This document shows positions 1 to 35,487 of a stretch of DNA of 35,487 nucleotides, in pieces. Within the stretch, counting starts at the first letter, position 1; every line of letters begins with the position of its first letter. The notes below the pieces were generated by a model. The model worked only from the letters and a program-made list of their open reading frames with translations. It was not told where the DNA came from and did no database searches. The stretch is from NCBI GenBank assembly GCA_004292605.1, contig RDXK01000105.1:1-35487 (forward strand). The letters run 5' to 3'. A program made the translations under genes and the position numbers. This DNA comes from Bacteroidota bacterium (GTDB taxonomy: Bacteria > Bacteroidota > Bacteroidia > Chitinophagales > Chitinophagaceae).

Positions 1-774
1 GCCAAAAATGGGTCCTTGGCTGTTTCGGTGGCGGCCAAGCTTATTGAGTTGTAGCCGTATTTGTGCTAAAAATAATTCTTCAAATTTCAGTCGCCTCACA
101 GCTTGTTCAAAATGAGCGGCATCTGGCGGCGTATGCATACAAACGAAGGCTTGGTAACGAGGCATTAGCCGGAGCGACTGTAGCAACCGGGCTGGAATAT
201 TCTCTGGAATATCGGCAGGGGTAACTTGCTGCACCAGTATTTGCGTAAGCTTGCCAATAGCCCTACCGCTAAGGCCTTTCACCTTTAGTTTTTCCGTGCT
301 TGGGTAAATGGGTTCTAGGTAAGTTTTACCGTCCTTAGTTACCTCATTGTAGGGCTCCAACTCTGGGTGTACCATTTGCCGCCTACCTTGAAAAAGGCCT
401 ACTTTTCCATAGGCTAAATACGGAAACCCTATTTGTAAAGTTTTTTCTACATACTGGGCACCTTGAAACCACAGTAGATCTAATTCGCCAGTAGCATCCT
501 TAATGGTAACAAGTAACCGCTTTTGAAATTTTTGGCCTATTAGTTCCTTTCTAACCACTACGCCTGCACATTGTACAAAATCCGTATCGGTAGTAATTTG
601 ACCAATATTTTTTACATCGGTTCTATCAATATGTCTTAATGGAAAATGCTGCAATAAATCGGCAAAGGTGAATATTTGCAGTTCCTTCCGCAATAAATCG
701 CCTCGCAAAGGACCCACACCTTTTAAATATTCAATGGGGCTGGTTAACACGCCCGATGTTTGCCAAGTAGACAC
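1..774 (-). CDS. recG: ATP-dependent DNA helicase RecG, N-terminal part (cut by window edge)
   Basis: RecG remodels stalled replication forks and branched recombination intermediates in the cytoplasm. Only the first 258 codons are present; the gene runs off the left edge, so the helicase motor domains cannot be seen. The visible part matches the RecG wedge region. It begins with a helix-hairpin-helix-like stretch (SPIEYLKGVGPLRGDLL), then FADLLQHFPLRHIDRT, then an OB-fold segment with GELDLLWFQGAQY and YGKVGLFQGRRQMVHPE. The GTG at 774 is the first usable start after an in-frame TAA 12 bases upstream, and it puts the wedge domain at the usual distance from the N-terminus. It is divergent from trpS across about 108 bases. 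The family call is firm; the start codon is inferred. Confidence 0.9.
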   Translation of the reverse strand, partial: MSTWQTSGVLTSPIEYLKGVGPLRGDLLRKELQIFTFADLLQHFPLRHIDRTDVKNIGQITTDTDFVQCAGVVVRKELIGQKFQKRLLVTIKDATGELDLLWFQGAQYVEKTLQIGFPYLAYGKVGLFQGRRQMVHPELEPYNEVTKDGKTYLEPIYPSTEKLKVKGLSGRAIGKLTQILVQQVTPADIPENIPARLLQSLRLMPRYQAFVCMHTPPDAAHFEQAVRRLKFEELFLAQIRLQLNKLGRHRNSQGPIFG

Positions 775-868
775 TACGCTATATTACAATTTGGTGCTAA
801 GGTAATACCTATAAAGGGTTTCAAAAAAATAGCCTTACACCAGCTACAGTAGCAAGCCACCGCTACCT

Positions 869-876
869 TATCTTCG
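869..876 (+). promoter_or_regulatory. Putative -7 promoter element of trpS
   Basis: TATCTTCG matches the Bacteroidota -7 consensus TAnnTTTG with one mismatch. It ends six bases before the trpS ATG, so transcription would begin at or next to the start codon. No clear -33 TTTG is visible, so this is a weak call. Confidence 0.35.
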
Positions 877-882
877 CCACTT

Positions 883-1881
883 ATGAATAAGCAGGTAGTA
901 TTAAGTGGTATACGCCCCACAGGATTTTTACATTTAGGAAATTATTTTGGCGCCTTGCGTAATTACATAAAAATGCAAGAGGAGTTTGACTGTTATTTTT
1001 TTGTGGCCAACTGGCATAGCTTAACCACACACCCCGATACCAAGGAATTAAAACAAAGTGTTTACCGTGTAATAGCGGAAAATATTGCTTGTGGTTTAGA
1101 CTATAAAAAAGCCACTCTTTTTGTGCAAAGCGATGTGCCCGCTATAGCCGAACTGTACCTGTACTTAAATATGATGGCTTACAAAGGTGAGCTTGAAAAA
1201 ACTACTACTTTTAAAGATAAGGTACGGCAGCAGCCAGAAAATGTAAATGCTGGTTTGCTTACCTACCCTGTGCTACAAACAGCAGATATTTTAATACATA
1301 GAGCTACACTAGTACCCGTAGGGAAAGATCAGGAGCAGCACCTAGAAATGGCAAGAAATTTTGCCGAACGCTTTAACTACAGATATGGCGAAACTTTTCC
1401 GCTACCAAAGGCTTTCAACTATGGAAACGAGCTTATAAAAATTTTGAGTTTAGATGGTAATGGCAAAATGAGCAAAAGCGAAAATCAGCTTGCTACTTTA
1501 TACTTAGCCGATGAGGACGATGCCATACGCAAGAAAATAATGCGGGCAAAAACCGACAGCGGCCCTACAGAACCCAATACCCAAAAGCCCGACTATATTA
1601 CCAATTTGTTTACCCTATTACAGCTGGTAAGCACCACTGATACGGTAGAAAAATTTGAGACAGATTATAACAATTGTGTAATACGCTACGGCGATATGAA
1701 AAAGCAATTGGCGGAAGATATGGTGGCCTTTATTACCCCCATACGGGAGAAAGCTGCCGAGCTACAAGCCAATGAAACTTTGATGAAAGAAATTATACAG
1801 CTAGGAGCCGAAAAAGCCAATAAAAACGCTCAAAAAACTTTGCAAATAGTTCGAGATGCTATTGGATTAAACTACTTTTAA
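883..1881 (+). CDS. trpS: Tryptophan--tRNA ligase (TrpRS)
   Basis: This cytoplasmic class I aminoacyl-tRNA synthetase charges tRNA-Trp with tryptophan using ATP. At 332 residues it has the normal bacterial TrpRS length. The HIGH-type signature is in GIRPTGFLHLGNYFGALR (about residues 9-26), and KMSKS is intact at K195-S199 (GNGKMSKSEN). The stretch VPVGKDQEQHLEMARNFAERFN is also typical of TrpRS. The ATG at 883 leaves only about ten residues before the HIGH loop, as usual. The deoxynucleoside kinase gene follows after 20 bases, so the two are probably co-transcribed up to the terminator at 2580. Confidence 0.97.
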   Translation: MNKQVVLSGIRPTGFLHLGNYFGALRNYIKMQEEFDCYFFVANWHSLTTHPDTKELKQSVYRVIAENIACGLDYKKATLFVQSDVPAIAELYLYLNMMAYKGELEKTTTFKDKVRQQPENVNAGLLTYPVLQTADILIHRATLVPVGKDQEQHLEMARNFAERFNYRYGETFPLPKAFNYGNELIKILSLDGNGKMSKSENQLATLYLADEDDAIRKKIMRAKTDSGPTEPNTQKPDYITNLFTLLQLVSTTDTVEKFETDYNNCVIRYGDMKKQLAEDMVAFITPIREKAAELQANETLMKEIIQLGAEKANKNAQKTLQIVRDAIGLNYF

Positions 1882-1901
1882 ACGCTCCACAAATTTAAAC
1901 C

Positions 1902-2537
1902 ATGCAAAAAAATAAGAAACCAAAACATATAGCTGTAGCCGGTAATATTGGCGCTGGCAAAACCACCCTTACGGAAATGCTGAGTAGGCATTATAAATGG
2001 CTGCCGCAGTTTGAAGATGTGGATAGAAACCCCTACCTGAACGATTTTTATGAGGATATGCCCCGCTGGAGTTTTAACCTTCAAATTTATTTTTTGAATA
2101 GTAGGTTAAACCAATTGCTAGATATTTCTAGAGGTAACGCTACTGTAATTCAAGACAGAACCATTTACGAAGATGCCAACATTTTTGCTCCCAACCTACA
2201 CGATATGGGCCTGATGAGCAAACGCGACTTTGATAACTACTACCAGTTTTTTCAAACCTTGAAAACTATGGTGCAGCCGCCTGATTTAATGATTTACCTA
2301 AAAGCTAGCGTACCTACCCTAGTAGGGCAAATTCAAAAGCGTGGCCGAGAATACGAGGAAAACATTCGACTAGATTACTTAAAGAAATTGAATGAATTGT
2401 ACAACAAATGGATGGAAGGATACAAAGAGGGACCCGTTTTAGTGATAGATGTGGATAACAACAAATTTGCCGAACGAGAAGAAGATTTTGGCGACATTAT
2501 TAGAAAAATTGATGGTCAGCTTTTTGGGTTGTTTTAG
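1902..2537 (+). CDS. Deoxynucleoside kinase (deoxyadenosine/deoxyguanosine kinase family)
   Basis: Predicted cytoplasmic nucleoside-salvage kinase that phosphorylates deoxynucleosides with ATP. The 211 residues fit the bacterial dNK/dGK/dAK family. A Walker A P-loop lies at G14-T21 (GNIGAGKT). It is followed by the family's DRT-type motif, QDRTIYEDANIF, and by the arginine-rich lid RGREYEENIRLDYL. Which base it prefers (dA, dG or dC) cannot be read from sequence. It lies 20 bases after trpS and just before a strong terminator, so it ends that transcription unit. Confidence 0.9.
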   Translation: MQKNKKPKHIAVAGNIGAGKTTLTEMLSRHYKWLPQFEDVDRNPYLNDFYEDMPRWSFNLQIYFLNSRLNQLLDISRGNATVIQDRTIYEDANIFAPNLHDMGLMSKRDFDNYYQFFQTLKTMVQPPDLMIYLKASVPTLVGQIQKRGREYEENIRLDYLKKLNELYNKWMEGYKEGPVLVIDVDNNKFAEREEDFGDIIRKIDGQLFGLF

Positions 2538-2579
2538 CAATTACTACGGTACAAAATATTGGCGAAAATCAAGTACGAT

Positions 2580-2606
2580 AAAGGCATTCGAAAGAATGCC
2601 TTTTTT
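2580..2606 (+). terminator. Rho-independent terminator after the deoxynucleoside kinase
   Basis: A perfect stem of ten pairs (AAAGGCATTC with GAATGCCTTT) is closed by a GAAA tetraloop and followed by a short T run. It lies 43 bases after the kinase stop codon and points along +. Confidence 0.9.
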
Positions 2607-2614
2607 AATGGAAT

Positions 2615-2630
2615 AAAGCATTCATGCTTT
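2615..2630 (-). terminator. Possible terminator hairpin for the thiolase gene
   Basis: AAAGCAT and ATGCTTT form a perfect 7-base inverted repeat around two bases. It lies about 100 bases past the thiolase stop on the minus strand. The T tract after it is poor, so this is tentative. Confidence 0.35.
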
Positions 2631-2730
2631 CATCACGCTGGCTTATGTACCGTTTGTAAACCTTTGTTTTTCAAATATTGGAACTGCAATATCAGTAATA
2701 CCAAACAGGATACTCTAATAATATATACTG

Positions 2731-3915
2731 TTACAACTTTTCCACCACCAACGCTGCTCCTTGCCCCACACCTACACACATAGTAGCCAAACCAAAACCC
2801 TGTGGCATAGCATGCACTAATGTAGTAGTAATACGTGCCCCACTACAGCCCAACGGATGCCCCAACGCAATAGCTCCACCGAATGGGTTTACGATAGATG
2901 GGTTTATGTGCAAATCGTTCCGGCAGGCCACTGCTTGTGCTGCAAAAGCCTCATTCAGCTCCGCATGCACCAATTGGTTTACACCAATGCCTGCACGTTG
3001 TAGTGCTTTTTGCGTAGCAGGCACTGGGCCAACACCCATAATGCTGGGGTGCACACCTGCCACCGCCATACTAACCACTCTAGCCAAGGGCTTCAATTGA
3101 AATAGTTTCACGGCTTTCTCGCTGGCTAATAGCAATGCACTAGCACCATCATTTATTCCACTGCTATTGCCCGCCGTTACAGTACCATCTTTTGCAAAAG
3201 CAGGTTTTAGTAAAGCCAATTTTTCTAATGTGGTAGCACGTGGATGTTCATCGGTAGTAAACAAAACCGGCTCCTTGTTTTCCGTAATTTCTACGGGTAT
3301 TAGCTCTTTGGCAAACGCATTGGCTGCGTGGGCTTCACTGTATTTTTCTTGGGAATGGTAGGCAAATTCATCCTGCATTTCCCTAGTAATATGCCACTGC
3401 TGGGCTACATTTTCTGCTGTTTCACCCATACTATATGGATGGTACAAGGCGGCTAATTTTTTATTGGTAAATCGCCAGCCAATTGTAGTATCATAAGTTT
3501 CCACTTTTCTACTAAAAGCACCATCGCTTTTGGCGGTTACAAAAGGGGCCCTCGTCATGCTTTCTACACCACCAGCTATATAAAACATCCCCTCACCACA
3601 TTGTATAGCACGGGCGGCATCCATAATAGCTTGTAAACCACTGGCACACAGTCGGTTTACGGTATTACCCGCCACCGTTATTGGCAAGCCGGCCAATAAA
3701 GCAGCCATGCGGGCCACATCTCGGTTATCCTCACCGCTTTGGTTGGCAGCACCTGCAATCACATCTTCTATTAAAGCAGTATCAATACTAGGGTTTCGCT
3801 CTATAAGGGCTTTTATTACCAGTGCTAGCAAATCGTCGGGCCTTACGGTGCTTAGTTTTCCGCCGTAGCGGCCAATGGGTGTACGCACGGCATCTATTAT
3901 ATAACAAGTTTCCAT
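2731..3915 (-). CDS. Thiolase, 3-oxoadipyl-CoA thiolase-like (PcaF/PaaJ type)
   Basis: Degradative thiolase (acyl-CoA:acetyl-CoA C-acyltransferase) that cleaves a 3-oxoacyl-CoA with CoA, or the reverse. The 394 residues are the standard length. The acyl-accepting cysteine is C90 (NRLCASGLQA), and the catalytic His/Cys pair is H353 (ALGHPLGCSGAR) and C380 (CVGVGQG). The N-terminal RTPIGRYGGKLSTVRPDDL and the stretch ANQSGEDNRDVARMAALLAG resemble the 3-oxoadipyl-CoA thiolases PcaF/PaaJ more than PhaA acetoacetyl thiolases. No ring-cleavage or phenylacetate genes are nearby, so the physiological substrate is open and general beta-oxidation is also possible. Confidence 0.92.
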   Translation of the reverse strand: METCYIIDAVRTPIGRYGGKLSTVRPDDLLALVIKALIERNPSIDTALIEDVIAGAANQSGEDNRDVARMAALLAGLPITVAGNTVNRLCASGLQAIMDAARAIQCGEGMFYIAGGVESMTRAPFVTAKSDGAFSRKVETYDTTIGWRFTNKKLAALYHPYSMGETAENVAQQWHITREMQDEFAYHSQEKYSEAHAANAFAKELIPVEITENKEPVLFTTDEHPRATTLEKLALLKPAFAKDGTVTAGNSSGINDGASALLLASEKAVKLFQLKPLARVVSMAVAGVHPSIMGVGPVPATQKALQRAGIGVNQLVHAELNEAFAAQAVACRNDLHINPSIVNPFGGAIALGHPLGCSGARITTTLVHAMPQGFGLATMCVGVGQGAALVVEKL

Positions 3916-3932
3916 ATTGCATTATTTGGGTG

Positions 3933-3940
3933 CAAATTAA
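3933..3940 (-). promoter_or_regulatory. Putative -7 promoter element of the thiolase gene
   Basis: On the minus strand the sequence reads TTAATTTGCACCC. This is one mismatch from TAnnTTTG and carries the same GCA extension as the secA promoter. It lies 17 bases upstream of the thiolase ATG. No convincing -33 box is visible. Confidence 0.4.
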
Positions 3941-3951
3941 ATTCAATATGG

Positions 3952-4374
3952 CTAGTAAACAGTGTTAAAGAGTAAATAATAGGTAATACCATCTAAAACC
4001 AGCAGCACAGCACTTTGCAAGGCTATGGCTTTGGCTACTTGAAGCAAAACCTCCGGCCGTTTTGCATACTTACTACGTAGCCATATGGCCGCAGCCGACA
4101 GTAAAAAAACTATATCCAACATGCTAGCGTACCCATAGTTTCGCAATTGTTCTGCTAATAAATCGGCCGGTGATGCAGTATTGGCTACAGCACACAGATA
4201 AACCCAACCTATGGCGGCCAGTACCAAGTTCAGTACCGCCCAAACCCAAGTTACCCTTCCGTAGTGATGGATGGGTTTTACTTGCCAAACACGAGCATAA
4301 CGCACCAAACAAGCAGTGCTCCAGATGGCTAGCAAGGCTAACTGACTGAAAATTATGGTAAGAAAATAGGGCAT
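3952..4374 (-). CDS. Small integral membrane protein of unknown function
   Basis: I do not recognise this family. From the ATG at 4374 it encodes 140 residues with about four hydrophobic helices. They start at LTIIFSQLALLAIWSTACLV, VTWVWAVLNLVLAAIGWVYL, MLDIVFLLSAAAIWL and AIALQSAVLLVLDGITYYLL. The connecting loops are short and basic (RYARVWQVKPIHHYGR, RSKYAKRPE). A longer reading from a TTG at 4434 would add a 20-residue polar leader and is less likely. The stop lies 36 bases before the thiolase start, so the two genes may be co-transcribed. No catalytic motif is visible. Confidence 0.65.
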   Translation of the reverse strand: MPYFLTIIFSQLALLAIWSTACLVRYARVWQVKPIHHYGRVTWVWAVLNLVLAAIGWVYLCAVANTASPADLLAEQLRNYGYASMLDIVFLLSAAAIWLRSKYAKRPEVLLQVAKAIALQSAVLLVLDGITYYLLFNTVY

Positions 4375-4484
4375 AGACTGACACTTAGGCGGAACAATAA
4401 TTGAGGAGAAAACCTGGTTCAAAATGCTCCACAATGGGCAAATATGGAACTAACTTGTTAAAACAACCCATAACCCGATTTGGT

Positions 4485-4514
4485 TTTGCCCCAATTCTAA
4501 ATCCTTTACCTTTG
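4485..4514 (+). promoter_or_regulatory. Promoter of secA (Bacteroidota type)
   Basis: A -33 TTTG at 4485-4488 and a perfect -7 TACCTTTG at 4507-4514 are separated by 18 bases. This fits the Bacteroidota housekeeping sigma consensus. It predicts transcription from about 4520 and a leader of roughly 85 bases. A second, weaker match (TTTG at 4541, TATAATTG at 4552) lies just downstream. Confidence 0.7.
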
Positions 4515-4605
4515 CACGCTATTAAATATTGGTGTGCCAATTTGACTATTGTATAATTGCAGCACTTTTATTGACACAGCAAGCATTCACGTAACAAGAA
4601 ATATT

Positions 4606-7600
4606 ATGTTAGGTTTTCTAAGCAAATTATTAGGTGGTAACAAAAGCGAGAAAGACGTAAAAAAAATTACCCCTATTGTTCATAAAATAAACGAGTACTA
4701 CCAGCAATACCAAACCCTTACGCACGATGAATTGAGAGAAAAAACCGTGCAGTTTAGGGGTAGAATCAAAAATCATCTTACAGAAATAGATGGCATTATC
4801 AGTCAAAAACAAACCGAAGCCAACGCTTTGGGTTTGGAAGATGTGCAAGCCAAGGATGCCATTTACAAAGAAATAGATGAACTAAAAAAAGAGAGAAATA
4901 AGAAAATTGAGGAAATTCTTCAGGAAATTCACCCAGAGGCATTTGCCGTAGTAAAAGAGGCGGCAAGGCGCCTTACCCACAACAAAACCTTGGAGGTAAC
5001 AGCTACCGAACACGATAGAAATTTAGCCGTAACCAAACAGCATATCACCATTCAGGGCGATAAAGCTATTTACCAAAACACCTGGAACGCCGCTGGCACC
5101 ACAGTTACCTGGAACATGGTACATTACGATGTGCAGTTAATAGGTGGTAGCGTTTTGCACGAAGGTAAAATTGCTGAAATGGCTACTGGTGAGGGTAAAA
5201 CATTGGTAAGTACCCTACCCGCCTACCTAAATGCCCTACCAAGCGAAGGTGTGCACATAGTAACGGTGAACGATTACCTAGCCAAAAGGGATAGCGAATG
5301 GAACGGACCGCTATTTGAATTTTTGGGGTTAACCGTAGATTGTATCGATAAACACACACCCAATAGCGAAGCCCGCCGTAGTGCCTACCTAGCCGATATT
5401 ACGTATGGTACTAACAATGAATTTGGTTTTGATTATTTACGAGATAATATGGTGCATAACCCCAGCGAAATGGTGCAGCGTAAACACCACTTTGCCATGG
5501 TGGATGAGGTGGATAGCGTACTAATAGATGATGCCCGTACACCGCTTATTATTTCTGGCCCAGTAGGGCATAGCGATAATACCCAACAATTCTTCGACCT
5601 AAAACCTAGAATAGAAAAATTAGTAGACGCACAAAAGCGTGCCGTAAACCAGTTTTTGAACGAAGCGAAAAAGAAAATCGCCGAAGGGAACGACGACCCT
5701 AAAGATGGTGGCTTAGCACTTTTTAGAGCACACCGTGGTTTGCCCAAAAACACAGCCCTTATTAAATTTTTAAGTGAACCAGGCAACCGTGTAAAACTAC
5801 AAAAAGCAGAAAATTTTTATCTGGCCGATCAGCAAAAGGAAATGCCGAAGGCCGATGAGGAATTATACTTCTACATTGAAGAAAAAAGTAATAGCGTAGA
5901 GCTTACTGATAAAGGCATTCAGCTCATCACCCGCCAAGGTGAGGATCCTAACTTTTTTGTGATTCCAGATATTGCAGTTGATTTAGCAAGCATCGACCAA
6001 AATACCCAACTAGAACCGGCCGAAAAATTACAAGCCAAGGAAAGTTTGCTTAACGAATATGCCGTAAAAGCGGATAGAATTCATACCGTACAGCAGCTGC
6101 TTAAATCGTACACATTATTTGAGAAAGATGTGGAGTATGTAGTAATGGATGGTGCGGTAAAAATAGTAGATGAACAAACGGGCCGTATACTAGATGGGCG
6201 CCGCTATAGCGATGGATTACACCAAGCCCTAGAAGCTAAGGAAAATGTAAAAATAGAAGCTAGTACACAAACCTACGCTACCATTACCCTGCAAAACTAT
6301 TTTAGAATGTACCACAAACTGTGTGGTATGACGGGTACTGCCGAAACAGAAGCAGCAGAGTTATGGGATATTTATAAGCTTGATGTAGTAAGCATACCTA
6401 CCAATGTGGCGGTAACCAGGATAGATGCTCAAGATTTAATTTACAAAACCAAACGAGAAAAATTTGGCGCCGTAATAGCAGAAATTCAGGAGTTGGTATT
6501 CCCCTATTCGCATTTTGAGTGTGAGTACGAAAAAGATAAGGAAGGCAACCTGAAAAAAGATACCAATGGCCACCCCATACCTAAACTAAATGATGTAGGT
6601 AAAAAAACGGCGGTGTACGATAGTAAGGGTGCTTTAATACCAGCCGTAAATCCTGCTACCAATGCACTAGAGCCAAAAACTCCACGACCAGTATTGGTGG
6701 GTACCACTAGCGTAGAAATTAGCGAATTGCTTAGTCGTATGCTTCGCCAAAAAGGTATTGCTCATAATGTGTTAAACGCTAAACAGCATACCAGGGAAGC
6801 ACAAATAGTAGCCGAAGCTGGTTTGCCGGGTGCGGTTACCATAGCCACTAACATGGCGGGTAGAGGTACCGATATTAAGTTGGGCGCAGGTGTAAAAGAA
6901 GCAGGTGGTTTGGCCATTCTGGGTACAGAAAGGCATGAAAGCCGAAGGGTAGATAGGCAGCTACGTGGCCGTGCCGGCCGACAAGGAGATCCTGGATCTT
7001 CTCAGTTTTTCGTTTCGCTAGAAGATGATTTAATGCGGATGTTTGGTAGCGAACGTATAGCCAAAGTAATGGATATGGCAGGCTACAAGGAAGGTGAGGT
7101 AATACAGCACAGCATGATTACCAAAAGCATAGAACGTGCCCAACGAAAAGTAGAGGAAAACAATTTTGGAATACGTAAACGCTTGTTGGAATACGATGAT
7201 GTAATGAACAAGCAGCGTACGGTGATTTACACCAAGCGTAACCATGCTTTATTTGGCGACAGATTAGCGTTGGATATTGACAATGCATTTTACGATGTTG
7301 CAGAAGCGTTAGTAAGTAATTACAAGGAAGCAGGCGATTATCAGCAGTTTGTATTGGAAACCATCATCAATTTTGGTATTGAAACGCCATTTACTGAGGA
7401 AGAGTTTGCCAAATCGAACGAAACCTCGCTAGTAGAAAAATTACATGCGGCAGCATATGCTAATTACCAAAAACGTAAACAGCAAATTGCTATCGATGCT
7501 GTACCTGTATTTAAAAACATACAAACACAGCAAGGAAGCCATATAGAAAATGTAATAGTACCTTTTACCGATGGCAAACGTGGTATGCAAGTACTAGCTA

Positions 7601-8082
7601 ATATGCAAAAAACATTGGATACCAATGGTACCGAGCTGGTAAATGCATTGGAAAGAAATATTACCCTGGCCCTGATAGATGACGCTTGGAAGGAGCATTT
7701 GCGTAGCATGGACGATTTAAAACAAAGTGTGCAAACCGCTAGCTACGAACAAAAAGATCCGTTGGTAATTTATAAAAGCGAAGCCTTTTTACTATTTAAG
7801 CAAATGAGTGCTACGGTAAATAAAAGCATCACTAATTTCCTTTGCCATGCAGAAATACCGATGGAGCAGGATGAACCACCACAAATTCAGGAAGCCTATG
7901 AGGAAAAAACCGATTTAAGTGGCCTTTCCACCGGTAGAGATTTTAGTAGCAGCGATGAACAAAACTACTACGATCCTCAGCCAGAAAAACAGCAGCCCAT
8001 AGTAGCTGCACCCAAAATAGGCAGGAACGACCCTTGCCCCTGCGGAAGCGGCAAAAAATACAAACAATGCCACGGAGGTTAA
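4606..8082 (+). CDS. secA: Preprotein translocase ATPase SecA
   Basis: SecA is the ATPase motor that drives unfolded preproteins through SecYEG at the inner membrane. Numbered from the ATG at 4606 it has 1158 residues, about 250 more than E. coli SecA. Walker A is ATGEGKT near G195-T199, and Walker B with the DEAD-like motif is [13 protein letters not shown] around D300. Motif VI lies in [18 protein letters not shown]. The C-terminal SecB/zinc-binding tail is intact ([13 protein letters not shown]). The extra length lies mainly in an insert after SGPVGHSDN (about residues 325-470) and a second insert near 635-700. I prefer the ATG at 4606 to a TTG at 4549 because [17 protein letters not shown] is the canonical SecA N-terminus. 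It has its own promoter and terminator. Confidence 0.97.
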
Positions 8083-8096
8083 CCACTTCTTTTTAC

Positions 8097-8130
8097 AAAG
8101 CCAATTGCCTAATAACCAATTGGCTTTTTT
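8097..8130 (+). terminator. Rho-independent terminator after secA
   Basis: The 11-base arms AAAGCCAATTG and CAATTGGCTTT are perfectly complementary around a 9-base loop and lead into a run of six T. The hairpin starts 14 bases after the secA stop and ends 13 bases before deoC. Confidence 0.9.
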
Positions 8131-8142
8131 AAACATAGTACC

Positions 8143-8814
8143 ATGCAGTTACATGCTTTTATAGATCATACATTGCTTAAACCCACTACTACCATTGCAG
8201 GCATAGAACAGCTTTGTGCCGAGGCAATTCAGTACCAGTTTGCGGCCGTTTGCGTGCCGCCTCCCTTTATAAAATTGGCAAAGCAGCTAACCCAGCATAC
8301 ACCTGTAAAAGTGGCTACGGTAATAGGTTTCCCCTTTGGTTATAGTGCCATTGAAGCCAAAATAGCAGAAGCCGTACTAGCCATGGTAGATGGTGCCGAC
8401 GAGCTAGATGTGGTAGCCAACATATTAGCCATAAAAAATGGCGATTGGGCCTTTATTGCCAGCGAAATAAACCACCTTATACAGCTGATTATACAAAAAC
8501 AAAAAGTGGTGAAAGTAATTGTAGAATCGGGCGTGTTAACCCAAGATGAATTGATAAAATGTTGCGATTTATATGGTGCTGCAGGTATTCATTTTATGAA
8601 AACTAGCACCGGCTATGCCGAAGTGGGGGCCACCGTAGAAGCTGTAAAAACTATGCATACACATTTACCCGCTGCCGTGCAGATAAAAGCAAGTGGCGGC
8701 ATTAAAACTCCAGCTTTTGCGGCGGAGTTAATACAAGCTGGCGCCACCCGTTTAGGTACCAGTGCAGGTGTGCAGCTGGTGACCCAAACCACAACCCACA
8801 ACAGTGAATACTAA
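8143..8814 (+). CDS. deoC: Deoxyribose-phosphate aldolase
   Basis: DeoC splits 2-deoxyribose-5-phosphate into glyceraldehyde-3-phosphate and acetaldehyde in deoxynucleoside catabolism. The 223 residues form a class I aldolase TIM barrel. The Schiff-base lysine is K153 in FMKTSTGY and the second catalytic lysine is K185 in IKASGGI. The N-terminal IDHTLLKP and VIGFPFGYS are also family signatures. The gene starts 13 bases after the secA terminator. The downstream SPOR gene begins 19 bases after its stop, so the two probably share a transcript. Confidence 0.96.
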   Translation: MQLHAFIDHTLLKPTTTIAGIEQLCAEAIQYQFAAVCVPPPFIKLAKQLTQHTPVKVATVIGFPFGYSAIEAKIAEAVLAMVDGADELDVVANILAIKNGDWAFIASEINHLIQLIIQKQKVVKVIVESGVLTQDELIKCCDLYGAAGIHFMKTSTGYAEVGATVEAVKTMHTHLPAAVQIKASGGIKTPAFAAELIQAGATRLGTSAGVQLVTQTTTHNSEY

Positions 8815-8833
8815 TTTTTTGTATTTTGTAGGT

Positions 8834-9271
8834 ATGTTTATAAGGCTTCAACGTTTACTGGTAATACTCACTTGCTTTTTACTAGCCGCTTGCTACGTAC
8901 AGGCACAGGATACCATTGCCATTAAAAAAGATGCTAGGATAGATGTGCTGGTGGCTAAACAAATTACCGCCAATAGAATAGCGGCCAAAATGAGCAGCAA
9001 CGGGCAGTTTAAAGGTTACCGCTTACAGGTGCTTAATACTAAAAATAGAGATGAAGCATTTGGCTTAAAGTCGCTCCTATTACAGCAATTCCCCGATCAA
9101 AAAAGCTATGTAGTGTTCCAATCGCCGTACTTTAAAGTACGTTTTGGAAATTTTTTAAAACTGCAAGAAGCCGAAGACTATCGAAAAATATTTGAACAAA
9201 AATTACAACGAGGCGTGTATGTAATGCAAGATTTAATAGAATACACCCTGAAAGAAGAAGACCTCAACTAA
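8834..9271 (+). CDS. SPOR-like domain envelope protein, probable lipoprotein
   Basis: The ATG at 8834 gives 145 residues. An upstream GTG at 8804 would add ten residues and overlap deoC. The N-terminus is a signal sequence (LQRLLVILTCFLLAAC) ending in a good lipobox, LAAC; cleavage by signal peptidase I after YVQAQ is an alternative. The C-terminal half (GYRLQVLNTKNRDEAFGLK through YFKVRFGNFLKLQEAEDYRK) looks like a SPOR fold, a domain that binds denuded peptidoglycan glycans at division sites. The stop is followed after one base by the amidohydrolase ATG, so the two genes are tightly linked. Function in division or wall remodelling is inferred from the fold only. Confidence 0.75.
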   Translation: MFIRLQRLLVILTCFLLAACYVQAQDTIAIKKDARIDVLVAKQITANRIAAKMSSNGQFKGYRLQVLNTKNRDEAFGLKSLLLQQFPDQKSYVVFQSPYFKVRFGNFLKLQEAEDYRKIFEQKLQRGVYVMQDLIEYTLKEEDLN

Positions 9272-9272
9272 T

Positions 9273-10463
9273 ATGCAGCTACATACCGTTTTAAAACAGC
9301 AAGCACAGGAATTATTTGAACCTTTACTAGCCATACGCAGGCACCTACACCAGCACCCAGAATTGAGTTATCAGGAACATAACACCGCTAGTTTTGTAGA
9401 AACACAGTTAACAGCCTGGGGCATTGCTCACCAGCGAATGGCCGGTACCGGCGTGGTAGCATTGATAACCGGAACCCAAAAAACCAACCCAAAAACGGTA
9501 GCCCTGCGGGGCGATATGGATGCCTTACCCATTCAAGAAAATACCGGACTGCCCTTTGCCAGCCAAGTACCCGGTGTAATGCATGCCTGCGGGCACGATG
9601 TGCATACTACTTGCCTACTAGGTGCAGCCAAATTATTGCAGCAAAATCTGTCGCATTTTAGCGGTACCGTAAAACTTATTTTTCAGCCGGGTGAAGAACG
9701 AAACCCAGGCGGAGCCAGCATTTTAATAAAAGAAGGTGTTTTGCAAAACCCAGCACCGGAGGCTATTATTGCCTTACATGTACACCCCGGTTTAGAAACA
9801 GGAAAACTAAGTTTCAGAAGCGGACGGGTGATGGCAAGCGCCGATGAAATTTATATAACCATTAAAAGCAAAGGTGGCCACGCAGCTGCACCGCATTTAA
9901 CAGCTGATACCGTACTTATTACAGCCCACCTAATAACCAGTTTACAGCAAATTATTAGTAGAAATAACAATCCCACATCGCCCAGCGTACTCAGTATTTG
10001 TAGTATACAAGGCGGCCATACCACCAATGTAATACCCTCTGAGGTAAAACTGATGGGCACCTTCAGAGCTATGGATGAGGAATGGCGGTACAAAGCCCAT
10101 GAACTGATGAAAAAGCAAGCGGTAGGCCTAGTAGAAGCTATGGGTGCTGAAATAGATTTTTTAATTGATGTGGGCTACCCTACGGTAGATAATGAACCCC
10201 AACTAACCCAGCAATGCACTCAAGCTGCACAAGATATGTGGGGGGCGGAAAATGTGTTGGAAACCGAAATGCGTATGGGAGCCGAGGATTTTGGCTACTA
10301 CACCAAACATATTCCCGGGTGTTTTTTCCGATTAGGGGTTAGAAATGAACAAATTAATGCTGTACACAATGTACATACCCCTACCTTTATTGCCGACGAG
10401 CATGCCATACCCATAGGTGTAGCCACCATGGCACATTTGGCCATACGTTATTTAGAAAAATAG
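9273..10463 (+). CDS. M20 family amidohydrolase (N-acyl-amino-acid / hippurate hydrolase type)
   Basis: Predicted zinc-dependent amidohydrolase that releases amino acids from N-acyl or aryl amides. The 396 residues match the M20D group. Metal-binding and catalytic motifs are visible: HACGHDVH around C106/H108, FQPGEERNPGG, IALHVHPGLETG, the lid-domain motif SKGGHAAAPH, and AEDFGYYTKHIPGCFFRLG near the C-terminus. There is no signal peptide, so it is probably cytoplasmic. It lies one base after the SPOR gene. The exact substrate (indole-amino-acid conjugates, hippurate, N-acetyl amino acids) cannot be decided. Confidence 0.93.
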   Translation: MQLHTVLKQQAQELFEPLLAIRRHLHQHPELSYQEHNTASFVETQLTAWGIAHQRMAGTGVVALITGTQKTNPKTVALRGDMDALPIQENTGLPFASQVPGVMHACGHDVHTTCLLGAAKLLQQNLSHFSGTVKLIFQPGEERNPGGASILIKEGVLQNPAPEAIIALHVHPGLETGKLSFRSGRVMASADEIYITIKSKGGHAAAPHLTADTVLITAHLITSLQQIISRNNNPTSPSVLSICSIQGGHTTNVIPSEVKLMGTFRAMDEEWRYKAHELMKKQAVGLVEAMGAEIDFLIDVGYPTVDNEPQLTQQCTQAAQDMWGAENVLETEMRMGAEDFGYYTKHIPGCFFRLGVRNEQINAVHNVHTPTFIADEHAIPIGVATMAHLAIRYLEK

Positions 10464-10488
10464 TACCCACCAAAACGGCTATAATAAA

Positions 10489-12519
10489 GTGAAAAAAAGT
10501 TTAATACTATCTTTTTTATTTGCCATAACGCACGTACAAGGAGGCATTTTCTGCCAGCCATACCCGGGTAATCACGCCGATTTTAATCCCATTGACAGTA
10601 TCGGAAACCAACTTGCTGAAGGAGCCACATCAAAAATTGACCAAGTAGATAAAATAAACACCCAAGCCTACTATGCACTTAGTAATAATTTAGATGAAGC
10701 CGAGAAATTTGCCCTAAAAGCTTCCCTACTAAGCAATGAAATCAAGTATGAAACGGGAATTATTGTATCGTACCATATGCTGGGGCAGCTAGCACTAAAA
10801 CGGCTCGATTATAATAAAGCCTTAGACCAATTTTTAAAGGCAAAGCAATTTGCTGATAAACCAAGTAATTTAAAATGGTTATCGCTTGTATATGATGATA
10901 TGGGCGATGTTTATTTCGCCATTGAAAATTATTATAGGGCTGTTTATTTTTACTCCATCTCTATACGAAAAGCAGAGTTGTACAATGGCGATGAAAGCTA
11001 CTACTACGCTTGTAGAAGTATGGCGGATGCTTACCGAGAGCTAAAAAATATTGACAGTGCTGTATTGTATTACAAGCGTTGTAAACCGTATTTCGATAGA
11101 AAAGAGGCTGGCTCGGAACAAGGGCTCTATTACCTATCGATGGCCAAAAATTATTATAGGGCTTTTTTAAATGATAGTACCGATAAATACTATGCCTTAG
11201 CAATACCTATTCTTGAAAAATTTAAAATGTCATACGAGTTATACGATGCTCACAAGTTTCTGGGATATCGACATTGGAGAATGACAGAACTTAACCAATG
11301 TAAGGTACATTTTGATAAGGCCGAAGAGGTAGGTAGAAACTTGAATAATGCAATCGTAAACGCCGACTTAAAAAGTTGCCGTGGCGACTATTTCTCTCTT
11401 GCTAAAAATTACGATAGCGCTCGATACTACTACTCTGCGGCATTACTTGAATACAAACTTCTTAACTTAAAAACCCGTGCATTGTTCTGTTTTGGCCATT
11501 TGATGGAAATCGCTCAAAAATTAAATGATGGTGCTACTATCTCTACTATGCACGATGAACTTTTAAATATTAACTATATACCTGATCAGCTGTCTGTTTT
11601 ATCGCAAATTGAAGAAAAGCTAGCCAGAGAAGAGTTTTTTACAAGTGAAAAAGAGATAGATGTACTGGAAGATAGAAATGCTCTGCAAAAACAACGTATA
11701 TTCTTCCTCATAGTGTTTTTGATGATACTAAGTCTAGGTATTGTAATACTTATTTATTACGCTATACAAAGAAACAAGGCTATCTACGAAATAAAGGATC
11801 TCCAACGGCAAACTGAAATTGCATTCAAAAAAGAAGAAGAGCATAACGTAATTAAATCGAAATTACTGTTTATTCTATCACACGATTTGCGTTCGCCACT
11901 AACCACCGTACAAGGGTTACTGAGCCTGCAAAGCAAAGGAGCCATGACACCACAGGAACTTATCACACACTTTGATACGCTAAGTACCGAAGTGCAAAAT
12001 TCTATCTTCCTTTTGGATAATTTATTACAATGGATAAAAACCCAGCTAGAAGGTGCAACCATCACCACAGCTCCCGTATACTTTGCTTCCCTCATCAACG
12101 AATGTTTGCAAATTTATAAGTACGCTACCCTACAAAAACAATTAACCATTAAGGTAAACGTACAAACTACCACTTGCCATAGCGATGAAAATATTTTACG
12201 AATTGTTATGAGAAATGTACTAGGTAACGCAATCAAGTATAGCCCCTCAGGCACCGCCATAGAAATAACCACCCAACCCAAAGGTGATTACACAGAGCTT
12301 TGTATAATAGATAACGGTAAGGGCATACCCGAAGCCGCCTTAGAAAAAATTAGAGAAGGCAAACCCATCACTACTCGTTTACCCGGTACGGAAAAAGGTG
12401 CAGGCGTAGGCTTATTATTTTCAATAGAACTTTTACGCCGTATAAATGCTACTTATAAAATAGACACCAACACGGGCACCGGTACCCGCTTTTCCATACT
12501 TATACCGGCGGGTAAGTAA
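10489..12519 (+). CDS. TPR-containing sensor histidine kinase
   Basis: Membrane-bound sensor kinase of 676 residues with a GTG start. A signal peptide (about 1-22) is followed by a periplasmic region of tetratricopeptide-like helices to about residue 380. Repeat cores include YHMLGQLALKRLDYNKALDQF and YDDMGDVYFAIENYYRAVYFY. A membrane helix follows at about 404-426 (IFFLIVFLMILSLGIVILIYY), then a short coiled coil. The HisKA phosphoacceptor is H465 (ILSHDLRSPLTTVQG). The HATPase_c domain has an N box with N580 (LGNAIKYSP), G1 at D608 (DNGKGIP) and G2 (KGAGVGLLFS). No receiver domain or response-regulator gene is adjacent, so its partner must be elsewhere. Confidence 0.93.
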   Translation: MKKSLILSFLFAITHVQGGIFCQPYPGNHADFNPIDSIGNQLAEGATSKIDQVDKINTQAYYALSNNLDEAEKFALKASLLSNEIKYETGIIVSYHMLGQLALKRLDYNKALDQFLKAKQFADKPSNLKWLSLVYDDMGDVYFAIENYYRAVYFYSISIRKAELYNGDESYYYACRSMADAYRELKNIDSAVLYYKRCKPYFDRKEAGSEQGLYYLSMAKNYYRAFLNDSTDKYYALAIPILEKFKMSYELYDAHKFLGYRHWRMTELNQCKVHFDKAEEVGRNLNNAIVNADLKSCRGDYFSLAKNYDSARYYYSAALLEYKLLNLKTRALFCFGHLMEIAQKLNDGATISTMHDELLNINYIPDQLSVLSQIEEKLAREEFFTSEKEIDVLEDRNALQKQRIFFLIVFLMILSLGIVILIYYAIQRNKAIYEIKDLQRQTEIAFKKEEEHNVIKSKLLFILSHDLRSPLTTVQGLLSLQSKGAMTPQELITHFDTLSTEVQNSIFLLDNLLQWIKTQLEGATITTAPVYFASLINECLQIYKYATLQKQLTIKVNVQTTTCHSDENILRIVMRNVLGNAIKYSPSGTAIEITTQPKGDYTELCIIDNGKGIPEAALEKIREGKPITTRLPGTEKGAGVGLLFSIELLRRINATYKIDTNTGTGTRFSILIPAGK

Positions 12520-12590
12520 CCAGTAATTTGTTTCAAAAAAGGTATTTCGCTACACCAAGCCTACCGCTAAACCATGTAAACGTAATGTTG

Positions 12591-12598
12591 TACTTTAG
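12591..12598 (+). promoter_or_regulatory. Putative -7 promoter element of maeB
   Basis: TACTTTAG followed by CACCC is one mismatch from TAnnTTTG and resembles the extended boxes at secA and rlmN. It lies 38 bases before the maeB ATG. No -33 TTTG is seen at the right distance. Confidence 0.4.
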
Positions 12599-12636
12599 CA
12601 CCCAAAACACAGGTTTGTGTTTACTATATATATTGT

Positions 12637-14964
12637 ATGTCGAACGAGTTAAGAAAAGAACAAGCATTAGAATACCATGCCAGCGGACGCCCAGGAAAAA
12701 TAGAGGTAGTACCTACCAAAGAAGCTAAAAGCCAACGCGATTTATCGCTTGCCTATAGCCCAGGCGTAGCCGAGCCCTGCAAGGAAATACACGCCAATAA
12801 AGAAGATGTTTACAAGTACACTGCCAAAGGAAATTTAGTAGGTGTAATTAGTAACGGAACCGCTGTACTAGGCCTAGGCGATATTGGGCCAGAAGCCAGT
12901 AAACCAGTGATGGAAGGCAAGGGTGTACTTTTCAAAATATTTGCTGATATTGATGTTTTTGATATTGAAATAAACGAGAAAGACCCTGCCAAATTTGTAG
13001 AAATTGTACGCAGCCTAGAACCCACTTTTGGCGGTATAAATTTGGAAGATATCAAAGCTCCGGAATGCTTTTTTATAGAACAAGAATTGAAAAAGCAGAT
13101 GAATATTCCGGTAATGCACGACGACCAACACGGAACGGCCATCATTAGTGGAGCTGCCCTACTCAATGCATTGGAACTACAAAAGAAAAAAATAGAGCGA
13201 GTAAAATTTGTGGTAAGTGGTGCCGGTGCAGCCGCCATGAGCTGCTGTAAACTGTATGTGGCCCTTGGTGCCAAACCTGAAAACTTTATCATGTTCGATA
13301 AAGATGGCGTATTACACAAAGGCCGTAACGATTTAGATGAAAACCGTAGAATATTTGCACATGCAGCCGCTGGAACTACCATGGATAAAGCCTTTAAAGA
13401 TGCAGATGTATTTTTGGGTTTAAGTGTAGGCAATATTGTAACACCAGAGATGATTAAAACTATGGCCAAACGCCCCATAGTGTTTGCCATGGCCAATCCC
13501 GACCCCGAAATTACCTACGAAGCCGCCGCTGCTACGAGAGACGATTTAATTATGGCTACCGGCAGAACCGATTACCCCAATCAGGTGAATAATGTATTAG
13601 GTTTCCCCTACATATTTAGAGGTGCTTTAGATGTGCGTGCCACGCAAATAAACGAGGCTATGAAGCTAGCAGCCGTAAAAGCCTTGGCCGATTTAACAAA
13701 AACCGCCGTACCCGATATTGTAAACTTGGCTTATAACCAACGCAATATGGTGTTTGGCCCGGAATACATTATCCCAAAACCGCTAGATCCACGCTTGCTC
13801 GCAACCGTAGCTCCAGCTGTAGCAAAAGCCGCCATAGATAGCGGTGTGGCCCAAAAGAAAATAACCAATTGGGAAGCGTATGCGGTAGAATTGAACAAGC
13901 GTTTAGGTCTTGACAATCAAATTATCCGAGTATTAGGTAACCGTGCACGCAAAGACCCTAAACGTTTGGTTTTTGCTGAAGCCGATAACCAAAAAATATT
14001 AAAAGCAGCCAGCATTATTTATGATGAAGGTATTGCCTACCCTATACTATTAGGCGAACCCACTAGAATTAGAAAAATTGCGGCAGATAACAATATTGAT
14101 ATTGCAGATATTCCAGTAATCGACCCCAAGAGCGATGAAATGGAAGAACGCCGAAACCACTACGCTGAAATATTTTTTAAGAAACGCCAACGTAAAGGAT
14201 TCAACTATTACGAGAGTAAAAAAATAGTACGTGAGCGTTTACATTTTGGCTGCCTAATGGTAGAAAATGGCGATGCAGATGCCATGATTAGCGGCCTTAC
14301 CAGGAATTATGCGGAAGCTATACGCCCAGCCCTACAAATTATTGGTGTAGATGAAGGTGTGAAAAAAATAGCCGGCATGTACTTACTACTTACCAAAGTA
14401 GGACCGTTGTTTTTAGCCGATACTACCATCAATTTAAACCCTACTGCCGAGGAGTTGGCCGATATTGCCATGCTAGTAGCTAAGGAAGTACGCAATTTTA
14501 ATATTACGCCACGTATAGCCATGCTTAGCTATAGTAACTTTGGTAGTAGCGATACGCCAGAGGCAAAACTAGTAGCCAAAGCCACAGCCATTCTAAAGGA
14601 GCGAAACCCAAGTTTATTGGTAGATGGTGAAATGCAGGCTAGCATAGCATTTAATAGCGAAATATTGGCCGACAATTACCCGTTTAGCGATTTAGTGGAG
14701 CAGCAAGTAAACGTGCTAATTTTCCCTAATCTTACCGCTGGTAACGTAGCTTACAATTTATTAAAAGAAGTAGGTGGTGCCGATGCGATAGGGCCCATAC
14801 TTTTAGGACTTAAAAAACCGGTACACGTATTACAATTGGGTAGTAGCGTACGCAGCATTATTAACATGGCCAATATAGCCGTGGTAGATGCTCAATTAAA
14901 AAACCTCAATAACACCAAGGAAGTGGTGGCAAAAAGTAAATGGTGGCAGCGTAAAAAGAAATAA
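12637..14964 (+). CDS. maeB: NADP-dependent malic enzyme with C-terminal phosphotransacetylase-like domain
   Basis: MaeB oxidatively decarboxylates malate to pyruvate, giving NADPH. The 775 residues match the two-domain MaeB architecture. The malic domain carries the active-site region LAYSPGVAEPCKEI (Y40) and the metal-binding stretches NLEDIKAPECF and HDDQHGTAI. The nucleotide-binding fold is at VKFVVSGAGAAAMSCC. From about residue 435 (KDPKRLVFAEADNQKIL) a phosphate acetyl/butyryl transferase-like domain follows; in known MaeB proteins it is regulatory and binds acetyl-CoA. The ATG at 12637 gives the usual N-terminus. The mlaE-like gene starts one base after the stop. Confidence 0.96.
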   Translation: MSNELRKEQALEYHASGRPGKIEVVPTKEAKSQRDLSLAYSPGVAEPCKEIHANKEDVYKYTAKGNLVGVISNGTAVLGLGDIGPEASKPVMEGKGVLFKIFADIDVFDIEINEKDPAKFVEIVRSLEPTFGGINLEDIKAPECFFIEQELKKQMNIPVMHDDQHGTAIISGAALLNALELQKKKIERVKFVVSGAGAAAMSCCKLYVALGAKPENFIMFDKDGVLHKGRNDLDENRRIFAHAAAGTTMDKAFKDADVFLGLSVGNIVTPEMIKTMAKRPIVFAMANPDPEITYEAAAATRDDLIMATGRTDYPNQVNNVLGFPYIFRGALDVRATQINEAMKLAAVKALADLTKTAVPDIVNLAYNQRNMVFGPEYIIPKPLDPRLLATVAPAVAKAAIDSGVAQKKITNWEAYAVELNKRLGLDNQIIRVLGNRARKDPKRLVFAEADNQKILKAASIIYDEGIAYPILLGEPTRIRKIAADNNIDIADIPVIDPKSDEMEERRNHYAEIFFKKRQRKGFNYYESKKIVRERLHFGCLMVENGDADAMISGLTRNYAEAIRPALQIIGVDEGVKKIAGMYLLLTKVGPLFLADTTINLNPTAEELADIAMLVAKEVRNFNITPRIAMLSYSNFGSSDTPEAKLVAKATAILKERNPSLLVDGEMQASIAFNSEILADNYPFSDLVEQQVNVLIFPNLTAGNVAYNLLKEVGGADAIGPILLGLKKPVHVLQLGSSVRSIINMANIAVVDAQLKNLNNTKEVVAKSKWWQRKKK

Positions 14965-14965
14965 T

Positions 14966-15709
14966 ATGATTCAGCAGTTGTTAGAACATATTGGTAGGTT
15001 TTGCATCATGCTTCGGGGTATGTTTAAACGCCCAGAAAATGCCTCTATGTATTGGAAGGAACTGATGCACCAATGCTACGAACTGGGTATCGGCTCCTTG
15101 CCTATTGTCATCATCATTTCTTTGTTTTTAGGTGCAGTAACTACGGTACAAACAGCGTATCAGTTGGTGAGTCCGCTAGTACCAGCACAAACCATTGCAC
15201 AAATAGTAAGAGACAGTGTAATACTGGAACTTTCCCCCACGGTACTAAGCATAGTATTGGCCGGTGTAATAGGCAGTAAAATTGGTAGCGAACTAGGCAA
15301 TATGCGTATTAGCGAGCAGATAGATGCGTTGGAAATTATGGGTATCAACACCCGTGGCTATTTAATAGCCCCCAAAATAGCGGGTGCTATTATTGTGGTG
15401 CCTTTATTAGTGGTACTTAGTATGTTTTTGGCCATTTGGGGCGGCCGTATGGCTGGTGCAGCTACAGGTATTTTGGCACCAGAAATTTTCGATCGTGGTT
15501 TACGCCAAAACTTAGTTACCTATAATATTTGGTTTGCCCTTACCAAAAGTTATACTTACGCTTTTATCATCAGTAGTGTACCCGCATACTATGGCTATCA
15601 TGTTACCGGTGGTGCCTTAGAAATAGGCCGAGCCAGTACCAAAGCTGTGGTGGTGAGTTGTATTTTAATTTTATTGGCAGATTATTTATTGGCTGCCTTG
15701 CTATTATAA
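14966..15709 (+). CDS. MlaE-family ABC transporter permease
   Basis: Inner-membrane permease of MCE/Mla-type lipid transport systems, which move phospholipids between the membranes. The 247 residues are normal for MlaE and contain about five hydrophobic segments. Recognisable parts are LPIVIIISLFLGAVTTVQTAYQ, the conserved SKIGSELGNMRISEQIDALEIMGI coupling stretch, and the region around APKIAGAIIVVPLLVVLSMFLA. The start lies one base after the maeB stop. No MlaF ATPase or MlaD/MCE gene follows, which is unusual because these are normally adjacent; the partners are presumably elsewhere in the genome. Confidence 0.9.
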   Translation: MIQQLLEHIGRFCIMLRGMFKRPENASMYWKELMHQCYELGIGSLPIVIIISLFLGAVTTVQTAYQLVSPLVPAQTIAQIVRDSVILELSPTVLSIVLAGVIGSKIGSELGNMRISEQIDALEIMGINTRGYLIAPKIAGAIIVVPLLVVLSMFLAIWGGRMAGAATGILAPEIFDRGLRQNLVTYNIWFALTKSYTYAFIISSVPAYYGYHVTGGALEIGRASTKAVVVSCILILLADYLLAALLL

Positions 15710-15749
15710 TTTTTTGCACCTTTATTGTAAACCATTTACCTTACTTACC

Positions 15750-16235
15750 ATGCCAGCCAATTTCTCTGCCTTTCAGCAAAAAATTACTAACCCGCTATCG
15801 TTTACATTGTTTTTGGCTACGCAGTTACCCACTGCTTGGTTTTGTGGTATCAAGGTGCAATCGCTTACGCCAGAGCAAGCTCAGATAACGGTTAGGCAAA
15901 AATGGTTCAATAAAAATCCATTTCGGTCCATATACTTCGCAGTACTATCTATGGCTGCGGAAATAGCTACGGGTGTATTAGCCATGGGGCATTTGTACCA
16001 AATAAAACCGGGTGTAAGTATGCTGGTAACCGAGGTAAAAAGTAATTTTTACAAAAAAGCCACTGGTAAAATTGTATTCACTTGCACCAGCGGAAATGCC
16101 ATGCAGCAAGCCATTACACAAAGTATTGAAACGGGGCAGGGCACACAAGCCATAGGCCATGCAGTTGGCACCAATGAAGAAGGTGTAGTAGTGGCAGAAT
16201 TTTGGTTTACATGGAGTTTTAAAGCCAAGGTATAA
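15750..16235 (+). CDS. DUF4442 / hotdog-fold thioesterase-like protein
   Basis: A 161-residue soluble protein starting at the ATG at 15750 (a TTG at 15714 would add 12 residues and is less likely). Its pattern suggests the DUF4442 branch of hotdog proteins: PTAWFCGIKVQSLTPEQAQITVRQ, then KNPFRSIYFAVLSMAAEIATGVLAMGH as the central hotdog helix, then beta strands ending in VVAEFWFTWSFKAK. Hotdog members are mostly acyl-CoA thioesterases, but no substrate can be assigned. The gap to dinB is three bases, so translation is probably coupled. Confidence 0.72.
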   Translation: MPANFSAFQQKITNPLSFTLFLATQLPTAWFCGIKVQSLTPEQAQITVRQKWFNKNPFRSIYFAVLSMAAEIATGVLAMGHLYQIKPGVSMLVTEVKSNFYKKATGKIVFTCTSGNAMQQAITQSIETGQGTQAIGHAVGTNEEGVVVAEFWFTWSFKAKV

Positions 16236-16238
16236 TAC

Positions 16239-17405
16239 ATGCCTACACAGCCCACAAGGTATATTGCCCATTTTGATTTGGATAGCTTTTTTGTAAGTGT
16301 AGAAATAGCCAATAACCCAGCCCTAAAAGGTTTACCGGTAATTGTGGGTGGTTCTAAGGAGCGGGGTGTAGTGGCTGCATGTAGCTACGAAGCTAGAAAG
16401 TTTGGTGTGCATAGTGCTATGCCCATGAAAAAAGCCATGCAGCTTTGTCCGCAAGCCATTTTAGTAAAAGGTACCCGGGGAGAATATAGTAGGTATAGTA
16501 AATGGGTAACAGAAATTATTGCCGCCAGAGTGCCGCTTTTTGAAAAGGCAAGTATAGATGAATTTTATATCGACCTTACAGGGATGGATAAATTTTTTGA
16601 TGTATTTCAGTTCACAAAAGCTCTTCGAGAAACTATTGTGGCGGAAACCAAATTACCTATTTCGTTTGGCTTAGCGTGTAATAAATTAGTAGCCAAAATA
16701 GCCACCGATGAAGCCAAACCCAACGGCTTTTTATGGGTACAGCCTAGGCAAGAAAAGGAATTTTTAGCGGCTTTGCCCGTGTATAAAATACCCGGTGTAG
16801 GTAAAAATACTACCGTAGCCCTACAACAGCTAGGCATAGAAACTATTGCACAGCTACAAACCTACCCTACCGCGACTTTAGAAAAATTACTGGGCAGTTA
16901 TGCTTTAGAATTACAACTCAAGGCCAACGGTATACACCATGGTGAAGTACAGAATTACCATGAGGCAAAAAGCATAAGTACGGAACAAACATTCAATGAA
17001 CCCATTACCCAGTTAGATGCTTTAAAAAAGCACCTGCTAGCCATGATAGAAAAGCTTTGTTTTGAACTGCGTAGCAATAACCGCTATACCACCTGTGTAG
17101 CCGTAAAACTAAGAAAGCCCAATTTTGACACGGCTACCAAGCAAATGCATGTAACGGGTACTGCCAGCGATAAAGAAATTTTTGACGCTGCATGGCAATT
17201 ATTACAGCAATTGTACCAGCCTAAACATCCCGTACGTTTATTAGGTGCACGCCTTAGCCATTTTGTAGCGGCCGCTCCGCAAACCCAATTGTTTACCAAT
17301 GTGGCCAAAACGGAGCAATTGTACCAAAGTATTGACGCTATAAAACAGCGTTTTGGAAAGCAAGCACTTACCAAGGCTGCCATCATTAACAAAAAAACAA
17401 CATAA
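16239..17405 (+). CDS. dinB: DNA polymerase IV (Y-family translesion polymerase)
   Basis: DinB is an error-prone polymerase that copies past damaged template bases. The 388 residues show all core motifs. The palm metal site is HFDLDSFFVSVE with D13. The steric-gate and fingers region is VAACSYEARKFGVHSAMPMKKA. The second metal site is D107/E108 in SIDEFYIDLTG. The thumb helix-hairpin-helix is YKIPGVGKNTTVALQQLGI. The little-finger domain occupies the last 120 residues. The C-terminus has no obvious beta-clamp-binding pentapeptide, though QLFTNV near residue 350 is a weak candidate. No LexA-like box is visible just upstream; the gene seems to be read with the DUF4442 gene. Confidence 0.95.
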   Translation: MPTQPTRYIAHFDLDSFFVSVEIANNPALKGLPVIVGGSKERGVVAACSYEARKFGVHSAMPMKKAMQLCPQAILVKGTRGEYSRYSKWVTEIIAARVPLFEKASIDEFYIDLTGMDKFFDVFQFTKALRETIVAETKLPISFGLACNKLVAKIATDEAKPNGFLWVQPRQEKEFLAALPVYKIPGVGKNTTVALQQLGIETIAQLQTYPTATLEKLLGSYALELQLKANGIHHGEVQNYHEAKSISTEQTFNEPITQLDALKKHLLAMIEKLCFELRSNNRYTTCVAVKLRKPNFDTATKQMHVTGTASDKEIFDAAWQLLQQLYQPKHPVRLLGARLSHFVAAAPQTQLFTNVAKTEQLYQSIDAIKQRFGKQALTKAAIINKKTT

Positions 17406-17408
17406 TAG

Positions 17409-17440
17409 TCTACCAAATTAGTAGATTAATTGTACTATTG
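17409..17440 (+). promoter_or_regulatory. Putative promoter and inverted repeat upstream of the peroxiredoxin gene
   Basis: TACTATTG at 17433-17440 is one mismatch from TAnnTTTG and lies 16 bases before the ATG. An inverted repeat TCTAC-N7-GTAGA (17409-17425) sits just upstream, where the -33 region would be. That placement would suit an operator. Both parts are tentative. Confidence 0.35.
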
Positions 17441-17456
17441 CCAAAAATTATACACC

Positions 17457-18086
17457 ATGTCAGTACGTATAGGTGATGAAGCACCCAATTTTACCGCTGA
17501 AACCAGCATAGGTACCCTTAACTTTCACGAGTATTTAGGCGATAGTTGGGGCATATTATTTTCGCACCCGGCAGATTATACACCCGTTTGTACCACAGAG
17601 CTTGGCCGTACGGCACAACTAGCACACGAGTTTGAAAAAAGAAACACCAAAGTTTTAGCGCTAAGTGTAGATGCACTGCATAATCACACCGGCTGGATAA
17701 ACGACATTAATGAAACGCAGCACACCCAAGTTCAATTTCCGATAATAGCGGATACCGATAGAACGGTGGCCACTTTATACGATATGATTCACCCGAATGC
17801 TAGTGCCACTACCACTGTACGTAGCTTGTTTATTATTGGTCCGGACAAAAAGATAAAACTTACCCTTACCTACCCAGCTAGCACGGGCCGCAATTTTGTG
17901 GAAGTGCTACGGGTGCTAGATAGCTTACAACTAACTGCTGAACATAGTGTAGCTACCCCTGCCGACTGGCAGCAAGGCCAAGATGTGATAGTGATACCCG
18001 CCATACCTACGGAGGAGGCTTTGGTGAAATTTAAAAAAGGGGTAACTATAGTAAAACCGTATTTGCGTTACACGCCGCAACCATGA
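17457..18086 (+). CDS. 1-Cys peroxiredoxin (Prx6 type)
   Basis: Thiol peroxidase that reduces hydrogen peroxide and organic hydroperoxides. The ATG at 17457 gives 209 residues; a TTG at 17430 is a poorer start. The peroxidatic cysteine is C45 in HPADYTPVCTTELG, the PVCTTE form typical of the Prx6 subfamily, and the supporting arginine lies in TTVRSLFIIGPD. C45 is the only cysteine in the protein, so the mechanism must be 1-Cys with an outside reductant. The long C-terminal arm (about residues 160-209, ending KGVTIVKPYLRYTPQP) is also typical of Prx6. A strong terminator follows. Confidence 0.94.
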   Translation: MSVRIGDEAPNFTAETSIGTLNFHEYLGDSWGILFSHPADYTPVCTTELGRTAQLAHEFEKRNTKVLALSVDALHNHTGWINDINETQHTQVQFPIIADTDRTVATLYDMIHPNASATTTVRSLFIIGPDKKIKLTLTYPASTGRNFVEVLRVLDSLQLTAEHSVATPADWQQGQDVIVIPAIPTEEALVKFKKGVTIVKPYLRYTPQP

Positions 18087-18116
18087 TGTTTTTAGGGTTT
18101 ATATAAAGCAAGCAAT

Positions 18117-18154
18117 AAGCCGTTCTGTTTCTACAGAGGGGCTTTTTTGTTTTT
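18117..18154 (+). terminator. Rho-independent terminator after the peroxiredoxin gene
   Basis: A 12-pair stem with one mismatch and one wobble (AAGCCGTTCTGT with ACAGAGGGGCTT) closes on a TTCT loop. It runs into six T and then a second T run. It starts about 30 bases after the stop and ends before the cupin stop on the other strand. Confidence 0.85.
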
Positions 18155-18168
18155 AGGAGGGGTGTTAA

Positions 18169-18507
18169 CTATTGTAAAAAATCACCATCTATTATCAGCA
18201 GCTTTACCGCATGTTGGGTACTGGAACGATGGCTACTTAAGCCATCGGACACTACATAGGTTTCACCTGCTGATAAGGAAATTTTTTCGCCGGTTGCTAA
18301 CTCACTTACAAAGGAGCCCTGTAAGCAGTGTACTATATGCCCTTTGGTACACAAATGATCGGCCATGTAACCTTCAGAATATTCTACTAATCGTATTCTC
18401 AACCCCTGTAATTGTAGTGTTTGCCACGTGGCAAACCCCGTTTCGCCTTGGTGAAATACTTTTTCAATATTGCTCCAATCAATTTTTTGAAACGGTATAA
18501 AACTCAT
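18169..18507 (-). CDS. Small cupin-fold protein (resembles DHCW-motif cupins)
   Basis: A 112-residue single-domain cupin. The first cupin motif region is ADHLCTKGHIVHCLQGSF, the second is around LSAGETYVVSDGLSSHRSS. ADHLCTKGH resembles the DHxC signature of small DHCW-type cupins, with Leu where Trp is usual. The histidines and glutamates are compatible with metal binding, but no reaction can be assigned. It follows the RluA gene on the minus strand after about 50 bases and may be the last gene of that operon. Confidence 0.7.
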   Translation of the reverse strand: MSFIPFQKIDWSNIEKVFHQGETGFATWQTLQLQGLRIRLVEYSEGYMADHLCTKGHIVHCLQGSFVSELATGEKISLSAGETYVVSDGLSSHRSSTQHAVKLLIIDGDFLQ

Positions 18508-18556
18508 ACGATAAAATTTCTAAATACTACTTCGTTACAAGTGCAGCTGCACATTT

Positions 18557-19282
18557 CTACCCATGCTTATCTAGCTGCTGTAACGTAGCCTGCATATCCT
18601 TAAAAAGTGGAGCAGTAAAACTATACTCCTGTTCCTGTAGGGTAAATGCTAGGTAATTAGCATGCAACGCCAACCTGTTCAAAATTGGTCGCTCTTCCTC
18701 TTGCAACTTGCTTAAATTAAACTTCTTTTTTAAGTTACTTACCAGCACAGGCTTACCATCGCCATACAGTTCATCGCATACCACAGGGCAGCCCAAATGC
18801 TGCATATGCACCCGTATTTGGTGTGTACGGCCCGTATGTATTTCGCATTCAATAAAACTATATTGCTTGTAGGTTTTCTGTACGGCATATTCCGTATGCG
18901 AAGGCTTGCCAGCGGCATGCACCTGCATGGTACCTTTGTTTACAGGGTGTTCCGCTATACCTGTGGTAATGCTACCTTGTGGTGTAGGCGGTGTGCCTAG
19001 CACCAGCGTAACATATTTTTTTACTACAGCCCTAGTTTCGAATAGGGTATTTAATTGCTTATGCACTTCTGCATCAAAAGCAAATACTAGTAAGCCACTT
19101 GTATCCCTATCTATCCTGTGCACGGTAAACACATTTCCTTTACCGTATTGCTCTTCTAAAATTGATTTTACCGATGCTTCTTTACCAAACCTATCGGGTA
19201 TGCTTAACAGGCCACTGGGTTTGTTTACTACTATAAATTCGGCGCTTTGAAACACCACCTGAAATGCATTACTTGTTCTCAT
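18557..19282 (-). CDS. RluA-family RNA pseudouridine synthase
   Basis: Isomerises uridine to pseudouridine in rRNA or tRNA. The 241 residues hold only the catalytic domain, with no S4 domain. The catalytic aspartate is D58 in HRIDRDTSGLLVFA. KKYVTLVLG and the RluA signature ECEIHTGRTHQIRVHMQHLGCPVVCDELYG follow the family order, as does RLALHANYLAF near the C-terminus. The target uridine cannot be read from sequence. Its ATG at 19282 overlaps the end of the RsuA-family gene by 14 bases, so the two pseudouridine synthases are probably translationally coupled. Confidence 0.93.
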   Translation of the reverse strand: MRTSNAFQVVFQSAEFIVVNKPSGLLSIPDRFGKEASVKSILEEQYGKGNVFTVHRIDRDTSGLLVFAFDAEVHKQLNTLFETRAVVKKYVTLVLGTPPTPQGSITTGIAEHPVNKGTMQVHAAGKPSHTEYAVQKTYKQYSFIECEIHTGRTHQIRVHMQHLGCPVVCDELYGDGKPVLVSNLKKKFNLSKLQEEERPILNRLALHANYLAFTLQEQEYSFTAPLFKDMQATLQQLDKHG

Positions 19283-20465
19283 TCAAAAATTCTTCCGCTT
19301 TTTTACGTTTACCTTTAGTGGCTTGCATTTGCTTTAACTGACCCACTTCTTTCTCGTTCAAAAAACGCCATTTACCACGGTCTACATTTTTCTTAGATAA
19401 GCTTCCAAAAAGTACTCTATCTAAATTTTTTACATCGTAGCCAAGGTGTTCAAAAATTCTACGTACAATTCGGTTTTTGCCGCTGTGTATTTCTATACCT
19501 ACTATACATTTATCGCCAGCATCGGGGAAGCCGATAGCATCGGCTTGCACAAAACCATCTTCCAACGTAATACCGTTGGCCACCGCCTCGGCATCTTTTT
19601 TGGTAAAAGGCTTATCTAGCTTGGCTTCGTATATTTTTCTAACGGAAAAACTAGGATGCGTAAGGGTTTGGGCTAAATCGCCATCATTGGTCATTAGCAA
19701 TACTCCCGTGGTGTTTCTATCCAATCTTCCCACCGGATAAATGCGTTGTTCGGCGGCATCTTTTACTAAATCTAACACTGTTCTTCTACCCTGCGGGTCT
19801 TTGGTGGTAGTAATAAAATCCTTGGGTTTATTTAATAATATGTATACCAGTTTTTGCTGTGCTTGTAGCACTGCTTTATTGTACTTTACGGTATCGGTAG
19901 GTTTTACTTTATAACCCGGCTCATACACCACATCGCCATTTACGGTTACTTTTCCTTCCCGTACTAGTTCAGCTGCTTCTCTTCTGCCGCAGATACCTGC
20001 ATGGGCTACAAATTTATTGAGGGGCATTTCCGCGTTGGAAGTTTCTGCTTTTTTTACAAAACTAGTAGTTGGTTTACTACCTATTTTCTGCTGGGTAGAA
20101 GGCCTGCCTTCGGAGCCAGCTTTACTAAACTTACGTGCACCTTTTGCAGCGGCTGCCGGTGCTTTTTCAATAGTTTTTTTAGGAGAAACAGGTGCCTTTT
20201 TTTCGGTACCGTATTCGTTGGCCCACTGTTTTAGTTGGTTTACTTCGCTATCATGTTCTTGCTTGGAAAACTTCTTGGGGCGTGTGGTAGGTGTGGCTTC
20301 AAAACCATTTCTATTTTCTCGTCTTGCCTTGGCGGCTGCCCTAAACTGATTGCCTTGTTCACGTGCTTCGGCTTTTGCTTTTCGCTTCGCCTGCTTAAAC
20401 ATTTCTTTCTTCTTAGCACCTTTTACAGCGGGGTTGCTAAACTTCTCGAACGCATTTTTACTCAT
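19269..20465 (-). CDS. RsuA/RluB-family pseudouridine synthase with long basic N-terminal extension
   Basis: Modifies a uridine in rRNA. The ATG at 20465 gives 398 residues; an upstream start at 20633 would add a hydrophobic leader without family support. Residues 1-146 form a Lys/Arg/Ala-rich, low-complexity extension (for example KKKEMFKQAKRKAKAEAREQ) that is likely disordered and RNA-binding. An S4 domain starts at M147 (MPLNKFVAHAGICGRREAAE). The catalytic domain has the active Asp in PVGRLDRNTTGVLLMTNDGD, then the RluB-like NRIVRRIFEHLGYDVKNLDR. The leader contains a small hairpin at 20478-20492. It is the first gene of a minus-strand group with the RluA gene. Confidence 0.92.
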   Translation of the reverse strand: MSKNAFEKFSNPAVKGAKKKEMFKQAKRKAKAEAREQGNQFRAAAKARRENRNGFEATPTTRPKKFSKQEHDSEVNQLKQWANEYGTEKKAPVSPKKTIEKAPAAAAKGARKFSKAGSEGRPSTQQKIGSKPTTSFVKKAETSNAEMPLNKFVAHAGICGRREAAELVREGKVTVNGDVVYEPGYKVKPTDTVKYNKAVLQAQQKLVYILLNKPKDFITTTKDPQGRRTVLDLVKDAAEQRIYPVGRLDRNTTGVLLMTNDGDLAQTLTHPSFSVRKIYEAKLDKPFTKKDAEAVANGITLEDGFVQADAIGFPDAGDKCIVGIEIHSGKNRIVRRIFEHLGYDVKNLDRVLFGSLSKKNVDRGKWRFLNEKEVGQLKQMQATKGKRKKAEEFLNENK

Positions 20466-20477
20466 AAAACTATTTTG

Positions 20478-20492
20478 CTGTTGTTTCAACAG
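20478..20492 (-). promoter_or_regulatory. Small hairpin in the leader of the RsuA-family gene
   Basis: CTGTTG-N3-CAACAG is a perfect 6-base inverted repeat. It ends about 12 bases before the start codon on the minus strand, where it could hinder ribosome loading. A chance palindrome cannot be excluded. Confidence 0.25.
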
Positions 20493-20573
20493 GAATGATA
20501 AATAAGCGGTAAAAGTACTAATTTTAAAGGGAGTAGCTAAGGCTAGTTTTTGAACGTATGAAAAAGATAAACT

Positions 20574-21653
20574 ATGTATCAACAAAAAAAGTTGGTGGAA
20601 TCGGTTATGGAAAACTTGGCATTTGCCCTTCATATGAAGGCCGATGATACCTTTTTCGAACGCCTATATAGCACCTTAATAAATTCGGTTCTAGATATTA
20701 TAACGGTGCATTCTTTAGATGCAAAGTATCTATTCATTACCCCAAATTCCTTACAGCATTTTGGCTACACACAGGAGGAAATGATAGGCAAAACGCCTTT
20801 TGATTTTATAGCTCCCGCAGATGCTCCACGGGTGTACCAAGTGTACCAAAAACTATTAAAAGGTGAACAAGATAGCTTAACGGTGAGCTTTCAGCACCAA
20901 ACCAAGCAGGGTGAAACACGGGTGATAGAAAGCTTAGCAACGATAGTAAAAGCACCTAATGGCGAAAAAACAGGCTTCTTAATTAGCTCAAGGGATATTA
21001 CCGAGGTATGGACCAAAGATCAAATTATAAAAGATAACGAAGAACGCTATCGTAGTTTGGTAGATAATACTGACACCCTTATTACCACTTTTGATAAACA
21101 CCTAAACTATCTTTTTGTAAACCCAAGGGCGGCGGCTTTTTGGGGTTTGCAGCCCACCGACCTTATTGGAAAAAATTGGCGCCAAATGGCCCCTACCGAT
21201 GAAAAATTTCAAGAATATGAACAGCATATTACCCATGTTTTTTCCACCCGAGAAAAAGTAGTATTGCACGAAGTAACAGTGCTTGCCCAAGATACCAAAC
21301 CCCGCTGGTTTACCATGAGTTTTGTACCCATAGTAGGCGATGACAACACCGTAAAACAAGTAATGGTGAGTGCCACAGAAATTACCAACTCGGTGCTCGA
21401 CCGAGAAAAAATACAATTGCAAACCAGCGAGCTAAAGGAAATTGCGTTTATACAAAGCCATATGGTACGCTCACCATTGGCCAATATTCAAGGATTATTG
21501 CAATTGATTCAAGATACATGTACCGATAAAGAAACCAATAAGGAACAAATAGAAATGCTGCAACTAGTGCAGCACGAAGCCAAAAAACTTGATAAACTTT
21601 TGCTTGATATTGTGCAGAAAAGTTACCAACTACGCCAAGCCGATAATTTATAA
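20574..21653 (+). CDS. PAS-PAS-DHp signalling protein lacking a kinase ATPase domain
   Basis: A 359-residue soluble protein without signal peptide or membrane helix. A first PAS domain spans about residues 33-150 (ITVHSLDAKYLFITPNSLQHFGY to GFLISSRDITEV). A second spans about 155-275 (RYRSLVDNTDTLITTFDKH to VMVSATEITNS). After a coiled coil comes a histidine-kinase dimerisation helix with H296 in AFIQSHMVRSPLANIQGLLQLI, the HisKA H-box pattern. It then ends after about 55 residues of helix, with no N, G1 or G2 box. The stop is clean and the next gene, on the other strand, begins eight bases later, so this is not a window artefact. It may serve as a phosphotransfer or dimer partner. Confidence 0.85.
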   Translation: MYQQKKLVESVMENLAFALHMKADDTFFERLYSTLINSVLDIITVHSLDAKYLFITPNSLQHFGYTQEEMIGKTPFDFIAPADAPRVYQVYQKLLKGEQDSLTVSFQHQTKQGETRVIESLATIVKAPNGEKTGFLISSRDITEVWTKDQIIKDNEERYRSLVDNTDTLITTFDKHLNYLFVNPRAAAFWGLQPTDLIGKNWRQMAPTDEKFQEYEQHITHVFSTREKVVLHEVTVLAQDTKPRWFTMSFVPIVGDDNTVKQVMVSATEITNSVLDREKIQLQTSELKEIAFIQSHMVRSPLANIQGLLQLIQDTCTDKETNKEQIEMLQLVQHEAKKLDKLLLDIVQKSYQLRQADNL

Positions 21654-21660
21654 AAAACTC

Positions 21661-22698
21661 CTATTTATTGGCTAATTGGCCACAGGCAGCATCAATATCT
21701 TTCCCTCGGCTTCTACGTAAATGGGCGTTTACCCGTTTACTTTGTAGGTACTGCATAAAAGCTTGCACCTTATCATCGCTAGGTTTCGATAAATTGAATT
21801 GGTCAATATTGTTGTACTCGATGATATTCACTAAATCGGCCGGTACTTGCCTGAATACCTTTACTAGTTCATCGGCATCTTGCTGTCCGTCGTTGAAATT
21901 ATTGAACAGTATGTATTCAAAAGTTATCTCGTTACCCGTTTTTTTATAGAAGTAATTTAATGCGGCAATCAGCTCTCTTATATTATTACTTTCATTAATA
22001 GGCATTATCTCGTTTCGCTTAGCATCGTTAGCGGCATGTAAACTCAGGGCTAATTTAAATTTCACATTATCATCCCCTAATTTCCGAATCATTTTTGCAA
22101 CACCTGCAGTAGATACGGTGATACGACGAGGGCTCATGCCCAACGCATCTGGCGACGTGATTTTTTCTACGGCTTTTAACACATTGGCGTAGTTCAACAG
22201 TGGTTCGCCCATACCCATAAATACAATATTGGTAAGGCGTTTTTGGTAGTGCTGTTCGCTTTGCTGATTTATTAGCACCACTTGATCTACTATTTCATCA
22301 AAGGTTAGGTTACGCTTTCTATCTATATAACCCGTAGCACAAAATTTACAACTAAGGCTACAGCCTACTTGGCTACTTACACAAGCGGTTTTTCGTTCGT
22401 CGGTGGGTATTAGTACGCCTTCTATTTTATGACCTTCGTGTGTGGCAAACCTTGTTTTTACGGTACCATCGGTGCTTACTTGGGTAGCATCTACCTTTAG
22501 GGCTGGCAAAGTAAAATGCTCTGCTAAAGTGGTTCTTAGCTCCTTGCTAAGGTTGGTCATAGCATCAAAACTATGGGCATGTTTTTGCCATAACCACTCG
22601 TGTACTTGTTTAGCCCGAAATTTTGGCAACTTACGTTTTTCAAAAAAAGAATTGATTTCCTCAGTACTTAAATGCCTAATATTCGGTAATGCCTGCAT
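21661..22698 (-). CDS. rlmN: Dual-specificity 23S rRNA/tRNA adenine-C2 methyltransferase RlmN
   Basis: Radical-SAM enzyme that methylates C2 of A2503 in 23S rRNA and A37 in some tRNAs. The ATG at 22698 gives 345 residues; a TTG at 22725 lies upstream of the likely promoter box and is rejected. The [4Fe-4S] motif is C113-x3-C117-x2-C120 (CSLSCKFC). The GxGEP SAM motif is FMGMGEPLLN. The methyl-carrying and resolving cysteines are expected at C339 (DAACGQLANK) and C106 (KTACVSSQ). It is convergent with the PAS gene, seven bases away, with no terminator between. Confidence 0.97.
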   Translation of the reverse strand: MQALPNIRHLSTEEINSFFEKRKLPKFRAKQVHEWLWQKHAHSFDAMTNLSKELRTTLAEHFTLPALKVDATQVSTDGTVKTRFATHEGHKIEGVLIPTDERKTACVSSQVGCSLSCKFCATGYIDRKRNLTFDEIVDQVVLINQQSEQHYQKRLTNIVFMGMGEPLLNYANVLKAVEKITSPDALGMSPRRITVSTAGVAKMIRKLGDDNVKFKLALSLHAANDAKRNEIMPINESNNIRELIAALNYFYKKTGNEITFEYILFNNFNDGQQDADELVKVFRQVPADLVNIIEYNNIDQFNLSKPSDDKVQAFMQYLQSKRVNAHLRRSRGKDIDAACGQLANK

Positions 22699-22702
22699 GC
22701 TG

Positions 22703-22710
22703 CAAAGATA
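22703..22710 (-). promoter_or_regulatory. -7 promoter element of rlmN, possibly giving a leaderless mRNA
   Basis: TATCTTTG on the minus strand is a perfect TAnnTTTG match and is followed by CAGC and then the ATG. Only four bases separate the box from the start codon, so the transcript would start at or inside the AUG region. The -33 region is weak. Confidence 0.5.
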
Positions 22711-23030
22711 TTGCACACAGGCCAAAATATAACCGAGTATTATTGGGTGGCAATTTGATAGTGAAAATGATGGGTATATTAACTCGAGTAAATCTCCGTT
22801 TACAAATCGATATAAATACTTTAGTGTAGAACGTTATAATTTTCGAGAGGTATCATATTTCACGCTCTCACATCGCTTAATAAAAAAAGATTTCAAGTCC
22901 CCTTTTGTGGCAATTTTAAATTTTGGTGATATTTTTTTTCAAGTGTAGAATGGCGTTCTCACAAATCAAACTACAATTCTATTTAACAAAATATTATTTA
23001 TTATATTTTAAAAACAAATAATAGACCAAT

Positions 23031-23038
23031 TATTTTTG
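23031..23038 (+). promoter_or_regulatory. -7 promoter element of the GLPGLI cassette
   Basis: TATTTTTG matches TAnnTTTG exactly and lies 41 bases before the ATG of the small secreted protein. The expected -33 position is an A/T run without a clear TTTG, so strength is uncertain. Confidence 0.5.
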
Positions 23039-23079
23039 AAAGCGCTCGGGGGTATTTTTTTACCTACAATAAATAAAAT

Positions 23080-23403
23080 ATGAAACACAAAAACACAACG
23101 ACAGGAAAACGCACAAACACCAGAAATCGCCTTTTATCGAAGGGATTAACATTCATTTTAGCATCGATATTTTCACTAAACGCAAAAACTTCATTTGCGG
23201 CAGAATTATCGAAAAAACAACAAGATCAAGTGAACGGAAGCGGAGTAATAGTAATGACTCATTGCGGAAAAGATGTATTCGTTTCGGTAGACCCAAATTG
23301 GCTTAGTCAACAGTCCGCTGAATACAGAAAAGGCTTTGCTCAAGGCGTAGCTACAGCTGCATGTGGATATCCACCGCCGAAATCTGTAGTAGCAGCAGAA
23401 TAA
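23080..23403 (+). CDS. Small secreted two-cysteine protein, unknown function
   Basis: No family is recognised. The 107 residues begin with a long basic N-region (1-21), then a hydrophobic segment LTFILASIFSLNA and a probable signal peptidase site at SFA-AEL (after residue 40 or 41). The mature part has about 67 residues and exactly two cysteines, C62 and C95, which could form one disulfide. Residues 42-55 (ELSKKQQDQVNGSG) resemble the end of double-glycine peptide leaders of the form LSKxxQxxxxGG, though with G-S-G instead of GG. The C-terminus is PPP-rich and ends AAE. It lies 34 bases before the GLPGLI gene and is probably co-transcribed with it. It could be a secreted peptide, a peptide precursor or an accessory periplasmic protein. 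Confidence 0.7.
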   Translation: MKHKNTTTGKRTNTRNRLLSKGLTFILASIFSLNAKTSFAAELSKKQQDQVNGSGVIVMTHCGKDVFVSVDPNWLSQQSAEYRKGFAQGVATAACGYPPPKSVVAAE

Positions 23404-23437
23404 TTACATCCATCCCCCTAGCTTTTAATTTTATTTT

Positions 23438-24187
23438 ATGAAATCATCCACACGTTACCTAATATCTATTCTTTCAGCTGTTTTGTTTTATAAAACCACT
23501 CCAGCACAGCAAAAGTTTCTATACGAATTTACAAGGTCATACAAGACGGCCACTCCCTACAAAGAAAAATACGTACTACTTCACACACCTAAAACCTCGA
23601 TTTTTTATAGTTTAGATTTATTGACGCTTGACTCTATTAACCAAGCCAATAACGTACTTAGCGACAAAGATTATAACGACGAAATCATTGAACATAACGG
23701 TGAAACAATCCATGTTTATGGGGTAGTACTGATTAGTCGCTATCAATACCAAGACACAGTTAACAACATAGAGTGGAAACTGTATACTGATTCCACAAAG
23801 CGAATTCAGGGCTTCAAATGCACCAAAGCAACAGCCAATTTTAGAGGAAAAATATGGGAAGTTTGGTTTACAGCAGATATACCTATTGGCCTTGGGCCTT
23901 GGAAACTGCAAGGGCTACCAGGACTCATTGTAGAAGCAAAAACAGCTGATGGAAAACTTGCTTATAGCCTTCTAGGCACAAAACTAAGTTCATCATTGGC
24001 TCCTTCACTTGTAAGCATTTCCAAACGTTCAAAAAATATTAGTAAAAGCGAGTTTTTATTTCTGAAAAACGACTTCTACAAAAACATGAACAAGTACTAT
24101 ATGGCTGAACCATCGTATAGTAATATTGGAGTTGATTTTAGTAAACCAATGTCAATGCCAAAACCACCTTATTTCTTTGAAGAGTAG
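23438..24187 (+). CDS. GLPGLI family protein
   Basis: A 249-residue exported protein of the Bacteroidota GLPGLI family, whose biochemical role is not established. The signal peptide is MKSSTRYLISILSAVLFYKTTPAQQ. The naming motif is intact in LGPWKLQGLPGLIVEAKTAD at about residues 152-171, preceded by the conserved VWFTADIPIGLGP and by FKCTKATANFRGK, also typical. The last third is polar with Lys/Ser-rich segments and ends PPYFFEE. The outer-membrane barrel gene most likely begins within its last 11 bases, so the two products are made together. Periplasmic or outer-membrane-associated location is inferred from the signal peptide. Confidence 0.9.
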   Translation: MKSSTRYLISILSAVLFYKTTPAQQKFLYEFTRSYKTATPYKEKYVLLHTPKTSIFYSLDLLTLDSINQANNVLSDKDYNDEIIEHNGETIHVYGVVLISRYQYQDTVNNIEWKLYTDSTKRIQGFKCTKATANFRGKIWEVWFTADIPIGLGPWKLQGLPGLIVEAKTADGKLAYSLLGTKLSSSLAPSLVSISKRSKNISKSEFLFLKNDFYKNMNKYYMAEPSYSNIGVDFSKPMSMPKPPYFFEE

Positions 24188-26846
24188 TATATACCATAGA
24201 ATTATATTGGTACTTACCATTGCTATAATACCTACGTTTATCTTCTCACAGATTCGTTCGGTACATGGAATAGTAGTAAACAAGCAACGGGAACCAATTA
24301 GTGGAATACAAGTAATGGTGTGTAGTGCAGATACGGCCATTATTGCGTTTAAAACCACAGGTTCAAATGGGGTTTTTAAAATAAACTATACTGATACCGC
24401 CCTACGTGCACAGCTACTAATTTTTACATCGTTGAATTATAAAAAAACAATTGTTTCTGTACAAAATAATTTTAGAAATGGCGATACTACAGTACTGGAT
24501 TCTCAAGTGTACGAATTACCCAACATTCAAGTGCAAGCTTCACCCATACAAATAAAAGGTGATACTATTACGTATAATGCAGCTACGTTTGCAGGTAAAC
24601 TAGATAGAGTAATTGGCGATGTTTTACAAAAAATTCCAGGCGTTAGCGTGGATGCTAATGGCCAAATTACCTACCAAGGCGAACCTATTAACAAGTTTTA
24701 TATAGATGGTAAAAACCTACTAGAAAATGGCTACGGGCTGGCAACAAAAAATGTTCCCGCCGACATGATAGACAAGATAGAGATTTACGAAAAACATCAA
24801 CCTATAAAAATTTTGGACGGTATACAAACCAGTAGAAAAGCAGCGGTAAACATTACTACAAAAAATAAATATAAAAATAAACTTACAACACAAGTAAACG
24901 CAGCGGTAGGCGGTAAGCCACTTATTTGGGATGCTTCGGTGCTGGGGCTAGCCATCCATAAAAATCAACAAGCACTTCATCTTTATAAATCTAATAATAT
25001 AGGCAAGGCAGCGCTAAAGGAACTACAAACGGCGCCGGTGTATGGAGAGGATGGCTTAGAAAAACAAGAAAATTTACCAAGATATCTATCGGCATTGTAC
25101 ACAGCTAACCAAAGCATGCTACAGCAGCGTTTCGTTTTCAATGAAACACATGTGGCCAGTACCAATATTCTACGACCATTAACCTCAAAATATGATATAC
25201 GTTTGCAAGCAAGTGCAGGTATAGAAAGTTTACAACAACAGCAAGGAGCAAACACCTTATTGCTATTACCTACCGATACTATACGTATAGTGGAAGATGC
25301 ACAGTTTAAAACCCAAACTCGAAAAGTAACTGCAACCGCCACCATTACCGCCAATACCCATCAAGAATACTTTAATAATAAGCTGAATATCATCTTCGAT
25401 AGCGATAGGGAATTTGCCGGGCTCAGAACCAATAATTCCAATAATAATCAATCGTTAAATACCCATCGCCTACAAATAAGTAATCACCTCACTACGGTAA
25501 AAAAATGGAGGAATACATTGGTTGAAGTTCAGTCGATTAACTCACTAAAACGTAATGATGAGGTACTTATGCTTGCACCACCTCTTTTTGCGTTAAAAGG
25601 AAATTCATTTACCTCGGAGTTACTTCAACAGTTTAATCAAACAGTGTTTACTAGCCACCAAACAATATCGTTCAGGAAACAATTTAAAGGTGTACAAATA
25701 GCACAAGTATTAGGAATAAAATACGAATATCGTCAGGTAACCAGCCAAATAAGGCAAGCCGATTCTACTGGCCAATCGGAGATACTGCCAGACAGTTTTC
25801 AGAATAACTCACATTGGCGGCATGGAAGTGTATACAGCACTACCCAAATGAATTATAGAACGGGGAGATGGTGGATTAATGCCAACGTGCCAGTGATTGC
25901 AAATACTATCAATTATAATCCTCAGATACAGTCAAGTGTAGTTCGAAGTATGCCGATAGTTTTTAATCCGGCAGCCACGGTAACTTATGCTGTTGCACCT
26001 CTACAAGAACTTTTTATAACTAGTTCAAAAGAAACAACTTTTGGAAACTTACTCGATGTTGTGGGCGGCTATATTGTAAGGAATAACAGATTTATTAGTT
26101 CCAATCAATCACCGCTAAGAAAAACGAATAGTATCAATACCACTGTAGGTTATAGCTATAAAAATCAACTATCTATGTTGTTTGGTAAAGTATCAGTCAG
26201 CTATTTCACCCTGCAAACAAATGTACTTACGCAAAATTCTTTTGATGGTTTTATTAATAAGCAACTGGGCATATTAACTAATAATAATCAGCAAACATTG
26301 GCCCTATCTGCCGATGTAGGAAAATACTTTGAGAAAACTAAAACTACCATTAAGGCTGCTGGCGGTGTCAACTTTAATGCTGGCATACAAGGTATTGAAT
26401 CAGCATTATTTAAATACAGGAGTAATACACAATCCTATAACGTCATTGCACAGCAAAAATGGAATAAATATTTACAAACAGAGTATACTGGCACTCTAAC
26501 TCTGCAAAATTTTCAAACGGTTGGTACCACTTTACATTTTACAAATCAACTGTTTAATTCCAAAATTTCTGTTACCGCAAGCACGGCATACCGATTAAAT
26601 TTTCAATTAGTTGGCGAAGTACAAAGCGGTTCATTAGCGGGTCAACGGATAACACCTTTGTTTTTTAACGATGTGGTAGTTAAATGGCAACCCAAGACAA
26701 ACGGAGGCGATATATGGTGTAGCATTTTTAACGTCTTTAATCAAACCAATTTATTCGATGTGAGTGCTAATCCGTTAGGAACTAGTATTACGTATATACA
26801 ATTACGACCACGACAAATACTACTAGGTTATTCCTTTAAGTTATAA
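24177..26846 (+). CDS. Outer-membrane beta-barrel protein with carboxypeptidase-regulatory-like domain (TonB-receptor-like)
   Basis: The best start is a TTG at 24177 inside the end of the GLPGLI gene. It yields 889 residues and a clean signal peptide (MKSSIYHRIILVLTIAIIPT, then FIFSQ). No ATG exists near the signal sequence; an upstream TTG at 24126 would add 17 polar residues. A CarboxypepD_reg-like beta domain follows (VHGIVVNKQREPISGIQVMV). Next is a plug-like region (RVIGDVLQKIPGVSVDANGQ to DKIEIYEKHQPIKILDG), then about 650 residues of alternating beta strands. It ends in an aromatic/hydrophobic last strand, RQILLGYSFKL. No SusD partner is adjacent. It probably imports or exports a substrate handled with the GLPGLI protein, but the substrate is unknown. 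Confidence 0.88.
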   Translation: MKSSIYHRIILVLTIAIIPTFIFSQIRSVHGIVVNKQREPISGIQVMVCSADTAIIAFKTTGSNGVFKINYTDTALRAQLLIFTSLNYKKTIVSVQNNFRNGDTTVLDSQVYELPNIQVQASPIQIKGDTITYNAATFAGKLDRVIGDVLQKIPGVSVDANGQITYQGEPINKFYIDGKNLLENGYGLATKNVPADMIDKIEIYEKHQPIKILDGIQTSRKAAVNITTKNKYKNKLTTQVNAAVGGKPLIWDASVLGLAIHKNQQALHLYKSNNIGKAALKELQTAPVYGEDGLEKQENLPRYLSALYTANQSMLQQRFVFNETHVASTNILRPLTSKYDIRLQASAGIESLQQQQGANTLLLLPTDTIRIVEDAQFKTQTRKVTATATITANTHQEYFNNKLNIIFDSDREFAGLRTNNSNNNQSLNTHRLQISNHLTTVKKWRNTLVEVQSINSLKRNDEVLMLAPPLFALKGNSFTSELLQQFNQTVFTSHQTISFRKQFKGVQIAQVLGIKYEYRQVTSQIRQADSTGQSEILPDSFQNNSHWRHGSVYSTTQMNYRTGRWWINANVPVIANTINYNPQIQSSVVRSMPIVFNPAATVTYAVAPLQELFITSSKETTFGNLLDVVGGYIVRNNRFISSNQSPLRKTNSINTTVGYSYKNQLSMLFGKVSVSYFTLQTNVLTQNSFDGFINKQLGILTNNNQQTLALSADVGKYFEKTKTTIKAAGGVNFNAGIQGIESALFKYRSNTQSYNVIAQQKWNKYLQTEYTGTLTLQNFQTVGTTLHFTNQLFNSKISVTASTAYRLNFQLVGEVQSGSLAGQRITPLFFNDVVVKWQPKTNGGDIWCSIFNVFNQTNLFDVSANPLGTSITYIQLRPRQILLGYSFKL

Positions 26847-27008
26847 AGTATAACGCCTACAAAGCCACAGTTCTAGTAGCTCAACAGGTCATCTTAATAC
26901 AGCCAACTACTGTACAGTGCAATTGTGGCAATGCGATACTGATCCTACTATGTTACATCATGCGTTCATACTACCGCAGCGTAATTGTATGTATGGGAAC
27001 TCCAACCC

Positions 27009-29498
27009 CTAATTCCCTACCGTAAATACAGCATTGGTAAATAGTAATTTTCCGTTCTCCCAAAACAACCTGAACAACGGATTATCGGCCAAATACACAA
27101 TGTTTCCTGCACCCATTTCCTGCACACCAAGCACTAGCTGATCTTTTAAATTTGGTTGCAAATCGCTTCCTACAAAACCGGCTACCTTATTGTCTTTTCT
27201 AAGATATCCCACATTCCAGCCATCTTTTAAAAACTGGTACGTATTACCGTCTTGCTTTAAGGTGTAGTAATTACTACCATAGCCAAATGCAAGCGGATGC
27301 GTATTATCTAATTGTACACGGTAAATAGCGCCGCTAATGCCCTCTTTTAAAGCATCTCGCTCCCTATCGGCATACTTTTTTAAATATTGCTCATCTGCCT
27401 TCTTGGCATCGGGTGCTTCTTTTCTTTTTAAACCAAAATCCTCATCCGCCATTTGTGCCACCGCATTTTCTAGGGCAATAATTTTACCACCGCCACGTAC
27501 AAAATCCTTCAACTTGGCTTGAGTATTTTTATCGCCTAACCATTTGTAATAGCCATCCGGCAAAATAAGTACGTTCGTTTCTTTCAAATTCAATCTACCA
27601 AAATCGCTGGCATTTACCATATTTACCGGGTACTCTAATACCTTATCAAAAAAGTTCCATACTTCACCGGCGCCCAGGCTACTTACACCTTCGCCCGTAA
27701 GTACGGTTACCTTGGGCTTTTGTAAAGTAACTACATCCGGACTGCCAAAATCTGGCCCCTTATCCATAAAACCCGTTTCTAGCGTTACTACCTCTTCGGT
27801 ACCCAATAATTGCAAGTATCTTGGCATTATTTCCGTTTGCCACTTAGCGGTATTATTATTTTTCAAAACCAATAAACTACCCGCCTCATATTGTTTGCCT
27901 TTATAGGTAATGGGCTTTTGTGCCATGCGTACTTTAAAACCATCTTTGATAAGGGTAGCCATCGCTTTGGCCGACGCAAAATTGGTATAAGGCAATAAGT
28001 ACCCATAAGCATTTTTACCCATTTGTGGCATATTGGTTTGCACAAAGGCCTTAGCGTTAACAGGTGTATTTACGGCAAAAGTTTTTAAGCCGTATACATA
28101 AGGTAAACTCCATGCTGTAATATCGTAAGTAGCACTATCCGTTAGTTTGCTTTTGGGTTCCATCAGCACTTGTAATAGTGTGCCTTGTAGCTGTGCAGTG
28201 GGTATTACCACACTGTAATTTTGGGTAGCAATGGCAGTTTCTTTGCCCTCAAAATATTCGTAACCTTTACCAGTAATATTATCGTTGGTTAAGGTAAAAT
28301 TGATACCATTTTTGGCTAATAAAGCCATGAACGGTTGTAAACTAGTAAGGTAATTACTAGTTACCACATAGCTTTTTACACCATTGGCTTTGGCTCCACT
28401 ACGAGCCGCTTCAAAAAATTTCGAGAATTCAGTAACCAAGTTACTAGCGTTGGCCGATGCCATTTCCACGGTACTCATACCCGTAGTGTGGTGGTGGGCT
28501 ACCCTATCTACTAAGGTAAGCGTATCGCCATCTTCGGTTTGTACGGCCAAGCCTCCTCTGCTATGGCCGCCCTGCTCGTAAGTCATCCCAATACTTCCAT
28601 TGTAGGTAGGGTAAGTATCGCCATAGCTTGGGTAAAACAAATCGAAGCGTTCTTTGGTAAAATATAACCATCCTTTTTCATCAAAATACTTGGCGTGGTT
28701 TTTACCTATCTGTGTTTGAAAATTTCTTTGCCAAGGGGAAATTACATCATGAAAAGGTTCTGCGGCTGGTGCAAAATAATAGGGTTCGTTAAAGCCTTGC
28801 TCATGAAAATCTACATGCACGTGTGGCATCCAAGTTTGGTAAACTTTTATACGCTGCTGGGTTTCTACTTGTGTTTGCCAAGCCCAATCTCGATTTAAGT
28901 CGAAATTATAATGGTTGCTTCTTCCACCAGGCCAAGGTTCCATGTGTTCTCTGGTTTGTGGATTGGCGTTGCTACCAGCTCCCACCATACTATTGAACCA
29001 GTTTACATATCTATCTCTACCATCGGGGTTTAAACAAGGGTCAATCAATACCACGGTATTTTTCAGCCAGCTTTTAGAAACCGTATTGGCTGGGTTCACC
29101 AGTTCGTACAGCGTTTGCATAGCGGCCTCCGAACTACTAGGTTCGTTGCCATGTACGTTATAGCTTAACCATACAATAGCATGGCTAGCAGCTGTGGTAG
29201 ATTTACCGTTTATAGCGGCAATATGATTCGCCTTAATGTTTGCCAGATTACCTACATTTTCGGCGCTTGATACGGTTAGTAAATACAACGGCCGGTGTTC
29301 ATTGGTAGTACCGTATTGTTCCATTTTTACGGCCGTAGGAAACGTGTTGGCCACATATTGGCAATAGGCCACCACTTGATGGTGTGGGGTGTATCTAGTA
29401 CCTAAAGTGTATCCTAAATATTCGCTGGGTGATTGTAGCGTTTGTGAAAACATGGGGCCGGCAATGGCCATGAGTAGTATTACCAAAAACTTTTTCAT
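27009..29498 (-). CDS. Secreted M14 family zinc metallopeptidase
   Basis: An 829-residue exported carboxypeptidase-type enzyme. The signal peptide is MKKFLVILLMAIAGPMFSQ. The M14 zinc site is HGNEP with H116 and E119 (YNVHGNEPSSSEA); the third ligand is in HVHVDFHEQGFNEPYYF. Substrate-binding motifs NPDGRDRY and NFDLNRDWAW are present. The region from about residue 600 (VTVLTGEGVSSLGAGEVWNF to LILPDGYYKWL) resembles a class I glutamine-amidotransferase-like fold often found at the C-terminus of long Bacteroidota M14 proteins. It probably acts in the periplasm or outside the cell on peptides. A near-consensus promoter lies at 29531-29559. Confidence 0.93.
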   Translation of the reverse strand: MKKFLVILLMAIAGPMFSQTLQSPSEYLGYTLGTRYTPHHQVVAYCQYVANTFPTAVKMEQYGTTNEHRPLYLLTVSSAENVGNLANIKANHIAAINGKSTTAASHAIVWLSYNVHGNEPSSSEAAMQTLYELVNPANTVSKSWLKNTVVLIDPCLNPDGRDRYVNWFNSMVGAGSNANPQTREHMEPWPGGRSNHYNFDLNRDWAWQTQVETQQRIKVYQTWMPHVHVDFHEQGFNEPYYFAPAAEPFHDVISPWQRNFQTQIGKNHAKYFDEKGWLYFTKERFDLFYPSYGDTYPTYNGSIGMTYEQGGHSRGGLAVQTEDGDTLTLVDRVAHHHTTGMSTVEMASANASNLVTEFSKFFEAARSGAKANGVKSYVVTSNYLTSLQPFMALLAKNGINFTLTNDNITGKGYEYFEGKETAIATQNYSVVIPTAQLQGTLLQVLMEPKSKLTDSATYDITAWSLPYVYGLKTFAVNTPVNAKAFVQTNMPQMGKNAYGYLLPYTNFASAKAMATLIKDGFKVRMAQKPITYKGKQYEAGSLLVLKNNNTAKWQTEIMPRYLQLLGTEEVVTLETGFMDKGPDFGSPDVVTLQKPKVTVLTGEGVSSLGAGEVWNFFDKVLEYPVNMVNASDFGRLNLKETNVLILPDGYYKWLGDKNTQAKLKDFVRGGGKIIALENAVAQMADEDFGLKRKEAPDAKKADEQYLKKYADRERDALKEGISGAIYRVQLDNTHPLAFGYGSNYYTLKQDGNTYQFLKDGWNVGYLRKDNKVAGFVGSDLQPNLKDQLVLGVQEMGAGNIVYLADNPLFRLFWENGKLLFTNAVFTVGN

Positions 29499-29530
29499 AG
29501 CCCTAAAAATAAGTGTATAAAAACCATTGG

Positions 29531-29559
29531 CAAAACTACAGCGGTTTTAATGTGGGAAA
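29531..29559 (-). promoter_or_regulatory. Promoter of the M14 peptidase gene
   Basis: On the minus strand a TTTC (29559-29556) is followed after 17 bases by TAGTTTTG (29538-29531), a perfect TAnnTTTG box. Transcription would start about 27 bases before the ATG. Confidence 0.55.
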
Positions 29560-29659
29560 TCGGTATAGGACAACCAAATGCCGTGTTAAGATAACATTGC
29601 TAACGCTTTGCTACTTTCATAAAATTTCCAGCACTTGCCAACGGAACTTAGTAGTTGCC

Positions 29660-30064
29660 CTATGCCAGCACGGTCCAGTCCTCTAGCACAATTCCATGAA
29701 TACGTGTAAAATGTGATGTATTATTGGTAACCATTACTAGTTTATGTGTAACGGAAGTAACCCCAATTAAAAGGTCAAAATCATCCATTGGTATTCCCGC
29801 TTTCTGTAGTCGTGCTTTTTCCGACGCATACAAGTCCAGCGAATGATAAATAGGAAGTATTTGTACACCGGTTAAAAAATAGTCGAGTATTACTTTGTTC
29901 TTCTCAAATTTCTCACTTTTTGCTACGCCAAATTTCAGCTCAGCGAGTGTTATCTCGGAGATATAACATTCATTCAACGTTAATTCACCAAATTTTTTGT
30001 GCAAATCAAACTTGCCTTTCATGTAATAAATGGCAATATTCGTATCAATTAAATATTTTTTCAA
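29660..30064 (-). CDS. PIN-domain ribonuclease toxin (VapC type)
   Basis: A 134-residue PIN-domain protein, predicted to be the RNase toxin of a type II toxin-antitoxin module. The acidic metal site is visible: D7 (YLIDTNIAIYY), E42 (ITLAELKFG) and D94/D95/D97 (IPMDDFDLLIG). The fourth-position polar residues are in MVTNNTSHFTRI. Its start codon overlaps the stop of the antitoxin gene by four bases (ATGA), the standard arrangement. All active-site residues are present, so it looks functional. The RNA target cannot be predicted. Confidence 0.92.
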   Translation of the reverse strand: MKKYLIDTNIAIYYMKGKFDLHKKFGELTLNECYISEITLAELKFGVAKSEKFEKNKVILDYFLTGVQILPIYHSLDLYASEKARLQKAGIPMDDFDLLIGVTSVTHKLVMVTNNTSHFTRIHGIVLEDWTVLA

Positions 30065-30306
30065 AACGATTCCATTTGCCGTGTAGTCAATCGGCTAGTT
30101 CGAATATCTTGTATGATTTCGTCGGCAGATTTATCTGAATCGAAGCCGCCAAAAGCCTTCTTGAACGAAGATTTTTTATATGTCAAATCAGCTTTCACCG
30201 AGGCGGTTAATTTTGATATAAGGTCTAGCTTACCGTCGGTACTCAGCTTGTCCAACAGCTCTATGTAACCATCTATAATCGCCGTATTTTTTTCTATCGA
30301 TGCCAT
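30061..30306 (-). CDS. Putative VapB-type antitoxin
   Basis: An 81-residue protein directly upstream of, and overlapping, the PIN toxin gene. The N-terminal part is helical and polar (KNTAIIDGYIELLDKLSTDGK). The C-terminal part (FGGFDSDKSADEIIQDIRTSR) resembles the toxin-wrapping tail of many Bacteroidota antitoxins. No classical AbrB, RHH or HTH motif is obvious, so the antitoxin role rests on position, size and overlap. The promoter region contains a perfect inverted repeat spanning its start codon. Confidence 0.8.
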   Translation of the reverse strand: MASIEKNTAIIDGYIELLDKLSTDGKLDLISKLTASVKADLTYKKSSFKKAFGGFDSDKSADEIIQDIRTSRLTTRQMESF

Positions 30307-30335
30307 ATCGTAAAGTTACTATGTTTCAACGATAT
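30305..30335 (-). promoter_or_regulatory. Inverted repeat over the vapBC promoter and start codon (candidate operator)
   Basis: ATATCGT (30305-30311) and ACGATAT (30329-30335) are perfect 7-base arms separated by 17 bases. They flank a TAACTTTA box (one mismatch to TAnnTTTG) and reach into the antitoxin start codon. This placement is what an autoregulatory TA operator would show. Confidence 0.5.
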
Positions 30336-30444
30336 TTTTCAAGCGGTGAATTTACAAAGCCCATAAGATGAAAGCACCACCCTAGTTGCAAAAATCTTTG
30401 ATTAGTCCCGCCTCTCCCCAAACACCACACTCGCCCTATAGGTA

Positions 30445-30480
30445 TAAAAAAAAATGGTCGCCCCCGGCGGGGGCGACCAT
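30445..30480 (-). terminator. Strong rho-independent terminator of the TonB receptor-OmpA fusion gene
   Basis: A perfect 12-base stem (ATGGTCGCCCCC with GGGGGCGACCAT), a 3-base loop and nine T on the minus strand (the A run at 30445-30453). It lies 28 bases after the fusion gene's stop codon. Confidence 0.95.
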
Positions 30481-30507
30481 CACTATCCAATCAAATTTTC
30501 TTAGCTC

Positions 30508-33500
30508 TTATTTAAGCGTAAGCACCACTCTTCTGTTTTGTTGGCGGCCTTCAGCGCTTGCATTATCTGCTATCGGTTGAGCATCACCAAAACCTTTGGC
30601 AGTCATGCGTTTTGCATCTACACCTAACTCAGTCAAGTAACGTTTTACGGTTTCAGCACGCTGCTGACTTAAACGTTGGTTCAAGGCTTTAGAACCTGTA
30701 TTATCCGTATGTCCTTCAATATCCAATAACACATCTGGGTTTGCCTTTAACTCTTCTAAAATAGTTACAAAAGCGGTTTTACTTTCCAAGGTCAATTTTG
30801 CACTATTGGTAACAAAGTATACGTTTTGTGCAGCCTTAGTAATTTTCTGTTGTGGTGTTTCTGGGCAGCCTGCATTAGCCGCTATACCAGCCACAGTTGG
30901 GCACTTATCTAACTCATCGTTTACACCATCACCATCGGTATCAGGTACTGGGCAGCCATCGTACTTGGCTACACCATATTGGTTAGGGCACTTATCATCC
31001 TTATCAGCTACACCATCACCATCCGCATCAGGGCAGCCATTCAAAGCTCTTGCACCTACTACGGTTGGGCACTTATCGTCTTTATCAGCCACGCCATCGC
31101 CGTCGGTATCAGGGCAACCATTTAAACTTTTTGGTCCGGCAGCGTTCGGGCAAGCATCTACATCATCATTAATACCGTCACCATCTGTATCTAATACTTT
31201 AGGAGCGTCTGCTACCATCGGCGCTACAGGTACTGCTTTTAATTTCTTATTGCCTTTTAAATCGGTTAAATCAAAAGCGGCATTGGTATACCAGTAACCA
31301 CCGTTGAAACCAAACTGTGTTACGTTACGGCTGTATACAAATCGGCCTTCGCCAGTGTTGGCAAAATTCGATAAGCGGTCAGGGTAAACGTCAGCAATGT
31401 TTTGAGCACCTATAGTTAAGTTAATGAAGTAAACCGGGCGGTAGCTTACGGCTACATCGGTTACTACACGTGGACTAAAAGTTTGATCCCTTGAACGATC
31501 AGTACCGTTAAACACCTGACCAACTTCGCCAAAACGAGTAGCACGGGCATTCAAATTCCACTTGCCTATGCGGTAGTTTAAACCTAAAGTAATTTTGCTA
31601 CGAGGCTGACCAATTTCAATACGGCTTCTTTCTTCAATATTGAATAAGGTATTGCTGTTCAAACTATCGTTAGGTAATTTAGTGCTTTGGTTTACACCAG
31701 TAACCTCGGTTCTATTCAAGTTTGCCGCAGCAGTGATATCTAAAATACCTCTACCCACACGGTGGTTGCTACTGTAAACAATGTCTATACCTTGTGTTCT
31801 TGTGTTGATAGCATTTGAAAAGAAGATAGCTGAGTTAACATCTGGGTAAGCTTGTAAAATGGCATTTACAGCAGGGTTGGTACGGGTAAACTGACCAGAA
31901 AGTACAATCCTATCTTTAATGTCTATCAAGTAAGCATCTACCGTTAAGCTAGCATTTCTTGCTAACTTAGAAGTAAAGCCAATGCTGTAGTTCATACTTT
32001 TTTCAGCTGTTAATCTTGGTACACCAAAACCTGCACCTACTACGGCACTATTGTTTCTAAAGGTACCTTGCTGTAATGGCACTAAGCCAGCGGTAGTATT
32101 TACAAACACGGTGCTTATAGCGCTAAAATATTGCTGGTGCATACTTGGTGCTCTAAAACCGTTAGATACCGAACCACGGATAGAAAACTTATCAGAAAAC
32201 TTGTAACGAGCGGCTAATTTACCGGCTACATTACCACCAAAATCGGTGTACTTCTCGTAACGAGCAGCTGCGTTTACTAAAAACTTATCGGTTAAATCGG
32301 TTTCAATATCTACGTATCCAGCACCTACTCCACGTGTTTCATTTACTGCGTTTACAGGTTGGAAACCAGGAAACACCTGAGCTCCACCTACACGGCCACT
32401 AGTAGGATTGTAGTTTCTCCAGCTAGCTTCTTCACCAGCTAAAATTTGGTAATTATCAAACCTAGCTTCCGTACCAAATGCTATGTTGAAACTTTTCAAG
32501 TTCATTTGCTTACCAAAATCTTTCGACAAGTTTAAGTTAGTAGTAGATTGGTTAAAGCGTAGAGTACCAGCATCAAACTGTGTTTGAGCGGCTGTACCTA
32601 AAGCAAATTGAGAAGCGTTATTAGAATTTGCTACGTTGAAATTAAATTGGTTACCACCGTATACAGTTCCTAAATCCCACTTCCAACCATTTTTGGTAGT
32701 ACCGTCAAAAGTTACACCGGCATATTTATCTTGAATAATAGAGCGTATTTGTGGTAAGAAACCATCAGGATACAAAGGCTGAATTACTTGAGATGTTTGG
32801 AAAGGATAACGGAAGAAACCCGCTGCCTGACCATTTCTACGGCCGTAACCACCCATAAAACTTAGGTTGGTATTTTTACTCAATGGTATACCACCATTCA
32901 AAGCAAAATTGTAGTTATCTACTTTAGAGTTACCTACTTGCATATTGTTATCTCTACTAAATCCACGTTCTGCAATGGTTCTATTATCTAAAGCGATAAT
33001 AGAATCACGTTGCGGACCAGCAGGAAACGCACCATAGTTAAAATAAACACCTGCACTATAGCTACCATCTGGGCGAACACCATAACGGCCTACACGGTTG
33101 GTACCTTCTCTTAAACGTATATCGGCAAATAAATCTAAGTAACCACCTTTTTTACCCAAAGCAAAACCTTGGTTGGCTTGTATACCCGTAGTTTGACCAT
33201 CGCCCATATAAAACTGGCCACGGTGAATATTGATATTGGTTTTCTTAACGTCTTTTTTCAACACCACGTTAATTACACCCGCGATGGCATCAGAACCGTA
33301 TTGCGATGCAGCACCATCTCTTAATACTTCAATTTTATCAATAGCACTTGCAGGAATCGAGTTTAAATCGGTTCCTACACTACCTCTACCAATGGTTCCG
33401 TTTACATTTAGCAACGCAGTGTTATACCTACGCTTACCGTTTACCAAAACCAACACCTGATCCGGACCTAAGCCACGCAAAGTAGCAGGGTCAATATGAT

Positions 33501-34011
33501 CGGTTCCATCGGCCACTGTTTGACGAGATGAATTGAAAGAAGGAGCCACAAAATTGATCATTTGTGTAGGCTCTATTTGTCCGGTTAAGGCTAGTTCTTT
33601 TGAGCTAAATACATCTACAGGCGCCACGGTTTGCGTACTACTACGCACCACAGCACTACGAGTACCTACTACCGTTACCGATTTTTGATCGTTTAATTTT
33701 TCTAATACCGCATCTAGCGTAAAAGTAGCTCCAGGTGCTAGGTTTACCACAAATGTTTTAGGTGTGTACCCCACATACGAAACAATTACGTTGTAGGTTC
33801 CGGCGTTTACCTTTACTTCAAAGGCGCCCACATTGTTGGTTCTGGCTCCGCCGCCTTTACCTTCTAAAATTACCGAAGCACCTTCTAAAGGCTCTTTGGC
33901 ATCCTTCACGGATCCTTTAATGGTTCCTAACTGTGCAAAAACGAAATTTACGAGCAGCAAACTAACGATCACACTCCCCAACTTTAACAGTACTGAGGTA
34001 GATTTTCTCAT
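30508..34011 (-). CDS. TonB-dependent receptor fused to thrombospondin type 3 repeats and an OmpA domain
   Basis: A 1167-residue outer-membrane protein. A signal peptide (about 1-26) is followed by a CarboxypepD_reg domain (GTIKGSVKDAKEPLEGASVI, to about residue 108). A TonB receptor plug comes next, with LRGLGPDQVLVLVNGKRRYN and IEVLRDGAASQYGSDAIAGV. A barrel of roughly 690 residues ends near 917 in GGYWYTNAAFDL, where an ordinary receptor would stop. A 23-residue linker then leads into four calcium-type TSP3 repeats (DTDGDGxxDxxDxCP, 941-1050). The OmpA domain (about 1063-1167) has the peptidoglycan-binding pattern IEGHTDNTGSKALNQRLSQQRA and ends QQNRRVVLTLK. The reading frame is uninterrupted. 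It likely imports a substrate while tied to the cell wall; the substrate is unknown. Confidence 0.93.
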   Translation of the reverse strand: MRKSTSVLLKLGSVIVSLLLVNFVFAQLGTIKGSVKDAKEPLEGASVILEGKGGGARTNNVGAFEVKVNAGTYNVIVSYVGYTPKTFVVNLAPGATFTLDAVLEKLNDQKSVTVVGTRSAVVRSSTQTVAPVDVFSSKELALTGQIEPTQMINFVAPSFNSSRQTVADGTDHIDPATLRGLGPDQVLVLVNGKRRYNTALLNVNGTIGRGSVGTDLNSIPASAIDKIEVLRDGAASQYGSDAIAGVINVVLKKDVKKTNINIHRGQFYMGDGQTTGIQANQGFALGKKGGYLDLFADIRLREGTNRVGRYGVRPDGSYSAGVYFNYGAFPAGPQRDSIIALDNRTIAERGFSRDNNMQVGNSKVDNYNFALNGGIPLSKNTNLSFMGGYGRRNGQAAGFFRYPFQTSQVIQPLYPDGFLPQIRSIIQDKYAGVTFDGTTKNGWKWDLGTVYGGNQFNFNVANSNNASQFALGTAAQTQFDAGTLRFNQSTTNLNLSKDFGKQMNLKSFNIAFGTEARFDNYQILAGEEASWRNYNPTSGRVGGAQVFPGFQPVNAVNETRGVGAGYVDIETDLTDKFLVNAAARYEKYTDFGGNVAGKLAARYKFSDKFSIRGSVSNGFRAPSMHQQYFSAISTVFVNTTAGLVPLQQGTFRNNSAVVGAGFGVPRLTAEKSMNYSIGFTSKLARNASLTVDAYLIDIKDRIVLSGQFTRTNPAVNAILQAYPDVNSAIFFSNAINTRTQGIDIVYSSNHRVGRGILDITAAANLNRTEVTGVNQSTKLPNDSLNSNTLFNIEERSRIEIGQPRSKITLGLNYRIGKWNLNARATRFGEVGQVFNGTDRSRDQTFSPRVVTDVAVSYRPVYFINLTIGAQNIADVYPDRLSNFANTGEGRFVYSRNVTQFGFNGGYWYTNAAFDLTDLKGNKKLKAVPVAPMVADAPKVLDTDGDGINDDVDACPNAAGPKSLNGCPDTDGDGVADKDDKCPTVVGARALNGCPDADGDGVADKDDKCPNQYGVAKYDGCPVPDTDGDGVNDELDKCPTVAGIAANAGCPETPQQKITKAAQNVYFVTNSAKLTLESKTAFVTILEELKANPDVLLDIEGHTDNTGSKALNQRLSQQRAETVKRYLTELGVDAKRMTAKGFGDAQPIADNASAEGRQQNRRVVLTLK
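30862..31191 (-). repeat. Four tandem TSP3-type repeats inside the receptor-OmpA fusion
   Basis: Four units of 27-29 codons encode DTDGDGIND, DTDGDGVAD, DADGDGVAD and DTDGDGVND cores, each followed by a DxCPx8-10GCP tail. Units two and three are the most alike at the DNA level. The repeats are in frame, and the acidic cores are expected to bind calcium. Confidence 0.9.
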
Positions 34012-34028
34012 GGTAGATTGTTTGGTTT

Positions 34029-34036
34029 CAAATTAA
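34029..34036 (-). promoter_or_regulatory. Putative -7 promoter element of the receptor-OmpA fusion gene
   Basis: TTAATTTG on the minus strand is one mismatch from TAnnTTTG and lies 17 bases before the ATG. This spacing is the same as at the thiolase gene. The -33 box is not clear. Confidence 0.35.
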
Positions 34037-34040
34037 AATG

Positions 34041-34103
34041 AAAAGTTACAAAAATGTAAACTTTTTGTTAAAGCGGCAAGTTACGGAACACAAATTAAGT
34101 TAC
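34041..34103. repeat. AAGTTAC repeats and an imperfect inverted repeat between divergent receptor and ggt genes
   Basis: AAGTTAC occurs at 34043-34049, 34078-34084 and 34097-34103. The first copy is also the left arm of an inverted repeat, AAAAGTTACA-N4-TGTAAACTTTT, with one extra base in the right arm. The block lies upstream of both divergent genes, so it could be a binding region; nothing proves that. Confidence 0.4.
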
Positions 34104-34177
34104 AAACTTTAATTAATGTATTACCGACAAAATGGCAAATATTGCCCTGTACATACGAATAAACCCTATTTTTAATC

Positions 34178-35487
34178 ATGCAATTACTCAAGTTACCACA
34201 GCTTACTGCACTTGTATTAGCAGTTGTTTTTAGCTTACCAGTAGTATCACAAACATACGGTACCACCACTACCACCGCCAAAAGCCCCGTTGCTTACCAA
34301 ATAGTAAAACAAAAAACGGTTCAAAAACAGGCAGTAGCATCGGCACATCCGCTGGCAAGTGAGGTGGGCAATCAAATAATGACCATGGGTGGAAACGCGT
34401 TTGATGCTGCGATAGCCACGCAGTTTGCATTGGCCGTAGTATACCCTAATGCAGGTAATTTGGGCGGAGGCGGATTTTTACTAGCCCGAACTACCGACGG
34501 CAAAACCACTGCCATAGATTACCGTGAAAAGGCCCCTTCCAAAGCATCGAGGGATATGTATATCGATGAAAAAGGTGTAGCTCAAACCAATCTCTCCCAG
34601 TGGGGTCACCTGGCATCGGGTGTTCCCGGCACTATTGCCGGAATTGCGGCTACTTTACCTATGGCCAAATTACCGCTTCAAAAATTAATAGAACCAGCCA
34701 TACAGTTAGCGAAAAATGGATTTATCATCACCGAATCGGAAGCCAATAACCTCAACGAAACCAAAGCCGAATTTTTACAGCACAATACCCAGCCTACCGC
34801 CTTTGTAAAACCTAATAACGGCGTTTGGAAACAAGGCGACACATTAATACAGCCTGAATTGGCAGCTACCTTACTACGCCTTCAGCAATATGGCTTAAAA
34901 GAATTTTATACGGGTAAAACAGCCGATTTAATAGTGGCCGAAATGCAAAGAGGCAAGGGAATTATTTCCAAAGCCGATTTACAAGCTTACCAACCAGCCA
35001 TCAGGCAAGCACTAACCGTAAACTACCGTAACCATCAAGTTATTTGCTTTCCACCGCCTAGTAGCGGAGGCCTTTTGCTTGCACAAATGCTACAAATGGT
35101 AGAACCTTTTCCTATGAGCACCTGGGGATTCCATAACCCTAAAACCGTACAATTAATGGTGGAAGTAGAACGCCGTGCCTATGCAGATAGGGCTGCACAC
35201 ATGGGCGACCCCGACTATTACAAAGTGCCCGTAAAAACCTTGGTATCAAAACCGTATCTCGACCAACGAATGGCCAGTTTTATTCCGGGAAAAGCTACCC
35301 CAAGCACCGCCATACCAGCGGGTACCATCAGCACTAGTGAGGAAACCACCCACATAAGCATTGTAGATAAAAACGGCAACTGCGTAAGCGTAACCACCAC
35401 GCTGAATGGAAGCTACGGTAGTAAAACCGTAGTAGGTGGAGCTGGCTTTTTATTGAACAACGAAATGGACGATTTTAGTATTAAACC
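34178..35487 (+). CDS. ggt: Gamma-glutamyltransferase, N-terminal part (cut by window edge)
   Basis: GGT hydrolyses or transfers the gamma-glutamyl group of glutathione and related peptides, usually in the periplasm. The window holds 436 codons of an expected 560-580. The signal peptide is MQLLKLPQLTALVLAVVFSL to PVVSQ. Family motifs include ASAHPLASEVGNQIMTMGGNAFDAAIATQ in segments, NLGGGGFLLART and DYREKAPSKASRDMY. The autocleavage site and nucleophile is the first Thr of TTH (T390, in SEETTHISIVDKNGN), followed by SVTTTLN and GAGFLLNNEMDDFS. Autoprocessing at T390 would give the large and small subunits. It is divergent from the receptor-OmpA gene. The C-terminus is not in the window. Confidence 0.95.
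   Translation, partial: MQLLKLPQLTALVLAVVFSLPVVSQTYGTTTTTAKSPVAYQIVKQKTVQKQAVASAHPLASEVGNQIMTMGGNAFDAAIATQFALAVVYPNAGNLGGGGFLLARTTDGKTTAIDYREKAPSKASRDMYIDEKGVAQTNLSQWGHLASGVPGTIAGIAATLPMAKLPLQKLIEPAIQLAKNGFIITESEANNLNETKAEFLQHNTQPTAFVKPNNGVWKQGDTLIQPELAATLLRLQQYGLKEFYTGKTADLIVAEMQRGKGIISKADLQAYQPAIRQALTVNYRNHQVICFPPPSSGGLLLAQMLQMVEPFPMSTWGFHNPKTVQLMVEVERRAYADRAAHMGDPDYYKVPVKTLVSKPYLDQRMASFIPGKATPSTAIPAGTISTSEETTHISIVDKNGNCVSVTTTLNGSYGSKTVVGGAGFLLNNEMDDFSIK

Follow-up and report, generated by a model that had tools for sequence, protein, structure and literature searches.

The window analysed here, by which we mean the whole 35,487-nucleotide stretch of DNA, contains a plus-strand cassette of three genes encoding a small secreted two-cysteine protein, a GLPGLI protein and an outer-membrane barrel protein, and we put at about one half the probability that this peptide-handling cassette constitutes a two-step peptide export route. 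The trio recurs across Bacteroidota, in some cases as the main cargo of a plasmid or within clusters resembling those for peptide antibiotics, and its probable role is therefore to transfer small peptides across the outer membrane. Assignment of the small protein as cargo is well supported; we infer, in addition, that transport runs outward, that the GLPGLI protein binds the peptide and that the barrel is TonB-driven. The original prediction had proposed a single envelope system in which the small protein was the cargo of the barrel, or a peptide protected or processed by the GLPGLI protein. Because the architecture is conserved across Bacteroidota, the single system with a probable cargo peptide is retained, and the role of processing enzyme is disfavored since the predicted LolA-like fold suits a carrier better. 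The literature searched contained no account of a peptide–GLPGLI–barrel system, no described function for the GLPGLI family and no link between that family and small peptides.

Genes and predicted products of the cassette

The small protein (23080..23403, 107 residues from ATG) is a predicted cargo peptide precursor. It opens with a Sec-type signal peptide whose basic n-region is long (approximately residues 1–41, 23080..23202), assigned by eye and by a heuristic with likely cleavage near SFA-AEL; a GG leader is not present. Its only two cysteines delimit the core C62-G63 ... C95 (23263..23364), a CG..C pattern that peptides lying upstream in other class II cassettes also show. The GLPGLI gene (23438..24187, 249 residues) begins after a gap of 34 bases and is followed by a barrel reading frame that is open from TTG 24126 in its longest form. 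TTG 24177 appears the most plausible start, because the signal peptide then falls at the N-terminus of an 889-residue product (24177..26846), giving an overlap of 11 bases with the GLPGLI gene. These coordinates agree with the tight spacing originally described, a 34-base gap and then an overlap, and export of all three products is likewise borne out by the signal-peptide-like stretch with which each begins. Within the window the cassette is flanked by rlmN and an M14 peptidase gene; no Rfam family matched within 22600–27100, and the PHROG and PADLOC phage and defence libraries returned no match.

Upstream of the cassette, the -7 box noted earlier as perfect, TATTTTTG (TAnnTTTG), is indeed present at 23031..23038 on the plus strand, 42 bases 5′ of the first ATG, but it is not distinctive. 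Since TAnnTTTG occurs 32 times across the window, compared to 50 expected by chance, and no -33 element was seen in the nearby sequence, position alone makes the box suggestive of a promoter. The cassette is also AT-richer than its surroundings, as had been observed (GC 0.369 versus 0.416 in the rest of the window, with 8 of 318 same-size windows equally low), but the resemblance to transferred cassettes is weak evidence of transfer. Paralogous cassettes elsewhere in the host genome share this composition (GC 0.372–0.383), so low GC is no proof of transfer by itself; AT-richness is a trait of such genes in the host genome.

Comparison of the small protein with Pfam, NCBIfam, PHROG and PADLOC yielded no family. 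Its structural model (mean pLDDT 69) comprises a beta hairpin (55–59/65–69) and a helix (80–94), and a fold search gave no meaningful match (Z ≤ 2.6). A search of close relatives using the small protein alone also produced no credible match, because the sequence is too diverged. The barrel carries a CarboxypepD_reg-like N-terminal domain (24258..24458, 2e-4), for which profile comparison returned the solved N-domains of the SusC-like receptors 9hfj and 6ytc, followed by a TonB-box-like stretch, LPNIQVQA (24516..24539), positioned before the plug and aligned with the consensus LxEVxVK of 15 relatives (alignment A4). The Plug domain itself (24579..24788) is a weak match to PF07715, at 21.0 bits, below the gathering score of 23.9 (E 5e-4); PF07715 matches are similarly weak in the barrels of related loci L156 and L244. 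PF00593, the 22-strand barrel, had no match in the studied barrel.

The middle gene encodes a clear member of the GLPGLI family (TIGR01200 / Porph_ging PF09697), scoring 130 bits against TIGR01200 (E 1.1e-37; cut-off 50 bits). Alignments A1 and A2 place the GLPGLI motif at residues 159–164 (23912..23929), accompanied by invariant W, G and P residues (GPWKLQGLPGLI). GLPG is invariant in class II; the NNPIEL motif common at the C-terminus in this class is absent from the studied protein. Within the host family, where 133 of 149 sampled genomes encode GLPGLI proteins, the tree resolves two clades: (i) class I, nearly universal and ordered barrel then GLPGLI with no peptide, and (ii) class II (clade support 100/100), ordered GLPGLI then barrel, which takes in the studied cassette. 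The host genome has paralogous barrels 3′ of GLPGLI genes on three other contigs. Among genome contigs at large, a single-sequence scan with the studied GLPGLI protein gave no match, and a profile scan gave matches. The AF2 model of this protein (pLDDT 83.7) predicts a LolA/LolB/RseB-like fold consistent with a periplasmic carrier. Structural comparison with VIA gave Z scores of 16.5 to the N-domain of PNGase F-II (PNGF-II), 8.7 to LolA (2w7q; rmsd 3.8 over 141 residues) and 8.4 to RseB, and Foldseek matched the model to many LolA chains (E 1e-5 to 1e-3). Similarity to LolA-like proteins at Z ~8–10 allows a common fold in these models to occur without a common function.

Recurrence of the module across Bacteroidota

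To quantify the association, upstream ORFs were counted if small, secreted or GG-leader-bearing, with at least two Cys and within 320 bp. Such an ORF preceded 34 of 168 class II GLPGLI genes (30 of 100 loci), three of these matches looking spurious (the L021 frame, L144 and L157) and several real peptides having been missed (L156, L126, L020, L068, L072 and L153); the comparison figure was 15 of 401 other genes (p 1.7e-9). At class I, the corresponding counts were 0/41 for GLPGLI genes and 2/43 for barrels. Signal peptides were called by a home-made hydrophobicity rule rather than SignalP, and this rule was widened before the final count, its first form having missed the window peptide because of the long n-region. 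The trio architecture is far beyond chance. Matching loci come from Bacteroidota of the gut, the mouth, soil and the sea; close relatives do not keep an orthologous gene order, and the predicted conservation of the GLPGLI neighbourhood therefore holds for a recurring module type, not for orthologous loci. At approximately 70–80% of class II GLPGLI genes the upstream position holds no recognised peptide, and since class I pairs are without one as well, GLPGLI–barrel pairs must also act otherwise, or their cargo may be encoded elsewhere.

Peptide–GLPGLI units are repeated ahead of one barrel in L184 (three units), L156 (two) and L123, while L121 has three units and no barrel within the stretch examined, and L181 has several GLPGLI genes per peptide. 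The peptide slot holds either Sec or GG-leader peptides, the latter in L184 (TIGR04149), L181, L140, L156 and L244; C39/PCAT (peptidase-containing ABC transporter) genes occur in L132, L133, L156, L181 and L194, and VKOR in L156, L181 and L194, thioredoxin-like proteins also being found in cassettes other than the studied one. No PCAT or VKOR gene is present in the window. Terminator-like hairpins are also enriched between peptide and GLPGLI genes (median z -4.55, n=22, compared to -0.57, n=116; p 4.6e-6), although the studied cassette has none at this position.

The peptides share a pattern more readily than a sequence. We defined a CG..C family as a secreted leader followed by C-G, ~15–45 residues and C, a definition that the small protein fits; the pattern occurs in 15 of 22 upstream Sec peptides, compared to 1.6 expected from shuffles. 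A leave-one-out profile did not link the small protein significantly to the other peptides (E 14, rank 29 of 9846), and divergence appears too great for sequence to prove that the upstream peptides form one family. Peptide profile A5, scanned over 295–385 Bacteroidia genomes, gave few matches above noise and two new ones at E ≤ 1e-3. One of these, in a further genome, has a GLPGLI gene 30 bases downstream and then a barrel; the other falls within a glycosyltransferase gene, and weaker matches are mostly chance.

Several relatives are plasmid-borne. A 7.9-kb plasmid of P. corporis (Prevotella) carries rep, mob, toxin–antitoxin genes and the cassette, with little else. In F. pectinis (Flammeovirga), the plasmid order is redoxin–PCAT–GG peptide–GLPGLI–LanC–glycosyltransferase–barrel, and no TolC or membrane-fusion gene is annotated in the cluster. 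A plasmid locus of F. kamogawensis reads peptide–GLPGLI–barrel, and four peptides on a Flavobacterium plasmid have signal sequences 90–100% identical with mature parts at 17–41%. Plasmid loci found later through GLPGLI or barrel alone again contained the peptide. These plasmid-borne relatives, together with a congeneric genome (80% complete, the only one examined) in which neither flanking gene has the cassette beside it, support mobility of the cassette type.

Proposed peptide export and alternative readings

In the proposed export route, the small two-Cys protein would cross the inner membrane by Sec; related cassettes rely at this step on a GG leader, several of them together with a PCAT. 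The cargo would be oxidised in the periplasm, presumably by general enzymes in the studied cassette and elsewhere by VKOR or thioredoxin-like proteins that the cassette itself encodes, and then be bound by the LolA-like GLPGLI protein, which would hand it to the dedicated barrel with its putative TonB box for passage through the outer membrane or display on the surface. GLPGLI protein and barrel would thus do the job of the membrane-fusion protein and TolC in colicin-V-type export. The route is supported by the recurring gene content, the upstream-peptide enrichment, the tandem peptide–GLPGLI units, the two inner-membrane routes and the hairpins in relatives, and the predicted fold of GLPGLI; against it count the many class II genes without a recognised peptide, the lack in the window of PCAT, VKOR, hairpin and NNPIEL motif, and the non-significant leave-one-out profile.

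Four other readings were weighed. A bacteriocin-type cassette, with an antibacterial peptide, the GLPGLI protein as periplasmic immunity protein and the barrel as exporter or receptor, would account for the joint duplication of peptide–GLPGLI units in the manner of toxin–immunity pairs, the fast divergence of mature peptides behind conserved signal peptides, the small plasmid with the cassette as main cargo, and the LanC, methyltransferase and PCAT genes found as neighbours. We nevertheless consider it unlikely, as GLPGLI proteins are widespread without peptides and class I is nearly universal in the family, unlike immunity proteins, and L181 has more than one GLPGLI gene per peptide. Barrels of the TonB type are chiefly known for import, which counts against export; the peptide might instead bind a metal, lipid or signal, and barrel and GLPGLI (as a periplasmic binding protein) might import the complex. 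The TonB-box-like stretch and plug-like domain of the barrel, the normal import role of TonB-dependent receptors and the capacity of a LolA-like fold for hydrophobic ligands all fit such recapture. It is somewhat less probable again, given that PCATs and GG leaders are co-occurring export components, that no inner-membrane importer adjoins those clusters, that the peptide types are far more diverse than a single ligand carrier would lead one to expect, and that two disulfide-paired Cys would not bind metal.

The fixed place of the small protein directly 5′, its tight spacing in the window and the frequency of small subunits in barrel complexes could also indicate a structural or regulatory accessory that joins barrel and GLPGLI in an outer-membrane assembly and is not itself transported. 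This is improbable in view of how extremely the small proteins have diverged relative to GLPGLI and barrel, the two inner-membrane export routes, the several peptides per barrel, the modifying enzymes in some clusters, and the lack of such a gene at most class II barrels. That same lack, and the inability of the profile to prove peptide homology, would be expected if a generic GLPGLI–barrel pair merely lay beside unrelated short secreted ORFs; such chance or weak linkage is very hard to reconcile with the enrichment over matched controls (p 1.7e-9), the CG..C frequency (15/22 versus 1.6), the peptides at later-found plasmid loci, and the peptide-profile match preceding GLPGLI and barrel in a further genome. 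Other candidates were set aside: cargo of type IX secretion (a C-terminal sorting domain was not seen), toxin–antitoxin (the PIN/VapC gene at 29660 is separate from the cassette) and siderophore uptake (no such gene context).

Relation to known systems and implications

Precedent for outward transport exists in Oar of Myxococcus xanthus, a TonB-dependent transporter required for secretion of the protein PopC (PMC6434023). In parallel with the proposed export route, a plug-and-barrel protein there is suggested to carry a polypeptide from the periplasm to the outside; Oar has a TonB box, for which the studied barrel has a candidate. However, PopC is a protease that lacks a signal peptide, and Oar has no described GLPGLI partner, whereas the putative cargo here is a small disulfide peptide accompanied by a LolA-like gene of its own. 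Colicin V-type microcin and PCAT export, and Bacteroidales RiPP clusters (PMC10352776), share small Cys peptides, GG leaders and C39 transporters with related cassettes, but the studied cassette has a Sec signal and no PCAT, with GLPGLI and barrel in the membrane-fusion/TolC place. Bacteroidetes graspetide clusters contain TonB-receptor-related outer-membrane proteins predicted to export peptides (PMC8939145); GLPGLI is not mentioned there, and the cassettes examined here showed no ATP-grasp ligase that we noticed. The Lol carriers LolA/LolB and RseB/MucB share a predicted fold and periplasmic location with GLPGLI, but identity is ~8%, a lipoprotein-sorting context is absent, and the PNGase F-II N-domain is closer (Z 16.5).

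More tentatively, the module may represent an undescribed, phylum-wide Bacteroidota export system in which a LolA-like GLPGLI carrier and a dedicated, TonB-driven barrel stand in for membrane-fusion protein and TolC and take hypervariable disulfide peptides that Sec or PCAT has brought into the periplasm. If true, this would be the first function for GLPGLI proteins. Associating class II with small peptides that diverge fast and often carry disulfides, with enzymes of RiPP type and with a partner barrel makes that function directly testable. It also points to secreted peptides of gut bacteria that have yet to be mined, and to how such peptides may get across the outer membrane in clusters that encode no TolC partner.

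The cassette and its paralogues in the host genome

The host genome is a 2.97 Mb draft in 331 contigs, of which the window is contig C279, and the cassette lies there on the plus strand between two minus-strand genes, rlmN (21661-22725) on one side and an M14 carboxypeptidase gene (27009-29498) on the other. It consists of a 107-aa small ORF (23080-23403), which found no match in any library searched, a GLPGLI protein gene (23438-24187; TIGR01200, 130 bits), and a barrel ORF with weak CarboxypepD_reg and Plug domains and a likely TTG start at 24177. The tight three-gene arrangement of the original prediction was confirmed, with a 34-base gap followed by an 11-base overlap between GLPGLI and barrel. 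Two accompanying claims held only in part: the –7 box is present at 23031-23038, but the pattern is rarer than chance in the window (32 versus 50 expected); and the cassette is AT-rich (GC 0.369 versus 0.416), but paralogous cassettes are AT-richer too, which weakens composition as a sign of transfer. Beyond the cassette on the minus strand, a PIN/VapC-like gene (29660-30064) adjoins the M14 peptidase gene and matched tRNA(fMet)-specific VapC models below cut-off, and the gene at 30508-34011 encodes a single 1167-aa protein in which thrombospondin-3 repeats and, at the C-terminus, an OmpA domain are joined to CarboxypepD_reg, TonB plug and barrel.

Five further clear GLPGLI genes occur in the host genome. 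The GLPGLI-then-barrel order recurs on three other contigs (loci L020, L021 and L022), each time with a small secreted Cys-bearing ORF upstream of the pair. That of L022 has 93 aa and 6 Cys. The Cys-rich ORF of L021 (2968-3277, contig C157) is split over two frames at a G run; the gene is broken or the assembly carries an indel there. Between the peptide gene and GLPGLI lies a hairpin resembling a terminator, T run included. In L020 (717-6168), a 72-aa 4-Cys peptide precedes a TolB_like propeller (PF15869) and a Cys-containing thioredoxin-like lipoprotein. This second cassette type (4-Cys peptide, TolB_like/6-blade propeller, thioredoxin-like lipoprotein, GLPGLI, barrel) is also seen in L068 and L072, the peptide taking the form GGCxYxG...C...C...C in all three. 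The fifth GLPGLI gene, in locus L023 (1730-5264), has the reverse order, barrel then GLPGLI, and lacks the peptide.

Upstream peptides in one of two GLPGLI classes

A tree of GLPGLI sequences from the host's family (68 proteins) resolved two clades: class I (32 rows), comprising barrel-then-GLPGLI pairs set apart by a 100/100 branch, and class II (27 rows, including the window), with GLPGLI then barrel in 20 of 27. Class I pairs without a peptide, such as L023, are common in the host family. Class II GLPGLI proteins frequently end in NNPIEL, which is absent from the window protein. Scanning GTDB contigs with a class II profile gave 80 loci in Bacteroidales, Sphingobacteriales, Chitinophagales and Flavobacteriales, among which GLPGLI-then-barrel was the rule; class II loci L120 and L175, on contigs binned as Candidatus Gracilibacteria and a Staphylococcus sp. 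metagenome, are probably mis-binned Bacteroidota contigs.

The predicted neighbourhood, with a small Cys gene upstream of GLPGLI and a barrel downstream, recurs in class II. A single rule was applied throughout: the peptide gene had to lie on the same strand, no more than 320 bases away, and to encode a Sec-like or GG leader and 2 or more Cys in the mature part. A qualifying peptide precedes 34 of 168 class II GLPGLI genes from 100 loci, compared to 15 of 401 other large ORFs, which were drawn from the same loci and so provide a within-genome contrast. The odds ratio is 6.5, with a p value of 1.7e-9 that is optimistic because neither the genes of one locus nor related loci count as independent; the safer figure is 30 of 100 loci with a peptide. 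By the same rule, class I yielded 0/41 for GLPGLI genes and 2/43 for barrels. Peptide–GLPGLI units are repeated in L184, L156, L123 and L121, ending in a barrel in the first three; no barrel was seen within the stretch of L121 examined.

Among Sec-type peptides, 15 of 22 carry C-G followed by C 15-45 residues on, versus 1.6 expected in shuffles. The window peptide has this pattern (C62-G63...C95), and its model (mean pLDDT 69) places a hairpin around CG, then a helix ending at C95. A leave-one-out peptide profile fails to recover the window peptide (E 14), leaving common ancestry of all the peptides unproven. Four peptides on a Flavobacterium plasmid share 90-100% identity in their signal sequences and 17-41% in their mature parts.

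Folding is far more stable in the gaps between peptide and GLPGLI genes (median z –4.55, n = 22) than in comparable gaps between other same-strand genes (–0.57, n = 116; p 4.6e-6), and several of the hairpins have T-rich tails. The hairpin looks like a partial terminator permitting an excess of peptide, as cargo would need; the 34-base gap of the window is without one.

Plasmid loci and mobility

Plasmid records were searched by GLPGLI or barrel only, once the pattern had been defined. A 7.9-kb Prevotella corporis plasmid carries rep, mob, a toxin-antitoxin pair, a 61-aa CG..C peptide, GLPGLI and barrel. The 12.3-kb P. corporis plasmid (NZ_CP118018.1, 3521-6733) holds an intact GLPGLI–barrel pair and a decayed second copy with its barrel broken into several ORFs, and appears to derive from the smaller plasmid by fusion. 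Flammeovirga kamogawensis p1 has peptide–GLPGLI–barrel. Pairs on Parabacteroides distasonis and P. nigrescens F0103 plasmids have no annotated upstream peptide gene. On a Riemerella plasmid (L247, 3534-4765), a solo GLPGLI gene without a barrel lies directly 3′ of one for a DCC1-like thiol-disulfide oxidoreductase, which adds to the thiol-redox neighbours. In a congeneric genome (80% complete), the cassette is beside neither rlmN nor the M14 gene. Together with the plasmid relatives, its absence at these two sites fits gain by transfer, with loss or assembly gaps as alternatives.

A candidate export route

The GLPGLI structure model (36 sequences, pLDDT 83.7, pTM 0.79) matches the PNGase F-II N-terminal domain (Z 16.5), 7zgn (14.9), LolA (8.7), RseB (8.4) and many LolA/LolB chains, supporting a periplasmic carrier-type fold, a statement about predicted fold and not function. 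Papers in the open journal literature that mention GLPGLI give it no function, and neither a description of the peptide–GLPGLI–barrel association nor any mention of NVEALA or Porph_ging was found in the open journal literature searched.

Several Bacteroidales loci (L184, L140, L181, L156, L129, L193 and L194) have GG-leader peptides with at least 2 Cys in the same upstream slot, including three in L184 that match TIGR04149. Sec and the GG-leader/PCAT pathway (PCAT, peptidase-containing ABC transporter) are the two inner-membrane routes represented in this slot. C39/PCAT genes are present in L132, L133, L156, L181 and L194, and VKOR-bearing proteins in L156, L181 and L194; in L181, a C39-VKOR gene sits between GLPGLI and barrel. 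A lanthipeptide-like cluster on a Flammeovirga pectinis plasmid (NZ_CP034564.1) encodes, on one strand, redoxin, PCAT, two-Cys GG peptide, GLPGLI, LanC-like protein, glycosyltransferase and barrel; no gene in the stretch is annotated as TolC or membrane-fusion protein.

An uptake system remains a competing explanation, as does an immunity role for GLPGLI. Outward transport is favoured because of the PCATs and because of the position of GLPGLI and barrel in clusters that lack TolC and membrane-fusion protein. PopC secretion in Myxococcus, which needs a TonB-dependent transporter (PMC6434023), is a precedent for such an exit, and for graspetides of Bacteroidetes an export role of TonB-receptor-like proteins has been put forward (PMC8939145). 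Overall, the analysis shows the cassette to be a module whose small protein acts like cargo; GLPGLI would carry the peptide, and the barrel may provide its exit, with TonB as the putative driving force.
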